Shown: positions 1-64,000 of the stretch, piece by piece
Layout of the letters: each line of letters starts with the position of its first letter
Numbering within the stretch: position 1 is the stretch's first letter
The notes under the pieces: generated by a model
The model's database searches: none
What the model saw: the letters and a program-made list of their open reading frames with translations, nothing else
Told to the model about the DNA's origin: nothing
Assembly (NCBI RefSeq): GCF_005281475.1
Contig: NZ_CP040106.1
Span: 3,128,501-3,192,500, forward strand
DNA from: Echinicola rosea
Lineage (GTDB): Bacteria; Bacteroidota; Bacteroidia; Cytophagales; Cyclobacteriaceae
DNA: 64,000 nt
Reading direction: 5' to 3'
Translations under genes and position numbers: made by a program

Positions 1-2684
1 CCCATATTGCTTATGGTACCGAACGGGCACTCCGGGTTACGGGATCGATGGCAACCATAAACGGTGAGTCCTTGCAGAAAACCTTTGTGCCCACCCTGAG
101 CAATACGCTCTTTGGCCGGCTCCCTGGCCTTACGGTCATGCACGGTTCGGGGGAACCGGGCTATGACGAGCCCAATCTATTGGTCAGGGGCCTAGGGACC
201 ATGAACGATGCCACTCCCTTGGTCATGGTAGATGGTTTTGAGGCTTCATTTGACCAGCTTTCTGCCTATGAAATCGAAAGTGTATCCGTACTCAAGGATG
301 CCGCAGCAGTAGCACTGTACGGTATGAGGGGAGCCAATGGCGTATTGCTGGTGACGACCAAGAGGGGAAGTGCAGGGGATACACAGATCCGTTTTACCGC
401 AAGGACAGGGTTCCAAAAACCCACCAGGTTGCCCGATTTTGTCAATGCCTCCCAATATGCCAGCCTTTATAACGAAGCCCTTTCAAACGATGGCCTCCCT
501 TTGCGGTATTCGGAAGAACAGTTAGAAGGCTACCGCAACGGGGCAGATACCTACCTTTATCCAGATGTCAACTGGTACGATCAGGTGTTGCAGCAAAGTG
601 CTCCCATAAGCGATTATAACCTTTCTTTTTCCGGGGGGAGTGAAAATACGCGTTATTTTATCCTGTTGGGCTACCTGCAGAACCAAGGGCTGTACGCTAA
701 TACCGATGGGGACAGGAAGGAAAATTCCAATGCCCATTTTGAACGGGTGAATTTCAGGTCAAATATCGATATAGCCCTTTCTCCAAAAGTGGCTGCATCC
801 CTGGATTTTGGAGGAAGAATAGAAGACCGGTATTTTCCAAACTATAATGGTGCAGCCCTATGGGAAAACATGGCCCGCTATCCGGCAGGTGCATTTCCGG
901 TAAGGAATCCCGATGGTTCTTGGGGAGGGAACACCATTTATCCGGATAATCCCGTAGCCTCCGTACTGGGCAGGGGATATACTTCCTCACATGACAGAAA
1001 CATCATGGCAAACCTCAGGCTTTCTGAGGACTTGGGGGATTTTGTTCCCGGCCTGCGGTTTTCCCAGGCACTGGGGATCAATAATTGGCATCGCGGGAAT
1101 TACAACCGGACCAGGAACCTGGCGTTTTACGAACTTTTGCCCGGAGAGGGCACAGAGGATTACCGCTATATCCAGCGGGGGCTGGACACAGGTTTTACCG
1201 TGGACGAAAGCGGGAATGACCAATGGAACAGGTTGAGTGTACAGGTGGGATTGGACTATCGCAAAAATTGGGACAGCAGTGAGCTTTCGGCCATGCTCAT
1301 GTACCATCAGGACGTACTCTTCGTAGGAGGAAACAATGTGCCCTACGCACAGCAACGTCTCATGGGAAGGTTGTCATATGGTGTGAAGGATACCTATTTC
1401 ACCGAACTTGCCTTTTCTTATAGCGGTTCGGAGCGGTTTGAAAAAGGGAGCCGGTTTGGGTTCTTCCCGGCCCTGTCGGCAGCTTGGCTGGTCAGCAATG
1501 AGGACTTCATGAAAGGGAACAATGTGCTTACATTTCTTAAAGCCCGTGCCTCGGTAGGCCTTGTCGGCAATGACCAATTTGGCGGAAGCCGGTTTGCCTA
1601 TACCCAGGATTTCTACTATTCGGGGGACTACAGGCTCGGGGCGGACAACAATTCCATCGGCACCATTGTGGAGGGGCCCTTGGCAAACCCCGATATCGGA
1701 TGGGAAAAGGACCTTAAGTTCAACTTTGGCTTGGATGGGCAATTGTTCAAAAAACTCGATGTCAATCTTGACCTGTTTTACAACCGGCGCAATAATATCC
1801 CCATTGATGGCTCCAATATCTTCCCAGGTTACCTGGGCGTAACGGCTCCCTACCTGAATTATGGCACCGTGCATAATAGGGGCTTTGAGGTCAACCTGCT
1901 TTATAAAGGTAATTTCCGCAATGGTGGATACTACCTTGGCGGTAGTGTATCCTATGCGAAAAACAAGATTATGGATATGCAGGAAATGACCTATCCCGAA
2001 TCCTATATGCAGCGGACAGGCCACCCCATAGGGCAGCCTTTTGGCTGGTTGTCAGATGGCTTTTACCAAGAGGATGATTTCAACGCCGATGGCAGTCTTC
2101 GGGACGGGGTGGTGTCGTCGGCCTTTGCACCGGTCAGGCCAGGCGATATAAAATATAGGGACCTGAACGGTGACGGAACCGTCGACCAAAACGATGAGAC
2201 GTCCATTGGTAACCCTTGGCAACCCATGGTAAACTATTCCTTTACCCTGGGGATGAACTACAAGGGATTTGATCTGGAAGCGCTGTTCTACGGATTGGCA
2301 GGAAGGGATGTGGCCCTTAACGGGACCTATTTCTGGGCCCTCCAGGACGACGCCAATATCGGTGTGAATGCCTTGGGGAGATGGACGCCCGAAACAGCCG
2401 GATCGGCCACATATCCACGGTTGACCACACTTTCCGATCCACACAATTACCGGCCTTCGGATTTTTGGCAGGAATCGGGGAATGTCCTGCGCTTGAGGAA
2501 TGTGGAGCTAGGCTATACCCTCCCCGAAAGCCTGACAGAAAAAATCAGCGTGGATAGGGTAAGGGTGTTTGCCAATGCGGTAAACATGTTGACCTGGGAC
2601 AAAATGGAAATGGTAGATCCGGAAAGTTACGGGGGATATCCACCGTTAAAGTCATTTAATTTAGGATTGAGTGTCCAGTTTTAA
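1..2684 (+). CDS. SusC/RagA-type TonB-dependent outer-membrane transporter (5' partial)
   Basis: This is an outer-membrane beta-barrel that imports oligosaccharides with TonB energy. The reading frame is open from base 3: upstream of the first ATG (48) it encodes the SusC motif AYGTERALRVTGSM, so that ATG is internal and the gene starts before the window. The plug domain follows, with a VRGLGT segment, PLVMVDGF and the SusC signature SVLKDAAAVALYGMRGANGV. Then comes a long barrel ending in SFNLGLSVQF, with a C-terminal aromatic residue as in other barrels. Only the signal peptide and the carboxypeptidase-like N-terminal domain are missing. SusD follows after 15 nt. Family assignment is certain; the substrate is inferred from the GH43 and GH16 genes downstream. 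Confidence 0.96.
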   Translation, partial: HIAYGTERALRVTGSMATINGESLQKTFVPTLSNTLFGRLPGLTVMHGSGEPGYDEPNLLVRGLGTMNDATPLVMVDGFEASFDQLSAYEIESVSVLKDAAAVALYGMRGANGVLLVTTKRGSAGDTQIRFTARTGFQKPTRLPDFVNASQYASLYNEALSNDGLPLRYSEEQLEGYRNGADTYLYPDVNWYDQVLQQSAPISDYNLSFSGGSENTRYFILLGYLQNQGLYANTDGDRKENSNAHFERVNFRSNIDIALSPKVAASLDFGGRIEDRYFPNYNGAALWENMARYPAGAFPVRNPDGSWGGNTIYPDNPVASVLGRGYTSSHDRNIMANLRLSEDLGDFVPGLRFSQALGINNWHRGNYNRTRNLAFYELLPGEGTEDYRYIQRGLDTGFTVDESGNDQWNRLSVQVGLDYRKNWDSSELSAMLMYHQDVLFVGGNNVPYAQQRLMGRLSYGVKDTYFTELAFSYSGSERFEKGSRFGFFPALSAAWLVSNEDFMKGNNVLTFLKARASVGLVGNDQFGGSRFAYTQDFYYSGDYRLGADNNSIGTIVEGPLANPDIGWEKDLKFNFGLDGQLFKKLDVNLDLFYNRRNNIPIDGSNIFPGYLGVTAPYLNYGTVHNRGFEVNLLYKGNFRNGGYYLGGSVSYAKNKIMDMQEMTYPESYMQRTGHPIGQPFGWLSDGFYQEDDFNADGSLRDGVVSSAFAPVRPGDIKYRDLNGDGTVDQNDETSIGNPWQPMVNYSFTLGMNYKGFDLEALFYGLAGRDVALNGTYFWALQDDANIGVNALGRWTPETAGSATYPRLTTLSDPHNYRPSDFWQESGNVLRLRNVELGYTLPESLTEKISVDRVRVFANAVNMLTWDKMEMVDPESYGGYPPLKSFNLGLSVQF

Positions 2685-2699
2685 ACCGATAAACCCGCA

Positions 2700-4379
2700 A
2701 TGATGATGAACATAAAACAAATGATACCGATGTTGGCACTGTTGCTTGCCTGTGCATGTGTGGAAGATGTGCTGGACAGGAGAATGGATACCAATTATAC
2801 CGAGGAACAGGTGTTTTCCTCCTATACCACTATAAGGAATTTTGGAATAGGCATTTACAGCCACCTTCCGGCGGGCTTTGACCGTTTTGGTGGGGGCACA
2901 CTGGCCTCGGCAACCGATGACGCCCTGCATTCCGGACAGGATGGCCAAGTGCAACAATTGGCACAGGGCAATTGGGGCGTCTTTTCCAACCCTGATGACC
3001 AATGGGGAAACCTATATGATGGGATCAGAAAGGCCAACCTGTTTCTGGAAAATTCCGTGGACTTTGAAAATACCATCCTGCGCGATACCATTACAGAACA
3101 GGGCAAGCAGACCTATCAGACACAGGTAAACGACCTGGGATGGTTAAGGGCAGAGGCACATTTTCTAAAGGCTTTCTTTTACTTTGAGCTGACCAAAAGG
3201 TACGGAGAAGTGCCCATTATTGAAGAGGTGTTGGACCTAGAGGACGTGGCAGGATATGAGCGCCGTCCGTATGGGGAGTGTGTGGATCATATGCTGTCCG
3301 AACTGGACCTGGCTATGGAAGGAATGAGGGACACTTGGGAAGGATATGACGAAAACAGGATGTTGGGCAGGGCGACCACTGGAGCAGCGATGGCACTTAA
3401 GGCAAGGATCCTACTGTATGCAGCCAGTCCGCTCCACAATCCGGAAAATGACCTGTCCAAATGGCAAAGTGCGGCCCAAGCGGCATATGAGGTGATCAAC
3501 AGTGGCAGGTATGGGTTGTTTGATAACTATGGCAACCTGTTCAGGAGCAGTGACAATACAGAGATCATTCTTTCTCGCCGATATGCGGCCTCGAATTCCC
3601 TGGAGCGGAGCATGTATCCTGTAGGGTTTACCGGAGCATTGGGCGGCACCAATCCCTCCCAAAACCTGGTGGATGCCTATCAGACCATTAATGGCCTTTC
3701 CATCACTGAGGATGAACGTTACGACCCCCAACACCCTTATCAAAATAGGGATCCCCGCTTGCAGATGTCCATCCTGACACATGGGGCAAGCTACAAGGGC
3801 CGACCCTTGGAAATTTGGCGAGGGGGACTGGATGGTCCGGGAAGGGCCAGGGCTACCAAAACGGGATATTACCAGAAGAAATATGTGGATGAAAACCTCG
3901 ACCTTCTGCAGAACAGGACCAGTGTCCACGCCTGGATTTATTTCAGGTATGGAGAGATATTGTTGAACTATGCCGAAGCCATGAACGAGGTACATGGTCC
4001 TGATGGAACTTCGGAAATGATGCCCTGGTCAGCAAGAGAGTCACTGAACGCGTTAAGAGCACGGCCCGGCGTAGGGATGCCCCCTGTAACCGCTGACAGC
4101 AAGGAAGCGTTTCGCACCATGGTCAGGAACGAACGAAGGGTGGAACTGGCATTTGAGGAGCATCGGTACTGGGACGTGAGAAGGTGGATGACTGGAATGG
4201 ACCACTTCAACAGCGCTGTACGAGGAGTACAAGTGGAAAAAATCTCCGAGAACGAGTTCTCTTTGGAATACGTGGAGGTGGATGACCGTTTCTTTGCCCC
4301 TCAAATGAACCTCTATCCCATCCAAGCGGAAGAAATCAACAAGTCTAAAGGAAGCCTTTCCCAGACACCTGGATGGTAA
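2700..4379 (+). CDS. SusD/RagB-family starch-binding-type outer-membrane lipoprotein
   Basis: This surface lipoprotein caps the neighbouring SusC barrel and binds the glycan. The 559-aa protein starts at a run of ATG codons (2700, 2703, 2709). It has a short hydrophobic leader with cysteines at 18 and 20 as candidate lipidation sites. The SusD core is recognisable: FLKAFFYFELTKRYGEVPII near residues 152-171, an ALKARILLYAASPLHNP helix near 230-246, and the C-terminal RNERRVELAFEEHRYWDVRRW signature near 475-496. It sits 15 nt after susC and 28 nt before the GH43 gene, so it is part of one operon. Partner and family are secure; the glycan specificity is inferred. Confidence 0.95.
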   Translation: MMMNIKQMIPMLALLLACACVEDVLDRRMDTNYTEEQVFSSYTTIRNFGIGIYSHLPAGFDRFGGGTLASATDDALHSGQDGQVQQLAQGNWGVFSNPDDQWGNLYDGIRKANLFLENSVDFENTILRDTITEQGKQTYQTQVNDLGWLRAEAHFLKAFFYFELTKRYGEVPIIEEVLDLEDVAGYERRPYGECVDHMLSELDLAMEGMRDTWEGYDENRMLGRATTGAAMALKARILLYAASPLHNPENDLSKWQSAAQAAYEVINSGRYGLFDNYGNLFRSSDNTEIILSRRYAASNSLERSMYPVGFTGALGGTNPSQNLVDAYQTINGLSITEDERYDPQHPYQNRDPRLQMSILTHGASYKGRPLEIWRGGLDGPGRARATKTGYYQKKYVDENLDLLQNRTSVHAWIYFRYGEILLNYAEAMNEVHGPDGTSEMMPWSARESLNALRARPGVGMPPVTADSKEAFRTMVRNERRVELAFEEHRYWDVRRWMTGMDHFNSAVRGVQVEKISENEFSLEYVEVDDRFFAPQMNLYPIQAEEINKSKGSLSQTPGW

Positions 4380-4407
4380 CCGTAATAACCTTGAAACCAT
4401 AAAGATA

Positions 4408-5544
4408 ATGATAAAGACTACCATACTGGCAATGGCCTGTTTGATCAGCATCACAGCGTTAGGTCAGCACGCAAAACAGCAGCACTTTTCTCCTGGAAAG
4501 ATATGGGAGGATACGGAAGGAACACATATTAATGCCCATGGTGGCGGTGTGCTTTTCTATAACGGGACCTACTATTGGTTTGGAGAACATAAGACTGCCG
4601 GCAGAGGCGGAAACAGGGCCAATGTGGGCGTGAGGTGCTATTCATCCCAAGACCTTTATAACTGGACCGATGAGGGGGTAGCCCTGCCAGTCGCAGCCGA
4701 AGGAAGCGGTTCGGACATTGAAAAAGGGAGCGTCATTGAAAGGCCAAAGGTCATCTATAATGCTTCCACTGGGAAATTTGTGATGTGGTTCCATCTTGAA
4801 CTCAAAGATCAGGGCTATAATGCCGCACGTACAGGGGTGGCCGTCAGTGACCGACCGGAAGGTCCCTATACCTTCCTGAGGTCACTACGGCCCAATGCCG
4901 GGACCTGGCCGGTAAATTTTCCCGAACCTTGGAAATCTAAAGAAGTGACCGAAGCGGACCTGGAAGCTTGGAGTCCTACATGGAAAAAGGAAGTGGCCGA
5001 GGGCTTGTTTATCAGACGGGATTTCGGTACCGGGCAGATGTCGAGGGACATGGGACTTTTTGTCGATGATGACGGAAAGGCCTACCATATCCATTCCGCA
5101 GAAGAAAACCTCACCCTGCACATTTCAGAGCTGACTGATGACTACCTAGGATTTACTGGGAAATGGGCAGTGATGGAACCGGCCGGCCATAACGAAGCAC
5201 CTGCACTCTTCAAAAAGGACGGGAAATACTATATGATCACCTCAGGCTGTACCGGGTGGGATCCCAATGCGGCACGTTCCTTTGTGGCAGATCACATCAT
5301 GGGGCCATGGAAGTCCTTGGGGAACCCCGCAAAAGGGGAAGGGGCCTCCATAACCTTCGATTCCCAAAGTACCTATATCCTTCCTGTCCAGGGCAAGGAA
5401 GATGCCTTTATCTTTATGGGCGATCGTTGGGAACCGAAAAATGCCATTGATGGCAGGTATGTCTGGTTGCCCATTGAATTTAACGATGGGAAGCCAGAGC
5501 TGACATGGCGTGAGAAGTGGTCTTTGGATTTCTTCGATCAATAA
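4408..5544 (+). CDS. Glycoside hydrolase family 43-like enzyme (exo-beta-1,3-galactanase-type clade suspected)
   Basis: This is a secreted five-bladed beta-propeller hydrolase of 378 aa with a cleavable signal peptide (about 20 residues ending ITALGQ). The N-terminal blade has the pattern INAHGGGVLFYNGTYYWFGEH in place of the usual GH43 catalytic-base Asp segment. From memory of the family, this INAHGGG pattern is typical of the galactan-active GH43 subfamilies 24 and 34, some members of which lack the classical base. GH43 features follow, including CYSSQDLYNW (the strand after blade 1) and EAPALFKKDGKYYMITSG, which holds the likely general acid Glu. It lies between susD and the GH16 gene in one operon. 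The fold is secure; the beta-1,3-galactan specificity is an inference. Confidence 0.85.
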   Translation: MIKTTILAMACLISITALGQHAKQQHFSPGKIWEDTEGTHINAHGGGVLFYNGTYYWFGEHKTAGRGGNRANVGVRCYSSQDLYNWTDEGVALPVAAEGSGSDIEKGSVIERPKVIYNASTGKFVMWFHLELKDQGYNAARTGVAVSDRPEGPYTFLRSLRPNAGTWPVNFPEPWKSKEVTEADLEAWSPTWKKEVAEGLFIRRDFGTGQMSRDMGLFVDDDGKAYHIHSAEENLTLHISELTDDYLGFTGKWAVMEPAGHNEAPALFKKDGKYYMITSGCTGWDPNAARSFVADHIMGPWKSLGNPAKGEGASITFDSQSTYILPVQGKEDAFIFMGDRWEPKNAIDGRYVWLPIEFNDGKPELTWREKWSLDFFDQ

Positions 5545-5577
5545 ACGAACAATTACTATCATAAACCTATTAGACCA

Positions 5578-6459
5578 ATGAGAAGAATATTTTCTATCCA
5601 GCTAGGAGCAATATGTAGTGCCTGGCTTCTTACAGGGTGTGCCAGCGGAAATGCCTCGAACAATTCAACCGAAACCCCTGACTCACCTTACCAAGGGTAT
5701 GAGTTGGTATGGCAAGATGAATTTGATATCGATGGAAAGCCTGACAGCAGGTTCTGGTCCTACGAGGAGGGCTTTGTCCGGAACCGGGAACTGCAATGGT
5801 ACCAAAGGGACAATGCCAATGTAAAGGGAGGGTTCCTAGTGATTGAAGGGAAAAGAGAACAGGTACCCAATACTGGCTATGAAGAAAATAGCAGGGACTG
5901 GAAGAAAAACAGGCCCCATTCCGAATACACTTCCGCCAGCATCAATACGGCCGGAAAAAAGACCTTTCAATATGGAATAGTAGAGGTAAGAGCCAAGCTG
6001 GATACTGCACTGGGCATGTGGCCTGCCATATGGACCCTGGGAGAATCAAAGGGCTGGCCAGCCAATGGGGAAGTGGATATCATGGAGTATTACCGCGTCG
6101 ATGGACAATCGACCATTTTGGCAAACGCCGCCTGGGCACACGAACAAAAAAGAGCGGCTTGGGATGAAGCAAAGGTGCCCTTTTCGGAATTTTTGAAAAA
6201 AGATCCCAGTTGGCCGGAAAAGTTTCACATCTGGAAAATGGAGTGGACACCTGAAACTATCCGTCTTTCCCTGGACGGGGAGTTGCTCAACGAAATAGAC
6301 TTGGCCACCACATTGAACCCAGATGGCAGCAACCCCTTTCACCAGCCCCATTATATTCTGTTGAATCTGGCCATTGGCTCGAATGGTGGCGATCCTGCCA
6401 AAACCGACTTTCCAAAAGAGTATCTTGTGGACTATGTTAGGGTGTACCAAAAAAAGTGA
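5578..6459 (+). CDS. Glycoside hydrolase family 16 lipoprotein (endo-beta-1,3-glucanase/galactanase type)
   Basis: This endo-acting retaining hydrolase has a beta-jelly-roll fold and is 293 aa long. The N-terminus is a lipoprotein signal with lipobox LLTGC and Cys21, so it is probably surface- or periplasm-anchored. The GH16 catalytic motif GEVDIMEYY is intact, with nucleophile Glu165, Asp167 and acid/base Glu170. Other family landmarks are LVWQDEFD near residue 43, GMWPAIWTLG near 146 and HIWKMEWTPETI near 218. It is the last gene of the operon (33 nt after GH43) and is followed by a strong terminator. GH16 members of this look act on laminarin-type beta-1,3-glucan or on beta-1,3-galactan; the GH43 partner makes the galactan reading somewhat more likely. 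Confidence 0.93.
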   Translation: MRRIFSIQLGAICSAWLLTGCASGNASNNSTETPDSPYQGYELVWQDEFDIDGKPDSRFWSYEEGFVRNRELQWYQRDNANVKGGFLVIEGKREQVPNTGYEENSRDWKKNRPHSEYTSASINTAGKKTFQYGIVEVRAKLDTALGMWPAIWTLGESKGWPANGEVDIMEYYRVDGQSTILANAAWAHEQKRAAWDEAKVPFSEFLKKDPSWPEKFHIWKMEWTPETIRLSLDGELLNEIDLATTLNPDGSNPFHQPHYILLNLAIGSNGGDPAKTDFPKEYLVDYVRVYQKK

Positions 6460-6496
6460 ATGGGGAAGATTGTTGGTTAGTGGGGAATGCTTTAAG

Positions 6497-6542
6497 GTCA
6501 TGAAAGGAGTATGCCTCAAGCAAACTTCTTTCATGACTTTTT
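6497..6542 (+). terminator. Rho-independent terminator after the GH43/GH16 operon
   Basis: The left arm GTCATGAAAGGAGT (6497-6510) pairs with ACTTCTTTCATGAC (6524-6537) with one mismatch, across a 13-nt loop, followed by TTTTT. It lies 37 nt after the GH16 stop and ahead of the convergent lacI-type gene. Confidence 0.85.
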
Positions 6543-6638
6543 AAGCTGTTCATTAACAGGGTGGCTTAAAAGTATTTGATTATATATCATGGTTTTTTAG
6601 TGCTGGATAACAGGTTTGGTCGTACAAAAAAAATACCG

Positions 6639-7667
6639 CTATTTCTTTGAACTTGATTCCCTGACTATCAATTCAGTCTTTAGGGTGACGATTTCCGATT
6701 CGATCAAATCCTCTCCATCTTCTTCAATTTGCCTGATAAGAAGTTTGGCAGCTGCTTGGCCCATTTCGAATGCCCGGTCGTTCACCGACGATAGGTTGGG
6801 CTCAATGATCTTGGAAATGGGGTAATTACTGAAGCCAACAACAGCCACTTGGTCAGGGACCTTGAACCCATTTTTTTGGAATACCTGAATGGCACTGACT
6901 GCAGTATAGTCATTGGAACAAAAAATACCATCTGGCTTGACAGGGTGGGATAGGAGTGCTCTTGCTGCGGAAAGACCTTCGTCATAGGTTAAACCTTTTG
7001 TAAACTGGATGAATTCGGACGAAACCTCAAGATGGTGGTTTTCCAAAGCTTTTCTAAAGCCTTCATACCTGGATTTGAAAATCCCGGTTGTTTGGGGACC
7101 ACCAATATGGGCTATGTTTTTACACCCCTTCTCGATCAAATGCTCGGTGGCCCGCAATGAAGATTCGAAATCATTGATGATCACTTTGTTCGCTTCAAAC
7201 CCAATGGGTACGCGGTCGTAAAACACCATGGGCATTTTCATTTTTTTTAGTTTCTTAAAGTGGTCTATGCCCCTTGTTTCGGCTCCCTGGCATATGATCA
7301 CCCCTGCAAACATATTGTTCTGCAACGTTTCTGTAATTCGTTTTTCCCGTTTAAACGAGTTTCTGCTTTGGAAGATCGTTACGTTGTAACCCGACTTGTG
7401 TGCATATTCCTCTATTCCGCTGATGACAAGGGAATGGAAGTGGATGTCTATTTGAGGCACAATTACTCCGATGGCAAGTGTTTTGCTTTTTCTGAAACTC
7501 GAGGCAATGGAATTCCGCGTAAATCCCAGTTCAACAGCTTTTTGCTTGACCCTTTCCTTCGTTTCTGGGCTTATTCCAGGATGGTCGTCCAAGGCCCGTG
7601 AAATCGTAGAAACAGCGAGGCCCAGTTCTTTTGACAAATCCTTTAAGGTAATTCTTCTTTTATTCAT
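6639..7667 (-). CDS. LacI-family transcriptional regulator of the amino-sugar PUL
   Basis: This is a DNA-binding sugar-responsive regulator. The start chosen is the ATG at 7667 (342 aa), because the protein then opens with MNKRRITLKDLSKELGLAVS, the standard LacI helix-turn-helix followed by the hinge helix. The longer reading from 7778 adds 37 residues unlike the family. The periplasmic-binding-protein-like domain follows (IGVIVPQIDIHFHSLVISGIEE, then DGIFCSNDYTAVSAI and VAVVGFSN). The palindrome GCAAACGTTTGC lies 12 nt before the start and again in front of the divergent susC, which suggests autoregulation plus control of the locus. The inducer is presumably GlcNAc or GlcNAc-6-P, inferred from the genes it faces. 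It is analogous in role to NagR of proteobacteria. Confidence 0.93.
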   Translation of the reverse strand: MNKRRITLKDLSKELGLAVSTISRALDDHPGISPETKERVKQKAVELGFTRNSIASSFRKSKTLAIGVIVPQIDIHFHSLVISGIEEYAHKSGYNVTIFQSRNSFKREKRITETLQNNMFAGVIICQGAETRGIDHFKKLKKMKMPMVFYDRVPIGFEANKVIINDFESSLRATEHLIEKGCKNIAHIGGPQTTGIFKSRYEGFRKALENHHLEVSSEFIQFTKGLTYDEGLSAARALLSHPVKPDGIFCSNDYTAVSAIQVFQKNGFKVPDQVAVVGFSNYPISKIIEPNLSSVNDRAFEMGQAAAKLLIRQIEEDGEDLIESEIVTLKTELIVRESSSKK

Positions 7668-7679
7668 GGAAAACTTTCG

Positions 7680-7691
7680 GCAAACGTTTGC
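7680..7691. promoter_or_regulatory. LacI-type operator O1 (perfect 12-bp palindrome)
   Basis: GCAAACGTTTGC has the classic LacI-family central CG palindrome. It sits 12 nt upstream of the regulator start codon, just downstream of a degenerate -7-like TATATTG on the minus strand, a position fit for autorepression. An identical copy lies at 8421-8432. Confidence 0.85.
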
Positions 7692-7784
7692 AATATAAGC
7701 ATTATTTTTCAGGGTTCTATGTGGTTTACTGTGGGTAACTGGTTTAACCTTATTGCTCAGATTCAGTCTGGTTTTCATTTTTAC

Positions 7785-7850
7785 TGTTGTTACTTTTTTT
7801 TCTACAGGTAAAAAAAGTAAAAAAAACGCCGCTGTGTAGCTATTGAGCTA
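7785..7850. repeat. Degenerate intergenic hairpin repeat, copy A
   Basis: The copy has TGTTACTTTTTT, then A-rich AAAAAAGTAA, then CGCCGC, then GTGTAGCTATTGAG. The same order of blocks recurs at 38811-38891. The first two blocks can form a T-rich/A-rich hairpin. No coding potential was seen. Confidence 0.5.
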
Positions 7851-8420
7851 AAATTAAACCCCGCCCTCATGCAGGCAAACTCCTCTTGTTTAGCCACCAG
7901 CCACCTTTATTCTCATCACTTCGTCAAACAAGCCTACCTCTTTTTCCACGCGCTTGTTTTATTTCTTTACGCCCAATAGCTGCAAGGCGGATAAAATCTA
8001 TCAGGCTATTTCATTATAAGAGAAAAGGCTAATGGAGGAATAATTTACCCACTATAATCCGCATAGAACCTTTTTCAGAAAGGGCTTTTGCATAAACTTG
8101 CTGAGGCGAAATCGCTCTTTCCAGAATGAAGCTCAGGACGACTATAGCGCTAAACTTCCCTTAACTTCATAGCAATGAGCCCATTAAAGGAGAAATCACT
8201 TCGGTTGAGAAGAAGCAATCTTCCGATTTTTCAATCTTACAACTTCCCAATCCTATTATTAAGCTCCCCTCAACCTTCTGACTGATCCAAGAAGAGTCAG
8301 GCCCACATCTTTCGGCGGGGAGCCAAAAAGGGATTTTCCCGAAACTGGCCATAAATGCTCCCATTCCACGCGGCAACCCTGCTGTATTACCATTTGGATA
8401 AATAAATATGAAAAATATAT
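7851..8420. other. Intergenic region between the regulator and susC
   Basis: About 570 bases hold no credible gene on either strand. One minus-strand frame (8167-8517) is open but has no homology-like features, overlaps the susC promoter and reads through low-complexity sequence. Apart from copy A of the hairpin repeat and the operator/promoter at its two edges, nothing was recognised. Confidence 0.6.
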
Positions 8421-8432
8421 GCAAACGTTTGC
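8421..8432. promoter_or_regulatory. LacI-type operator O2 in front of susC
   Basis: GCAAACGTTTGC is identical to the copy next to the regulator gene. It overlaps the TTTG -33 box of the susC promoter, so binding there should block RNA polymerase. Confidence 0.87.
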
Positions 8433-8459
8433 TATTGTTTTGCATTGAGTTTACATTTG
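8428..8459 (+). promoter_or_regulatory. Bacteroidota-type promoter of the amino-sugar PUL
   Basis: A TTTG -33 box (8428-8431) is followed after 20 nt by TACATTTG (8452-8459), which matches the -7 consensus TAnnTTTG. Transcription would begin near 8466, giving a leader of about 40 nt before susC. The -33 box lies inside the operator palindrome. Confidence 0.7.
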
Positions 8460-8508
8460 GATAATACGATTTTGATAATTCTTCTGATAACATTTTAATC
8501 CAAATTCT

Positions 8509-11500
8509 ATGGGGCATTTTAACAGGTTTGTACAGGCCAAACCATGGTTTTCAGTAATGATTATTCTATTAAATATGGTATGGTCTTTTAGTTTGTTTGC
8601 GCAAGGGGAAAATGTGGCAGGAGTGGTAAAGGACGGGGAGAATGGGGAGCCTTTGATCGGGGTATCTGTGTTAGTAAAAGGTACTTCCAAAGGCGTGGTC
8701 ACCGATTTGGATGGGGCTTATTCTATTCAGGGCGTGTCTATGGAAGATGTGTTGATTTTCTCTTATTTGGGGTATTCCACGAAAGAAATCCCCATTAGTG
8801 GGCAGTCAGTACTTGATGTGACACTTGTTTCAAGCGCAAGTGATTTGGACGAGGTGGTCATCGTCGGGTATGGTGTCCAGGAAAAAAGAAACCTGACGGG
8901 GTCTATTGCCTCTGTGGGAAGCGATGAGGTGCGCAAAACAAATATGCAGGATCCCATATCGCTTTTGCAGGGAAGGGCGGCCGGAGTTCAAGTAACATCC
9001 AATTCCGGGGCACCTGGGGGAGGCATGACAATCAATATCAGGGGAAGTTCCTCTCTCAATGCCGGGAACAGTCCCTTATATGTGGTGGATGGAGTACCGA
9101 TCGAAGCCAACGTAACGTCTTCCTTAAATGGCTCAGAGAATTTCGGCCTCAACCCATTGGCAGCCATCAACCCAGCGGATATTGAATCAATTGAAGTATT
9201 GAAAGATGCTTCCTCAACGGCCATATACGGTTCCAGGGCGGCCAATGGGGTTGTGTTGATCACTACAAAAAGGGGCAAGGATGGCAAGGCGCAAATTACA
9301 TTGAACGTACATTCAGGAGTGAGCCAAATCACCAGAAAGCTGGATGTGCTCAATGCCAGCCAATATCGGAGTGCCGTACTCGATTCCTATGCCAATTCCG
9401 CTGATGGCCGGGAGCCGATTTTTGCAGTCGTCGATTCATTGAGCGCTACAAACAATGGGGATGTGGATTGGCAAAGTGAACTGCTGAGAAAAGCCGTTCA
9501 GACAAATGTGGACCTGTCCGTTCAGGGAGGATCTGAAAATGTCAAGTACGCTTGGAGCTCCTCGTTTTTGGATCAGGACGGTATCGTCCTCAACTCGAAT
9601 TACCGTAGGATCACTTCCCGGCTCAATGTGGATTTCAATGTAAACGATCGCCTCACGGTGGGCCAAAGTATTTCATACTCAAACGGTGTGAACAACAGGA
9701 TCAATGCCGCAGGTACGGGCAACCTGAGCATCATCCGCGAATTGCTTATTCGGCCTCCATCTTATTCGATGTACCTTCCGGATGGCTCCATCAATGGGTA
9801 CCAGTTTGGAAAACGGAACCCGGTGGGGCTTGCGGAGCTGTCCACTAACCTCAATAAAACCAACCGGATAATTGCCGGACAATACTTTGAGTACAAATTG
9901 GCCGAAGGCCTGAAGTTTAGGACTTCTGTCAACGTGGACTTCCTTTCCATGAAAGAGGACACGTTTATTCCCTCAACCCTGGATTATCGGGAGGGGTACA
10001 ATACCGGCTCGGTAAGATCAACCAATAACCTGACCTGGTCCAATGAAAACATAGTGACCTACCAAAAGCAAATTTATGGAAAACACAATTTGGGTGGACT
10101 TTTGGGATTCAGTTATCAGGATTGGGACTATGAACGAACAGGTTTGGACGGGATGTTTTTTCCCAGCGATGACATCCGAACCCTAAACGGGGCGGGGACC
10201 ATTTCCAACCAAGGTGTGAACATCGCCACGTCACATTCCCTGCTGTCTTACTTTGGAAGGGTTTCTTATGACTATGACCGGAGGTACCTTTTCGAAGCCA
10301 ATTTAAGGGCAGATGGGTCCTCCCGGTTTGGAAGTGAAAACCGATTTGGATTCTTTCCTTCGGCTTCTGTCGGTTGGAGGTTTTCCGATGAACCATTTTT
10401 GAGTGGTGCAGGAGTGCTTGATGATGGCAAGTTGCGCTTTAGTGCCGGTCAGACAGGTAACGAGGCCATTGGAAATTACACTTCACAAGGTGAGTTCATG
10501 GTGGGAACCAACTACTTGGATTATTCGGGAGCTGCCCCTACTGTTATGCCCAATTCGGGGTTGTCCTGGGAAACCACCACACAGTATAATGCGGGAATAG
10601 ATCTGGCCTTTTGGCAGGGACGGCTGGGTCTGACCGTAGATGCATACATCAAGGATACAAAAGACCTGCTCTATAACGTGCCCATACCAAGGGAAACTGG
10701 CTTTGGTTACATCACCCAAAATATCGGAAAGATCCAGAACAAGGGAATCGAAGTGGTGCTCAACACACACAATGTGACCACCCGGCATTTCAACTGGAGT
10801 ACTAGCCTTAATATTAGTAAGAATACCAATGTCATCAAGGAATTGCCAGAAGAACTGTTGACCAATGGGTTTATCCAAAACGGAAATTACCATATTCTCC
10901 AGGAAGGTTTTCCGATCGGTACGTTTTACGGATGGCGATTTGATGGTGTTTATGCCAGGGATGAAGACAATGTCAACGGCATCACCAACGGAACCCAAGG
11001 GCCTGTATTTGAAGGAGGTGACCCTATTTGGCATGACCTTAACGGTGATAATGTGATCGATCAAAATGACAGACAGATAATTGGTGATGCAACGCCGGAT
11101 TTTTTCGGGGGGATCACCAACGACCTTTCCTACAAAAACTTCAGCCTGAGCTTTATGTTTCAATTTTCCTATGGTGGGGAGATCTACAGTGAGATCAACC
11201 ACCAGCGCAATTCGATTGTACGGTACAACAACCTGTCCACAGCTGCACTAAACAGATGGAGAGAGCAGGGAGACATCACGGATTTTCCCAAGCCGGTACA
11301 GGATGATCCATTGCAGAGTGATAGCAGGATACAGAGCAGATGGGTTGAAGATGGTTCATACATTAAACTGAAGAATGTCAACTTCCGCTACTCCTTTCCA
11401 CTGGAGTTGGTCAACCGTATTGGGCTGTCCCGGCTGGATGCCTATGTGACAGGAACCAACCTGGTCACATGGACAGATTACACGGGATTTGATCCTGATG

Positions 11501-11592
11501 TCAGTTCGTACAGTGGACTGAGAATAGGAGTGGATGAGGGATCATACCCCCAAAGCAGAACGGTGATCGTAGGCTTATCAATTGGACTGTAA
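8509..11592 (+). CDS. SusC/RagA-type TonB-dependent transporter of the amino-sugar PUL
   Basis: This is an outer-membrane oligosaccharide importer of 1027 aa. Order of parts: signal peptide (to about residue 32, SLFAQ), carboxypeptidase-D-regulatory-like beta-sandwich (about 34-110, with GVVTDLDGAYSI), TonB-box/plug entry LDEVVIVGYGVQEKRNLTG (about 113-130), plug with SIEVLKDASSTAIYGSRAANGV, then the barrel, ending with VIVGLSIGL. It lacks an STN domain, in agreement with control by the LacI regulator rather than by a FecR/sigma pair. SusD begins directly at the stop codon. The chito-oligosaccharide or GlcNAc-glycan substrate is inferred from the NagA, NagB and GH20 genes downstream. Confidence 0.96.
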   Translation: MGHFNRFVQAKPWFSVMIILLNMVWSFSLFAQGENVAGVVKDGENGEPLIGVSVLVKGTSKGVVTDLDGAYSIQGVSMEDVLIFSYLGYSTKEIPISGQSVLDVTLVSSASDLDEVVIVGYGVQEKRNLTGSIASVGSDEVRKTNMQDPISLLQGRAAGVQVTSNSGAPGGGMTINIRGSSSLNAGNSPLYVVDGVPIEANVTSSLNGSENFGLNPLAAINPADIESIEVLKDASSTAIYGSRAANGVVLITTKRGKDGKAQITLNVHSGVSQITRKLDVLNASQYRSAVLDSYANSADGREPIFAVVDSLSATNNGDVDWQSELLRKAVQTNVDLSVQGGSENVKYAWSSSFLDQDGIVLNSNYRRITSRLNVDFNVNDRLTVGQSISYSNGVNNRINAAGTGNLSIIRELLIRPPSYSMYLPDGSINGYQFGKRNPVGLAELSTNLNKTNRIIAGQYFEYKLAEGLKFRTSVNVDFLSMKEDTFIPSTLDYREGYNTGSVRSTNNLTWSNENIVTYQKQIYGKHNLGGLLGFSYQDWDYERTGLDGMFFPSDDIRTLNGAGTISNQGVNIATSHSLLSYFGRVSYDYDRRYLFEANLRADGSSRFGSENRFGFFPSASVGWRFSDEPFLSGAGVLDDGKLRFSAGQTGNEAIGNYTSQGEFMVGTNYLDYSGAAPTVMPNSGLSWETTTQYNAGIDLAFWQGRLGLTVDAYIKDTKDLLYNVPIPRETGFGYITQNIGKIQNKGIEVVLNTHNVTTRHFNWSTSLNISKNTNVIKELPEELLTNGFIQNGNYHILQEGFPIGTFYGWRFDGVYARDEDNVNGITNGTQGPVFEGGDPIWHDLNGDNVIDQNDRQIIGDATPDFFGGITNDLSYKNFSLSFMFQFSYGGEIYSEINHQRNSIVRYNNLSTAALNRWREQGDITDFPKPVQDDPLQSDSRIQSRWVEDGSYIKLKNVNFRYSFPLELVNRIGLSRLDAYVTGTNLVTWTDYTGFDPDVSSYSGLRIGVDEGSYPQSRTVIVGLSIGL

Positions 11593-12972
11593 ATGAAAAA
11601 ACTTATGAAAATTAGCAGGAATATCTTTATGTCAATGTTGACGCTCGTTTTCTTCTCATGTGCAGAGAATTTGCTGGAAAAAGAGCCGGTCAGTAGTTTT
11701 TCCGCCCAGGGATTTTATAAGACTTCGAGTGATGCACAGTCCGGGGTGTATGGGATATACGATGCCGCACAGTCCGCCTTCTCCCTGAACTTTTCCCTAT
11801 GGGGAGAGGGGAGGGCGGATGCGGTCAGTACCAACCAGTCCGGAGATCCTTTTTTGCTCCAGGAAAACAACCTGAACCCCACATTGAACTCGGCCAGATG
11901 GGATAACCTCTATGAGACCATCAGCAGGGCCAATTATGCCATTAAATATGTTCCCCCTGTATTTGAGGAAGGAGAAGAGTTTGGCTTACAGTTAGTGGGG
12001 CAAGCCAGGGCCTTGAGGGCTTTGTGCTATTTCTATGCCGTACGGGTGTGGGGCGACGTGCCGTTGATTTTGGAGCCTTATGAAAGTGTCCAGCAGGACC
12101 TGTTCAATACGCGCACCGATGCCGAAACCATCCTCGATCGCATGGAGGAAGACCTTTTATTTGCCGCTGAGCATTGTAGGGCTAGTTTTGGGGGCGAAAG
12201 GGATCGGAATCTGATTACCCAAGGAGGTGCCAATGCCTTGTTGGTCCAGCTGTATATGTGGCGAGGAGAATATACCAGTGCCATTGCAGCGGCAGAAAAA
12301 GTTATGGATAACTCATTGTACCAGTTGGTATCCATCAATGACTGGTCAAAAATCTTTACGCAAGGGTACTCTAACGAAAGCATTTTTGAAATAGGCTACA
12401 ATGAAGTGCAGACCAATTCCCTTCGTGTACTGTACGCATTGGGTTCGGACAGTAATTTCTTCCCCAGTGAATCCTTTCGAAACTCATTTGAGGAAAGTGA
12501 CCAAAGGCAAGCCCTCATATATGATGTAACGGCTGCCCAGCCTCGAAAGATCTGGAAGTTTTTTGGAGAGGGCTTCAATGACGAAAGTCCCGATCCATCT
12601 GCAAACAATATTGTTATGGTCAGGCTGGCAGATATCATATTGCTGAAAGCGGAAGCCCATAACCAACTGGGAGAGGTCGATGAGGCCTTAGCCTTGCTGA
12701 ATACCATTCGGGCCAGGGCGGGGTTGGAAAGTCTTACCTTGAACTCTGCCCAGACTCTTTATGGAAACCTGGAGACTGCCATTTTGCACGAGCGCTCGAT
12801 CGAACTTTGTTTTGAGGGACATCGGTGGTTTGACCTGGTGAGGACAGGGAAAGCCATGGAGGTAATGGGGCCCATCAACGGCTTGAGCCAAGAGGCAAAT
12901 TTAGTATGGCCTTTACATCAGGACGCCATTAACAGGAATCCGAACTTGGTTCAAAATGGGTTTTATGATTAA
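11593..12972 (+). CDS. SusD/RagB-family lipoprotein of the amino-sugar PUL
   Basis: This surface glycan-binding partner of the preceding SusC is 459 aa, at the short end of the family. The start ATG follows the susC stop with no gap, so translation is probably coupled. The lipoprotein signal ends with FFSC (Cys23). The TPR-like SusD core is visible: ARALRALCYFYAVRVWGDVPLI near residues 138-159, a helical ANALLVQLYMWRGEYTSAI segment near 216, and the C-terminal ERSIELCFEGHRWFDLVRTG near 399-418. The last part (NPNLVQNGFYD) is the usual SusD ending. Family is certain, specificity inferred. Confidence 0.95.
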   Translation: MKKLMKISRNIFMSMLTLVFFSCAENLLEKEPVSSFSAQGFYKTSSDAQSGVYGIYDAAQSAFSLNFSLWGEGRADAVSTNQSGDPFLLQENNLNPTLNSARWDNLYETISRANYAIKYVPPVFEEGEEFGLQLVGQARALRALCYFYAVRVWGDVPLILEPYESVQQDLFNTRTDAETILDRMEEDLLFAAEHCRASFGGERDRNLITQGGANALLVQLYMWRGEYTSAIAAAEKVMDNSLYQLVSINDWSKIFTQGYSNESIFEIGYNEVQTNSLRVLYALGSDSNFFPSESFRNSFEESDQRQALIYDVTAAQPRKIWKFFGEGFNDESPDPSANNIVMVRLADIILLKAEAHNQLGEVDEALALLNTIRARAGLESLTLNSAQTLYGNLETAILHERSIELCFEGHRWFDLVRTGKAMEVMGPINGLSQEANLVWPLHQDAINRNPNLVQNGFYD

Positions 12973-13011
12973 AGCTTTTTGCCAAAATTTTCAACGCAAA
13001 AACCAAAAGGA

Positions 13012-14454
13012 ATGAAGAGTTTACCGATAAAAATAAATGGAGCCATACTTGCGCTCATCCTTGCCGGAGCGGTGATTTACGGCTGCACGGTCCAAGAGGA
13101 CTTTGACTACCAGCCGGCAGGCACCACTGGAAAGCTGGGGGTGTCAGCATTGGAGTATTTCCAATCGCACGAATCGTTTACCATGCTCGGTTCCGCCATT
13201 TCCCTAGCCGGATTGTCCGAAACGTACGATACAGACCAAATCAGGACCTTTATCGCGCCTACTGATAGGGCTTTTGAGGAATACCTGCAGGCAAATGCCT
13301 ATGAAAGTTTGGAAGATGTGCCAGTGCCGATCTTGAAGAATCTCCTGAGATACCACATCGTCGATAATAAGGTGTTGTTTACTGATCCTGAATTGTTCGA
13401 AAGCAATTTACCGATAGCCTATCCTACAGAAAGTGGCCAGGTGATGTACCTTTCCCATAATACCAACTTCGTGGGGCTGGTCAACCAAGGGACCAGCAAG
13501 CAATGGGAAATTTCCACCTCAAATCTGGAACCTACCAATGGGGTGATCCATGTGGTAAATGAAATAGTCTATTTTTCGGCAGCATCTACGGATCTGGATG
13601 AGCTGGATCCTTCCGTAAAAACGGATACCATATTCCCCTTGGCAGACACGTATATCAATGGGGGAGCAGCAGCCAATAGAAATTTCGGCGCTGACAATCT
13701 GTTAAAAGTGAAGAACGTGACAGGGGATGGGGATTATGACCGAAAGGCCTATTTAATGTTTGATTTGAATGAGTTGCCTGCGGAGGGTGTTATCACGGAT
13801 CTCCGGCTTGAAGTGGGCGTATCCTTTACCCATGCAAAAAATCTGGACATGAACCTTTTTCAGGTTCCCGATACCACGTGGACCGAGATGGGCCTGAACT
13901 GGAACAACGCCACCATGCCTGTTGACCCGCCAATCACGACCATTACCACGACCAAAGTCAGTTCCTTCAATTTTGATTTGACGGATTTCTTCGGAAGGAT
14001 GGAGCAAAGAGGGAAACTTTCGCTGATGATCGATGGACAGGATACGGGAGATGAAACAAATGATTTGGCCTCCAAAGAACACGAAACCCTGCCTGCACCG
14101 ATGATCATCGCCATCATCGCCACTGGAAACAGTGTACTTGACTTGGTGACCAATACTGGAATATCCGTGGAGTCAGGAGGTAGCGTGGCCTTGGACTCGG
14201 AGATGCTGGAAATAACTGGAGCCTCCGCCAATGACATCATCTACACCGTGGAGGAAGTGGCTCAGCATGGCTGGTTGATCAGCGGTGCGACCATATTAAA
14301 ACCTGGTGATCGATTTACCCAAAATGACATCAATGTCATGAACCTAGTCTATATCAGTAATGGTGAAGGCAGTGAAGACCATCTTGTCCTTTCAGCAAGA
14401 GATAGGGCGGGAGCCAAATTAGATCCATTCGAGGTGGAGGTAATTATTGATTGA
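13012..14454 (+). CDS. Multidomain surface lipoprotein: FAS1 + DNRLRE + cadherin-like domain
   Basis: This is a candidate surface glycan-binding or adhesion lipoprotein. The ATG at 13012 is preferred over the upstream TTG at 12979, since it gives a clean 24-residue lipoprotein leader (ILAGAVIYGC, Cys25) and follows AAAAGGA. Domains in order: a fasciclin/FAS1 domain (about 44-195, with FIAPTDRAFEEYL and NGVIHVVNEIVYF), a DNRLRE-type beta-sandwich (about 203-355, with DTYINGGAAANRNFG and KAYLMFDLNELP), and a cadherin/CSPG-like repeat (about 370-480, with FTQNDINVMNLVYISNG). No catalytic residues were recognised. It occupies the slot where a PUL usually encodes its SusE/F-like binding protein. 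Domain calls are by eye; the binding role is inferred. Confidence 0.85.
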   Translation: MKSLPIKINGAILALILAGAVIYGCTVQEDFDYQPAGTTGKLGVSALEYFQSHESFTMLGSAISLAGLSETYDTDQIRTFIAPTDRAFEEYLQANAYESLEDVPVPILKNLLRYHIVDNKVLFTDPELFESNLPIAYPTESGQVMYLSHNTNFVGLVNQGTSKQWEISTSNLEPTNGVIHVVNEIVYFSAASTDLDELDPSVKTDTIFPLADTYINGGAAANRNFGADNLLKVKNVTGDGDYDRKAYLMFDLNELPAEGVITDLRLEVGVSFTHAKNLDMNLFQVPDTTWTEMGLNWNNATMPVDPPITTITTTKVSSFNFDLTDFFGRMEQRGKLSLMIDGQDTGDETNDLASKEHETLPAPMIIAIIATGNSVLDLVTNTGISVESGGSVALDSEMLEITGASANDIIYTVEEVAQHGWLISGATILKPGDRFTQNDINVMNLVYISNGEGSEDHLVLSARDRAGAKLDPFEVEVIID

Positions 14455-14580
14455 ATTTAATTGCCCCCAAAAGGAATTGATATTTATTGAATTAATAGCG
14501 TTATAACTAACTTAATAGTGGGTAAGGGACGGTCTTATCTGGTTGCAGACGGAGATGTCCTGCCCACTTCTTATAAAAAA

Positions 14581-15354
14581 ATGATAGACCTTCAAAAAGA
14601 CATATATGTCTTTTCCAACCGAGAACTTGCGGGAATAGCTGCAGGTAAAGAAGTAGAGCAATGCATCGTGAACTTGCAGGCTGCGCAAGATGAAGTAAGA
14701 ATTGTTTTTGCAGCAGCACCCTCCCAAACAGGAATGCTATCTTATTTGGCTTCATCAAATAAAATACGATGGGAAAAAGTTGTAGCCTTCCATATGGATG
14801 AATACATAGGTTTGGAGAAAAATGCCCCGGAGTTGTTCGCATCTTATCTAAAGGAAATATTGTTTTCCAAATTGCCTTTTAAAGAAGTAAATTTGATCAA
14901 GCCCCAAGGAGATTCACAAGCTGAACTTGCCCGATATGAGCGCTTGATTGCCAAAGCACCCATAGACTTGGTATGTCTGGGGATCGGCGAGAATGGACAT
15001 ATCGCTTTCAATGATCCTCCAGTTGCGCAATTTGATGATCCACAGGTGATTAAACTAGTTGAATTGGAGGAGGCATGTAGGGTCCAGCAAGTAAATGACC
15101 AGTGTTTTGACCAATTGGAAGACGTGCCGACCACCGCTGTTACGCTTACTATCCCTACCTTAATGGCCGCAAAGGCAATGGTATGTGTCGTATTGGGTGA
15201 AAATAAAAGTCAGGCTGTCAGCGATACATTGACCAAAGCGGTCAGCACAGATTGTCCTGCATCCATCCTGACTACTCATCCCAACTGCAAGTTTTATTTT
15301 AATCAGGCGGCCGTGAGTAAGATCGATGGCCAATCCTATACAGTAATAGAATAA
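14581..15354 (+). CDS. nagB: Glucosamine-6-phosphate deaminase
   Basis: This cytoplasmic enzyme converts glucosamine-6-phosphate to fructose-6-phosphate and ammonia. Family motifs are present: AAAPSQTGMLSYL (phosphate-binding turn), FHMDEYIGL (catalytic Asp of the sugar isomerase fold) and CLGIGENGHIAFNDPP, which carries the His of the active site. The ATG at 14581 gives 257 aa, close to the usual length. An in-frame GTG at 14518 would add 21 residues that look unlike the family, so it is less likely. It lies in the operon ahead of GH20, the symporter and NagA. The identity as GlcN-6-P deaminase rather than 6-phosphogluconolactonase rests on the GHIAFNDP motif and on nagA in the same operon. 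Confidence 0.9.
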   Translation: MIDLQKDIYVFSNRELAGIAAGKEVEQCIVNLQAAQDEVRIVFAAAPSQTGMLSYLASSNKIRWEKVVAFHMDEYIGLEKNAPELFASYLKEILFSKLPFKEVNLIKPQGDSQAELARYERLIAKAPIDLVCLGIGENGHIAFNDPPVAQFDDPQVIKLVELEEACRVQQVNDQCFDQLEDVPTTAVTLTIPTLMAAKAMVCVVLGENKSQAVSDTLTKAVSTDCPASILTTHPNCKFYFNQAAVSKIDGQSYTVIE

Positions 15355-15381
15355 ATACAATTATATTAAATAAGCATCCTC

Positions 15382-16983
15382 TTGGTAACAAACAACAATA
15401 GCAACAACTGGCACAAGCAATCTCTACCTACACTTGGAGTCTTTCGCTTGATTATATGTCTTCTGTTCTTTTTTCAGTCCATCGCTGGCTATTCTCAATC
15501 CAAGAATGATCCGGGAGACAGTGACTTTAAGGTGAAAGGCTTCCATTTGGATCTCCGCGTTCAAGTGATGACGCCCGAAGCGTTGAAGCATTTTGCTAGG
15601 CAAATGGCAGATTTTGGATTGAATACGCTCGTGATGGAATGGGAGGCGACCTATCCATTCAAGGAACACTTGACTATCGCCAACCAGTTTTCATACAGCC
15701 GTGAGGAAATCGATGATTTTATCGCTTACTGTGATCATTTGGGGATTCAGGTCGTTCCCTTGCAACAAAGCTTGGGGCATGTGGAGTATATTTTAAGAAA
15801 TCCCAGGTATAGTGAGCTGAAAGAAGACAGGAAGGACATTTCCCAGCTATGCCCGATGAAAATAGCACAAAGTGAAGTCTTGTTCCAGTCCCTTTTTAAG
15901 GACTTGGCAGCAACCCATAATTCCGATTATATCCATATTGGTGGAGATGAGACGTATTTGCTGGGGCACTGCGACCTTTGCAGTGCTAGGGCCGAAGAGG
16001 TCGGCAAGTCCCAGCTTTTTGTGGACCATATGAAAATGATTGCCAACTTGGTAATTGAAAATGGAAAAACGCCGCTAATGTGGGCGGATATCATCCTAAA
16101 GTACCCTGAAGCTGCGGCCGAGCTGCCTAAAGAAACTGTATTTGTCGATTGGAATTACGGTTGGAAAACCAACCACTTTGGAGATGTATCCAAACTCCAG
16201 GAGTTAGGGTTTACATTCTGGGGAGCGCCTTCTATCCGCAGTCATCCAGATAACTGGTACATGACCAATTGGTCCACGCATTTTAATAATCAACGGGACT
16301 TTATTCCCTATGCCAGAGCAAGCCAGTATGAAGGAATGATCATGACATCTTGGTCCACTTCCGGGCTTTATGGATTTACTTGGGACGTTGGCTACGATGT
16401 GGCCGATATGGTCCAGATCAGAAATACCTATCCGATGTCAGGGTTTAGGGTTTTGATCGCCAGCTACGCTGCGGCCTTGTCCCATCCAGAGGAGTTTCAG
16501 CCACAGGAATTTGTGGTTAATTATGCTTCTGATAGGTTTGGCCTCAACGAAAAGGAAGCCAATCAGCTGTGGGAGTTTTTGGTGTTTCCTCGGGAGTTGA
16601 TCTCCAACGCTAAACCCGTAAAAAGCAAAAGCGTGTCCGAGGTAAAGGAAAACTATCGGCAAGTCAGCGATCCATTATTTCAGCTTAGTCCAAACCAGCA
16701 CGAAGAAGAGTTCGATCATTTTAGGCTAATGGCCAACTTGCGGATGCTTTATTTGGACTACAAACAAGTCGATGAAGTGTATAATTCGCCTGAATTCACC
16801 AAGCTCCTCCTTCCAGACCTTACCAAGCAAATGGAAGCCATTCTGGAAAGGTCAGAAGAACTGAACAAAGCGTTTTACAAATTGAATACAGGTTTTTTAT
16901 ACGATGCAGAAATAGAAGAACTCAATAGGCAGAGAGTACTGCCAATAAAAGTTTTGTACCACCGACTGGCTAAGTTAAAGTAA
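15382..16983 (+). CDS. Secreted family GH20 beta-N-acetylhexosaminidase
   Basis: This exo-enzyme releases terminal GlcNAc or GalNAc. The 533-aa protein has a GH20 TIM barrel with HIGGDETYLLG, giving the catalytic Asp189-Glu190 pair of substrate-assisted catalysis. Neighbouring motifs are VVPLQQSLGHVEY and LMWADIIL, and the aromatic subsite region includes VDWNYGW. A signal peptide (IICLLFFFQSIAGYSQ) is evident but has no ATG before it, so the start must be non-ATG; the TTG at 15382 is the best available. It lacks the small N-terminal GH20b domain that many hexosaminidases carry. It is 27 nt from nagB and 1 nt from the symporter gene. Confidence 0.9.
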   Translation: MVTNNNSNNWHKQSLPTLGVFRLIICLLFFFQSIAGYSQSKNDPGDSDFKVKGFHLDLRVQVMTPEALKHFARQMADFGLNTLVMEWEATYPFKEHLTIANQFSYSREEIDDFIAYCDHLGIQVVPLQQSLGHVEYILRNPRYSELKEDRKDISQLCPMKIAQSEVLFQSLFKDLAATHNSDYIHIGGDETYLLGHCDLCSARAEEVGKSQLFVDHMKMIANLVIENGKTPLMWADIILKYPEAAAELPKETVFVDWNYGWKTNHFGDVSKLQELGFTFWGAPSIRSHPDNWYMTNWSTHFNNQRDFIPYARASQYEGMIMTSWSTSGLYGFTWDVGYDVADMVQIRNTYPMSGFRVLIASYAAALSHPEEFQPQEFVVNYASDRFGLNEKEANQLWEFLVFPRELISNAKPVKSKSVSEVKENYRQVSDPLFQLSPNQHEEEFDHFRLMANLRMLYLDYKQVDEVYNSPEFTKLLLPDLTKQMEAILERSEELNKAFYKLNTGFLYDAEIEELNRQRVLPIKVLYHRLAKLK

Positions 16984-16984
16984 C

Positions 16985-18457
16985 ATGGAGCTGCTGGATT
17001 GGATCGTACTTGGGCTATATTTTGTCATGCTGCTGTCCATTGGGCTGTGGGCTTATCTGAGGGTAAGGAATTCCGAGGATTTCTATACGGCGGGAGGAAA
17101 ACTTCCTTGGTGGCTTTCTGGAATTTCCCATCATGTTTCTGGATATAGTGGGGCCGTATTTGTGGCCTATGCGGGGATAGCCTATACGCATGGTTTTACC
17201 ATTTATGTTTGGTGGGCTTTTACGGTGGCTGTGGCCGTTTTTGTGGCAGCCTTCTATATCGCACCCAGATGGGCGAGGCTTCGGGTGAACTTTGGAGTCC
17301 AGTCTCCCACAGAATACCTGTTGATGCGATATAATCTTCCGACACAGCAGGTGATTGCTTGGGTAGGCACCATTATCAAAGTTTTTGATACAGGAGGAAA
17401 GTTGGCCGCGATCGCCATTTTATTGAATGTGTTCAGCGGTACTTCCATCACTTTTGGTGTACTGCTGGTCGGATTTATCTCTTTGATCTATATCACTATT
17501 GGAGGGCTATGGGCTGATGTATGGAATGACTTCGGCCAGTTTTTGATCCAATTGCTGGCGGGGGTGACCATGTTTGTGATGATCCTGTACAAGTTGGGTG
17601 ATGGTGTTTCAGGGGTTTTCACTCTCTGGGACCGGCTTCCCGAAGAGCATGCCGCATTCTTCCATGATCCCTATACCATCGGTTTTGCAGCCGTTTTGCT
17701 GGTGATCAATTTCTTTAGCTACAGCGGTGGAACGTGGAATCTCGCTACTCGCTTTATTTCTACGACCTCCGGAAAAGTGGCCAAAAGAGCAGCATTGCTA
17801 TCTTCTGTACTTTATTTTACTTGGCCTTTGATCCTTTTTTATCCCATGTTTGCTGCGCCGGTTTTTTTCGAAAATCTGGCGGACCCAACGTTATCCTATG
17901 GCAAAATGGTATTGGAATTTCTCCCCAATGGGCTTATAGGGCTGGTACTGGCATCGCTTTTTGCCAACACCCTTTCCATGACCGCTTCGGACTCCAATAC
18001 TGTTTCAGCGGTCATAAGTAGGGACATTTTGCCTGTTTTGTTTCCACATGTCAAAGAATTTTCCAAGGCCCAAGCATTGACCTTGGCACGGGTTACTACA
18101 TTCTGTTTCACCATTTTGACCATTTTCACAGCCATCAATGCGGCCAACTTCGGAGGTGTATTCGGTTTGATGATTTCTTGGTTTGCAGCCTTATTGGGCC
18201 CGATAGCAATTCCTATGATCTTGGGGTTACTTCCTGCATTCAAAAGGAGTGATGCCATGTCCGCCATGTGCGCCATAGTTTCTGGACTTGTCACCTTTAT
18301 TTTGCTCAAAATTTTTCCTGTGAGTTCTTTAGCTTTGGAAATAGGAGCACCAACGTTGGTTTCCTTTTTTACCTTCGTCGTGACAGGTTTTTTCAGAACT
18401 GTAAAAGTAGCCCCAAAGGTCGATGAATTAATTAATGGATTAAGCAAAAAGGATTAG
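16985..18457 (+). CDS. Sodium/solute symporter (SSS family), probable GlcNAc importer
   Basis: This inner-membrane secondary transporter of 490 aa has about 13 hydrophobic segments. SSS hallmarks: the N-terminal FYTAGGKLPWWLSGIS (SSS entry loop), the GGLWADVWNDFGQFLIQ segment in the middle, and NTLSMTASDSNTVSAVISRDI, where the family keeps the Na+-site Ser/Thr residues. It starts 1 nt after the GH20 stop and ends 1 nt before nagA, tightly coupled. The context makes N-acetylglucosamine (or a short chito-oligosaccharide) the likely cargo. It differs from NagP, the MFS-type importer of other Bacteroidota, so here an SSS protein would do that job. Cargo is inferred. Confidence 0.9.
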   Translation: MELLDWIVLGLYFVMLLSIGLWAYLRVRNSEDFYTAGGKLPWWLSGISHHVSGYSGAVFVAYAGIAYTHGFTIYVWWAFTVAVAVFVAAFYIAPRWARLRVNFGVQSPTEYLLMRYNLPTQQVIAWVGTIIKVFDTGGKLAAIAILLNVFSGTSITFGVLLVGFISLIYITIGGLWADVWNDFGQFLIQLLAGVTMFVMILYKLGDGVSGVFTLWDRLPEEHAAFFHDPYTIGFAAVLLVINFFSYSGGTWNLATRFISTTSGKVAKRAALLSSVLYFTWPLILFYPMFAAPVFFENLADPTLSYGKMVLEFLPNGLIGLVLASLFANTLSMTASDSNTVSAVISRDILPVLFPHVKEFSKAQALTLARVTTFCFTILTIFTAINAANFGGVFGLMISWFAALLGPIAIPMILGLLPAFKRSDAMSAMCAIVSGLVTFILLKIFPVSSLALEIGAPTLVSFFTFVVTGFFRTVKVAPKVDELINGLSKKD

Positions 18458-18458
18458 C

Positions 18459-19619
18459 ATGGAAAAAATAAAGCATGTCGATGGTATTCACTACCAAACA
18501 CAACGTCCTATCCGACTAACGTTTGATCACGGTTTGATCAGCGGAATGGAAGCATTGGAAGAAACGTCCTCTTCCATGCTAATAGCTCCCGGGTTGGTGG
18601 ACTTACAGGTAAATGGATTTCAAGGAGTGGACTTTAATGCCCCCGACCTTTCGGTAAATGATGTGGTATTTTGTACTGAGAAACTTTGGGAAAATGGCGT
18701 GACTACGTTTTTGCCGACATTGATCACCGCTAGTGAACAGGCCTTGTCTGAATCCATCAAGAAAATAAGCCATGCCTGCGAAGATCCGCTGATAGCCGCA
18801 TCAATAGCCGGGATCCATTTGGAAGGACCTTTTATCAGCAAGGATGCAGGGCCTCGGGGAGCACATCCCCTGGAGTTTGTGCAGGAGCCAAACTGGGAAT
18901 TTATCTCCCGTTTGCAAAAGGAGGCAAATGGTAAAATTAAATTGATCACCCTTTCTCCAGAATATCAGGGGTCAAACGATCTGATAAAAAAATGTGTACC
19001 CGAGAATATCCAGGTAGCCATTGGGCATACCGCTGCCCAAGCGGGTCAGATAAATAAAGCCGTTGAGGCAGGGGCGAGTCTTTCTACCCATTTGGGAAAT
19101 GCCGCCCATTTATCATTACCGCGACATCCTAATTATATCTGGGATCAGCTGGCAATGGATGACCTTTGGACAAGTATGATATCCGATGGGTTTCATTTGC
19201 CGGATGCTGCTATGAAAGTATTTATGAGCGTAAAGCCGGATAAAACTTTCTTGGTGAGCGATTCGACCAAGTTTGCTGGCTTGCCAGCTGGAACGTATCA
19301 AAGCCCTATTGGTGGGACGGTGCAGTTGACTTCGACAGGGAGGCTCTGCATGCAGGACAATCCGGATTTACTCGCAGGATCAGCAGTTTCCCTCAAATCT
19401 TGCCTGGAATATTTGGTCCAAACAAACTTGGCGACATTGCCCAATGCGATTAACATGGCATCCGTCAAGCCATTGTCCTACTTGGGGAAGGGCAGGAAGA
19501 TCAGGGCCTTCCAAGAAGGAAGCAAGGCAGATGTGGTCCTGTTTGCGCACAACGACAGTAAAATGGTGATCTACAAGACCATCAAGAGCGGAAGGCTAGT
19601 TTATTCATCAGAAATATAG
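18459..19619 (+). CDS. nagA: N-acetylglucosamine-6-phosphate deacetylase
   Basis: This cytoplasmic amidohydrolase converts GlcNAc-6-P to GlcN-6-P and acetate, feeding NagB. It is 386 aa, the normal size. The TIM barrel has GLVDLQVNGFQGVDFN, the metal-ligand motif HLEGPF with Glu122, GHTAAQAGQINKAVEAGAS (with metal His) and THLGNAAH. Near the C-terminus DSTKFAGLPAGTY carries the catalytic Asp region, and the last strand is AFQEGSKADVVLF. It follows the symporter by 1 nt. It needs a kinase to make its substrate; none is encoded in this window. Confidence 0.94.
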   Translation: MEKIKHVDGIHYQTQRPIRLTFDHGLISGMEALEETSSSMLIAPGLVDLQVNGFQGVDFNAPDLSVNDVVFCTEKLWENGVTTFLPTLITASEQALSESIKKISHACEDPLIAASIAGIHLEGPFISKDAGPRGAHPLEFVQEPNWEFISRLQKEANGKIKLITLSPEYQGSNDLIKKCVPENIQVAIGHTAAQAGQINKAVEAGASLSTHLGNAAHLSLPRHPNYIWDQLAMDDLWTSMISDGFHLPDAAMKVFMSVKPDKTFLVSDSTKFAGLPAGTYQSPIGGTVQLTSTGRLCMQDNPDLLAGSAVSLKSCLEYLVQTNLATLPNAINMASVKPLSYLGKGRKIRAFQEGSKADVVLFAHNDSKMVIYKTIKSGRLVYSSEI

Positions 19620-19646
19620 GACGAGTTACTCGGAATTAAATTGATT

Positions 19647-19844
19647 ATGAAATACGCTAAATCAGTTGGTTTTCTCTTTATTTGGGTAGTAGGCTTGATG
19701 GCCATTACCGATCTGCGAGCCCAGGTTATCCCATATCCCTTAAGTAAAATGGCACTAGAGGGAGAATTTGTGTTGAAGGCAGGAATGCCAATTGTTGCCG
19801 GGGAAAGCTTAAGGACAGAAGCCGAGTTTTTGTCCACCTATTAA
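19647..19844 (+). pseudogene. Truncated 5' end of a second GH20 beta-N-acetylhexosaminidase
   Basis: A 65-residue frame begins with a signal peptide (MKYAKSVGFLFIWVVGLM to about LRAQ) and goes on with VIPYPLSKMALEGEFVLKAG, the typical opening of the GH20b N-terminal domain. It then stops at AEFLSTY. The rest of the enzyme (normally more than 500 further residues) is absent, and the convergent NTF2-like gene begins only 12 nt later. It lies 27 nt after nagA in operon spacing. The most likely reading is the stump of a gene whose remainder was removed by a deletion or replaced by the cassette 19857-21794. It could still be translated as a short secreted peptide. Confidence 0.8.
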
Positions 19845-19856
19845 AATGTATCCATG

Positions 19857-20180
19857 CTACCCGGTAATCCTTAGCGATTGGATAAGATTTTCCTTGATGG
19901 TGAAGTGGTATTTTAGAATAAGGGGACTTCCTGGAAAAGTCCCTGAGTTTTCTGTTGTCAACAGCACTTTGTCCGTCATTTCTTCATACTTCAGGGGCAC
20001 CACTACAGTATGGTATTTTTTATTGGCCGCTGCAATCCATTTTTCAATTTCACCTCTTCCCTTAAAGGTTTTTTCTTCATCAAAAACGACCGCGTCCTCG
20101 GAAAAGCAATTGGCGTAAGCATAGCTGTCAAAATTCTTTTGTGCCGCTATCAGGGCGGAAATAATGTTTGGTAAGTTCAT
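19857..20180 (-). CDS. NTF2-like/SnoaL-type small protein
   Basis: This 107-aa cytoplasmic protein has the NTF2-like cone fold. The start helix MNLPNIISALIAAQKNFDSY, the segment ANCFSEDAVVFDEEKTFKGRGEIEKWI and a C-terminal beta-rich part (LILKYHFTIKENLIQSLRI) match the family. Such proteins are often isomerase-like or of unknown role. It is the last gene of a three-gene operon read from the SDR gene at 21302, 26 nt after the DUF1330 gene. No active-site residues can be assigned with confidence. Confidence 0.8.
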   Translation of the reverse strand: MNLPNIISALIAAQKNFDSYAYANCFSEDAVVFDEEKTFKGRGEIEKWIAAANKKYHTVVVPLKYEEMTDKVLLTTENSGTFPGSPLILKYHFTIKENLIQSLRITG

Positions 20181-20206
20181 GATATTTGGTTTTCTGATTG
20201 ATCACT

Positions 20207-20497
20207 TTATTTAATTCCTTCCACTAGTATGCCGTGATAGACCGCTCCCTTTTGTCTATGGATAGCCGCCTTTTTATAAGGTTCGCTATTGTACCATTTT
20301 TTGGCAAGTGCCATGTCGGGAAATTTAGCGATGACGACTCCCTCGATTGGCTCGCCCTCAAGGACCTCAAATTTACCGTAGGTTACGAGGACTTCGACAG
20401 GGTATCCTTCCATGGTTTCTTCCACTAAAGCCCAATATTTTTCCAACTCCGATTTATCGATTGTTTTTGTTCGGGTAAAGATGATGTATGCTGGCAT
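20207..20497 (-). CDS. DUF1330-family protein
   Basis: A 96-aa ferredoxin-like alpha/beta protein. The ATG at 20497 is chosen because MPAYIIFTRTKTIDKSELEKY is the normal opening of the family; the 12 residues in front look random. Other landmarks are VLVTYGKFEVLEGE and VVIAKFPDMALAKKWYNSEPYKKA, as in other DUF1330 proteins. Function is unknown, and it is often found near dehydrogenases. It lies 10 nt after the SDR gene. Confidence 0.85.
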   Translation of the reverse strand: MPAYIIFTRTKTIDKSELEKYWALVEETMEGYPVEVLVTYGKFEVLEGEPIEGVVIAKFPDMALAKKWYNSEPYKKAAIHRQKGAVYHGILVEGIK

Positions 20498-20507
20498 AAC
20501 GGTATGG

Positions 20508-21302
20508 TTATATGGTTGGGATGGTTCCTCCATCGATCACGTATTCGGTACCTGTCAAATACCCCGCCCTTGGCGAGGCAAGAAAGCCGACCAGTTCAGC
20601 AACCTCTTCTGGAAAGGCAGGTCTTCCATAGGGGATTCCTCCCAAAGCCGTCATGATGGTTTGGGTTGCTTCTTCTATTGTCAGGTTGTTGCTTTGAGAG
20701 ATTCTCTCGGTCATCCTTTTAGCGGCATCTGTCAAGATCCAGCCTGGAGAGACCGTAAGTACCCGTACTCCCTTTGGTGATACCTCCTTGGATAATCCTT
20801 TGCTATAGTTGACCAACCCCGCTTTAGCAGCGGCATACGGAAGGGTGGAATCGTACAGGGGCAGTCTCCCTTGGATCGAGGCGATATGGATGATCACACC
20901 ACTGTTTTTTTCAAGCATTTGTGGTAAAAATGCCTTGTCAAGGCGTACCGGCGCCAGTAAATTTATCTGGAGTGCTTCTTCCCAATCCTTGTTAGAGAGT
21001 GCGGCAAACCCACCTCCGTGCGTTTCGGCACCGCCCAGGTTGTTGACAAGAATGTCCAGCCTGCCAAATTTCTCCAGTACTTTTGAGGCCACGGTTTCGG
21101 CTGCTTCCCGTTTGCTGAGGTCTGCGGCTATGAAATGTACGCCATCATTGGAAGGCTCGGGCTGGTTTCTTGCCGTGACAATGGTCTTTGCCCCAGCATG
21201 TAGTAAACGGTCGGCGATTGCCTTTCCGGCACCTTTGGTCCCCCCGGTCACGAGCGCGACTTTTCCCGCTAATTCTTGTGGGTATTCTTGATTATGTTGC
21301 AT
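20508..21302 (-). CDS. Short-chain dehydrogenase/reductase (SDR)
   Basis: This NAD(P)-dependent oxidoreductase has a classical Rossmann fold and is 264 aa. TGGTKGAGKAI (about residues 19-29) is the cofactor-binding glycine motif. NNLGG (about 87-91) is the stabilising motif. The Ser of IASIQGR together with YAAAK gives the catalytic Ser-Tyr-Lys, and the C-terminal GTEYVIDGGTIPTI is typical. The substrate cannot be told. It is the first gene of the operon with DUF1330 and NTF2-like genes, divergent from an HxlR regulator across 123 nt, and so probably induced through it. Confidence 0.93.
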   Translation of the reverse strand: MQHNQEYPQELAGKVALVTGGTKGAGKAIADRLLHAGAKTIVTARNQPEPSNDGVHFIAADLSKREAAETVASKVLEKFGRLDILVNNLGGAETHGGGFAALSNKDWEEALQINLLAPVRLDKAFLPQMLEKNSGVIIHIASIQGRLPLYDSTLPYAAAKAGLVNYSKGLSKEVSPKGVRVLTVSPGWILTDAAKRMTERISQSNNLTIEEATQTIMTALGGIPYGRPAFPEEVAELVGFLASPRAGYLTGTEYVIDGGTIPTI

Positions 21303-21425
21303 CTTAATTTCTTTTATGCAAATTTGGAGCGTACTGCCCTTTGAAACAAGTAGGGAATTTCGATTCAGGTAGGGATAAATTATTCCCCTATTGAGTCTTA
21401 AGGGACATAGGCTTAATTTTGTACC

Positions 21426-21794
21426 ATGTATAAAAGAAAAATAGTGCCCAACTTAAATTGTGGACTTGACCTGGTAGGAGAGGTCCTGTATGGAAAATGG
21501 AAGATGCGGTTACTTTGGTTTATCGATCAAGGACATAAACGGCCCAGTGAATTGCAGCGCAAAATTCCCGATGCTTCCCGGAGGGTTTTGAACCTCCAGT
21601 TGAAGGAATTGCAGGATCATGAGCTGGTGAGCAAGGTCATCTATCCAGTGGTACCTCCGAAGGTCGAATATAGCCTTACCGCTTTCGGGAAGAGCTTGAT
21701 TCCGATAATAGCGGCAATAGGGGAATGGGGAGACAACAATGCTGACAGGTTAAAGGAGTTGATAATTAAAGGGTTGTCTGAAGATGGTGAATAG
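21426..21794 (+). CDS. HxlR-family winged-helix transcriptional regulator
   Basis: This 122-aa DNA-binding protein has LVGEVLYGKWKMRLLWFI at its start (the family's helix 1), PSELQRKIPDASRRVLNLQLKEL as the recognition region and the wing EYSLTAFGKSLIPII. The family often responds to reactive aldehydes or redox stress and usually controls a divergent neighbour. Here the neighbour is the SDR operon. The shared 123-nt gap (21303-21425) should hold the operator; no clear palindrome was seen. Confidence 0.92.
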   Translation: MYKRKIVPNLNCGLDLVGEVLYGKWKMRLLWFIDQGHKRPSELQRKIPDASRRVLNLQLKELQDHELVSKVIYPVVPPKVEYSLTAFGKSLIPIIAAIGEWGDNNADRLKELIIKGLSEDGE

Positions 21795-21928
21795 GTCAAA
21801 ATTTGATTTGATGAAGTGATATCTTATGGCCATTTTCAATGGGGTAGTTTTTTTGGTTTCAAGTTTTAATTGCCCATTTCACCGTTCTGGTGTATAAATA
21901 TCATTTAACTCTACATGTTAAAAGAAAA

Positions 21929-23566
21929 TCACTTACGATAACCAGGGACATTGTCCGGAACGAACATCACATCATCTATTTGACAACTAGCTCCAGCTTC
22001 TCCATGGGCAACAAACCCAATTTCGACTTTTCCATTGGTCACGGATATATCCTTAAGTGTAACGCTGTTCCATTTCCCTTGATCCTTCTCCAAGGTGATG
22101 CTTTTTTGATGGCTTCCACTTTCGGCATATGCTTCCAATTGGTCAAAATGGCCCGTATGTTTAACTTTCAGTGACAGGGTATAGGTACCGTCCTCTAGGG
22201 GCACATATGGCGTGGAGGTGATCATCTGATAAACCTTCCTCTTAAAAGTAACATTATCAGCGATATTGAGACTTCTTTCCCCGATGACATGCATGCGGTC
22301 CTCTTGGGTATTGTCATGGTTCAGTACGGGGGATTGGTCCGAATCAATTACGATGGTATTGCCCTGCTTGACGTCTGAATACCAGCCCAAAAGCTGCTCT
22401 TGGATCGGTTTTACGGAGCTTGGGATGGCTTTCCTGTCAGCTTCGAAACTGCTGTTCTTTACAAAATTATTGTCCTCGGCAACGCTCCATTCCCCGGTGG
22501 ATTCGTTCAGGTTCCAAGAGTTGAGGGAGTTAAAGAAAGGCGTCTCCCCATCAAAGGAAAGCGGACACCATTGGTTATAGCCCAAGCCATTTCCTGCAAA
22601 GTCTGCCCAGCGGTCCCCGCAGTAAATGACCGTTTCCTTTTTACTGCCCTTTACATTGACAAAAAAGCCCGTCTGGGTAATGTGGGCATAATCATCATAA
22701 CTTCCGGGAGTGATCAACATGTTGTTTTCGGGTAAATAGGGGCCTCTGATGTCATCGGCCACCAAATAAAAAGCATGACTGGAATCCCAACCGTACAGAT
22801 TGGAGGCAAAAACATAGTATTTTCCTTTGTGTTTTACCATACAGTTTCCTTCACGGCCTGCTCCCTTGAATATTTGGGTGACGTCAAGCAGGTCCACTTT
22901 TCCGTCCTTTACGCCGATTTCGGAAATGTAAATCTTATGCCTTCCCTTGCCATAAGAATATACCAAGTAGGAAATGCCCGTGTCTGGATCAGTGAATACC
23001 GTTTGGTCACCGGTGTTGGGAGTTCCGATCCTTTCGGTCATGTCCAGTCGATTATGGGGTTTGAAAGGCCCCGCAGGACTGTCCGAAAGGGCAATGAGCA
23101 CATTGCTGTTGTGCTGGACAAGCAGGGCATATTTATCCATCTCTTTTACATAGGCTACCCCCAATCTCCCCATCCAGAATATCCGTTGGTAGGCTTCTTC
23201 CACCGCTGCTTTTTCCAGTACGTTGCCTTTGGATTTCCAGTTGACCAAATCCGTGGAGGTATAACAGGTTACGCCTTTAAAGTGTGTTCGTTGATAGTTT
23301 ACAGAAGGATCTTCCCGGTATTGTTCTGCTTCTTCATAATGTACTCCGTACCAAAAGTACTTTTCTACCCCATCTTCGGGGTCGGTAAAAGTAAATATGC
23401 CGCCTCCCTGGCTATAAATGGGATTGCCGTCCTCAGTGTCCCAGAAAGTGTCGTTCTTAATATTGTAGCTTTGGGCATAAACACCAGGGCAGCTGATGAG
23501 AAGTAGCCCCACTATCATAGCAACTACCTTGGCCCGAACTTGTGTCTCTTTTTTTAAATGATGCAT
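21929..23566 (-). CDS. Secreted GH43-like enzyme with C-terminal carbohydrate-binding-like domain
   Basis: This 545-aa secreted protein has its start set at the ATG 23566; an upstream TTG at 23599 would touch the stop of the preceding gene and precede a poor leader. After the signal peptide (VVAMIVGLLLISCPGVYAQ) a five-bladed propeller begins with NPIYSQGGGIFTFTD, again the GGG-type first blade rather than the DP-type. YTSTDLVNWKSKGN is the GH43 strand, and GNCMVKHKGKYYVFASN is where the general acid is expected. From about residue 380 on, FVKNSSFEADRKA begins a CenC/CBM-like jelly roll. It lies 33 nt after the GH2 gene, so the two enzymes are co-transcribed. A beta-galactoside side chain is a plausible substrate; this is inferred. 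Confidence 0.84.
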   Translation of the reverse strand: MHHLKKETQVRAKVVAMIVGLLLISCPGVYAQSYNIKNDTFWDTEDGNPIYSQGGGIFTFTDPEDGVEKYFWYGVHYEEAEQYREDPSVNYQRTHFKGVTCYTSTDLVNWKSKGNVLEKAAVEEAYQRIFWMGRLGVAYVKEMDKYALLVQHNSNVLIALSDSPAGPFKPHNRLDMTERIGTPNTGDQTVFTDPDTGISYLVYSYGKGRHKIYISEIGVKDGKVDLLDVTQIFKGAGREGNCMVKHKGKYYVFASNLYGWDSSHAFYLVADDIRGPYLPENNMLITPGSYDDYAHITQTGFFVNVKGSKKETVIYCGDRWADFAGNGLGYNQWCPLSFDGETPFFNSLNSWNLNESTGEWSVAEDNNFVKNSSFEADRKAIPSSVKPIQEQLLGWYSDVKQGNTIVIDSDQSPVLNHDNTQEDRMHVIGERSLNIADNVTFKRKVYQMITSTPYVPLEDGTYTLSLKVKHTGHFDQLEAYAESGSHQKSITLEKDQGKWNSVTLKDISVTNGKVEIGFVAHGEAGASCQIDDVMFVPDNVPGYRK

Positions 23567-23599
23567 TGGTTTGCTGTTTTGGGTTATTCTTGTGTTCAA

Positions 23600-26551
23600 T
23601 TAGTTTTCCACCGATTCATAAAACTCTATTTCTACAATATCCAGCTCCCCTTTAGATTTCTTCTCATCTCCAGAAGGCTCCACCTTACCGGTGATTTCCA
23701 CGATACCAAAGGCATCTCCATCGATGTTTGCACCGATCAGTTTGATCAGAACTTTTTTCCCTTCAGTAGGGGGAAACTCCATGGTGACATACCCCAGGCT
23801 TTTGGGGGTGTTCCCTGAATAGACTTCTTTGCCGTCAATGCTAATGGAGATGGGATAGCTCCTGTTTCTCCAGTTGCTCAGTTTCATGGTGATCTCACTG
23901 AGGGCGGCCTCCCGTTCAAGTTCATACTCGATCCATCCAGTGGAAAGTTCACCGTCATTTTCCCAGCTGGTCATCTCATTGTCATCGTAGGAATTCCTCA
24001 CCGTTTCCGGATGTGCCTGCGCCTTGGCGGATTTGATGCCAATCGGAATCCTAGATACTTCATAGGAAGGACCTTTTGGCGTTGGTCCCCTGTCCAAATA
24101 GGAGTGCAGTTCCTCACCAGGGAGGGAATTACTAAGGCCATTGTTCACTTCAAAGGGCCGGGATGTCCAGCTGATGGTTGCGGGTTTTAGTCCTTTGGCG
24201 GTGGCTGTTAAGGTAATATTCCCGGGAGTTTCAGAAGATCTGACGAATACCCTGTTCACCCCACCTTCCACCGGTAAAGATTTGGAGAGGACATAATTGT
24301 CTTCAGGACCTTGGGCTATTCCGCCCCGCCATTCTCCAGCTCCTTCAAGGTCAAATTTCACCATGTCCAAAGCTGTTGGACAACGGTTTCCTTCCTTGTC
24401 CACTACTTCCACTTGGATGAGCCCAAGGTCATGGCCATCGGCCACCATGCCATCAGGATGCTGGGTAAGGGTCAGTTTCAGTGTAGCAGGCTCACCGGCG
24501 GTAATGATGCTGTCTTCACTTACCCTTTCACCGTGCTCATTGTAGCTCACGGCCTTTATCGCTCCAGACTTCCATTGGACATCGGGAAATGTAAAAAGGA
24601 AACGGTGGGATGGCGTTCCCTTTCCGATTGATTGGTCATTGACAAACAGTTCTACTTCTTCTGCATTGGAGACGACATAGATCGGTTTTTCCACCCCCTC
24701 TTCATAATTCCAATGACCAATAATATGTGTTCTTGGATGCTCAGGATCTACCCAGCCATCCCACATGACCTGATGGGCAAAGTAGCCATCTTTGGGAACG
24801 CGCATGGGATCCACTTCGCCACTTCGTCTATAATTTTCCGCACCTCTAAAATGGGTCTGGGTATCGGAGAAGATGATGTTGACACCTCCTGAGCTTACGC
24901 GCTTGCCGGTACCGGGACGCTCCCGGTAATAATCATTCCACCTGACAATGTCCTCGATGGCATGGGAATCCTGGTTTCGGTTATAGATGCTTGCATCTTG
25001 GCCTTTGTAAGGTGGGCCGTCTCCATCTTTATGATAGGGAGGAGTGTATTCGTCCCAGTATTTGCGAAGGCCCTCGTCCCTGGAATATTCAGTAGCCCAC
25101 ATGGGTTGGTCTGCGCTTTTGTTGATATAGAGCATTTCTCCACCATATTCTGCGACTTTGCTGTCCAGCATCTCACGGCTGCCAATGGCCCTTCCACCAT
25201 AGGGGTCATATTGGTTCCGGATTTTTTTCATTTCACTCATGTGGGGCTCACTGATATTGTCATTTCCACATTCGTAGAATAAAATACTGGGGTTGTTGCG
25301 GTTGTAGATAATAGCGTCCCTCATCAGGTTTTTGCGCTGTTCCCACCTGGTGCCTTGTACGTCTCTTTCTGCATCACCGGCGGGCATGGCCTGTATCAGG
25401 CCAACCCTGTCACAAGACGCTACATCCTGCTTCCAAGGCGTGATGTGCATCCACCTCACGAGATTGGCATTTCCTTCTACCATCATCCTATTGCTGTAAT
25501 CGCTGATCCATGCAGGGACAGCCATCCCCACACCCGGCCATTCGTTACTGGTGCGCTGTGCATACCCCTTCATCTGGAGCACGCGGTCGTTAAGGTAAAC
25601 CATTCCTTCTTTGAAGGCGGTTTTTCTAAAGCCTGTGGTGGTCTTTACTTGGTCCACGGTTTTCCCATTTACGATTAAGGAAGTATAGACATCATACAAA
25701 TACCCGTAACCCCAGCTCCAAAAATGAAGGTTGTTTACCTCAGCAGTTGCCTTGAGTTTGGTTGTTTGCCCTGGAGACAGGGTAGTTTGAAACCCCTCAA
25801 AGTCTTTGACCAAGGTACCGTCCTTTTCTTTTATGGTCACTTGGTATTGGACGTCTATGGCTTGATCGTGCTCGTTCCGGACTTGGCTTTCTGCTGTTAC
25901 CAATGCCGTACCACTATCCACTTCTATTTCCTGGGCATAAACATAGGTTCCTTCGGTTCCCAGATTGGAATACAATGGCAAGGTTTGGTATAGTTTTGAG
26001 GTAATGTGTAAATAGACATTTTTGGGAATTCCTCCGTAATTCACATTAAAATTACGGTCGCTCCATTGGAATTTGGTATTGGTGGACTTCTCCCTATAAT
26101 CCCAGTCATTGTCGGTACGGACGGCAATGACATTAGTGGCAGGAGCGGGGTGTAACAAGTCTGATATGTCAAAACCCACTGCCATGGCACCATTTTCATG
26201 GCGGCCAATATGGTTGCCGTTGACATAGAATTCACCTCCTTGGCGCACACCCTCAAATTCCAAAAAGATTTTTTTGTCATTGGCACTCTCCGGAAGCACA
26301 AAGGTCTTTCTGTACCAGGCAATGCCCGTGGACATACTATGGATATCGACCTTAAAAGCTTCATCTTCGTTCCAGGCGTAAGGAAGCGTGACTTCTTTCC
26401 AGTCGGAATCGTCATATGTGGGCTTTTCAGCTAATGAGGGATCACCGACTTCCACTTTCCATTCAGCATTGAAATTGTAGGTCGTTCGCTGGGCTTGTAA
26501 GGAAGGGATGGAAACGATCCACCAAAAAAAGAACAGTAGGCTATATTTCAT
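23600..26551 (-). CDS. Secreted GH2-family beta-galactosidase-like enzyme with an atypical acid/base site
   Basis: This 983-aa secreted retaining exo-hydrolase has a signal peptide ending at LQAQ. The N-terminal sugar-binding jelly roll (about 25-190) includes GIAWYRKTF and FEGVRQGGEFYVNG. Ig-like and TIM-barrel domains follow. The expected acid/base motif GNE reads YECGNDN, so position 431 is Asp instead of Glu. The nucleophile is probably Glu488 in MWATEYSRDEG. The C-terminal part has Ig-like segments (DLGLIQVEVVDKEGN) and a CBM-like discoidin-type domain (NSYDDNEMTSWENDGELSTGWIEYEL is its start). It is the first gene of the operon with the GH43 gene. The exact glycosidic linkage is unknown. 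Confidence 0.9.
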   Translation of the reverse strand: MKYSLLFFFWWIVSIPSLQAQRTTYNFNAEWKVEVGDPSLAEKPTYDDSDWKEVTLPYAWNEDEAFKVDIHSMSTGIAWYRKTFVLPESANDKKIFLEFEGVRQGGEFYVNGNHIGRHENGAMAVGFDISDLLHPAPATNVIAVRTDNDWDYREKSTNTKFQWSDRNFNVNYGGIPKNVYLHITSKLYQTLPLYSNLGTEGTYVYAQEIEVDSGTALVTAESQVRNEHDQAIDVQYQVTIKEKDGTLVKDFEGFQTTLSPGQTTKLKATAEVNNLHFWSWGYGYLYDVYTSLIVNGKTVDQVKTTTGFRKTAFKEGMVYLNDRVLQMKGYAQRTSNEWPGVGMAVPAWISDYSNRMMVEGNANLVRWMHITPWKQDVASCDRVGLIQAMPAGDAERDVQGTRWEQRKNLMRDAIIYNRNNPSILFYECGNDNISEPHMSEMKKIRNQYDPYGGRAIGSREMLDSKVAEYGGEMLYINKSADQPMWATEYSRDEGLRKYWDEYTPPYHKDGDGPPYKGQDASIYNRNQDSHAIEDIVRWNDYYRERPGTGKRVSSGGVNIIFSDTQTHFRGAENYRRSGEVDPMRVPKDGYFAHQVMWDGWVDPEHPRTHIIGHWNYEEGVEKPIYVVSNAEEVELFVNDQSIGKGTPSHRFLFTFPDVQWKSGAIKAVSYNEHGERVSEDSIITAGEPATLKLTLTQHPDGMVADGHDLGLIQVEVVDKEGNRCPTALDMVKFDLEGAGEWRGGIAQGPEDNYVLSKSLPVEGGVNRVFVRSSETPGNITLTATAKGLKPATISWTSRPFEVNNGLSNSLPGEELHSYLDRGPTPKGPSYEVSRIPIGIKSAKAQAHPETVRNSYDDNEMTSWENDGELSTGWIEYELEREAALSEITMKLSNWRNRSYPISISIDGKEVYSGNTPKSLGYVTMEFPPTEGKKVLIKLIGANIDGDAFGIVEITGKVEPSGDEKKSKGELDIVEIEFYESVEN

Positions 26552-26866
26552 GGGTAAAATTGGTTGTTGTTAAATCAAGTCGCACTTTTTTGACATGCCC
26601 AACTGACCGGTAACAGGGAGATCATAGGTTTCGGTTGTGCCTATGGTTGGATAAAGACAAACCATTTTGCACATTGAAATACCGCCCTATACTATTTTTT
26701 ATTAGCCATGGACATCATTCAAAGCTTTTGTGAAAATATTGAAGAAATGGAAGGAAAGTATGCTGTATCATGCTGTACAAGGAGTTTGTAAATGGATTAC
26801 CTGTCTCAAATTATGGTTATAACCTCGGTACGATTATAGAACCGTCATCGATAGGCTTAGGGGGGC
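26552..26866. other. Intergenic region upstream of the GH2 gene
   Basis: About 315 bases hold no credible frame. It must contain the minus-strand promoter of the GH2/GH43 operon near 26560-26640, but no box was assigned with confidence. Confidence 0.5.
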
Positions 26867-26988
26867 AATGCTCTTAAGTTAGGAGGAAGTACAACACGCT
26901 TGTCACCCTGAGCAGAGTCAAAGGGTAGTGTAGGACCTCGACTCCGCTCAGGCCTGACCTCTCTTAATTTCATTAACTTAAAAGCATT
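26867..26988. repeat. MITE-like element with 15-bp terminal inverted repeats
   Basis: AATGCTCTTAAGTTA (26867-26881) and TAACTTAAAAGCATT (26974-26988) are inverted with one mismatch. Nested inside is a second pair, CCTGAGCAGAGTC (26907-26919) and GACTCCGCTCAGG (26940-26952), also one mismatch. The 122-bp unit has no frame. The nested structure looks like a non-autonomous transposable element or a REP-type sequence. Confidence 0.65.
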
Positions 26989-27012
26989 TTTTGGGGAGGG
27001 TTGGAAAAGGGT

Positions 27013-27040
27013 GTGGCAACTCGCCGCGGCGAGCTGCCAC
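27013..27040. repeat. GC-rich 28-bp palindrome (CGCCGCGGCG family)
   Basis: GTGGCA and TGCCAC flank the perfect 14-bp core CTCGCCGCGGCGAG, with a single unpaired base pair between core and flanks. It is extremely GC-rich relative to its surroundings. Related cores occur at 38567, 38638 and 62147. Confidence 0.65.
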
Positions 27041-27560
27041 GGCTTCCACGCTCAGACCTACCTCTAAGCCTCGCACTGACGGTTTTATAATCGAACTGAG
27101 GTTACGAAGTGAACCCTTTCGGGTCAAGCAATATCTCTTGGAGGGAAGAATGTTGACATGGTCGTATGAAAGAAAATTTCATGCCGTTAAAACGATGGGC
27201 TTCCTCCATCCGCATGAAGGGGGGTAGCGGGAATTTTTTGGGAATTGGAAGGGAAATGCGGCTAAAACGGAAAACCTTGGATGGGCAATTTACCAAGGGC
27301 ATCACCCATGGCTATACATATATCGCCCCTCTGGGGCTAGCTTTTGCGTGTAATCTTTCAATTCCGGTCCAACATGCACTTGGTGCCTTTGTGGCATTTT
27401 TATGTATCGGTTGTTTTTCCATTAAGAAAACTGGCAGCCCCAACTTTTCCTCTTGATCTAGGTTCAATATACCCTATAAAATACTATGACCATCAACCAT
27501 AAAATATCAAAAACCTTTATTTCCAGAAATTTTAAAACCAACAAGTAGTTGGACGAATAC
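27041..27560. other. Intergenic region with repeat fragment, no credible gene
   Basis: About 520 bases. The block GACGGTTTTATAATCG with AGGTTA soon after (27078-27105) recurs at 62190-62216. A 96-codon plus-strand frame (27166-27456) is open but has no signal, domain or neighbour logic and is judged non-coding. The 3' flank of the minus-strand thioesterase gene lies at the right edge. Confidence 0.5.
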
Positions 27561-27947
27561 TTATTTTAATCGATCCTTTACATATTCAATTTGATGTTTG
27601 CCATGGGGCTTTGGTAGGCCATCTTCTCCTAGATTGACCATAATGATTTCATCAATGGTGATGATGGTTTCCCGGGTCATTTTATTCCTTACCTCGCATG
27701 ATAAAGTAAGGGAGGTTTTGCCAAATTTTGTAGGCTTGATGCCGATTTCAATTATATCGTTGACACGGGCGGAAGACATAAAGTTGATGGAGGACATGTA
27801 CTTGGTCACCACATGCTTGTTTTCCAATTGAATGATGGCATATAGAGCTGCTTCTTCATCTATCCACGCCAATAAGCGTCCACCAAAGAGTGAATTATTG
27901 GCATTAAGGTCTTCCGGTTTAATCCATTTTCTGGTATGAAATCGCAT
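27561..27947 (-). CDS. Hotdog-fold acyl-CoA thioesterase (YciA/BFIT-like)
   Basis: This 128-aa cytoplasmic enzyme hydrolyses acyl-CoA. The opening MRFHTRKWIKPEDLNANNSLFG with GGRLLAWIDEEAALYA is the hotdog core, where Asn (in NNSLFGG) and Asp (in WIDE) are the usual catalytic residues. VTKYMSSINFMSSARVNDIIEI is the long strand-rich part of the fold. Chain length is normal for a single-domain member. It stands alone on the minus strand, with no functional link to its PUL neighbours. Confidence 0.9.
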   Translation of the reverse strand: MRFHTRKWIKPEDLNANNSLFGGRLLAWIDEEAALYAIIQLENKHVVTKYMSSINFMSSARVNDIIEIGIKPTKFGKTSLTLSCEVRNKMTRETIITIDEIIMVNLGEDGLPKPHGKHQIEYVKDRLK

Positions 27948-28245
27948 AAGCTTAGTCTTTTTTGAGTAAACATGAATTTATCGATAATAATTTCAATGCA
28001 TTTGGATATTTTTCACCTGGATCAAGTCAAGAATGCCATCTGAGGCCAGATGAATAACTACGGGAAACGAACAATAGGCTTGTCCCTGTTTTGTCATAAA
28101 GCCTGCTAATCTGTTGATGGCAAATTTGGTTTTTATAGAATCGTTCACCGATGGAAACTAACAGTTTAAATGGACTAAAATATAGTATTTTACAATTATT
28201 GACTTTGCGGAATAATAGAGAATAAATTTTGATACTTATTAAAAC
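27948..28245. other. Intergenic region between thioesterase and PL1 gene
   Basis: About 300 bases of AT-rich sequence between divergent genes. A TAAATTTTG sequence at 28223-28231 resembles a -7 box for the PL1 gene, but no properly spaced -33 partner was found. Confidence 0.4.
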
Positions 28246-29778
28246 ATGAAGACAAACAAAGTAATCCGAATAGCCCAAAACCTGGTTGTTTTTGCTCTCT
28301 TAATTACATCAATGAGTGCTTTGGCACAGGATACAGATCTTACTGGGGGAGTCTCGTCGTCCGGTCAGATTCCGCCGCATCCTCCTCGCTTACCAGAAGG
28401 GGAGATACCCGCCTTTCCAGGAGCGTGGGGTGGAGGCATGTTTACTTCGGGAGGCCGTGGCGGAAAAGTAATCGCCGTGACCAACCTGAACGATCGAGGA
28501 GAAGGCAGCCTCAGAGCGGCTTTAGAATCCGAAGGACCCCGGATTGTAGTTTTTAGGGTAGCTGGTAATATTAAGATATCGGATGACATCAATATAGATC
28601 ATCCGCATGTCACTATTGCAGGTCAGTCTGCTCCAGGAGATGGTATCTGCCTTCAAGGCACCCTTAACATCAATACGCATAATGTTATTATGCGACATCT
28701 GCGGGTTCGACGCGGCGTTCCGCAAGGGGGACAAGGAGACGATAATATCGGTGGTAATCCTGAGGATCATATCATTATCGACCATTGCTCTACCAGTTGG
28801 GGCATGGATGAAAACATTTCACTCTATAGGCATATGCGGTCATCTCTTGATGGAAAAACTAGAATAAAGGATCCGGCAAAGCACATCACGATTCAGTGGA
28901 CCATTTCCAGTGAGGCCTTGGACACAAGAGGGCATGCTTTTGGTGGTACTTGGGGAGGAAATCCATCTACTTTTCATCATAATCTTTTTGCATGTAATAC
29001 GGCAAGAAACCCATCCATTGGGATGTCAGGAGATTTTGACTTTCGTAACAATGTCATCTTCAACTGGCAACACCGTACCATGGACGGTGGGGATGAAACC
29101 TCGCAAATCAATGTGATCAACAATTACTATAAACCCGGTCCTGCTACCAATGAGAACATGAAGGCCGTGTTTGCGCGAATCGAGTCCCGTCATATGTATT
29201 CACCGGGAAGTGCTTGGGCCGCAGGCGGTTGGTATCCAGAGGCGGATGACAGGCCAGGTAAATGGTATGTCGCCGGAAATATCATGTACGGAAACCAATC
29301 TATAAGCCTTGACAATTGGAAAGGGATGCGCGGGCCGACATCGCTTGCGAAGGTCAATACGCCCTTCGTAGGGTGGCCGGTAGCGCCGCACCAGACCGCA
29401 AATGAGGCTTTTGAGGCTGTTCTGGAGAAAGCAGGGGCGACCTTGCCCAAGCGTGATGCAGTGGACCAACGTGTCACCCAAATGGTACGTACCGGCCAGC
29501 CTTCGACCCCAACAGGAGTAATTAAGGATATTTCAGAAGTAGGTGGGTACCCCGATTTGCAATTCGAAGTAAATGAGGTTCCCGTGGACAGCGATGGGGA
29601 TGGAATGCCGGATGAATGGGAGCAAAAACATGGTCTTGATCCACAAAATGGTAAAGATGGGGCAATGGACAGCGATGGAGATGGCTATACCAATGTAGAA
29701 GAGTACCTAAACGGTACCGATCCTAATGAAAATATAGACTATAGAAACCTCGGCAATAACGTGGATAGCATCAGTTGA
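28246..29778 (+). CDS. Secreted polysaccharide lyase family 1-like (pectate lyase type) with calcium-binding C-terminal repeats
   Basis: This secreted right-handed beta-helix lyase is 510 aa with a signal peptide ending LAQ (about residue 28). PL1 markers: FPGAWGGGMFTSGGRGGKVIAVTNLND (about 57-83), IVFRVAGNI-like strand, VTIAGQSAPGDGICL (about 122-136) and IIIDHCSTSWGMDENISLY (176-194), the Ca2+-site region. Near the C-terminus two DSDGDG loops (448 and 475) form a thrombospondin-type-3/EF-hand-like calcium-binding tail. It would cleave polygalacturonate-type chains by beta-elimination. It is monocistronic and followed by a strong hairpin. Activity on pectate rather than another uronan is inferred. 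Confidence 0.9.
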   Translation: MKTNKVIRIAQNLVVFALLITSMSALAQDTDLTGGVSSSGQIPPHPPRLPEGEIPAFPGAWGGGMFTSGGRGGKVIAVTNLNDRGEGSLRAALESEGPRIVVFRVAGNIKISDDINIDHPHVTIAGQSAPGDGICLQGTLNINTHNVIMRHLRVRRGVPQGGQGDDNIGGNPEDHIIIDHCSTSWGMDENISLYRHMRSSLDGKTRIKDPAKHITIQWTISSEALDTRGHAFGGTWGGNPSTFHHNLFACNTARNPSIGMSGDFDFRNNVIFNWQHRTMDGGDETSQINVINNYYKPGPATNENMKAVFARIESRHMYSPGSAWAAGGWYPEADDRPGKWYVAGNIMYGNQSISLDNWKGMRGPTSLAKVNTPFVGWPVAPHQTANEAFEAVLEKAGATLPKRDAVDQRVTQMVRTGQPSTPTGVIKDISEVGGYPDLQFEVNEVPVDSDGDGMPDEWEQKHGLDPQNGKDGAMDSDGDGYTNVEEYLNGTDPNENIDYRNLGNNVDSIS

Positions 29779-29787
29779 TCCGATGCT

Positions 29788-29951
29788 AGTGTCAAGTCAA
29801 CCCTAAACCTACGTGTAACACGGTGCGTCTTTTGGCCGATCTCTGTGTTCAAAAAGCCTTCTCTAGCTGCGGCTAGGGAAGGCTTTTGTGCCTTGATCTA
29901 GTCCATATCCCACTGCCGCCTTACCCATCATTTAAGCATTGACTTGACACT
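29788..29951. repeat. 13-bp inverted repeats bounding a terminator hairpin
   Basis: AGTGTCAAGTCAA (29788-29800) and TTGACTTGACACT (29939-29951) are perfect inverted repeats 138 nt apart. The interval holds the terminator at 29852-29886 and no gene. It may be a small mobile element or a large secondary structure. Confidence 0.6.
29852..29886 (+). terminator. Strong hairpin terminator after the PL1 gene
   Basis: AAAAGCCTTCTCTAGC pairs with GCTAGGGAAGGCTTTT around a short loop, with one mismatch. A-rich and T-rich ends let it work in both directions, so it may also serve the convergent COG0523 gene. Confidence 0.85.
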
Positions 29952-30041
29952 GGTGTTCCTTTCGCCGGGAACATTGGATGTAGCCTGTTCTTCCTTGGTA
30001 GAATCTGAAATATTACCTAATAAACGGCATTCACTTCGGGT

Positions 30042-31238
30042 TTAAGGAAAGGGATCCTCAAATGAAGCGGGGTCCAGACGGAGGGCTTCTTCATAAGAGC
30101 ATAAACAAGTTTGAAGTTCGTGTTCGATTTGGTTTTGGTCCAGCACGGTGCCGATGATCACCAACTCATTTGTACGGTCTCCAAAGTCTGGATGCCAGTT
30201 ATTATGGAGGGATTTTTTGATTTCGGAATAGTACGGATGGTTTTGCCATTCAGCCTGTGGGATAGAAGCCCACCATTTGCCGTAAGGCTCTGCTTGGACA
30301 GATTTTCCAGCTTGGTTCCAGAGAAGTGCCTGGTCAGGTCTGGAAGCTATCCAAAACAGCCCTTTGCTTCTCAAAACAGCCGATGGCCAGTTTTTCGTGA
30401 TAAACTTCCAAAACCTCTGTGGATGAAATGGTCTTTTCTCCCTGAATACAAATGAGCCAATGCCATATTCTTCCGTTTCAGGTGTGTGTTGGTTGTTCAG
30501 CTCTTGAATCCATCCCGCTGACTGGGAAGCTTTATCAAAGTCAAACAGTCCTGTATTGATGATTTGGTGTGGTGATACCTTACCACGTGTAGTTTCGATC
30601 AGTTTTGCCACAGGATTGAGCTTTTTGATCAGTGCTTTTACCATTTCCAGCTGTGGAATTGTTACCAAGTCAATCTTGTTCAGGATAATTACATCTGCAA
30701 ACTCTACCTGGTCTGTAAGCAGGTGTACGATGGATCTGTCATCTTCTTGTCCTTCTTGCATCTGTCGGTCTGCCAGTTTATCAGCAGAGGTATAATCTTG
30801 CAAGAAATTTAGTGCATCCACCACCGTAACCATGGTGTCCAACCGTGTGAGCTTATCCAGATCCAGTAGTGGCTCTCCCGTTTCGAAAGTAAAGGTCTGA
30901 GCAACAGGAATGGGTTCCGAAATCCCCGTGCTTTCTATGATAAGGTAATCGAACTTGCCTTGGATTGCCAACTTTTGGACTTCCTCTATGAGGTCCTCCC
31001 TCAGGGTGCAACAGATGCAGCCATTGCTCATCTCTACGAGTTTTTCTTCTGTCCTTGAAAGCTTGACCTGATTTTCTATCATTTGGGCATCGACGTTGAT
31101 CTCGCTCATGTCATTGACGATTACGGCCACTTTCAGGCCTTCGCGATTGTGGAGGACGTGGTTTAGGATTGTGGTTTTTCCAGCACCCAAAAAGCCACTT
31201 AGGACAGTTACTGGGAGCTTTTGACGGGTTGAATTCAT
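30042..31238 (-). CDS. COG0523/CobW-family GTPase, zinc-homeostasis metallochaperone (ZigA-like)
   Basis: This 398-aa cytoplasmic GTPase is thought to deliver metal to client proteins. The P-loop GFLGAGKTT starts at Gly15, the metal motif CICC is at Cys74-Cys77, and [28 protein letters not shown] is the Walker-B region. The NKxD motif is NKIDLV. The C-terminal CobW_C domain begins near residue 245 ([16 protein letters not shown]). It is 7 nt downstream of the MerC gene, and the pair lies behind a Zur-like palindrome. Zinc is the likely metal, inferred from that site and from known Zur-regulated relatives. Confidence 0.92.
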
Positions 31239-31245
31239 AGTATGC

Positions 31246-31629
31246 TTAACGGTATATGTATTTCCAGTTGATGAAATGGGACAAGGCGATGATGCAAGCT
31301 CCTACGCTTATGATAATGTGGCTGAGACTGTGGGTATGATGGTCATGTAGAAGATGACCGATCCCAATAATCATAAAACCTGATGCTGCAATACTCAACG
31401 GTAAAGGACGGTGGTGGTGCTTTCGATATCCATGCCCTAGCGAAAGGGTCGCAAAGATAAAGCTGATGACCAGTACACTATACTCGATCCAAGGTTCAGA
31501 AAGAAACTTGAGTCCTGCGAGGGGTGTCAGGAAGAGAATGAACGGCAGGGCAGCACAATGGATACCGCAAAGAAGAGATGCAGAGATTCCAAAAAAATCC
31601 AATGGACTGTCTTTGAATATGGTTTTCAT
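31246..31629 (-). CDS. MerC-domain small membrane protein, probable metal transporter
   Basis: This 127-aa inner-membrane protein has four hydrophobic helices. The ATG at 31629 gives [20 protein letters not shown], the usual MerC opening; the longer reading adds 23 residues without merit. The metal motif CGIHC (Cys21, Cys25) sits in helix 1 and is followed by the family's [14 protein letters not shown]. Two His-rich loops, [11 protein letters not shown] and [14 protein letters not shown], may bind zinc. MerC-type proteins carry mercury in resistance operons, but chromosomal copies beside COG0523 are better read as zinc uptake. It is first in the operon with the COG0523 gene. Confidence 0.88.
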
Positions 31630-31682
31630 GCCTTTTTTGTTTTTTTGCAACGGTAGGGCAAATATATAACAAATTATATAAA

Positions 31683-31697
31683 TGCAACTATGTTGCA
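31683..31697. promoter_or_regulatory. Zur-like palindromic operator in front of merC-type gene
   Basis: TGCAAC and GTTGCA form a perfect 6-3-6 palindrome with centre TAT, 54 nt upstream of the MerC start. TATATAA lies between it and the gene on the opposite side. Dyads with TGCAA/TTGCA arms are typical of Fur-family sites. The assignment to Zur is inferred from the regulated genes. Confidence 0.6.
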
Positions 31698-31698
31698 A

Positions 31699-32178
31699 TT
31701 AAAAAGTTCAGATCTATCGAAAGAATCGCAAAAGCATGTGGGCTTGCTTTTCTCAAAAAAAGATTACCTTAGCAAAGAGGCAAGGGCTTTTCGGTCTAAT
31801 GGAGGTGGTTTTACCTGATTCTGGTCATTTTTCTTGCTTCAATGAAGTTTTAAACAATAAAGATACCCGTATTCGATAAAGTATCTTTTTTAATAGCAGG
31901 GCAAATACTGTTGAAATTTGGATCAACAGTTTCACCTTTATCCAGATAAAACCCGATTAATGCATTAGGACTGTTATGGGAGCTGAAAGTGCATGAAAAT
32001 CAGTTTGTTTGGAGGGGTGAGCGTAGCACTGCTAAAGTTATGCTGTCATGCTGCCAATTAGAGCCAGAAACTAAATCGAATCGTTTGATTTTAAGGTAGT
32101 TTTGTGTCGAATTAATTGGATACCGTGGCGTAGAAATGCTAATGCTATTTCGGGATAAATAATCTATACATACCCCTT
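31699..32178. other. Intergenic region between the metal operon and the sulfatase gene
   Basis: About 480 bases between divergent genes, no gene seen. A small hairpin, AAAGATAC (31859-31866) with GTATCTTT (31881-31888) and a T-run, could end a short transcript. TAGTTTTG at 32097-32104 fits a -7 box (TAnnTTTG) for the sulfatase gene, but the only TTTG upstream is too close to be its -33 box. Confidence 0.5.
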
Positions 32179-33654
32179 ATGAAAACACATGTTTTATTGC
32201 TATTTCTTCTTGGCTCAATTACGCATTATGCCATTGGGCAGGAAGTAAAGGACAACCGTCCAAATATTGTTTTTTGTCTTGCCGATGATTGGGGCTGGCC
32301 GCATGCAGGGGCATATGGAGACAGCCTGATAAACACCCCAAACTTTGATTGGCTTGCCAAGGAAGGCGCACTCTTTAATCATGCCTATGTTTCCAGCCCT
32401 TCTTGTACGCCCAGTAGGAATGCCTTTATTACCGGAAAATATCATTGGGAGCTTGGTGCTGGGGCTAATCTTTGGAGCACACTTCCTGTGGAACATCAGA
32501 GTTTTATCCATCTTTTAGCGGATGAAGGCTATGTTACGGGAAGGACTAAAGCAAAAACCTGGGGACCTGGAGATCTTGAAAGCTGGATTTCCCACCATGG
32601 AGCGCATCCCTCCAATAAGGCTTACAAAGATTTTGAGGAGTTTGTCACCAATACGGCGGCAAAAGAAAGGCCATTCTTTTTTTGGCTTGGTTCTGCGGAT
32701 CCTCACCGGCCATATCAAAAAGGTGTGGGCCAGAAGAACGGCATAGACCCGTCGAAAGTCCACCTGTTCAAGCATTATCCAGACGTGGAAACGGTGCGAA
32801 GTGATGTGGCCGATTATTACTGGGAAGTGCAGCGATGGGACAGCCTGGTGGGATCGGTCATTGCGCAGCTCAAGGCCTTGGATGTGCTGGACAACACCAT
32901 CATTATCGTGACGGGAGACCATGGTATGCCCTTTCCACGGGGTAAAGGCAATCTATACGATTCGGGTGTTCGCGTGCCTTTTGCTGTGTACTGGGGGAGT
33001 CAGGTGTTAAAAGGCCGCCAGGTGGAGGATTATATTTCCTTTGCGGATATTGCCCCGACGTTATTGGAAGCGGCTGGTGTGGCAGTACCCACTGATATGA
33101 CGGGCCAGAGCTTTCTGGATATTTTAACGTCAGAAAGATCAGGAAGGGTCGATCCGCAAAACCGTTCCGACATCGTGTTTGGTAGAGAACGGCATGTGCC
33201 TGCCCAAGAAAAGCCCAACTTGGGAGGCTATCCCTCCCGTGGATATCGTAATGACGATTTCCTTTATATCCGAAATTACCAACCTGCCTTATGGCCGGCG
33301 GGAACCGGACTGCTGGGATCGACCAATTATCCAAATCAATGGTACGCGGATTGCGATGGCGGCCCCACCAAGGATTATATCATTGCCAATAAGGACAAGA
33401 ATCTGGAGCACATTTTTGCTTATCAACTCTGCTTTGCAAAAAGACCTGCAGAGGAGCTTTATGATCTAAAAAAAGACCCAGACCAGCTGATCAATGTTGC
33501 TGCACAGGCAGACTATGCTGAGGTGTTGGAAAGTCTCCGGCAAAAGCTACAGCAAAGACTACTTGAGTTAAACGATCCACGGGCCTCAGATCCGGATTAT
33601 GATGGATTTGACAACCATCCCTATTTAGGGGGAGGAGGTGGAAAAAAACCATAG
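32179..33654 (+). CDS. Secreted type I sulfatase (formylglycine-dependent)
   Basis: This enzyme removes sulfate esters from glycans. It is 491 aa with a signal peptide ending AIGQ. The start of the alkaline-phosphatase-like fold, RPNIVFCLADDWGWPHAGAYG, carries the two Asp metal ligands. The active site CTPSR begins at Cys76, the residue converted to formylglycine. IIIVTGDHGMPF has the further metal ligands Asp and His. The C-terminus ends in an unusual Gly-rich stretch, YLGGGGGKKP. It stands alone but is followed by GH127, GH2 and GH78 genes, which suggests that these act on a sulfated substrate. It needs a formylglycine-generating or anaerobic maturation enzyme that is not in the window. Confidence 0.93.
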   Translation: MKTHVLLLFLLGSITHYAIGQEVKDNRPNIVFCLADDWGWPHAGAYGDSLINTPNFDWLAKEGALFNHAYVSSPSCTPSRNAFITGKYHWELGAGANLWSTLPVEHQSFIHLLADEGYVTGRTKAKTWGPGDLESWISHHGAHPSNKAYKDFEEFVTNTAAKERPFFFWLGSADPHRPYQKGVGQKNGIDPSKVHLFKHYPDVETVRSDVADYYWEVQRWDSLVGSVIAQLKALDVLDNTIIIVTGDHGMPFPRGKGNLYDSGVRVPFAVYWGSQVLKGRQVEDYISFADIAPTLLEAAGVAVPTDMTGQSFLDILTSERSGRVDPQNRSDIVFGRERHVPAQEKPNLGGYPSRGYRNDDFLYIRNYQPALWPAGTGLLGSTNYPNQWYADCDGGPTKDYIIANKDKNLEHIFAYQLCFAKRPAEELYDLKKDPDQLINVAAQADYAEVLESLRQKLQQRLLELNDPRASDPDYDGFDNHPYLGGGGGKKP

Positions 33655-33783
33655 CAGGATCTTTCCAACATCAGGAGTTTTCGTGCAGAAAATCAACTTG
33701 AATCAGAATTCAAGAAGGTATTGGCATGGGCTTCTGCAAGCCCAAACCCACTTTGTACCTTTTTTAGAAACGTGAAGATGTCG

Positions 33784-33823
33784 ATTTATTTCAGTGCTAA
33801 TTTGATTTAGCATTGAAATAAAT
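33784..33823. repeat. Long AT-rich stem-loop upstream of the GH127 gene
   Basis: ATTTATTTCAGTGCTAA (33784-33800) and TTAGCATTGAAATAAAT (33807-33823) pair over 17 positions with one G/T wobble, with a 6-nt loop. It lies 75 nt before the GH127 start. It may terminate readthrough from the sulfatase gene or form a leader structure. Confidence 0.6.
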
Positions 33824-33897
33824 CTCTGCTAAAATATTGGGGATGTTGATTTGATGCGTAAATTGTACGTTATCTTCACAATAATTCCCATGGACCT

Positions 33898-36018
33898 ATG
33901 AACTATTGTACCATAAAGGACGTATGCTGTTTCCTTTTTCTATTGATCATTTCCGGAAATCATGTTTTTTCGCAGGAACATACGTCGAACCAAAGCTTCT
34001 ATCTTCAGAATAAAGCACCATTGGCACCTTCGCCCTATTTAGCCCTTCCCTTGGGGAATATATCTCCGGAGGGGTGGCTAAAGGAGCAACTGGTACGAAT
34101 GAAAGATGGGCTTACCGGAAAGCTGGACTCCATCTATCCATCAGTGATGGGGCAGCGGAATGGTTGGCTGGGAGGAGATGGAGACGGTTGGGAGAGAGGC
34201 CCCTACTGGATTGATGGGCTTTTGCCCCTTGCATATATCCTGAAAGACGAGCAGCTGATCACCAAAGTCCAGCCTTGGGTGGAGTGGACACTTGAAAACC
34301 AAGCCGAAAATGGCTATATCGGACCGGTACCATTTGCCGAGGAACCTGCCTATGAAGCGGGTTTGCAAAAAGGCATGAGAAAGGACTGGTGGCCAAAAAT
34401 GGTGATGCTGAAGGTCCTCAAGCAATACCATGAAGCCACGGGTGACCAAAGGGTCATCGACGTACTTACCAAGTATTTTAAGTACCAATTGCAGGAGCTG
34501 CCCAACACGCCATTGGACAAATGGACCTTTTGGGCCAACCGTCGTGGTGGGGATAACCTACAAGTAGTTTATTGGCTATATAATATTACGGGAGATGAAT
34601 TTTTGATGGATCTTGGCGACCTCATTGCCGAACAAACCTTCCCGTGGACCAGGGTGTTTTTGAATGATGAAAATAACGTGGATCCGCAGTCCCCGTGGTA
34701 TTTTTATCAGATGAAACGATATCCTTTTGATCAGGAAGAGATAGACCTCTTGACGGTGTCCAAAATAGGAGGGATCCACACCGTGAATTTGGCACAAGGC
34801 TTAAAAATGCCTGCGGTCAGGTATCTTCAGGATAAGGACAAGCAGCATCTTGCCGCCACCAAAGAAGCGCTTGCCGATATTAGAAAGTACCATGGTCAGC
34901 CACAGGGGATGTATGGAGGGGATGAGCCATTGCATGGAAATGACCCTGTCCGAGGCGTGGAATTTTGTTCTGTTGCAGAGGGAATGTTTTCGCTGGAAAC
35001 CATCCTAAAGATAACCGGTGACATGTCCTTTGCAGACCAGTTAGAGAAGATCACCTATAATGCTTTGCCTACACAGGCATCTGATGATTTTATGACCAGG
35101 CAGTATTTTCAGGCTGCCAACCAGGTGAAGTTGACCGATAAAATGGAAGTTTCTTTTGAGACCAACCACCATAAAGGGACAGACTTTGTTTTTGGGACGC
35201 TGTCCGGTTATCCCTGCTGCACCTCCAATATGCACCAGTCTTGGCCAAAATATGTGCAGAACCTTTGGTATGCCACTGCGGATGGAGGAGTGGCAGCGCT
35301 GTTATATGCTCCCAGTGAAGTAGCCCTCAAAGTAGGGAATGGGGCAACCTTGAAAGTAAAGGAGCAAACAGGGTATCCTTTCCGGGAGACAGTTAATTTC
35401 TCGATGACACTTAGTGAGCCTGCAGCATTTCCTTTTCATCTGAGAATTCCCGCTTGGACCAACAACCCCCAAATTCGTATTAATGGAAATTCTTGGAAAG
35501 GAACCATCAGGGATCAAGTAGCCATCATCGACCGAGCCTGGAAAAGCGGTGACCAGGTCACTTTGCAGTTGCCAATGGAAATTAAGTCATCCCAATGGTA
35601 CCAGTTTTCTACGGCCATCGAAAGGGGCCCTTTGGTTTATGCTTTGAAGATTGAAGATAAAAAAGTGCCAAAGGATCGGCACGATGGATACGGTAAATTT
35701 TATGAAGTACATCCTGTGTCCGACTGGAACTATGGCCTCTTGCAACATGAACTGGACGACATACAGGAGCATGTGAAAGTAGAAGAGGCAGATTGGGATG
35801 GAGCTTATCCGTGGAACCTTGAAAATGCCCCTGTCCAACTCAAAATGTCAGGTGCTAAAGTGCCGGAATGGAGCCTTCACCGGGATGTGCCTGTGATGCC
35901 GGGTTTTTGGAGCAAATCCATTCAGGATACCTCCTTGGTTGAGGAGATTACCTTGGTGCCCTATGGCTGTACTACTTTGAGGATAACAGAATTTCCGGTG
36001 TATAATGTGCCTCACTGA
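33898..36018 (+). CDS. Secreted GH127-like (DUF1680) beta-L-arabinofuranosidase-type enzyme
   Basis: This 706-aa secreted protein has an (alpha/alpha)6-barrel with a beta-sandwich. The signal peptide ends around HVFSQ. Early markers are ISPEGWLKEQLVRMKDGL and WERGPYWIDGLLPLAY. The zinc-thiolate site of GH127 is visible: Glu355 and Cys357 in GVEFCSVAEGMF, with Cys440 and Cys441 in GYPCCTSNMHQSWPK. The 83-residue gap between Cys357 and Cys440 is close to that of the characterised enzyme of Bifidobacterium. The C-terminal part (LRIPAWTNNPQIRINGN) is the beta-sandwich. The fold and site are well supported; whether it acts on beta-L-arabinofuranose or another sugar (GH127 relatives vary) is not known. 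Confidence 0.9.
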   Translation: MNYCTIKDVCCFLFLLIISGNHVFSQEHTSNQSFYLQNKAPLAPSPYLALPLGNISPEGWLKEQLVRMKDGLTGKLDSIYPSVMGQRNGWLGGDGDGWERGPYWIDGLLPLAYILKDEQLITKVQPWVEWTLENQAENGYIGPVPFAEEPAYEAGLQKGMRKDWWPKMVMLKVLKQYHEATGDQRVIDVLTKYFKYQLQELPNTPLDKWTFWANRRGGDNLQVVYWLYNITGDEFLMDLGDLIAEQTFPWTRVFLNDENNVDPQSPWYFYQMKRYPFDQEEIDLLTVSKIGGIHTVNLAQGLKMPAVRYLQDKDKQHLAATKEALADIRKYHGQPQGMYGGDEPLHGNDPVRGVEFCSVAEGMFSLETILKITGDMSFADQLEKITYNALPTQASDDFMTRQYFQAANQVKLTDKMEVSFETNHHKGTDFVFGTLSGYPCCTSNMHQSWPKYVQNLWYATADGGVAALLYAPSEVALKVGNGATLKVKEQTGYPFRETVNFSMTLSEPAAFPFHLRIPAWTNNPQIRINGNSWKGTIRDQVAIIDRAWKSGDQVTLQLPMEIKSSQWYQFSTAIERGPLVYALKIEDKKVPKDRHDGYGKFYEVHPVSDWNYGLLQHELDDIQEHVKVEEADWDGAYPWNLENAPVQLKMSGAKVPEWSLHRDVPVMPGFWSKSIQDTSLVEEITLVPYGCTTLRITEFPVYNVPH

Positions 36019-36242
36019 AATTGATAGTTGTTTTCTATTGTTATTTGGGGGTTATACAGTATCTAAAGGCATTTTTTTAACCAAAAAGAAGGATTCCTTT
36101 TACTTTTTTGAAGGATAAGTGATAGCTCATAAGCTTATTTGCTTTTTACCTTTGACACAAGGATGCCAAACTTCCAAAGGAATCGTGGCTCCAAAAGTGG
36201 CAAATAAGCCCAATACTATCTAACCTCAATAATGTAAACAAA

Positions 36243-38513
36243 ATGCTTAAAAAAAGACTTTTAGGAGTGGTTGCTATGTTTTGGCTGGTAATAACAGCCA
36301 GTGCTCAACAATGGACTCCCAAGCAAGCTCCTCTAATGACCAAATTTGCAAAGGATGTGGATCCAGACAACGTACTTCCTGAGTATCCCCGTCCACAAAT
36401 GGTAAGAAAAGATTGGAAAAACCTCAACGGTCTCTGGCAGTTTCAGCCCGGTACTTGGGAAAATGAACCCTATCCAAAGGGAAAGCTTTCCAGGAATATT
36501 TTGGTGCCTTTTGCTGTGGAGTCTGCTTTGTCAGGTGTTCAGGAAGTGCACGAACGGATTTGGTACAGACGAGAATTTACAGTGCCCGCTGACTGGAAAG
36601 ACCAGCAGGTCCTGCTTCATTTTGGTGCGGTGGACTATGAAGCGGTCGTATTTATCAATGACCAGCCCGTGGGAAAACATGAAGGAGGTTACGATCCTTT
36701 TACGTTTGATATCACTGATCACTTGACCACTGGCAGGCAGACGATTACCGTCAAAGTGTGGGATCCCACTGCTCGGGAGGGATTTCCCCGCGGAAAGCAA
36801 GCCCTCAACCGTATAGACATTATGTACACATCCGTTACAGGTATTTGGCAGACCGTTTGGCTGGAGCCAGTGCCCAAAAAACGGATAGTGGATTTTGAGA
36901 TGGTGCCGGATATCGACCGGGGGGAACTTAACCTGTCCGTAGAATCTACCGGAGGAAGGTTTTTAAACTATACTGCCGAAATCAAGGATGGAGAAAAGGT
37001 AGTGGCCACTGTGGACAGCAAGCCGATGTATCCAACAGCTATTCCTATCAAAGACCCAAAATTATGGTCACCGGATTCCCCGTTTCTTTACGACATGACC
37101 ATTACCCTGAAGGATGGGGATGAAGTGGTGGATGTGGTAGAGACGTATTTTGGCATGCGAAAAATATCTGTAGAAAAAGAAGGGGAATTTCAACGCCTTT
37201 ACCTGAATAATGAATTTGTGTTTCAGATGGGGCCCTTGGACCAAGGGTATTGGCCGGATGGCTTGTACACTGCACCTACTGATGAAGCTTTGCGATATGA
37301 CCTGGAAAAGACCAAAGAATTGGGCTTTAACATGACGCGTAAGCATATTAAAGTGGAGCCACAGCGTTGGTATTATTGGGCGGACAAGCTGGGACTCATG
37401 GTTTGGCAGGACATGCCCTCTCCAAATAGTTATACCGCTGCCACCCCTAAGCCAAACAAAGAAGCCTTTACACGGGAACTGATGCGCATGGTAGAAACGC
37501 ACAAAAATTCTCCAAGTATCGTAATGTGGGTCATTTTTAACGAATCGCAAGGCCAACACGATACGGAGCATTATGCTGCCTTGGTGAAAGGGCTTGATCC
37601 CTCCAGGGTAGTCAATGAAGCAAGTGGAGGTACTAATCACGGTGCTGCCGATGTGGCGGATGTGCACAGCTACCCGCCTCCTGCCTATGCCCACAGCCCA
37701 TATCAGGCCACCGTTTGCGGAGAGTATGGAGGAATCGGATATCAGTTGGATGACCACATCTGGAATCCTGATGACTTAAAAGAATATATCTCCATCAATA
37801 ATGAGGAAGAATACATGGACATGTATGGAGATTTTGCAGATATGCTGGTGCAGTTCAAGACCAATCAAGGATTGAGTGCAGCAGTCTATACGGAGATCAC
37901 GGATGTGGAAATCGAACTGAACGGGATCATGACCTATGATCGTGTCATGAAGGTGGACCCCCAAAAGATCGCCCGTATCAACCAAAAAATCATCGAAGAT
38001 AAAAGCCACGTTTATACCCTTGTGCCCACAGCCAAAGAGCAAAATACCGATTGGCAATATACCTTGGCCAAGCCAATGGACGGTTGGGAAGAGATGGATT
38101 TTGAGGCTACTGGCTGGAAGACAGGCAAAGGTGGTTTTGGTACCAAAGGTACGCCTGGTGCTATCAATGGAACCACTTGGCAAAGTGATGACATTTGGCT
38201 GAGAAGGAGCTTTGAATTAGGCAACATCAGAAAAATCAACATGGATGACATTCAACTGCGAATTCACCATGATGATGAATGTGTCGTATATATCAATGGT
38301 GTCAAAGCAGCGGAATTGGAAAATTGGACTTCCAGTTACACCACGACCACCATATCTGATGAGGCTAAAAGAGCCCTGGTGGCCAACGGAACCAATGTGA
38401 TTGCCATTCACTGTAAGCAGAATACCGGCGGACAGTACATCGATGCCGGCCTATCCATAGTGACGGGAAATGAGGCACTTTCATCCAAAATATTGGAAAG
38501 CATAATGAAATAG
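36243..38513 (+). CDS. Secreted GH2-family hydrolase with C-terminal jelly-roll module
   Basis: This 756-aa secreted retaining hydrolase (signal peptide to SAQQ) has the N-terminal sugar-binding domain (RKDWKNLNGLWQFQPG, HERIWYRREFTVP), an Ig-like domain and a TIM barrel. The acid/base is Glu434 in VIFNESQGQHD and the nucleophile is Glu494 in VCGEYGGIGY. After the barrel a distinct jelly-roll module (about 589-745) begins with TDWQYTLAKPMDGW and contains WLRRSFEL, HDDECVVYINGVKAAELENW and NVIAIHCKQNTGGQYIDAGL. A related module interrupts the enzyme at 57218-59698. Activity (beta-galactosidase, beta-glucuronidase or beta-mannosidase type) cannot be chosen from sequence alone. Confidence 0.9.
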   Translation: MLKKRLLGVVAMFWLVITASAQQWTPKQAPLMTKFAKDVDPDNVLPEYPRPQMVRKDWKNLNGLWQFQPGTWENEPYPKGKLSRNILVPFAVESALSGVQEVHERIWYRREFTVPADWKDQQVLLHFGAVDYEAVVFINDQPVGKHEGGYDPFTFDITDHLTTGRQTITVKVWDPTAREGFPRGKQALNRIDIMYTSVTGIWQTVWLEPVPKKRIVDFEMVPDIDRGELNLSVESTGGRFLNYTAEIKDGEKVVATVDSKPMYPTAIPIKDPKLWSPDSPFLYDMTITLKDGDEVVDVVETYFGMRKISVEKEGEFQRLYLNNEFVFQMGPLDQGYWPDGLYTAPTDEALRYDLEKTKELGFNMTRKHIKVEPQRWYYWADKLGLMVWQDMPSPNSYTAATPKPNKEAFTRELMRMVETHKNSPSIVMWVIFNESQGQHDTEHYAALVKGLDPSRVVNEASGGTNHGAADVADVHSYPPPAYAHSPYQATVCGEYGGIGYQLDDHIWNPDDLKEYISINNEEEYMDMYGDFADMLVQFKTNQGLSAAVYTEITDVEIELNGIMTYDRVMKVDPQKIARINQKIIEDKSHVYTLVPTAKEQNTDWQYTLAKPMDGWEEMDFEATGWKTGKGGFGTKGTPGAINGTTWQSDDIWLRRSFELGNIRKINMDDIQLRIHHDDECVVYINGVKAAELENWTSSYTTTTISDEAKRALVANGTNVIAIHCKQNTGGQYIDAGLSIVTGNEALSSKILESIMK

Positions 38514-38530
38514 AGACACTAGGAATTTAA

Positions 38531-38725
38531 CCCGCATTATGCACTAGCCTATCTATTGCGACCTGATCCGCCGCGGCGGACAAAATCAGTCGCTTCGCTG
38601 CTGTTTTCAATTTCACCTGGCGGTAGACAGGTTCACCATCCGCCGCGGCGGATGATTCAATCTCCAAACAGCCTGATTTTCTTGTAGTTTCAGCTCTCAT
38701 TACGATTCCTAATGCATAAAGCGGG
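38531..38725. repeat. MITE-like 195-bp element with imperfect terminal inverted repeats
   Basis: CCCGCATTATGCACTAG (38531-38547) and CTAATGCATAAAGCGGG (38709-38725) are inverted with two mismatches in 17. Inside lie two CGCCGCGGCG palindromes (38567-38580 and the 16-bp ATCCGCCGCGGCGGAT at 38638-38653). No gene. Confidence 0.55.
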
Positions 38726-39015
38726 CAATTTCGTTTAGTTAGTGTGAATTTGGAAATATTGATTCTATTATTTTCTGCTAAATTCCAAGATGGTCTTCAC
38801 CCCTTTACCTTTGTTACTTTTTTGACCTGAAGCAAAAAAATAACCAAAAAACCCCGCCGCTACGCCACGGCGCACAGGTGTGCAGCTATTGGGAAATCTT
38901 CTTAACTAAACGACATTGATAAAGCGTGTTTAAGCTGAATAGTAAAAGGCTATCGTTTGCCTCGTTGCTGCATGATAATTACAGAAATGGGACTTGGGAT
39001 AGCCTTTTTTGTCCA
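38726..39015. other. Intergenic region with hairpin repeat copy B and a stem near the GH78 stop
   Basis: Copy B of the TGTTACTTTTTT element is at 38811-38891, ending with GTGCAGCTATTGGG as copy A does. AAAAGGCTATC (38944-38954) pairs with GATAGCCTTTT (38998-39008) over 11 positions with a 43-nt loop, just beyond the GH78 stop codon, so it may terminate that gene. No frame of interest. Confidence 0.5.
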
Positions 39016-41781
39016 TTATTCAGTAGAGAACGTGTAACTGCCTGAGCCAAGTGTGACAACCATACCTTTTTCATTTGTCTTTAATACTTTGATGTCATTT
39101 GATTTTTCAAGGGGATGGCCACTTTCTTTAACTTTTTCAGTAGGAAGATGGATTTCTGCGGAAGTGTTGACAGGAATGGTGATGGTGTAGGTATAGTGAC
39201 CCTCGGGATCTTTTTGCCAATGGGAAACGATCGTTCCATAGTAGGTTTTTAAACTGGCCTTTACTTCGGAAATAAGTTGCCCCTTATTTTGTTTGCTGAC
39301 TTTTTCAGATTGATATTCAAGGTCCCAATGCGGCTCAAGTATTATCTTTTTGTAGCCAACCTGTCCTGGTTTTTCAGAAGAGTTGATGCCGGCCAATTCT
39401 CGGTACATCCAATCTCCAATAGCCCCGTAAGCATAATGGTTAAAGGAATTCATGCCAGGGTTTTGGAAGGATCCATCGGGTTTCTGGCCATCCCAACGTT
39501 CCCAGATCGTGGTGGCCCCTTGTGTCACAGGATACAGCCAAGAAGGATAGGTTTGTTGCATGAGCAGGGTGAAAGCCAAGTCTTTATGGCCATAGCGTGA
39601 AAGAACATGGCACAGGTACGGCGTACCCAGAAAGCCGGTGGTCAGGTGATCATCGTAATTGCGAACATTGTCTGCCAAGCGATCAGCAGCTTGCTGCCTC
39701 AGCGATTCAGGTAACATGTCAAAGTGCAAGGCCAGTACGTAAGCCGTTTGGGATCCAGAAACCAAACGGCCATTGGGTGTCATGTATTCCTTGATAAATG
39801 CTGCTTTGATATCGCTAAGCAGTTTGCTGTACAACTGTTGGTCAGCGGGTTTTTCCAGAACTTCCGCGGCATTGACCAACAACTGCGTAGAGTGGGCGTA
39901 AAAGCACTGGGCAATAAGGTACTTGTCCGTGATGGCTGACCTGCCATCAGTGTCATCATCAGGTCGGTAAAAGAGCCAGTCTCCAAAGTGAAAACCGGTA
40001 TTCCAAAGGTCGTTTTTGCTTTTGGCCTTTATGAAATCCACCCAGGCTCTCATGCTTTCATATTGTTGGTCCAGGATTTTGGTGTCGCCATATAGCAGGT
40101 ACATATCCCAAGGGATGATGGTCGCTGCATCAGCCCATCCTGCTGATCCGGCGGCATTTTCTCCCAGGACATTTGGAATTACATGCGGTACAGCACCATT
40201 GTCCAACTGGTCTGCGGCGAGGTCTTTCATCCATTTTGTGAAGAAGCTATTGACGTTCATATTAAATGCGGCTGTACGGAAAAATACCTGTGCATCGCCA
40301 GTCCACCCCAATCGCTCATCGCGCTGGGGACAGTCGGTTGGGATATCCAGAAAGTTGCCTTTTTGTCCCCATTGGATATTGTGCTGCAGCTGGTTTATCA
40401 GCGTGTCCGAAGTGTAGAAATCCCCCGTTTGGCCCATGTCAGAATAGAGTGCGATGGCTTTAAAGTTGTCCAATGAATACCCAGTGACGTTGCCACGAAT
40501 GCGTACATACCGAAAACCTTGCCAGGTGAAATGCGGTTCAAAATGGTCTTGGTTTCCCGAAAGAATGTATTGGTTTCGTTGCTTGGCCGCTCGTAGGTTG
40601 GTGGTGTAAAAATTACCATCCCTGTCCAATACTTCCGAATGCTCCAAAATTAGGCTGTCCCCGCTGTTCCCTGAGATGTCAACAGTGACAAAACCCACCA
40701 TATTTTGACCAAAGTCCAGTACTTTATCACCCTCGGGCGTAGTAATGATGTTATCAGGCCGAATCACTTCCTGTTTTCTTACAGGTTCGTTATCGGTAGC
40801 CACCAGATGATCATAGCCGTAGTCACGGGTTTCTACGCCATCCCAGTTGCTGTCATCAAAATTAGGTGTTAACCAATCTGGGTTTTGCTTCCTAGCATCC
40901 ACGGTTTCTCCATGGTAGATTTCCGAACTCAGGATAGCACTTTTCGTTGATTTCCATGTTTCATCTGTTCCTATGATGTCGGTGGTGCCATCTTCAAACT
41001 CCACCACCACTTGTAGCAACAAGGCCAATTCATTACCAAAAAAGTTATTTCGCCCTTGCCATACCAAATTACCACGAAACCAGCCATTGCCCAAAGTAGC
41101 GGCTAAGGTGTTTGGGCCTTTATGTAACTGCCCGGTAACGTCGTACACTTGGTATTGCAAGCGTTTTTGATAGCTGGTCCATCCTGGTGTAAGGTAATCA
41201 TTGCCAATCTTGGCACCATTTAAAAAGGCATGGTAAAGCCCTTGGGAAGTGATGATGGCAGTAGCTTTTTTGACGGGCTTTGAAAGGGAAAAGGTATGGC
41301 GCATATTGGCCGCAGGACGAGATGATGGCTCTTCATAGCCAATGGTAATCCATTGGGCTTTCCAGGCATCATCTTCCAGCATTCCATTTTGCCAGAAAGC
41401 TGGTTGGCTCCACGGGGATACGGTGCCATTTTCATCCCAAACACGAACTTTCCAGTGATATCTTTCCAGTGTTTGTAAGGCTGGGCCTTGATAGGGGATA
41501 TGGACGGATTGTTGGGAGACGATTTTCCCACTTTCCCACAAAAGGTGGTCACCAGAAAAATCCTTCGATTTACTCACTTGGATTTCATAAGCGGATTGGG
41601 ATTGGTTTCTGCCTTCCCCAGCCAGGATCCATGTGAACCTGGGATGAAGGTTTTCGATCCCTACGGGGTTGGACCTGTTTTCACAGAGTAAATTGGCTAC
41701 TGTGAGCTGGGCAAATGATGAAGCGGGCATTACGCAAACAAGAAAAATCAAAAGGTAACTAAAAAACGGGACTTTTAGCAT
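39016..41781 (-). CDS. Secreted GH78 alpha-L-rhamnosidase
   Basis: This inverting exo-enzyme of 921 aa releases terminal L-rhamnose. The signal peptide ends SSFAQ. The N-terminal fibronectin-like domain has NPVGIENLHPRFTWIL and ERYHWKVRVWDENG, the family's D-domain has WQGRNNFFGNELALLLQ, and the (alpha/alpha)6 barrel has the catalytic region DCPQRDERLGWTGDAQ (483-498, with the general-acid Asp/Glu cluster at 488-489). The C-terminal beta domain starts near TYYGTIVSHWQKD. It is monocistronic and faces the GH2 gene tail to tail. With PL1 and the GH127-like enzyme it points to a rhamnose-containing glycan such as rhamnogalacturonan or a sulfated algal rhamnan. Confidence 0.95.
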   Translation of the reverse strand: MLKVPFFSYLLIFLVCVMPASSFAQLTVANLLCENRSNPVGIENLHPRFTWILAGEGRNQSQSAYEIQVSKSKDFSGDHLLWESGKIVSQQSVHIPYQGPALQTLERYHWKVRVWDENGTVSPWSQPAFWQNGMLEDDAWKAQWITIGYEEPSSRPAANMRHTFSLSKPVKKATAIITSQGLYHAFLNGAKIGNDYLTPGWTSYQKRLQYQVYDVTGQLHKGPNTLAATLGNGWFRGNLVWQGRNNFFGNELALLLQVVVEFEDGTTDIIGTDETWKSTKSAILSSEIYHGETVDARKQNPDWLTPNFDDSNWDGVETRDYGYDHLVATDNEPVRKQEVIRPDNIITTPEGDKVLDFGQNMVGFVTVDISGNSGDSLILEHSEVLDRDGNFYTTNLRAAKQRNQYILSGNQDHFEPHFTWQGFRYVRIRGNVTGYSLDNFKAIALYSDMGQTGDFYTSDTLINQLQHNIQWGQKGNFLDIPTDCPQRDERLGWTGDAQVFFRTAAFNMNVNSFFTKWMKDLAADQLDNGAVPHVIPNVLGENAAGSAGWADAATIIPWDMYLLYGDTKILDQQYESMRAWVDFIKAKSKNDLWNTGFHFGDWLFYRPDDDTDGRSAITDKYLIAQCFYAHSTQLLVNAAEVLEKPADQQLYSKLLSDIKAAFIKEYMTPNGRLVSGSQTAYVLALHFDMLPESLRQQAADRLADNVRNYDDHLTTGFLGTPYLCHVLSRYGHKDLAFTLLMQQTYPSWLYPVTQGATTIWERWDGQKPDGSFQNPGMNSFNHYAYGAIGDWMYRELAGINSSEKPGQVGYKKIILEPHWDLEYQSEKVSKQNKGQLISEVKASLKTYYGTIVSHWQKDPEGHYTYTITIPVNTSAEIHLPTEKVKESGHPLEKSNDIKVLKTNEKGMVVTLGSGSYTFSTE

Positions 41782-41866
41782 TTTGGCTTATTTTAGGGTT
41801 AATCAATAGAACGATAGGAAAAGTATTAATTTTACTTATGAAATTCAATTTGGATTCCAAATAAAA

Positions 41867-41906
41867 AGCCGCCTTCCTTCAACGTGACCATCGAAGGAAG
41901 GCGGCT
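41867..41906 (-). terminator. Strong terminator of the AGCS symporter gene
   Basis: AGCCGCCTTCCTTC (41867-41880) and GAAGGAAGGCGGCT (41893-41906) are a perfect 14-bp stem with a 12-nt loop, followed on the minus strand by TTTTTATTTG. It lies 31 nt after the symporter's stop codon. Confidence 0.92.
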
Positions 41907-41937
41907 CAATAAGGATCTAGCCGTTTGATTTTTATGG

Positions 41938-44040
41938 TTACGGCAGCGCTTCTTCTTCTTTGGAGGCTTTGTCTTTCTGGAAAAGTTCTCCATTTCTCAG
42001 TTTTTTGAGGTAATTGTTCATGTCATTGCGGACTTCACCGCTCATGATATAAAGACCGATGATGTTAGGAAACGACATGGACAAGATCATCATATCCGAA
42101 AAGTCCAGCACGGCACCAAGGCTGATAGAAGCCCCGATCACCACGAAAACCACAAATACCAATTTATAAGCCAGTTCGGATCTTTTGCTTTTTCCAAACA
42201 AATAGGTCCAAGAACGCAGTCCGTAATAAGACCAAGATACCATGGATGAGAAAGCAAAGAGCAAGACCGCAATGGCCAATAGGTATGGGAACCAAGAGAT
42301 CACGCTGGCAAAAGCCTCGGAAGTCAGTTCTACACCTCCCATGCCTTGTGCTTCATGTTTTCCGGTAAATATAATGACCAATGCCGTCAAGGTACATACG
42401 ACGATGGTGTCCACAAAAGGCTCGAGAAGGCCGACAAATCCTTCGGAAGGGGGATGGTTGGTCTTCACGGCACTGTGGGCAATGGCTGCCGATCCGGTAC
42501 CTGCCTCATTGGAAAATACCCCTCGCTGAAATCCTACCACCAGTACACCAATGAATCCGCCTTTCATGGCCGTGGCATTGAAAGCACCGTCCCAAATGGC
42601 CGTGAAGGCTTGGCCGATATTACCGATGTTTACAAAAATCACGACCAATGCTCCGAAAATATAAAGCCCCGCCATGAACGGAACGATTTTTTCGGTCACT
42701 TTGGCGATACTTTCAATACCTCCGATGATCACTACACCGACCAATATGGCAAGAATGACACCTACCCAAAAACCAAATCCTTCCAATACCGGGAATTGTG
42801 TGGCAAGGATCTTATAGGATTGGTTGGCTTGGAACATATTGCCACCTCCAAAAGAGAAGGCTACACAGAAAATGGCAAATACGGCAGCGAGTACCTTGCC
42901 CAAATTCTTCATATTCCTTCTTTCCAGTCCATACTTCAGGTAGTTCATGGGACCGCCAAAAATCTTCCCGTTTTTTGCGATATGTCTGTATTTCAGTCCT
43001 AGGGTACATTCTGTAAACTTAGAGGACATGCCCAAAAATCCAGCAATGATAATCCAGAAGGTAGCACCCGGTCCGCCAAGCGAAATGGCGATGGCTACCC
43101 CGGCGATATTTCCCAAGCCCACCGTGGCAGAGGTAGCAGTGGCAAAGGCCTGGAAATGGGAGATTTTACCTGGAGCATCGTCTTCATCAAATTTCCCCCT
43201 GGCCAATCCCAGGGCATGCTTGAAGCCTCGGATATTGATAAAGCCCATCTTAAAGGTAAAGAATGCAGCGCCTACCACTAGCCAAATGACGATAAATGGA
43301 ATCGGATGTGTTTGGGGAGCTCCATTGGGATGGGTGAGGATGACGGGTTCGTCGTATTTTATTTGTCCAAAAACATGGGCATTTGTCTCTATGAGATCTT
43401 CCGGGTTTTGTGCATCGAAAATAACCGCCCCTTCTTTTAGGGAATGCTTGATGGTGCCGTTTTCAGGTGCGACCACAGCAATAGCGCCCCTGTTTTGTGA
43501 CTGGACAGTGGCGAGCGTGTCCCCTTTGTTGACATGTTGCCTGTCTCCGGTTTTCCATTCCTGAAGGGTGAATTTGTCTTTCACGTCTGCTTTCCATCCA
43601 GGAATTTCGACATTTTTGCTTTTATTATAGACGACAGGATCATAGATGCCTATGGCAGCAAAGGGATCCCAGAAGAGGAAGTCAGTCAGCCCTTCCACGA
43701 GCGGAGTAAAAGCCCCGTTAAAAGTCTCTGTGACCGATTGGGATTTTACTTTGGCCTTTGTGGTGGCAGTTTTTCCATTACTGTCTTCCACGGTAAGTGT
43801 GTAGTTAATTCCTTCTACCAGCCCTTCTGCTTTGTTGGCATCCAAAGGGGTGGAAGGGTTGCTCCAACGATAAGTATATGGAGGAGTGCCGCCTTTTACC
43901 TCAGCTTCGATATAACCGTCATTGATTAACGTTGAGGGATTTCCCGGTTTGGTTATGATTTCCAAATCTTGGGCTTGGAGATTGACTAAATGTAAGGTGA
44001 GGATGATGGTAAATAAATATTTACACATGGATATAAACAT
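41938..44040 (-). CDS. Alanine/glycine:cation symporter (AGCS) with unusual SprB-like and lipoyl-like N-terminal extension
   Basis: This sodium-coupled amino-acid symporter of 700 aa is about 200 residues longer than ordinary AGCS proteins. Parts in order: signal-peptide-like segment (1-24, ends LQAQ); a SprB/PKD-like Ig repeat (about 26-100) with GGTPPYTYRWSNP and INYTLTVEDSNGKT; the family's first amphipathic helix (FTPLVEGLTDFLFW); then a lipoyl-like hammerhead of about 100 residues (HVNKGDTLATVQSQ, VVAPENGTIKHSLKEGAVI) without a modifiable Lys; then the normal transporter from IPFIVIWLVVGAAFF, GFINIRGFKHAL, LGLGNIAGVAIAISLGGPGA, with about 10 helices. The extension should face the periplasm. 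It is monocistronic with its own terminator. The cargo within AGCS (Ala, Gly or other) is not decided. Confidence 0.88.
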   Translation of the reverse strand: MFISMCKYLFTIILTLHLVNLQAQDLEIITKPGNPSTLINDGYIEAEVKGGTPPYTYRWSNPSTPLDANKAEGLVEGINYTLTVEDSNGKTATTKAKVKSQSVTETFNGAFTPLVEGLTDFLFWDPFAAIGIYDPVVYNKSKNVEIPGWKADVKDKFTLQEWKTGDRQHVNKGDTLATVQSQNRGAIAVVAPENGTIKHSLKEGAVIFDAQNPEDLIETNAHVFGQIKYDEPVILTHPNGAPQTHPIPFIVIWLVVGAAFFTFKMGFINIRGFKHALGLARGKFDEDDAPGKISHFQAFATATSATVGLGNIAGVAIAISLGGPGATFWIIIAGFLGMSSKFTECTLGLKYRHIAKNGKIFGGPMNYLKYGLERRNMKNLGKVLAAVFAIFCVAFSFGGGNMFQANQSYKILATQFPVLEGFGFWVGVILAILVGVVIIGGIESIAKVTEKIVPFMAGLYIFGALVVIFVNIGNIGQAFTAIWDGAFNATAMKGGFIGVLVVGFQRGVFSNEAGTGSAAIAHSAVKTNHPPSEGFVGLLEPFVDTIVVCTLTALVIIFTGKHEAQGMGGVELTSEAFASVISWFPYLLAIAVLLFAFSSMVSWSYYGLRSWTYLFGKSKRSELAYKLVFVVFVVIGASISLGAVLDFSDMMILSMSFPNIIGLYIMSGEVRNDMNNYLKKLRNGELFQKDKASKEEEALP

Positions 44041-44752
44041 GTTTAATGGTTTAAAATCGCAATAATGTTTACTTATTGCTTATTAACATTCCTAAACTGC
44101 TATTGTTTTTATAATGGGTTTATCTCAAATGCGGTAAAGAAAAATTGGTTCGGCTCCAAGATTGATTCCCTGGACAATTTTTCGATCGGATTGAGGTAAA
44201 CCTGCTTTGGCTGAAAGTAAGTGGAAGAATGACCTCTACTTGAATGAATCTCACAATAGAGGACTAAAGGCTTAGAAAATAGTAGTATTGTGAATTCCCG
44301 AATGGAAATTTAGAATGTAATTCATGGATACTGCTTTCTTTTTTATTTCCGATGAGCCTTTAAGCAAACAGGCAAACCAGTCAATGATAAGTAACATTAC
44401 GCACACTTTCGTGACAAATGTAGTCAATAATAATGAAAATATGGCGATAACTCGTCTTAAATAACACCTTATATAACTGGTTTTTAGGTTAAATAATTTC
44501 TTAAAGCCAAATTTTATACCGTTTTAGGACTTTTTGATATGGTGATTCCGATTAATTCGTTGTTCTATGTTGCGGTGGCCAAGTGCCACTTGATCCGCTT
44601 ATAAGACCCATGTCATACGGATTTGGGATGGGATGCTGTGTTATTTTATCGCAAAGGCTGTGAAAATGGTATCACATCAGGCTAATTATGTGAAATAGTG
44701 ATGGCGGTAAATTATGTAATTTTGATATACCATATTTAAACAATGCTGATCT
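44041..44752. other. Intergenic region between the divergent symporter and DUF5695-like genes
   Basis: About 710 AT-rich bases with no credible gene. TAATTTTG at 44717-44724 fits a TAnnTTTG -7 box for the plus-strand gene, with no TTTG at the right distance upstream. A small hairpin, GTGGC with GCCAC near 44573-44588, was also seen. Confidence 0.5.
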
Positions 44753-47461
44753 ATGTCCAAGAACGTATCCATTCATTTCGCTGTAGCACTGTCCATATTT
44801 TTGAGTTTTTCACTAGATGCCCAGACCATTTGGGAGCAGATGGAAAAACAGCCCCAAACCTTAGGGGTTGCCAATGGCTTGGAATACTATGAGACAGCTG
44901 CGTTTAAGCTTGGGCTTGTCAAGGACTCGCAGACATTGGCCAGCCTTAAAGCGAAACAAGATTCCACCTTTGATTTTACTCCTTTTGAACATTTAGAGAA
45001 AAGGGGAGGGGACCATTTCTATCAGCTGGGCGACCTTAATATCAGGCTTAGAAAGTCAGGACAGGAACCTTGGCTAAGTTATGCCAGTGCTGCTGAGAGG
45101 AAGCCCGTAGAAGCACTGGAAGAGTCCGGAGAGGTATTGGCAGCGGCGGATATGTCCACTACTTTTCCCGAGGATATGCCTTTGGAGGTTCATAGATTTT
45201 GGGACAGTAAGGACGGGGCTTTGGTATTGCGGTTTACACTTGAAAACACCTCCCCTGACGAAGTGGAAGTAGGGGGATTGGGCATACCGATGATCTTCGA
45301 TAATATCTTGCACCAAAAAAGCTTGGAAGAAGCTCACCATCAGAAAGTGTTTTTTGACCCCTATATTGGGATGGATGCAGGTTATTTGCAAGTGAACCGG
45401 CTGGATGGAAAAGGTCCGGTACTTTTGGTGATGCCATTTGGTGAGACACCATTCGAGGCATACAGTCCGCTCTTGGATGATCCCACGCCGAAGGGGGTGA
45501 CCTTTGAGGGGTTTCATGAGTGGCAGGTCTTTACGAAGGCATTGGCGGAAGAGGACTGGCAAGGAGCAGATCAGTGGAACCAGCCCCGTTCCAAAATGCT
45601 GAGGCCAGGTGAATCGATGGATATAGGATTGAAATTTGTATTGACCGATGAGGTCAGGACGATTGAGGAAAAGCTCATCGAAGAACAGCGTCCAGTGGCG
45701 GTGGGCATCCCGGGCTATGTTTTGCCTATGGATGTTGAAGGGAAGCTCTTTCTGAAGTATCCCAATGAAATAGCTTCTATTGACGTTTTTCCAGAAGGTG
45801 CAATGAGTCTGGAAAAGCACTTGGCCAAAGATGGTAGCTGGGATGCTTTTAAGGTAAAGGGCAAAAAATGGGGCAGGGCACGACTCACCGTAGCTTATAA
45901 GGATGGCACCATCCAGACCATCCATTATAAAGTGATCAAACCGGAATCAGAAGTATTGGATGATATGGGGAGTTTTTTGACCCATCAGCAATGGTACGAT
46001 AAAGAAGACTTATTTGACAGGAGCCCATCGGTTATTTCTTATGATTACGAAGATCAGAAAAAAGTCCTGCAGGATAGCAGGGCGTGGATAGCGGGCTTGA
46101 GTGATGAAGGTGGTGCAGGTTCGTGGCTGGCAGCCATCATGAAACAGCTTGTTGCACCCAATCCCCAAGAAATTGCCCAATTGGAGGAATTCGTTCATCA
46201 GACCCTGTGGGGTGGGATCCAATATGCTTCCGGAGACCGAAAATATGGTGTAAAGAAAAGTTTGTTTTATTATGAGCCGGATAGTATGCCCGCAGGAACT
46301 TACCGGGATGACATCAATTATAATACGTGGGCAGCTTGGAGTAAAAAGGATGCCTATACGACAGGACGATCCTACAATTACCCTCATGTGACAGCCGCAT
46401 ATTGGGTGATGTTTCGTTTGGCCAAGGAATACGAAGGCTTGGTGGATGAAGCCAAATGGGATTGGTACCTGGACCAAGCTTTCGAGACTGCATTGGCCAT
46501 GGTGGAGCAGGCGCCCCATTATGCCCAATTTGGCCAAATGGAAGGTAGTGTGTTTGTTTACCTGCTCAGAGATCTTCAAGAGGAAGGTTGGAGCGCAAAG
46601 GCATCGACTTTGGAAGAGACCATGAGAAAACGTGCCGATATCTGGGAATCCTTGGCTTACCCATTTGGAAGTGAGATGCCCTGGGATTCTACAGGACAGG
46701 AAGAGGTGTACATGTGGTCAGATTACTTTGGCTTTGATCGTAAGGCCAAGGTAACACTAAATGCAATTTTAGCATATTTGCCAACCGTGCCACATTGGGG
46801 TTACAATGGCTCGGCGAGAAGGTATTGGGACTTTCTATATGGTGGAAAAATCAGCCGTATCGAACGGCAGCTCCACCACTATGGGTCAGCCCTAAATGCG
46901 ATACCAGTACTCAAGGCCTACCGTGACAGCCCCGATGACCTTTACCTGCTTCGAGTAGGACATGCCGGCATGATGGGGGCGCTGTCCAATATCACCGAAG
47001 ATGGATTTGGTCCGGCAGCCTTCCATTCTTTTCCCAGTACCTTGAAAATTGATCCATTGTCGGGTGATTATGGAAGCGGGTTTTATGGCTATGCGGTAAA
47101 TACCAGCGCTTACCTGTACCATGACAAGCGATTTGGCTGGTTAGGATTTGGGGGGAATGTGGAGGAAGACCGTAAATTGATAACGCTTAACCTTACCACA
47201 GGGGCAAGAAATGCGGTGTTCATCGCTCCTGTGAAGGCTTGGGTTACCACCAAATCAGGGGAAATTACCAAGGTCAGTTATGATCAGGAAACGAAGTCGA
47301 TCACTGTCAGTGTTATCGGAAACCAATTTACCCCAGCAGCCAACATCCACATAGAAGCGGCTGGATACCAATTGGCGGACGGGCAGGTGCCGACAGATGG
47401 GGTGATCACACTGCCCTTGGAAGGGAAATCTACTAAGCAATTCAGGCTAGTAGTTGAATAA
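44753..47461 (+). CDS. Large secreted DUF5695-like protein with (alpha/alpha)6-type region
   Basis: This 902-aa secreted protein has a signal peptide ending LDAQ (about 24). It resembles proteins annotated as DUF5695 (recognised from overall pattern, not from a search). An N-terminal beta-rich half (about 30-400) includes FYQLGDLNIRLRKSG, LRFTLENTSPDEVEVGGLGIPM and an Ig-like RARLTVAYKDGTIQTI. A helical half (about 420-800) carries repeated aromatic/acidic motifs of glycosidase barrels, such as INYNTWAAWSKKDAY, SYNYPHVTAAYWVMF, EEVYMWSDYFGFD and PHWGYNGSARRYWDF. The C-terminal sandwich ends in FRLVVE. It looks like an uncharacterised glycan-active enzyme, perhaps on a polyuronic or arabinose-containing glycan. 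No catalytic residues are assigned. Confidence 0.65.
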   Translation: MSKNVSIHFAVALSIFLSFSLDAQTIWEQMEKQPQTLGVANGLEYYETAAFKLGLVKDSQTLASLKAKQDSTFDFTPFEHLEKRGGDHFYQLGDLNIRLRKSGQEPWLSYASAAERKPVEALEESGEVLAAADMSTTFPEDMPLEVHRFWDSKDGALVLRFTLENTSPDEVEVGGLGIPMIFDNILHQKSLEEAHHQKVFFDPYIGMDAGYLQVNRLDGKGPVLLVMPFGETPFEAYSPLLDDPTPKGVTFEGFHEWQVFTKALAEEDWQGADQWNQPRSKMLRPGESMDIGLKFVLTDEVRTIEEKLIEEQRPVAVGIPGYVLPMDVEGKLFLKYPNEIASIDVFPEGAMSLEKHLAKDGSWDAFKVKGKKWGRARLTVAYKDGTIQTIHYKVIKPESEVLDDMGSFLTHQQWYDKEDLFDRSPSVISYDYEDQKKVLQDSRAWIAGLSDEGGAGSWLAAIMKQLVAPNPQEIAQLEEFVHQTLWGGIQYASGDRKYGVKKSLFYYEPDSMPAGTYRDDINYNTWAAWSKKDAYTTGRSYNYPHVTAAYWVMFRLAKEYEGLVDEAKWDWYLDQAFETALAMVEQAPHYAQFGQMEGSVFVYLLRDLQEEGWSAKASTLEETMRKRADIWESLAYPFGSEMPWDSTGQEEVYMWSDYFGFDRKAKVTLNAILAYLPTVPHWGYNGSARRYWDFLYGGKISRIERQLHHYGSALNAIPVLKAYRDSPDDLYLLRVGHAGMMGALSNITEDGFGPAAFHSFPSTLKIDPLSGDYGSGFYGYAVNTSAYLYHDKRFGWLGFGGNVEEDRKLITLNLTTGARNAVFIAPVKAWVTTKSGEITKVSYDQETKSITVSVIGNQFTPAANIHIEAAGYQLADGQVPTDGVITLPLEGKSTKQFRLVVE

Positions 47462-47494
47462 GAATTGATTATTAATTAGGGGTTTATTATACTT

Positions 47495-47529
47495 AAAAGG
47501 GAGAGAAGCTGTTTCTTTCCTTTTTTTTG
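47495..47529 (+). terminator. Candidate terminator after the DUF5695-like gene
   Basis: AAAAGGGAGAGAA and TTTCTTTCC with a run of T form a weak A-rich/T-rich stem with wobble pairs, 34 nt after the stop codon. It resembles a Bacteroidota terminator but is imperfect. Confidence 0.45.
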
Positions 47530-47735
47530 TATATCCGCCATGATACCAGAATTCACATCGGTGTAAAATAGGTCCTCACTGAAACCACTGGAGTCTCAGA
47601 AAAGCCGGATTTCATTCTGGGGATGCAGTGAGGATTAGCATTTAATGACAAGAAAGCGGATAATCAGACTTTTTTTTCATTCCGTGTGAGTATTTGTCTT
47701 TGCTCAGCGGTATATCCTTTTGTAACACCGAACAA

Positions 47736-48758
47736 ATGGATAGAGAAAAACAACTTAAAGCATTTTATAAAGGGACATTGCCTCAAGAGGAAGTTGAGGA
47801 GTTTTTGCAATGGTATTGCTCCAAGGAAGGGGAGGTTTTTATAGCAGCGAGGTTGGAAACACACTGGAAAGAAGGCATTTCTGAAAAGGATAAGGAAGAA
47901 ACCTTTGACAAAGAAGCGATCTTCAGTAAGATATTGAAGAAGCGGGAAAAGCATGCCTTGCCCGCCAGGAGTGAGGCTGAAAAGCCCTCAGGCCATAGAG
48001 GATTGATTTTTAAAATTGCCGCAGGACTGGTGATGTTTTTGTCATTAAGCCTTTTTGGGTATGAGTATTTCTGGCATAACGCCGGAGCAAAGCTGAACCA
48101 GGAGGCCTTGGCCATGGACATCAAATCCAATCCCGCTGGACAAAAATCCAAGATAAAACTCCCGGATGGTACTATCGTGTACCTCAATTCAGCGAGTTCA
48201 CTGGAATTTCCTGTGGATTTTGCTACCAACCGTCAGGTGAAATTACAGGGCGAGGCATTTTTTGAGGTCTTTCCTGATAAGGAGCATCCCTTTTCAGTGG
48301 AGAGCAGGGGGATTAAGACCACAGCCTTGGGGACTGCCTTTAACATCAAGGCCTATGGAGATATGGCCGAGACCGAAGTGGCACTGGCCCATGGAAAGGT
48401 ACGGGTAGAAGCAGGCAATGATGACCAACTGGAGCTGATCCCCGGCGAAGCGGCGGTAAGCAATGTGCAAAATAACGCATTCGATAAGAAAAATGTAAAC
48501 ATCGAAAAGATCCTTTTCTGGAAAGAGGGGATTCTTCATTTCGATGGGGCTTCATTCGATGAAGTAGTCAACACCTTGGAACGGTGGTACAATGTTTCCA
48601 TTCAGATAGATGGGAAGTACGACAGTAAATTCCAATGTTCTGGAACTTTTGATAAGAACGAATACCTCGATAATGTCCTCGATATCTTGGGGCACTCGAT
48701 CGGGTTTGACTTCCAGATAAACAAGAAAAAAGTAACCCTGATCTTTCACCAAAACTGA
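47736..48758 (+). CDS. FecR-family anti-sigma factor
   Basis: This 340-aa inner-membrane regulator transmits a signal from a TonB-dependent transducer to an ECF sigma factor. The ATG at 47736 is chosen because the 14 residues in front are unlike the family. A cytoplasmic N-terminus (about 1-90, KAFYKGTLPQEEVEEFLQWY) precedes a single transmembrane helix (about 91-108, IFKIAAGLVMFLSLSLFG). The periplasmic FecR domain has KLPDGTIVYLNSASSLEFP, VKLQGEAFFEVFPD and TALGTAFNIKAYGD. A C-terminal STN-like DUF4974 domain (FDGASFDEVVNTLERWYNV) follows. No ECF sigma gene is next to it, which is unusual. It controls the STN-bearing SusC that follows (153 nt). Confidence 0.93.
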   Translation: MDREKQLKAFYKGTLPQEEVEEFLQWYCSKEGEVFIAARLETHWKEGISEKDKEETFDKEAIFSKILKKREKHALPARSEAEKPSGHRGLIFKIAAGLVMFLSLSLFGYEYFWHNAGAKLNQEALAMDIKSNPAGQKSKIKLPDGTIVYLNSASSLEFPVDFATNRQVKLQGEAFFEVFPDKEHPFSVESRGIKTTALGTAFNIKAYGDMAETEVALAHGKVRVEAGNDDQLELIPGEAAVSNVQNNAFDKKNVNIEKILFWKEGILHFDGASFDEVVNTLERWYNVSIQIDGKYDSKFQCSGTFDKNEYLDNVLDILGHSIGFDFQINKKKVTLIFHQN

Positions 48759-48911
48759 GCTTGCCTATGGGAAAATAAAGTTGACAAAAAATGTCCGGAA
48801 ATGTACGGCAATACACTCCCGGACAAACATCAATCTCATCATGATTCTGGCAGCCAATGGACTGGAACTCCCGCTGCCAAAAAACTTATGTTCAATTGAT
48901 ATACCCAAAAT

Positions 48912-51900
48912 ATGAAACAAAATTTAACCCAGAAAATAATTATGGTCTCAAAATATGCAGGCTATTGTTTTATGATCCTGACCTTGACCATGAACTCCTT
49001 ACTGGCAAGCAATTCATCCGCCCAGGTAAAGGGTATCGATGAAGTCTATATACAGCTGTCCAGTGGCCAAAAGGCACTGGGGCAGGCATTGGATGATATC
49101 GAGAAGAATACTGCTTTCCATTTCTTTTATACGGACAGGAATCTCGACAAATCACAGCTGGTGAACATTTCCAATAAAAAGGCGACAGTAGCATCCCACT
49201 TAGAGGAAATGGCGCTGAGCCTGGGACTGGAATTCAGACAGGTCAACAATAGCATTAGTGTCAAGAAAGTGAAGGACAAGGGGGGAGTACTGCCCAGTCC
49301 ACCTATTGAGCTATTTAAAGAAGTTACCGGTGTCGTTACCGACGAAGAAGGTGAGCCCCTTCCGGGTGCATCCGTACTGATAGAAGGAGAACCAAACAGG
49401 GGAACCGTAACCGATATCGATGGAACCTATTCCATTGATGTATCAGAAGGAACGACCTTGATATTCAGCTATATCGGTTTTGAATCTTATAAGGTGAAAG
49501 TTGGTTCGCAGTCAAAAATCGATGTAGTGCTGATGGTCAATGCGGAATCACTCGATGAGGTTGTCGTTGTCGGTTTTGGTGAGCAGAAGAAGATTTCCCT
49601 TACCGGTGCAGTGTCCACTGTGAATGTGGACGATATGAAATCAAATCCTACTTCTAGTCTGTCAAACGCCCTGGCGGGAAATGTCCCCGGAGTAATGGGA
49701 ATGATGCAGTCTGGACAGCCAGGAAAGAATATATCTGAATTCTGGATCCGTGGGATATCCACATTTGGTGGAGGTACCAACCCCCTTGTGCTGGTAGATA
49801 ATATCGAACGGGATTTGAATGAACTTAACATAGAGGATATCCAGTCGATTACGGTGCTGAAGGATGCAGCCGAAACAGCCATGTATGGTTCTAGAGGGGC
49901 CAATGGTGTGATCCTGATCACCACCAAAAGAGGAAGCGCCGGTAAAATAGATGTGAACTTCAAAGACGAATTTATCTATAATACCCGCACCATTACGCCT
50001 GAGTTTGAAGATGGTGTAACCTATGCGAGGCTTTTGAATGAATCGCGGATCACCCGAAACGAAGGGCCGATTTACCAACCTGAGGAGCTAGAGATTTTAA
50101 GGCTGGGATTGGATCCAGATCTGTATCCGAATGTAGATTGGAAAAACCTGCTGCTGAGAGATGGAGCAATGACCTACCGTGCCAATATCAACATGAGTGG
50201 TGGGGGGCCTACTTCCCGGTATTATGCTTCGGGAAGCTATATCAATGAAGGAGGTATGTATGAAATCGATCAATCTCTGAAGGACGATTATAATACCAAT
50301 GCAGATTATAAGCGCTGGAATTACCGTCTAAATGCTGACTTTAACCTTACTGAAACCACGGAAGTGAAAATTGGCGTTGCCGGTTCGCTCAGCAAAAGAA
50401 ACAGCCCGGGACTGGGAGATGTGGATTTTTGGGGGTCGCTATTTGGCTATTCTCCCATCCGCACGCCAGTACTCTATTCCAATGGCTATGTGCCCTCTAT
50501 TGGAACAGGCAATCAAACCAATCCATGGGTAATGGCCACCCAAACGGGCTTCAACGAAAATTGGGTCAACAAGGTACAGACCAATATTACGGTCGAGCAG
50601 GATTTGGGTTTCCTCACGGAAGGCCTTCGCGTCAGGGGGATCGTAGGCTATGATATCCTAAATACCAACAACATCCAACGCCGAAAATGGCCAGAGCAAT
50701 GGCGGGCTGCCCGTGCACGTGATGTAAACGGAGATTTGGTGTTTACGCATATTTCCGATCCCAGTGAGATGTTTCAGTCCAGTACTTCTACTGGAAATAG
50801 GCTTGAATTCTACGACTTGATGATCAATTACAACCGAGATATAGGTGATCACCACGTTGGAGGAGCAGCCCGATTTACACGCGATTCATACGTGCAGACG
50901 GTTAACCTCGGGGGGGATATCAAAAATGGCATTGCCAGGCGAAATCAAGCCTTGGCCGGCCGCTTGATTTATAACTGGAAATACCGCTATTTTGTCAACT
51001 TTAATTTTGGCTATACAGGGTCGGAAAACTTTGCCCCGGGAGAGCAATACGGTTTTTTCCCTGCCGTCTCATTCGCTTGGAATCTTGCAGAAGAGGACTT
51101 CGTGAAAGATAATATTGGCTGGCTGAATTTGTTCAAAATTCGCTATTCCTACGGAAAAGCGGGTAATGATCAGTTAATGGGTGGAGAGCGGTTCCCTTAT
51201 CTCTATACGATTTCACCCATTACCAATGATGATGGCGATCCGACCGGAGGTTATCAATGGGCAGATTATGGTTCTGACAGGTATTTTGGAGGGATGATGT
51301 ATTCGCAGGTAGCCTCTCCCTATGTGACTTGGGAAGTGGCCACGAAGCAAAACTTGGGTTTTGATATAGAGACCAATCACATTACCGCTAATATCGATTT
51401 CTTTGACGAAGAGCGTACAGGGATTTACATGGCACGGGAGTTTTTGCCTGACATGGTGGGCTTGGAAAGTACGCCACGGGCCAATGTGGGCATCGTAAAG
51501 TCCCGTGGACTGGATGGCCGTCTGAAATACATACAGCAAATCGGTCAAGTGACACTGACGGCTAGAAGTAATATCACTTATAGTAAAAACGAGATCGTCG
51601 AAAAAGACGAAGAGAACAACGTTTACCCTTACCAGAATGAGGAAGGTTTCCGTGTCGGCCAGTCCAAAGGCTTAATAGCCCTCGGCTTGTTTGAGGACTA
51701 CGATGACATTAGGAATAGTCCTACCCAGACGTTTGGGGAATACCAACCTGGCGATATCAAATATAAAGATGTCAATGGTGACGGGGTCATAAACGATGGT
51801 GATCGCGTGGCTATCGGTGCCACCAGAAGGCCAAACTTGATTTATGGATTAGGGGCTTCTGCCAATTGGCGCGGATTCAGTCTTGGCGTGCACTTCCAAG

Positions 51901-52340
51901 GTGCCGGAAAGTCAACTTTTTCTACCTACGGCAAAACCGTTCATGCCTTTAGTGAAGGAGAGTGGGGACAGGTCATGAAAGGAGTGATGGGGGACAACCG
52001 CTGGATCTCTGCAGATATATCCGAGGATCCTTCTACCGAAAACCCCAATGCGTCCTATCCACGCTTAAGCTATGGTGAAAATCCCAATAATTTCAGGGAA
52101 TCTACCTTTTGGCTACGGGACGGACGCTACCTAAGGCTTAAGACGGTAAATATAAGCTATAATTTACCAAAGAGCATTACTCGATTGATACGGGCAGACA
52201 ATATCCGGCTTTACGTGATCGGGACGAATATGTTCACGTGGTCCAAGTTTAAACTTTGGGATCCAGAGTTGGCTACGCCAAGAGGGGAAGATTATCCTCC
52301 TGCCAAATCCATTACACTTGGAATTAATATAAACCTGTAA
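48912..52340 (+). CDS. SusC/RagA transporter with STN signalling domain
   Basis: This 1142-aa TonB-dependent transporter also acts as a sensor. Parts: signal peptide (to about 37, SNSSAQ), STN domain (about 45-118, QALDDIEKNTAFHFFYTD, the piece that contacts FecR), carboxypeptidase-like domain (about 138-208, with TVTDIDGTYSIDV), TonB-box-like LDEVVVVGFGEQKKISLTG (214-232), plug with SITVLKDAAETAMYGSRGANGV, then the barrel ending ITLGININL. The STN domain pairs with the FecR gene in front, so expression is probably induced by its own substrate. SusD follows after 11 nt. Family is certain; substrate unknown. Confidence 0.96.
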   Translation: MKQNLTQKIIMVSKYAGYCFMILTLTMNSLLASNSSAQVKGIDEVYIQLSSGQKALGQALDDIEKNTAFHFFYTDRNLDKSQLVNISNKKATVASHLEEMALSLGLEFRQVNNSISVKKVKDKGGVLPSPPIELFKEVTGVVTDEEGEPLPGASVLIEGEPNRGTVTDIDGTYSIDVSEGTTLIFSYIGFESYKVKVGSQSKIDVVLMVNAESLDEVVVVGFGEQKKISLTGAVSTVNVDDMKSNPTSSLSNALAGNVPGVMGMMQSGQPGKNISEFWIRGISTFGGGTNPLVLVDNIERDLNELNIEDIQSITVLKDAAETAMYGSRGANGVILITTKRGSAGKIDVNFKDEFIYNTRTITPEFEDGVTYARLLNESRITRNEGPIYQPEELEILRLGLDPDLYPNVDWKNLLLRDGAMTYRANINMSGGGPTSRYYASGSYINEGGMYEIDQSLKDDYNTNADYKRWNYRLNADFNLTETTEVKIGVAGSLSKRNSPGLGDVDFWGSLFGYSPIRTPVLYSNGYVPSIGTGNQTNPWVMATQTGFNENWVNKVQTNITVEQDLGFLTEGLRVRGIVGYDILNTNNIQRRKWPEQWRAARARDVNGDLVFTHISDPSEMFQSSTSTGNRLEFYDLMINYNRDIGDHHVGGAARFTRDSYVQTVNLGGDIKNGIARRNQALAGRLIYNWKYRYFVNFNFGYTGSENFAPGEQYGFFPAVSFAWNLAEEDFVKDNIGWLNLFKIRYSYGKAGNDQLMGGERFPYLYTISPITNDDGDPTGGYQWADYGSDRYFGGMMYSQVASPYVTWEVATKQNLGFDIETNHITANIDFFDEERTGIYMAREFLPDMVGLESTPRANVGIVKSRGLDGRLKYIQQIGQVTLTARSNITYSKNEIVEKDEENNVYPYQNEEGFRVGQSKGLIALGLFEDYDDIRNSPTQTFGEYQPGDIKYKDVNGDGVINDGDRVAIGATRRPNLIYGLGASANWRGFSLGVHFQGAGKSTFSTYGKTVHAFSEGEWGQVMKGVMGDNRWISADISEDPSTENPNASYPRLSYGENPNNFRESTFWLRDGRYLRLKTVNISYNLPKSITRLIRADNIRLYVIGTNMFTWSKFKLWDPELATPRGEDYPPAKSITLGININL

Positions 52341-52351
52341 ACTGAAAAGCG

Positions 52352-54409
52352 ATGCAAAAGAAAATATTATATACTGTTCTATTGCTTGTGTGCGGCACAG
52401 GCCTGATTTCTTCTTGTAACGACGATTACTTGGATTCCAGCCAATACTTCAAGGATCGCCTCACAGAAGAAAAGGTATTTCAGAGCAAGGTCTATTCAGA
52501 AGAATGGTTGGCCAATGTGTTTGAGGAACTGGGTGGAATCAATGCGGATGTGGCCAGTAAGGGAATTACGCCCCATAATTTTGCCGACGGGATGTACTAT
52601 GGGGACAGGGACAGTGATTATGACCCATCCAAAGATGAACTATCCTACAACATGTTCAAGATGGGAGAATATACCGAAAATGACAAGCAGGGCACTTGGA
52701 CGAGGTGTTATCGCGGTATCCGGAATGCATCGACTTTCATTCATAATATTTACATGAATACCGAGATGTCGGCCAAAGAGAAAGAAGACTACAGAGGGCA
52801 AGCGCGGTTTGCAAGGGCATACCTGTATTGGTTATTGCTGCGCAAATATGGTCCCATTCCCTTATTGCCAGATGAGGGGTTGGATTATACCAAAAGCTAC
52901 GATGAACTGGCCATTCCGCGAAGTACTTATGAGGAGTGCGCTGAGTTTATTAGCAATGAAATGCTGCTCGCAGCCCAAGAGATGGCCACCCTTGGAATGG
53001 TAAGGGGGCAAGAGAGTTCTGCTCGTCCTGCACCCGGTGCGGCACTGGCGGCACGTGCCAAAGTGCTAATCTATGCTGCCAGTCCATTAGCCAATGGAAA
53101 TACGTCAAGCTATGCAGCACGATTGGTAGATGACGAAGGAAACCGACTCCTTTCTTCGGACTATCAAGAAGAAAAATGGGCAAAGGCTGCTGCTGCTGCC
53201 AGGGACGTGATCGAACTTGGGGTCTACGAATTGTACACGGTGCCTCTTCAGGAAACAGGGGACAATGCGACAGTAATACCCCCGGATGATCACAATTTTT
53301 CTGATAAAACATGGCCAGATGGCTGGGCGAATATCGATCCGGCCAAATCATACGCTCAGGTGTTTGACGGTACCTTGCCACCTTCAGGAAATCCAGAATT
53401 GATTTTTACCCGCGGCAACAACCAGGGTGGAGAAAGTATCAGGGCGATGGTTGCCCATCAATTGCCCCGATCTGCCACTGGTTGGAACACCCATGGGCTT
53501 ACCCAAAAAGTGGTGGATGCCTACTATATGAACGATGGCACGGATGTACCAGGCAAGGATATGGAAATCGGCCGTGGGGACGGTTCCGAGCGTGTAAGTG
53601 GCTACGTAAGCCAAGAGGACTATGAAGCGGGAAAGTATCGACCGCTCATGCCAGGTGTGTCCCTGCAATATGCCAATCGTGAACCACGGTTTTATGCTTC
53701 GGTGGCTTTCAATGGCAGTTTCTGGTCATTGCTAAATGAATCACAAGAAAGAAACCGTAACCAACAGGTCTTTTACTACAGGGACAATCCAAGAGGGAAT
53801 GGTTTTAATTCATCCAATGCATACTGGCTACGAACAGGTTTTGGCATAAAGAAATATGTCCATCCCAATGACACTTATGAAGGAGGCGATATCGAAAATA
53901 TCGTGTACAAACCTGAACCTGCCATTCGGTATGCCGATATTCTGCTTATGTATGCTGAAGCGCTGAACGAACTTGACGGTTCGCATACCATTCCATCTTG
54001 GGATGGAGGTAATTATACCATTTCGCGAAATATCAATGAGATTCAAAGAGGCGTTCATCCTGTGCGCATCCGAGCGGGTGTACCAGACTATCCCGACGCC
54101 GTGTACAGTAACAAGGAGGAATTGAGGAAAAGGCTGAAGCGGGAGCGTTTCATTGAGCTTTTGGCAGAAGGACAACGGTACTATGACCTCCGTCGATGGA
54201 TGGATGCTCCTGAGGAGGAGTCCTTACCGATGTATGGTTGTAATGTCCTGATGAATGAAGAGGAGCGAGATCTCTTCCACCAGCCGGTAGCCGTATGGGC
54301 GCTAGAGACCACCTTTGCAGATAAAATGTGGTTTTGGCCGATTAGCCATACCGAACTCAAAAGGAACAACCGCCTTACACAAAATCCAGGATGGACTTAT
54401 AACGACTAA
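52352..54409 (+). CDS. SusD/RagB-family lipoprotein
   Basis: This 685-aa glycan-binding lipoprotein is longer than the other SusD proteins in the window. The lipobox is LISSC (Cys22). The SusD core is visible: RFARAYLYWLLLRKYGPIPLL near residues 151-171, AALAARAKVLIYAASPLANG near 230-249, and RFIELLAEGQRYYDLRRWM near 594-612. An insertion of about 120 residues in the middle (FSDKTWPDGWANIDPAKSY region) may shape the binding face. It is second in the operon, 11 nt after susC and 12 nt before the DUF4973-like gene. Confidence 0.95.
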   Translation: MQKKILYTVLLLVCGTGLISSCNDDYLDSSQYFKDRLTEEKVFQSKVYSEEWLANVFEELGGINADVASKGITPHNFADGMYYGDRDSDYDPSKDELSYNMFKMGEYTENDKQGTWTRCYRGIRNASTFIHNIYMNTEMSAKEKEDYRGQARFARAYLYWLLLRKYGPIPLLPDEGLDYTKSYDELAIPRSTYEECAEFISNEMLLAAQEMATLGMVRGQESSARPAPGAALAARAKVLIYAASPLANGNTSSYAARLVDDEGNRLLSSDYQEEKWAKAAAAARDVIELGVYELYTVPLQETGDNATVIPPDDHNFSDKTWPDGWANIDPAKSYAQVFDGTLPPSGNPELIFTRGNNQGGESIRAMVAHQLPRSATGWNTHGLTQKVVDAYYMNDGTDVPGKDMEIGRGDGSERVSGYVSQEDYEAGKYRPLMPGVSLQYANREPRFYASVAFNGSFWSLLNESQERNRNQQVFYYRDNPRGNGFNSSNAYWLRTGFGIKKYVHPNDTYEGGDIENIVYKPEPAIRYADILLMYAEALNELDGSHTIPSWDGGNYTISRNINEIQRGVHPVRIRAGVPDYPDAVYSNKEELRKRLKRERFIELLAEGQRYYDLRRWMDAPEEESLPMYGCNVLMNEEERDLFHQPVAVWALETTFADKMWFWPISHTELKRNNRLTQNPGWTYND

Positions 54410-54421
54410 ACAGAAATCATC

Positions 54422-55405
54422 ATGAATAAATCATATATACCGTTTCTTCTGTTATCGTTGCTTATCATTTGCAGCTCGTGTAACGATGAGTGGACGGAAG
54501 AACAATTCGAGAATTTCGTTTCATTTAAAGCACCCGTGACGAGCGAAGGGGTTTGCGATATCTATATTCGATATAGGGAGGATGAAGAAACGGTCTTCCA
54601 GCAACCCTTGATTGTCAGTGGCTCCCGAACCAACGCACTAGATAGAACTGTGCATGTCGCGGTAGATTCCGATACCCTAGAGGTGCTGAATTATGAGCAC
54701 TTTCAAAACCGGCAGGATTTTTATTACCGGGAATTGGACAGTAAGTATTACGAAATTCCTTCTACAGTGGACATCAAGGCTGGGGAAAATACCTCATTAA
54801 TGACCATTGATTTTAGGTTAAAGGACATCGATATGGTGGATAAGTGGGTGCTCCCACTGACGATCAAAGATGATCCATCTTACAATTATGTCGCCAACCC
54901 CAGAAAGCACTACCGTAAAGCGCTCCTGCGAATCCATCCGTTTAATGACTATTCCGGTACTTACAGCGGAACTGCCTTGAAAACCACCATGGAGGGTTAT
55001 GAAGACGAAACCCCAATTGTGAAAGAGGAAATTCGTGCTTATGTGGTGGATGAAAATACGGTGTTTTTCTATGCTGGGAACATTGATGAGGACCGTCAGG
55101 ACCGTAGGAAATACAAGGTTTATGCAGATTTTGACCAGAATGGTGCAGTCACCTTTTATTCGGACAATCCCGATATGAAATTTCAAGTAAACAAGGATGC
55201 CAGCTACACCATCAATGAACAAATGGATGAAATACGTCCGTACCTCCTGCACCGATACCTCACCATTAACAACATCGATTATCAATTTTCGGATTATACC
55301 ATGGTACCCAATGTGGATATCAACTACAAGGTGTCAGGTTCGCTGATTCTAGAACGCCAATTGAATACCCAGATTCCTGATGAAGATCAGGCAATAGAAT
55401 GGTGA
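54422..55405 (+). CDS. DUF1735/DUF4973-like PUL lipoprotein, probable surface glycan-binding protein
   Basis: This 327-aa lipoprotein (Cys20 in LIICSSC) has two parts. First is a BT_3987/DUF1735-type Ig sandwich (about 25-165), with FVSFKAPV and LPLTIKDDPSYNYV. A DUF4973-like C-terminal beta domain follows (about 175-320), with YSGTYSGTALKTTMEG and the closing VSGSLILERQ. This is the usual third gene in Bacteroidota SusCD operons of this type. It probably binds oligosaccharide at the surface. The domain names are by pattern and were not tested against a model. Confidence 0.75.
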   Translation: MNKSYIPFLLLSLLIICSSCNDEWTEEQFENFVSFKAPVTSEGVCDIYIRYREDEETVFQQPLIVSGSRTNALDRTVHVAVDSDTLEVLNYEHFQNRQDFYYRELDSKYYEIPSTVDIKAGENTSLMTIDFRLKDIDMVDKWVLPLTIKDDPSYNYVANPRKHYRKALLRIHPFNDYSGTYSGTALKTTMEGYEDETPIVKEEIRAYVVDENTVFFYAGNIDEDRQDRRKYKVYADFDQNGAVTFYSDNPDMKFQVNKDASYTINEQMDEIRPYLLHRYLTINNIDYQFSDYTMVPNVDINYKVSGSLILERQLNTQIPDEDQAIEW

Positions 55406-55480
55406 AAAAGAGCGTAACGATTTAATTAAAATGCGGGGGATATAACCCCAGTAGTATGGCGAATTAAAAATCTAAAAATT

Positions 55481-56947
55481 ATGCGTTTAAATATAATAAT
55501 CAATAACAAGGGGCTGCATATACTTTATGGGCTATTGGCTATGGCATGTGTGCTCTTTTACGGTTGTCAGATCGACAACCAAGAGGAAATGGAATATTCA
55601 CCCTTTGATCCATCCCAGCCAGTTGTGGTATCCGGTTTTACACCGAGCTCCGGGGGCGCGGGCCAGCGTCTTGTGATTTACGGCCAGAACTTCGGCATTG
55701 ACCCTGATATTGTTTCCGTATCGATCGGGGGAAAAGAGGCAAAGGTAATCAATGTAAACGGCGAGTCACTTTATTGTCTGGTGCCCAAGCAGGCATTTGA
55801 TGGGGATATTCAAGTGCGCGTGGGGACGGACGAAATGCAGGTCGTTTCTGATGCTGACAAGTATTTCGACTATCAGCGTAAGATGGTCGTGTCCACGCTG
55901 GTCGGATACAAAAATGACCGAGGTGATGAGCCATGGAAGGATGGGAAGTTTAAAGCAGATAACCCAAATGATATGGCGAGTGGTTTTTGGGAACCTTCCT
56001 TCATGAAATTTGACCCATTAAATCCCAAGCACCTTTGGGTGACATTTGATTTTAACAATGGGCTTTACCTGATCGATTTGGAGGACAGCACAGTGACCAA
56101 GAAGCGTTCGGATTTTGATCGGCCCAGGAGTATTGATTTTACCAATGATGGCCAATACATGATCATCGCCGAGGACCGAGGTGGAGAAAATGACCGTGCT
56201 ACGTACCGGCTGTCACGCGATAAGGATTGGCAAGACCGGGAGATCCTGACCCGTTACAGGCAGTGTAACGGCGCATCAGTCCATCCGGTAAATGGTGAGC
56301 TGTACTTCAATAGCTATGAAAAAGGACAGTTTTTTCGCTTTGATTTGAATAAATACTTCAGCGATGGCCTAGGAAACAAAGATTATGAAACCTTGTTCGT
56401 CGTGCATGATCCACAGTGGGAATATAAGGTCTTTATCCATCCATCTGGGAATTATGCTTATATTCTGGTGATTAACCAGCATTATATCCTACGGGTGGAT
56501 TATAATTGGGACAAGGAACAGTTTAATCAACCTTATCTGGTGTGTGGGCAGCTTCGAAGTCCGGGTTATCAAGATGGTGTTGGCTCGGATGTGCGGATGA
56601 GAAATCCCTATCAGGGTGTATTTGTGAAAAATGAGGAATATGCGGCAGAAGGTAAACCTGATGAATATGATTTCTATTTTACGGACCAATATAACCATGC
56701 CATTAGAAAGCTTACACCTCAAGGCAGTGTGACGACCTTTGCAGGCAGGGGAAGCTCAAGTATTAATCCAGACCCATACGGTTATGTAGATGGAGACCTG
56801 AGGGAGGAAGCGCGTTTTGACAGGCCTTCAGGAATTGCCTATAGTGATGGGGCATTTTACATTGGCGACCAGATGAATCACCGGATCCGAAAAATAGCCC
56901 TGGAGGAAATGGATTCGGATGGTGAGGAAGAAGAAATGGACGAATGA
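55481..56947 (+). CDS. IPT/TIG plus beta-propeller lipoprotein, probable surface glycan-binding protein
   Basis: This 488-aa lipoprotein (Cys29 in LFYGC) starts with an IPT/TIG Ig-like domain (about 45-125, with VVVSGFTPSSGGAGQRLVIYGQ and VSIGGKEAKVINVNG). A six-bladed NHL-type propeller follows (about 135-475), with repeats such as PSFMKFDPLNPKHLWVTFDF, RPRSIDFTNDGQYMIIAED and FDRPSGIAYSDGAFYIGDQMNHRIRKI. It ends in an acidic tail of Glu and Asp. Proteins of this make-up are standard companions of SusD in Bacteroidota PULs. It is the fourth PUL protein. No enzyme residues were seen. Confidence 0.88.
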   Translation: MRLNIIINNKGLHILYGLLAMACVLFYGCQIDNQEEMEYSPFDPSQPVVVSGFTPSSGGAGQRLVIYGQNFGIDPDIVSVSIGGKEAKVINVNGESLYCLVPKQAFDGDIQVRVGTDEMQVVSDADKYFDYQRKMVVSTLVGYKNDRGDEPWKDGKFKADNPNDMASGFWEPSFMKFDPLNPKHLWVTFDFNNGLYLIDLEDSTVTKKRSDFDRPRSIDFTNDGQYMIIAEDRGGENDRATYRLSRDKDWQDREILTRYRQCNGASVHPVNGELYFNSYEKGQFFRFDLNKYFSDGLGNKDYETLFVVHDPQWEYKVFIHPSGNYAYILVINQHYILRVDYNWDKEQFNQPYLVCGQLRSPGYQDGVGSDVRMRNPYQGVFVKNEEYAAEGKPDEYDFYFTDQYNHAIRKLTPQGSVTTFAGRGSSSINPDPYGYVDGDLREEARFDRPSGIAYSDGAFYIGDQMNHRIRKIALEEMDSDGEEEEMDE

Positions 56948-57217
56948 CAGCAATTATTTAGAACTATAATAACAAATTATTGTCGTCCGGTTAAAGATTT
57001 TAAGATTGAAAAAAATTCGTCTAAATCTGCCCTTAAATTCCCTAGAGGGGACTTTCTTATCATCCGCTCAAAGAACGGGCAGTTTGACGAAATCGAGTAA
57101 ATCTTATCTATTTTCATTTGAAGCTACGTTTTTAGCGCAAGTGAAATTCCTCTTACCTACTCGACTAACAAATAATATATCAATAGGGATAAAATCTAAT
57201 CCTTACAATACGACAGC

Positions 57218-59698
57218 ATGAGAAGTATAAAAAGAGTATTTGCATTGATCACTTTGGGTTTTGGATTACACTTCGGTCAAGATGCCCTGGCGCAGGATGC
57301 GCTCAGGGCTCCTGCCTACCCGTTGATCACCCACAATCCTAATTTTAGTATCTGGTCCATGGGCGATGAGCTGAACAATAGCTCTCCCAAGCATTGGACT
57401 ACTGCAGACCAAGGGATGCTGGGCCTTATAAAAGTGGATGGGGAAATCTACCGCTTTTTGGGAAAGGAGAAAAAACAGTATTCCAGTATTTTGCCCACCA
57501 GTGATGAAGCAGATTATCAACTGAGCTATACGGAAACCCAGCCAGGTAATGGTTGGTTTTTGTCGGATTTTGATGATCAAGGCTGGAAGTCAGGAAAAGC
57601 TCCCTTTACGGATCAGCGAAAAGAGGGAGGTACCTTTTGGAACACCGATGAGCTCTGGCTGAGGAGGGAGTTTGATCTGGATGACGTGTCGGCATTAAGC
57701 AAACTTAACCTGAAAATCCGGCACGATGATAATATTATGGTTTACCTAAATGGAGAGCAGATTTATGAGTTGGAAGGCTGGATCCATCGATTTTCATATG
57801 TGGCGATACCCAAAGAGGTACAGCAAAGGCTCCAAGAAGAGGATAATGTCTTGGCTGTACACATAAAAAATACGGCAGGAGGCCGGTGGTTGGATGTAGG
57901 CTTGGCAGAGGAGAAAGAAATTCCTGCCGTCAAGGATATTCAGACTGCTCCACAGAAGTCTGTAAGTCTATCTGCTACCCAAACGAAATATTCCTTCGAT
58001 TGTGGAGGGATCGGTTTGGACGTGACCTTCACTTCCCCACTGCTAATGGACGATCTGGACTTGATGGCCAGGCCTATTTCATATATCACGACCGCTACCA
58101 AATCTACCGATGGCAACTCCCATGAAGTGGAGGTTTACCTAGGTGTGTCCAGTGATATTGCCGTCCATCAGCCGTACCAGGAAGTGGCCGCGGATCAGTA
58201 TTCGTTTGGAAGCCTTGATATCATGAAAGTAGGCACTACCGAGCAGAATGTTTTGGGTCGAAAAGGAGATGATGTCCGCATTGATTGGGGGCATGCCTAT
58301 GTGGCGGTAAGTGATCATCCCCAAGCCAAACAATGGATCAGTACTGCGCAAAGTGCCTTGGAATCTATTGCCAACGCGACTTTTCGAGACAAAAAACTGA
58401 AAGGCAAAAGCTTGGTGCTAAACAGTCTGGTAAACCTTGGTATGGTAGGCGATGAAAAACAGGAACAAGTGTTTTTGGTCGGATACGATGAAGAGACCGC
58501 GATACAGCTTTTTGGCGAAAACCTATTGCCATGGTGGAAAACGGCTGCTGGCGGTAAGTTTGAATCCCAGCTGGTACTGGCTTCTGAGGATTACCCAGAA
58601 GTGATGGGCCGATGTGAAGCCTTTGACCAACAGCTTCATAGTGAAGCGCTAAAGGCAGGTGGACAAAAGTACGCGGATATGTGCGTATTGGCTTATAGAC
58701 AAGCGATTGCCGCGCATACATTGGTGGAGGGACCTCGCGGGGAACTGCTCTTCCTGTCAAAAGAAAACAACAGCAATGGTTCCATCAATACTGTGGACGT
58801 GACTTATCCCTCTGCTCCGTTGTTTTTACGGTATAATCCCGATTTGATGGAAGGAATGCTCAATGGAATCTTTTTCTATTCGGAAAGTGGACGTTGGAAG
58901 AAGCCTTTCCCGGCCCATGACTTGGGGACATACCCGATAGCCAATGGCCAGACCTATGGAGAGGATATGCCCGTGGAGGAAGCAGGTAACATGCTTCTGC
59001 TGACAGCGGCCATTGTCCATCAGGAAAATGATGCTGCTTATGCCAAAGCGCATTGGGAAGTATTGACCCTCTGGGCGGAATACTTGCGCAAAAGTGGTTT
59101 TGATCCTGCAAATCAGCTATCGACAGATGACTTTGCAGGGCACTTGGCCAGAAATGCCAACCTCTCGGTGAAAGCTATTTTGGCCTTGGCTGCTTATGGG
59201 AAAATGGCGGGCATGCAAGGTATGAAGGAGGTCGAAGAAGATTATATCACCGAAGCGCGGGGAATGGCTAAGCAATGGATGAAACTGGCGGCTGATGGAG
59301 ATCATTATTCATTGGCTTTTGAGCGGCCAGGAACCTGGAGTCAAAAATATAACTTGGTTTGGGATGAGATTCTGGACTTAGGTGTCTTTCCTGAAGAAGT
59401 GGCGGACAAGGAAGTCGCTTATTACCTGACCAAGCAAGAAAAATATGGCCTGCCGCTGGATAGCAGAAAAACATATACCAAGTCCGATTGGGTGTTTTGG
59501 AGTGCATCATTGGCTGATAGCCATGCCGACTTTGAGGCCTTGATCGACCCGATGTGGAAGTATGCCAATGAAACGGCCAACCGGGTACCCATTAGCGATT
59601 GGCATGAAACTAAAGATGCCCATGTGATGAATTTCCGTGCACGGTCTGTAGTGGGCGGCTATTTTATTCAATTGCTCTATTTAAGGGGAGCATATTAA
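57218..59698 (+). CDS. Secreted GtaA/DUF4965-type enzyme interrupted by a jelly-roll module
   Basis: This 826-aa secreted protein (signal peptide to LAQ) belongs to the group annotated as DUF4964/DUF5127/DUF4965/DUF1793 or glutaminase A. It opens with APAYPLITHNPNFSIWSMGDEL and goes on to IKVDGEIYRFLG. At about 92-235 it is interrupted by a jelly-roll module (WLRREFDL, RHDDNIMVYLNGEQIYELEGW, VLAVHIKNTAGGRWLDVGL) that resembles the C-terminus of the GH2 enzyme at 36243-38513. The DUF5127 part resumes at YSFDCGGIGLDVTFTSPLL. The (alpha/alpha)6 region carries SWTFLSKENNSNGSINTVD-like and NLVWDEILDLGVFPEEV motifs. It probably hydrolyses glycans in the PUL above; the true activity of this family is poorly known. 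Confidence 0.82.
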   Translation: MRSIKRVFALITLGFGLHFGQDALAQDALRAPAYPLITHNPNFSIWSMGDELNNSSPKHWTTADQGMLGLIKVDGEIYRFLGKEKKQYSSILPTSDEADYQLSYTETQPGNGWFLSDFDDQGWKSGKAPFTDQRKEGGTFWNTDELWLRREFDLDDVSALSKLNLKIRHDDNIMVYLNGEQIYELEGWIHRFSYVAIPKEVQQRLQEEDNVLAVHIKNTAGGRWLDVGLAEEKEIPAVKDIQTAPQKSVSLSATQTKYSFDCGGIGLDVTFTSPLLMDDLDLMARPISYITTATKSTDGNSHEVEVYLGVSSDIAVHQPYQEVAADQYSFGSLDIMKVGTTEQNVLGRKGDDVRIDWGHAYVAVSDHPQAKQWISTAQSALESIANATFRDKKLKGKSLVLNSLVNLGMVGDEKQEQVFLVGYDEETAIQLFGENLLPWWKTAAGGKFESQLVLASEDYPEVMGRCEAFDQQLHSEALKAGGQKYADMCVLAYRQAIAAHTLVEGPRGELLFLSKENNSNGSINTVDVTYPSAPLFLRYNPDLMEGMLNGIFFYSESGRWKKPFPAHDLGTYPIANGQTYGEDMPVEEAGNMLLLTAAIVHQENDAAYAKAHWEVLTLWAEYLRKSGFDPANQLSTDDFAGHLARNANLSVKAILALAAYGKMAGMQGMKEVEEDYITEARGMAKQWMKLAADGDHYSLAFERPGTWSQKYNLVWDEILDLGVFPEEVADKEVAYYLTKQEKYGLPLDSRKTYTKSDWVFWSASLADSHADFEALIDPMWKYANETANRVPISDWHETKDAHVMNFRARSVVGGYFIQLLYLRGAY

Positions 59699-59751
59699 TT
59701 GGATAGCGAGTATGCTGTTCGGAATTTATTATTTCTAACGTTGAATTTTGG

Positions 59752-59792
59752 GAATTTGGAATCCTTGTGGTAAATATAGGGATTCCAAATTC
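59752..59792 (+). terminator. Hairpin after the GtaA-type gene
   Basis: GAATTTGGAATCC (59752-59764) and GGATTCCAAATTC (59780-59792) are a perfect 13-bp stem with a 15-nt loop. It lies 53 nt after the stop codon without a T-run, so it may be a weak terminator or an RNA 3' stem. Confidence 0.5.
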
Positions 59793-59830
59793 TATGTAGT
59801 ATTATACCTAATAACGAATAACTAAAGCGC

Positions 59831-60511
59831 ATGATGAAGCAATTAACCCTACTGTTTTTACTCATCCTGACAGCAGGAAGTGGACTTCAGGCCAAAACAG
59901 GAGAAGAAGTAATTACCAAAGGCAAATACACCTTGACTTTTGTGAATCAAGATCCAGAACTGGATGAAGAGGTAAAAGAGGGCTTGATCAGCACATTCTT
60001 TAGGGTTTACCCAAAGATGTCAAAGGCCTTCAACAAGGAGGCGACCAAAAATGTGACCGTGACCATCGATACTGCTTATAATGGTGTAGCATATGCCCAT
60101 GATGGCAAGATCACCATCGCTTCCAAATGGCTCGATAAAAAACCTGGTGACCTGGATGTGATCACCCATGAAGGGATGCATTTGGTGCAGGCATATCCCG
60201 GTGGATCAGGGCCAGGCTGGTTAACAGAAGGAATCGCAGATTATGTGCGCTATGCCTATGGAGTGGACAATGATGGAGCAGGCTGGTCATTGCCCGATTT
60301 CGATCCGAAACATTCCTATGAGAACAGCTATCGTATCACAGCGCGCTTTTTGCTTTGGGTCACCCAAACGTACGACAGGCACTTTGTCAAAGAATTGGAC
60401 AAGCATATGCGGAGCAAAACCTATTCGGAAAACCTTTGGAAGGAATATACAGGCTTGACACTGGACGAGCTTTGGGAAACGTATGCGAATAACCCTACCG
60501 TAAAAATTTAG
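59831..60511 (+). CDS. Secreted basic-secretory-protein (BSP)-type zinc metallopeptidase
   Basis: This 226-aa secreted protein (signal peptide to about 22, LQAK) has the peptidase motif HEGMH at 113-117 (an HExxH site) followed by GWLTEGIADYVRYAYG with Glu133 as the likely third ligand. TVTIDTAYNGVAYAHDG and KITIASKWLDKKPGDLDVI form the family's beta-rich N-terminal half. Plant homologues are defence proteins, and bacterial homologues are thought to act on proteins or glycoproteins outside the cell. It stands between the GtaA-type gene and the glycosyltransferase genes with no operon partner. It may remove protein from glycoprotein substrate, which is inferred. Confidence 0.88.
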   Translation: MMKQLTLLFLLILTAGSGLQAKTGEEVITKGKYTLTFVNQDPELDEEVKEGLISTFFRVYPKMSKAFNKEATKNVTVTIDTAYNGVAYAHDGKITIASKWLDKKPGDLDVITHEGMHLVQAYPGGSGPGWLTEGIADYVRYAYGVDNDGAGWSLPDFDPKHSYENSYRITARFLLWVTQTYDRHFVKELDKHMRSKTYSENLWKEYTGLTLDELWETYANNPTVKI

Positions 60512-60535
60512 CAAGTGTCTTATCATACAATAAGG

Positions 60536-60644
60536 CTGTCCGATATATGAAATCCATGTTCACTGTTGCTGTTAAGCCGTGAAGGGTAGCAAAAAACTTC
60601 TTCATTTCCACAGTGATGCCTACAAACGGTCCTATATTGGACAG
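60536..60644. repeat. IR-bounded intergenic element
   Basis: CTGTCCGATATA (60536-60547) and TATATTGGACAG (60633-60644) are inverted with one mismatch, with a nested pair TCACTGT (60560-60566) and ACAGTGA (60610-60616). It could be a small mobile-element remnant. The 138 nt from here to the glycosyltransferase start are very AT-rich. Confidence 0.5.
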
Positions 60645-60782
60645 TTTACTAAAATAAAAAGCTGCAAAAATATTTTTTTATAAATATTTTAATAACTTTT
60701 GTAGCAGAATCATTTTTTACCACGTCTAGTCGTTATAATATAGAGACAATACACTGGACCAACGAACTAAACTACTTGCTGT

Positions 60783-61946
60783 ATGAGAATTGGGTTTGAT
60801 GCGAAGAGGGCTTTTAAAAACTTTACAGGCTTGGGAAATTATAGCCGTTTTATCCTGAAATCCCTCAGTGATAATTTTCCTGCAAACAATTACTACCTCT
60901 TTACCCCCGTCAATGGGCATAAAAGTGAAGAAGTGGCGATAGCCTGCAAAAACCCTAATCAGGAAATTGTACTGCCTACGAATATGTGGAAGCTTCCCGT
61001 GATGTCAAGTGCTTGGAGGAGTGTTTATCAAGGGGTAAAACATTATGATAGTGAATTGGAGATCTTTCACGGCCTGAGCAATGAAATTCCCTATATCAAA
61101 AATAAATCTACCAAATATGTGGTGACGGTACATGATCTGTTGTTTTGTCGGTATCCAGAACTTTTCAATCCCATCGATGTACAGATATATAAAATTAAAA
61201 TGCAGCGATCATGCAGGGATGCCGATCAGGTTATTGCCATTAGCCAGCAGACCAAAAAAGATCTTATCAATTTTTTAGGGATAGATGAGGACAAGATCAG
61301 AGTGGTGTACCAAGGGTATCACGAAAATTATAAAAAGGAAGTCTCCTCGGAAGAGGTTCATCGTGTCAAAGCAAAGTATAATCTTCCGGACCGGTACTTG
61401 TTCTTTGTGAGCACCATCGAAAAAAGAAAAAATGTACAGTTGATCCTAAAGGCCATGAAAGCCCGGCAAGACTGGAGCATTCCCCTGGTGGTAGTGGGAA
61501 GGGCGACGTCCTATATCAATGATTTGAAAGCGATGGTAGCAGAATATGGACTTCAGAAAAGGGTGCATTTTCTTCATCATGTGGCTTTTGATGATCTTCC
61601 TGCGATGTACAAAATGGCCCATGTTTTTATTTATCCGTCTTATTTTGAGGGTTTTGGCATTCCGATTATCGAGGCGCAGAGTATGGGGACACCAGTGATC
61701 ACTTCTACCGGTTCTTGTTTTCATGAAGCGGGAGGGGAAGCAGCACTTTATGGAGATCCCGATTGTCCCGATACATTGGTCCATCACCTCGAAAAAATGT
61801 CCCAAGAGGATGTCAGGTCTGAGTTTATCTCCAAAGGATTTCAAAATATCAAGCGATTTGATGAAACGATCATTTCCAACGACCTGATGAATATCTATGA
61901 AGAAGTGTTGGAGTCATACTCTGCCAAACCGATTTTGGTCACTTAA
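60783..61946 (+). CDS. GT4-family glycosyltransferase
   Basis: This 387-aa cytoplasmic GT-B enzyme transfers a sugar from a nucleotide donor. The N-terminal domain has RIGFDAKRAFKNFTGLGNYS, with the glycine-rich turn after strand 1. VVTVHDLLFCRYPE is the loop before the active site, and VIAISQQTKKDLIN and YLFFVSTIEKRKN are family landmarks. The donor motif EGFGIPIIEAQSMGTPV has the E-x7-E pair. It stands alone on the plus strand, convergent with the WecG-type operon. It probably builds a surface polysaccharide; the linkage is unknown. Confidence 0.93.
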   Translation: MRIGFDAKRAFKNFTGLGNYSRFILKSLSDNFPANNYYLFTPVNGHKSEEVAIACKNPNQEIVLPTNMWKLPVMSSAWRSVYQGVKHYDSELEIFHGLSNEIPYIKNKSTKYVVTVHDLLFCRYPELFNPIDVQIYKIKMQRSCRDADQVIAISQQTKKDLINFLGIDEDKIRVVYQGYHENYKKEVSSEEVHRVKAKYNLPDRYLFFVSTIEKRKNVQLILKAMKARQDWSIPLVVVGRATSYINDLKAMVAEYGLQKRVHFLHHVAFDDLPAMYKMAHVFIYPSYFEGFGIPIIEAQSMGTPVITSTGSCFHEAGGEAALYGDPDCPDTLVHHLEKMSQEDVRSEFISKGFQNIKRFDETIISNDLMNIYEEVLESYSAKPILVT

Positions 61947-62226
61947 GGCCTTTCCCTTACTTAAGATGCATAACCAAAAACGTTAAGGATTATACCTTTT
62001 TTGAGCCAATTATAAAGTCATAGCGGATCACGCTGAAAAGCTTGTAGAAACATGTTTACCTGATTTTGGCCATAAAATCGATCACGATTTATCTTTGTAC
62101 GAGTCCTGTAGGAATGGATGATGTGCAGGGAAAGGCCGATGCAATTCGCCGCGGCTCCTTCCCAAAAATCACATCCTGTCCCTTGCAGGGACGCTTTTAT
62201 AATCGCGTCAGGTTAATGACCAATGA
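61947..62226. other. Convergent intergenic region with repeat fragments
   Basis: About 280 bases. CGCCGCGGC is at 62147-62155, then a hairpin, GTCCC with GGGAC around 62179-62192, then GACGCTTTTATAATCG and CAGGTTA up to 62216, which match the block at 27078-27105. No gene. Confidence 0.5.
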
Positions 62227-63009
62227 CTAATTCATCCTTACCGCTTTGGCCTTTTTGTTCCCGGCAATTTGCTTTGCGATAAGCATAAAATACAGTGGGC
62301 CTTCGGAGAAGTATCTTTTTCCCAATCTTGCAGGTTGGTCCAAGAGGCGGTAAAGCCAGCCAAACCCAGTCTTCTTGATCCACTCAGGAGCCATTTTCTG
62401 TACCCCTGCCGCATAATCAATGGACGAGCCCAAACCAAGGCTGACAGGGATGTCATAGGCCTTTAGATACTTGCTGATAAAACGCTCTTGTTTTGGGGCT
62501 CCCAGTCCAACGACGAGTACATCCGAAGCGCTTTTTTGCAATAGTTTTACGATTTTATCCAGTTCATCAGGATCATTTTCGAATCCAAAAGGTGGACTAT
62601 AGGTCCCGCTAATGGTCAGGCCAGGATATTGTTTTTCTAGTTTTTGCTTGGCAATATCTCCCACACCAGGTGCCGCACCGAGGAGAAATACCCGCATGTT
62701 TTTCTGTGCGGACACTTCACACAACTTGAAGAAAAGGGATGAGCCACTTACTTTTTCTGTAAGGGGCTGGTTCAACCATTTGGATGTCCAGACCAGAGGT
62801 TTGCCATCGGGTACAAGCAGACCTGAGGTATTGAGCACATCTTTGTACTGTTTGTCTTTGTGTGCCGCGATCAACAGGTTGATGTTTGGCGTGAAGATGG
62901 AAGTTTTTTCTTTGTTTTTGACCGCATCTACAATGTAGTCAATGGTATCTTCGAATGAAACGTCGGCCACTTGGACTCCAAGGATATCGACTTTGTTAAA
63001 CTTTTTCAT
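62227..63009 (-). CDS. WecG/TagA/CpsF-family glycosyltransferase (GT26)
   Basis: This 260-aa cytoplasmic enzyme adds an amino-sugar (ManNAcA or similar) to a lipid-linked acceptor. It opens with VDILGVQVADVSFEDTIDYIV and carries IFTPNINLLIAAHKDKQYKDVLN. LLVPDGKPLVW holds the catalytic Asp region, GSSLFFKLCEVSAQKNMRVFLLG the Rossmann part, and VVGLGAPKQERFISK the conserved end. It overlaps the stop of the upstream glycosyltransferase by 14 nt (62996-63009), so the two are translated together. A role in exopolysaccharide synthesis is inferred from the family and from that coupling. Confidence 0.94.
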   Translation of the reverse strand: MKKFNKVDILGVQVADVSFEDTIDYIVDAVKNKEKTSIFTPNINLLIAAHKDKQYKDVLNTSGLLVPDGKPLVWTSKWLNQPLTEKVSGSSLFFKLCEVSAQKNMRVFLLGAAPGVGDIAKQKLEKQYPGLTISGTYSPPFGFENDPDELDKIVKLLQKSASDVLVVGLGAPKQERFISKYLKAYDIPVSLGLGSSIDYAAGVQKMAPEWIKKTGFGWLYRLLDQPARLGKRYFSEGPLYFMLIAKQIAGNKKAKAVRMN

Positions 63010-64000
63010 AAATAGGCTCTTTGATGGACGTTTTCAACAAATTGTTCCAGGAGAGAGTAGCGTATTCATGAGAGTGGTAGTTTACAATCAGGTCCCTAGC
63101 AGATTGGGACAGTTTGTGGTATTCTTCATCAGTGAGAGTCATCGCCTTTTCGATGGCTTCACTGATAAGGGTAGAATCAGGCTTATCGATCAAGAAACCT
63201 GTTTCGTGGTTTACTATATCAGCAATATCTGCAACATCCGTGCCGAGTGCCGGCAGTCCGCAAGCCATGGATTCCATCATGGCACAAGGGATGCCTTCTA
63301 CCTTAGAAGTAAGGATAAAGAATCTTGACTGATGGATAAACTTCACAACATGGGGACTATGTCCCGCAAAGTGAACTTGGTCTTCCAGCTCCAGTTGTTT
63401 TACTTGCGCTTGGAGGGGTTCCATCATGGGGCCTTTACCCACCACGAGGAAGCGTGGTTTTAATCCTTTCTGCTTCAACATCCCAAGTGCCTCAATGATC
63501 AAGTTGACGTTCTTTCTTTCTTCGAGCACACCGATATAGATAAAGTCAAATTCCTTGGGTGTCCGGGGTGAGGGGAGAAAGTCCTCTTTCGTATTGATCG
63601 TACTGTGCAAAATGGAAATTTTTTCTGCAGGAATACCCTGATCAAGCCAATAGTTTTTGGTGTTGTTGCCAGGCACATTAAGGTGCTTGGCCTCATGCAT
63701 GGCGTTGGAGATGACGTTGCCTACAGGCCAGATTTTCATATAATCCTGTGTAAGGTTATCGATCTCGCTGAAAATAAATGGTGTAGAGGTGACTTTTGAT
63801 AAGATGTAAGCAAAGAAACCGTGCGGCTTGAAATTGTAGCTAAGGATAAGGTCAGGCTTGATCTTCCGTATTTTTGAAAACATAAAAAATGGTGAGAGCA
63901 TCAGGTAAAATGGCCTGATCCTCAATAGTTTTGGTAAGATGATATACTTTAACTTATCAAATTGAGGCCCATTTTCCTTTCTGATCAAAAATATCTCATC
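62996..64000 (-). CDS. GT4-family glycosyltransferase (N-terminus beyond the window)
   Basis: This GT-B enzyme is open to the window edge. The frame continues past the only possible start (a TTG at 63988) into DEIFLIRKENGPQ, so the beginning lies outside. At least 334 residues are visible. Markers are PDLILSYNFKPHGFFAYILSK, FDFIYIGVLEERKNVNLIIEAL, VVGKGP and the donor motif EGIPCAMMESMACGLPALG with the E-x7-E pair. The last 14 nt overlap the WecG-type gene. It probably belongs to an exopolysaccharide locus that continues to the right. Confidence 0.93.
   Translation of the reverse strand, partial: DEIFLIRKENGPQFDKLKYIILPKLLRIRPFYLMLSPFFMFSKIRKIKPDLILSYNFKPHGFFAYILSKVTSTPFIFSEIDNLTQDYMKIWPVGNVISNAMHEAKHLNVPGNNTKNYWLDQGIPAEKISILHSTINTKEDFLPSPRTPKEFDFIYIGVLEERKNVNLIIEALGMLKQKGLKPRFLVVGKGPMMEPLQAQVKQLELEDQVHFAGHSPHVVKFIHQSRFFILTSKVEGIPCAMMESMACGLPALGTDVADIADIVNHETGFLIDKPDSTLISEAIEKAMTLTDEEYHKLSQSARDLIVNYHSHEYATLSWNNLLKTSIKEPIYEKV

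Follow-up and report, generated by a model that had tools for sequence, protein, structure and literature searches.

Genes and features of the locus

The window, by which we mean the whole 64-kb stretch of DNA analyzed, belongs to a genome of 6,064,527 bp (6.06 Mb) in a single contig. On its minus strand lies lacI, with the first base of its ATG start codon at 7667, and on the plus strand lies susC, followed by six genes separated by gaps of no more than 63 nt (Table 1). The lacI product combines an N-terminal LacI helix-turn-helix with a periplasmic-binding-protein-like domain, both scoring above cut-off, which places it in the LacI/GalR family. Its best PDB matches by sequence are chains of CcpA; residues 5 to 339 of its 342 align with CcpA chains of 332 to 339 residues. 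The genome has 14 LacI genes, and the recognition helix of one paralog, L011, is similar to that of the window LacI.

Table 1. Features of the lacI-susC region and the operon, in window coordinates
Feature	Position	Strand	Basis or remark
LacI/GalR-family regulator (lacI), 342 aa	6639..7667	-	PF00356 32.0 bits (cut-off 27), PF13377 112.5 bits
Operator 1 (putative), GCAAACGTTTGC	7680..7691	.	12 nt upstream of lacI start codon
TATATTGC, putative lacI -7 box (TAnnTTGY form)	7690..7697	-	Last two bases shared with operator 1
Left 8-bp direct repeat TTTTTCAG	7705..7712	.	Sequence
MITE-like element, 358 bp	7713..8070	.	26-nt terminal inverted repeats, 85% complementary
Right 8-bp direct repeat TTTTTCAG	8071..8078	.	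Sequence
Operator 2 (putative), GCAAACGTTTGC	8421..8432	.	TTTG 8428-8431 inside, at -33 position
TACATTTG, putative -7 box of susC operon	8452..8459	+	TAnnTTTG 19 nt after operator 2; published consensus
SusC/RagA TonB-linked outer-membrane protein	8509..11592	+	TIGR04056 935.7 bits (cut-off 368.25)
SusD-like lipoprotein	11593..12972	+	PF07980 107.7 bits
Fasciclin/CBM96/cadherin-like protein	12979..14454	+	Domain matches
NagB-like deaminase/isomerase	14518..15354	+	PF01182; matches solved deaminases
GH20-like putative beta-N-acetylhexosaminidase	15382..16983	+	PF00728 57.5 bits; best PDB match 8qk1
Sodium:solute symporter (SSF)	16985..18457	+	PF00474 108.5 bits
NagA-like deacetylase	18459..19619	+	TIGR00221 207.9 bits, below cut-off 225.65

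The NagB-like protein reaches 127.3 bits against TIGR00502 (cut-off 236.9) and is one of two PF01182 proteins encoded in the genome, the other being a 6-phosphogluconolactonase (202.4 bits, cut-off 124.45). In the GH20-like protein, the motif HIGGDE aligns to HIGADE of the beta-N-acetylhexosaminidase 8qk1. These assignments make an N-acetylhexosamine a well-supported substrate of the operon, with GlcNAc in particular a candidate. The assignment stops at this class of sugar because the NagA-like and NagB-like proteins fall below their NCBIfam cut-offs and because domain and family profile searches found no kinase among the seven operon genes.

Two copies of one palindrome between lacI and susC

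A sequence-only reading of this DNA had described a twin 12-bp palindrome, one copy 12 nt before lacI and the other at 8421-8432, and both exact copies of GCAAACGTTTGC are indeed found there. A whole-genome pattern search, which addressed the question of unlinked copies, showed that these two are the only exact copies in the 6.06-Mb genome, with none outside the lacI-susC intergenic region, an outcome that favors the earlier reading; the reversed control pattern has one exact copy genome-wide. When up to one mismatch is allowed, the palindrome has 16 sites (the two exact ones included) versus 12 for the reversed control, so that degenerate copies carry no signal and the exact palindrome alone is informative. 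A first-order Markov model, with only the 64-kb window as training sequence, predicts 0.37 exact copies per genome and a probability of about 0.05 for at least two; taken alone, a copy number of two is just mildly unusual. We set chance aside because the two sites share one intergenic region, occupy promoter positions, and are kept as a pair at 12 further loci. In its sequence and placement the palindrome is built as a LacI/GalR-type operator, with a central CG and a position beside the regulator's own gene.

Two of the one-mismatch palindromes lie close to other LacI genes of the genome: GCAAAGGTTTGC (L017, G000:C1:482452) is 61 bp from the helix-turn-helix of LacI gene L012, and GAAAACGTTTGC (L027, G000:C1:3349765) is 156 bp from that of LacI gene L004. 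They may be candidate operators of these neighboring genes.

Putative promoter elements at the two sites

The same reading had placed a TTTG inside the second palindrome, 20 nt before a -7-type box, which agrees with the TTTG at 8428-8431 and with TACATTTG at 8452-8459; the latter ends 49 nt upstream of the susC ATG at 8509. The consensus for Bacteroidota given in PMC7366714 is TAnnTTTG at -7 with TTTG near -33, the -33 TTTG being reported there in Bacteroides fragilis and not identified in Flavobacterium johnsoniae. On the susC side, the sequence contains both parts of this sigma-A promoter pattern. The -7 box spans -12 to -5 according to PMC9723704, and the predicted start of susC transcription therefore falls at 8464, near the 8466 of the earlier reading, with operator 2 at -43 to -32. 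Since the -33 TTTG sits within operator 2 and is part of it, conservation of these four bases does not by itself count as evidence for the promoter.

The lacI side carries TATATTGC, a box of the TAnnTTGY form that overlaps operator 1. TAnnTTGY is a published variant of the -7 box (PMC9723704), and the same source considers variant promoters most likely to work under alternative sigma factors, for which reason its use as the lacI promoter box here is only a guess. A TAnnTTGY box overlapping operator 1 is present on the lacI side at nine of the 13 loci compared below (TATATTGC in eight and TAAATTGC in L091) and missing at the other four. Taken as the promoter box in the window, TATATTGC would place the start of lacI at 7685, halfway along operator 1, which may thus cover that start. 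The placements of both operators, on the susC side and on the lacI side, would fit repression.

Conservation of the layout across relatives

We compared 13 loci: that of the window, 10 chosen by the LacI protein alone, and those of G399 and G472, which came from a pattern scan. The protein-chosen orthologs are those of Algoriphagus sp. AGSA1 (L030, 86% LacI identity), Flagellimonas olearia (L031, 60%), and eight further genomes of the family (63 to 95%). In the search of 295 family genomes, LacI identity falls to 47% or less after the orthologs of 63 to 95%. Left uncounted were 25 of the 27 loci of the initial ortholog search, those with LacI identity below 60%, among them L034 (41%), a locus with its own exact palindromes. 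A 63% LacI ortholog is listed for Zobellia galactanivorans, an organism amenable to genetics.

Every one of the 13 intergenic stretches contains exactly two sites with an AACGTT core and at most two mismatches. Operator 1 has no more than two mismatches at any locus and is exact at eight of the 13; 6 to 13 nt separate it from the CAT that we read as the start of lacI. Operator 2 deviates only in L094, by one mismatch, and is exact at the other 12 loci. The TAnnTTTG box follows operator 2 after exactly 19 nt at all 13 loci, in two of which (G399 and G472) operator 2 and the box are present by selection. The bases of this 19-nt spacer vary: 15 to 17 are in common with the window in the four closest loci and 6 to 9 in the other eight. 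The distance between the operators takes 11 different values, from 116 to 149 bp at 12 loci and 741 bp in the window. The layout ranges from Cyclobacteriaceae to Flavobacteriaceae at LacI identities of 60 to 95%; Flagellimonas and Algoriphagus are placed in separate orders (and in separate classes under the NCBI scheme), and the genome collection classes G399 and G472 within the class of the window and outside its order. Judged by these sequence comparisons, the twin-operator layout is very probably real.

The pattern scan covered 395 genomes of the phylum, with the palindrome and the -7 box fixed and the distance between them free from 5 to 35 nt. It returned 11 matches in nine genomes versus four for the reversed control. 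Three matches have the 19-nt spacing, namely those of the window genome, G399 (LacI 65%), and G472 (LacI 63%). In the remaining eight the spacing is 35 nt in four and 17, 18, 25, and 33 nt in one each; four of the eight are near a LacI gene of 29 to 34% identity, and the other four have no LacI gene nearby.

In a group of more distant LacI proteins (43 to 46% identity), 14 of 21 loci had SusC in reach, with susC starts estimated from alignments, and the 19-nt arrangement was found at none of these 14, a weak control in that 12 of them had no TAnnTTTG in the stretch searched. A LacI operator on the -33 box was accordingly rejected as a general rule.

Genes under probable control at the relatives' loci

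At 11 of the 13 loci, susC comes first after operator 2. In L031 the NagB-like gene takes that place, and in L151 the symporter gene does; no NagB-like gene was found in the 17 kb of L151. In L094, lacI, the symporter gene, and nagA run in one direction from operator 1, and the series from SusCD to the NagB-like and GH20 genes runs in the opposite direction from operator 2; operator 1 thus also heads nag genes at this locus, since the symporter gene and nagA lie behind lacI and are oriented as it is. The symporter gene and nagA are present at all 12 loci whose sequence extends far enough (that of L030 reaches the GH20 gene only). Across genomes, therefore, LacI is linked to N-acetylhexosamine catabolic genes, the type of linkage that characterizes NagR-type local repressors of nag genes.

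The nine of 295 family genomes with a LacI ortholog (at least 63%) are also those with the nine best NagB-like matches, in a ranking without a clear gap (the tenth genome, G012, which lacks a close LacI ortholog, scores 309 bits versus 320). Because 91 of the 295 genomes have a NagB-like match at an E value of 1e-30 or better, and because the tenth follows closely behind, the NagB-like enzyme also occurs without a LacI of the window type. The NagB-like stretch of L089 (G190), at 8692-9516, contains two stop codons, and the other eight stretches checked contain none; one stop each was counted in G070 and G007 in the slightly longer matches of the family search.

We also searched the 11 genomes with a LacI ortholog for the operator, 19 nt, and TAnnTTTG with up to two mismatches, which gave 21 matches versus none for the control. 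Eleven of them, with zero or one mismatch, fall at the lacI loci themselves, one per genome. Of the remaining 10, L145 and L150 are the same intergenic region matched from the other strand or site, and seven others have two mismatches, L146 and L149 lying beside other LacI genes by coordinates. The last, L021 (G000:C1:2192175-2192213), consists of GCAAACGCTTGC, 19 nt, and TATATTTG (one mismatch) before a tRNA-like sequence and is probably a coincidence. Among the five of these 10 matches that were placed relative to genes or known loci, no convincing distant regulon target was found.

A mobile element between the two operators

The 741-bp gap between the operators in the window is due in part to a MITE-like element of 358 bp. 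This element is short, ends in terminal inverted repeats, is flanked by a target duplication, and has many copies, all features of MITEs. Its end pattern (up to three mismatches) occurs at 46 plus 46 sites in the genome versus none in the control, and these ends pair into 37 elements of 332 to 963 bp, 24 of which are 367 bp long; two other copies that were checked are each flanked by 8-bp repeats of their own. An ISL3 transposase was considered as the source of the element and rejected, as no gene for such a mover was found in the genome by PF01610. One paired element of the same family (G000:C1:4248467-4248832) neighbors another LacI gene, L009 (4248188-4248325), whose helix-turn-helix is about 140 bp away.

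The stretch of about 330 bp between the element and operator 2 (8079-8409) is missing from this place in the relatives, and it has only matches of 39 to 66 bases in 11 genomes of the genus, self excepted. Past 7712, the sequence upstream of lacI is unlike that of the relatives. Rfam gave no matches at the gathering threshold in the 64-kb window. Both operators and the susC promoter lie clear of the element and of the 8079-8409 stretch, and the insertion is thus a mobile element landing between two putative operators with both left intact. This element, like the overlap of the lacI-side site with a TAnnTTGY box, was absent from the sequence-only reading.

A proposed switch and its alternatives

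We propose that LacI represses both itself and the SusCD/N-acetylhexosamine operon through the two putative operators and is released by an inducer, a reading in which we have good confidence from the comparative evidence. The sequence-only reading had proposed such control, and the layout at all 13 loci, along with the gene rearrangements, fits it. Without inducer, a LacI dimer on operator 2 would occupy the susC promoter from approximately -43 to -32, the -33 TTTG included, and would keep RNA polymerase off, leaving the SusCD/NagB-like/GH20/symporter/NagA operon silent. A dimer on operator 1 would cover approximately -6 to +6 of lacI, that is, the end of the -7 box and the start site, resulting in autorepression. 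An intermediate of N-acetylhexosamine breakdown, in the simplest case an N-acetylated amino sugar or its 6-phosphate, would then free the operators of the repressor. The two operators probably act independently of each other.

Not every alternative to this switch excludes the others. Activators can act from sites that overlap the -33/-35 region, and operator 2, centered near -37.5 if transcription starts at 8464, is close to class II activator positions, so LacI might activate susC instead of repressing it. We regard this as unlikely: the susC promoter already has TTTG and the full TACATTTG at 20 nt and does not look activator dependent, repression is the simpler reading of operator 1 over the predicted lacI start, and the two LacI-family nag regulators compared below, of Shewanella and Stenotrophomonas, are repressors.

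The presence of both sites at all 13 loci would also suit cooperation through DNA looping by a LacI tetramer. E. coli LacI has a tetramer tail, but the CcpA-like alignment of residues 5 to 339 of 342 leaves little room for one in the window protein, and the operator spacing shows no clear helical phase at 116 to 149 bp and is 741 bp in the window, which makes looping very improbable. Least probable of all is that a different one of the 14 LacI paralogs binds the sites, or that the copies are due to chance, for despite the similar recognition helix of L011 and the occurrence of the same 12-mer beside more distant LacI genes elsewhere and near the 41% relative L034, the genome has no other exact copy and no one-mismatch copy near L011, and both sites accompany the window-type lacI at 13 of 13 loci.

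Repression by LacI from the two operators, the reading we prefer, leads to a further proposal that we believe and doubt in about equal measure. One 12-bp sequence may be at once the repressor's operator and a core promoter element, its right half-site supplying the -33 TTTG of sigma, such that repressor and sigma compete for it. If true, this competition would hold the 19-nt distance constant in both orders, with the spacer sequence, the gap between the operators, and even the controlled gene free to vary. Likewise, the mobile element that helped to widen the gap to 741 bp would be a natural experiment in which each site works alone.

Comparison with known regulators

MalR and PurR are LacI-family regulators. 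The same core, GCAAACGTTTGC, is given in two papers for a MalR operator (PMC4451989) and for putative Haemophilus PurR sites (PMC3739930), which belong to a maltose regulon and a purine regulon, respectively, each of another phylum. NagR of Shewanella oneidensis (PMC3223726), likened to the window LacI by description, is likewise of the LacI family and represses GlcNAc uptake and nagK-nagB-nagA, and GlcNAc suppressed its gel shift; it differs in being gammaproteobacterial and in having a regulon spread over several promoters, one of them that of cbp, whose locus tag is distant. NagI of Stenotrophomonas maltophilia (PMC13055268) is also a LacI-family repressor of a nag operon, with data consistent with GlcNAc-6P as the inducer, but it comes from another phylum and its gene lies inside its own regulated operon. 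Within the Bacteroidota, control of amino-sugar or chitin use is described for NanR of Bacteroides thetaiotaomicron (PMC3878776), a predicted ROK regulator, and for CusS/CusR of Flavobacterium johnsoniae (PMC5127042), a two-component system, neither of them LacI. No LacI-type nag repressor in Bacteroidota was evident among the papers listed, taken mostly as titles and the openings of abstracts.

The proposed switch is new in detail and known in kind. It would give the Bacteroidota a local sugar repressor whose operators are predicted and whose operator-promoter geometry, kept from Cyclobacteriaceae to Flavobacteriaceae, can be tested. In addition, the system offers a route to asking whether promoters of Bacteroidota really use the -33 TTTG.
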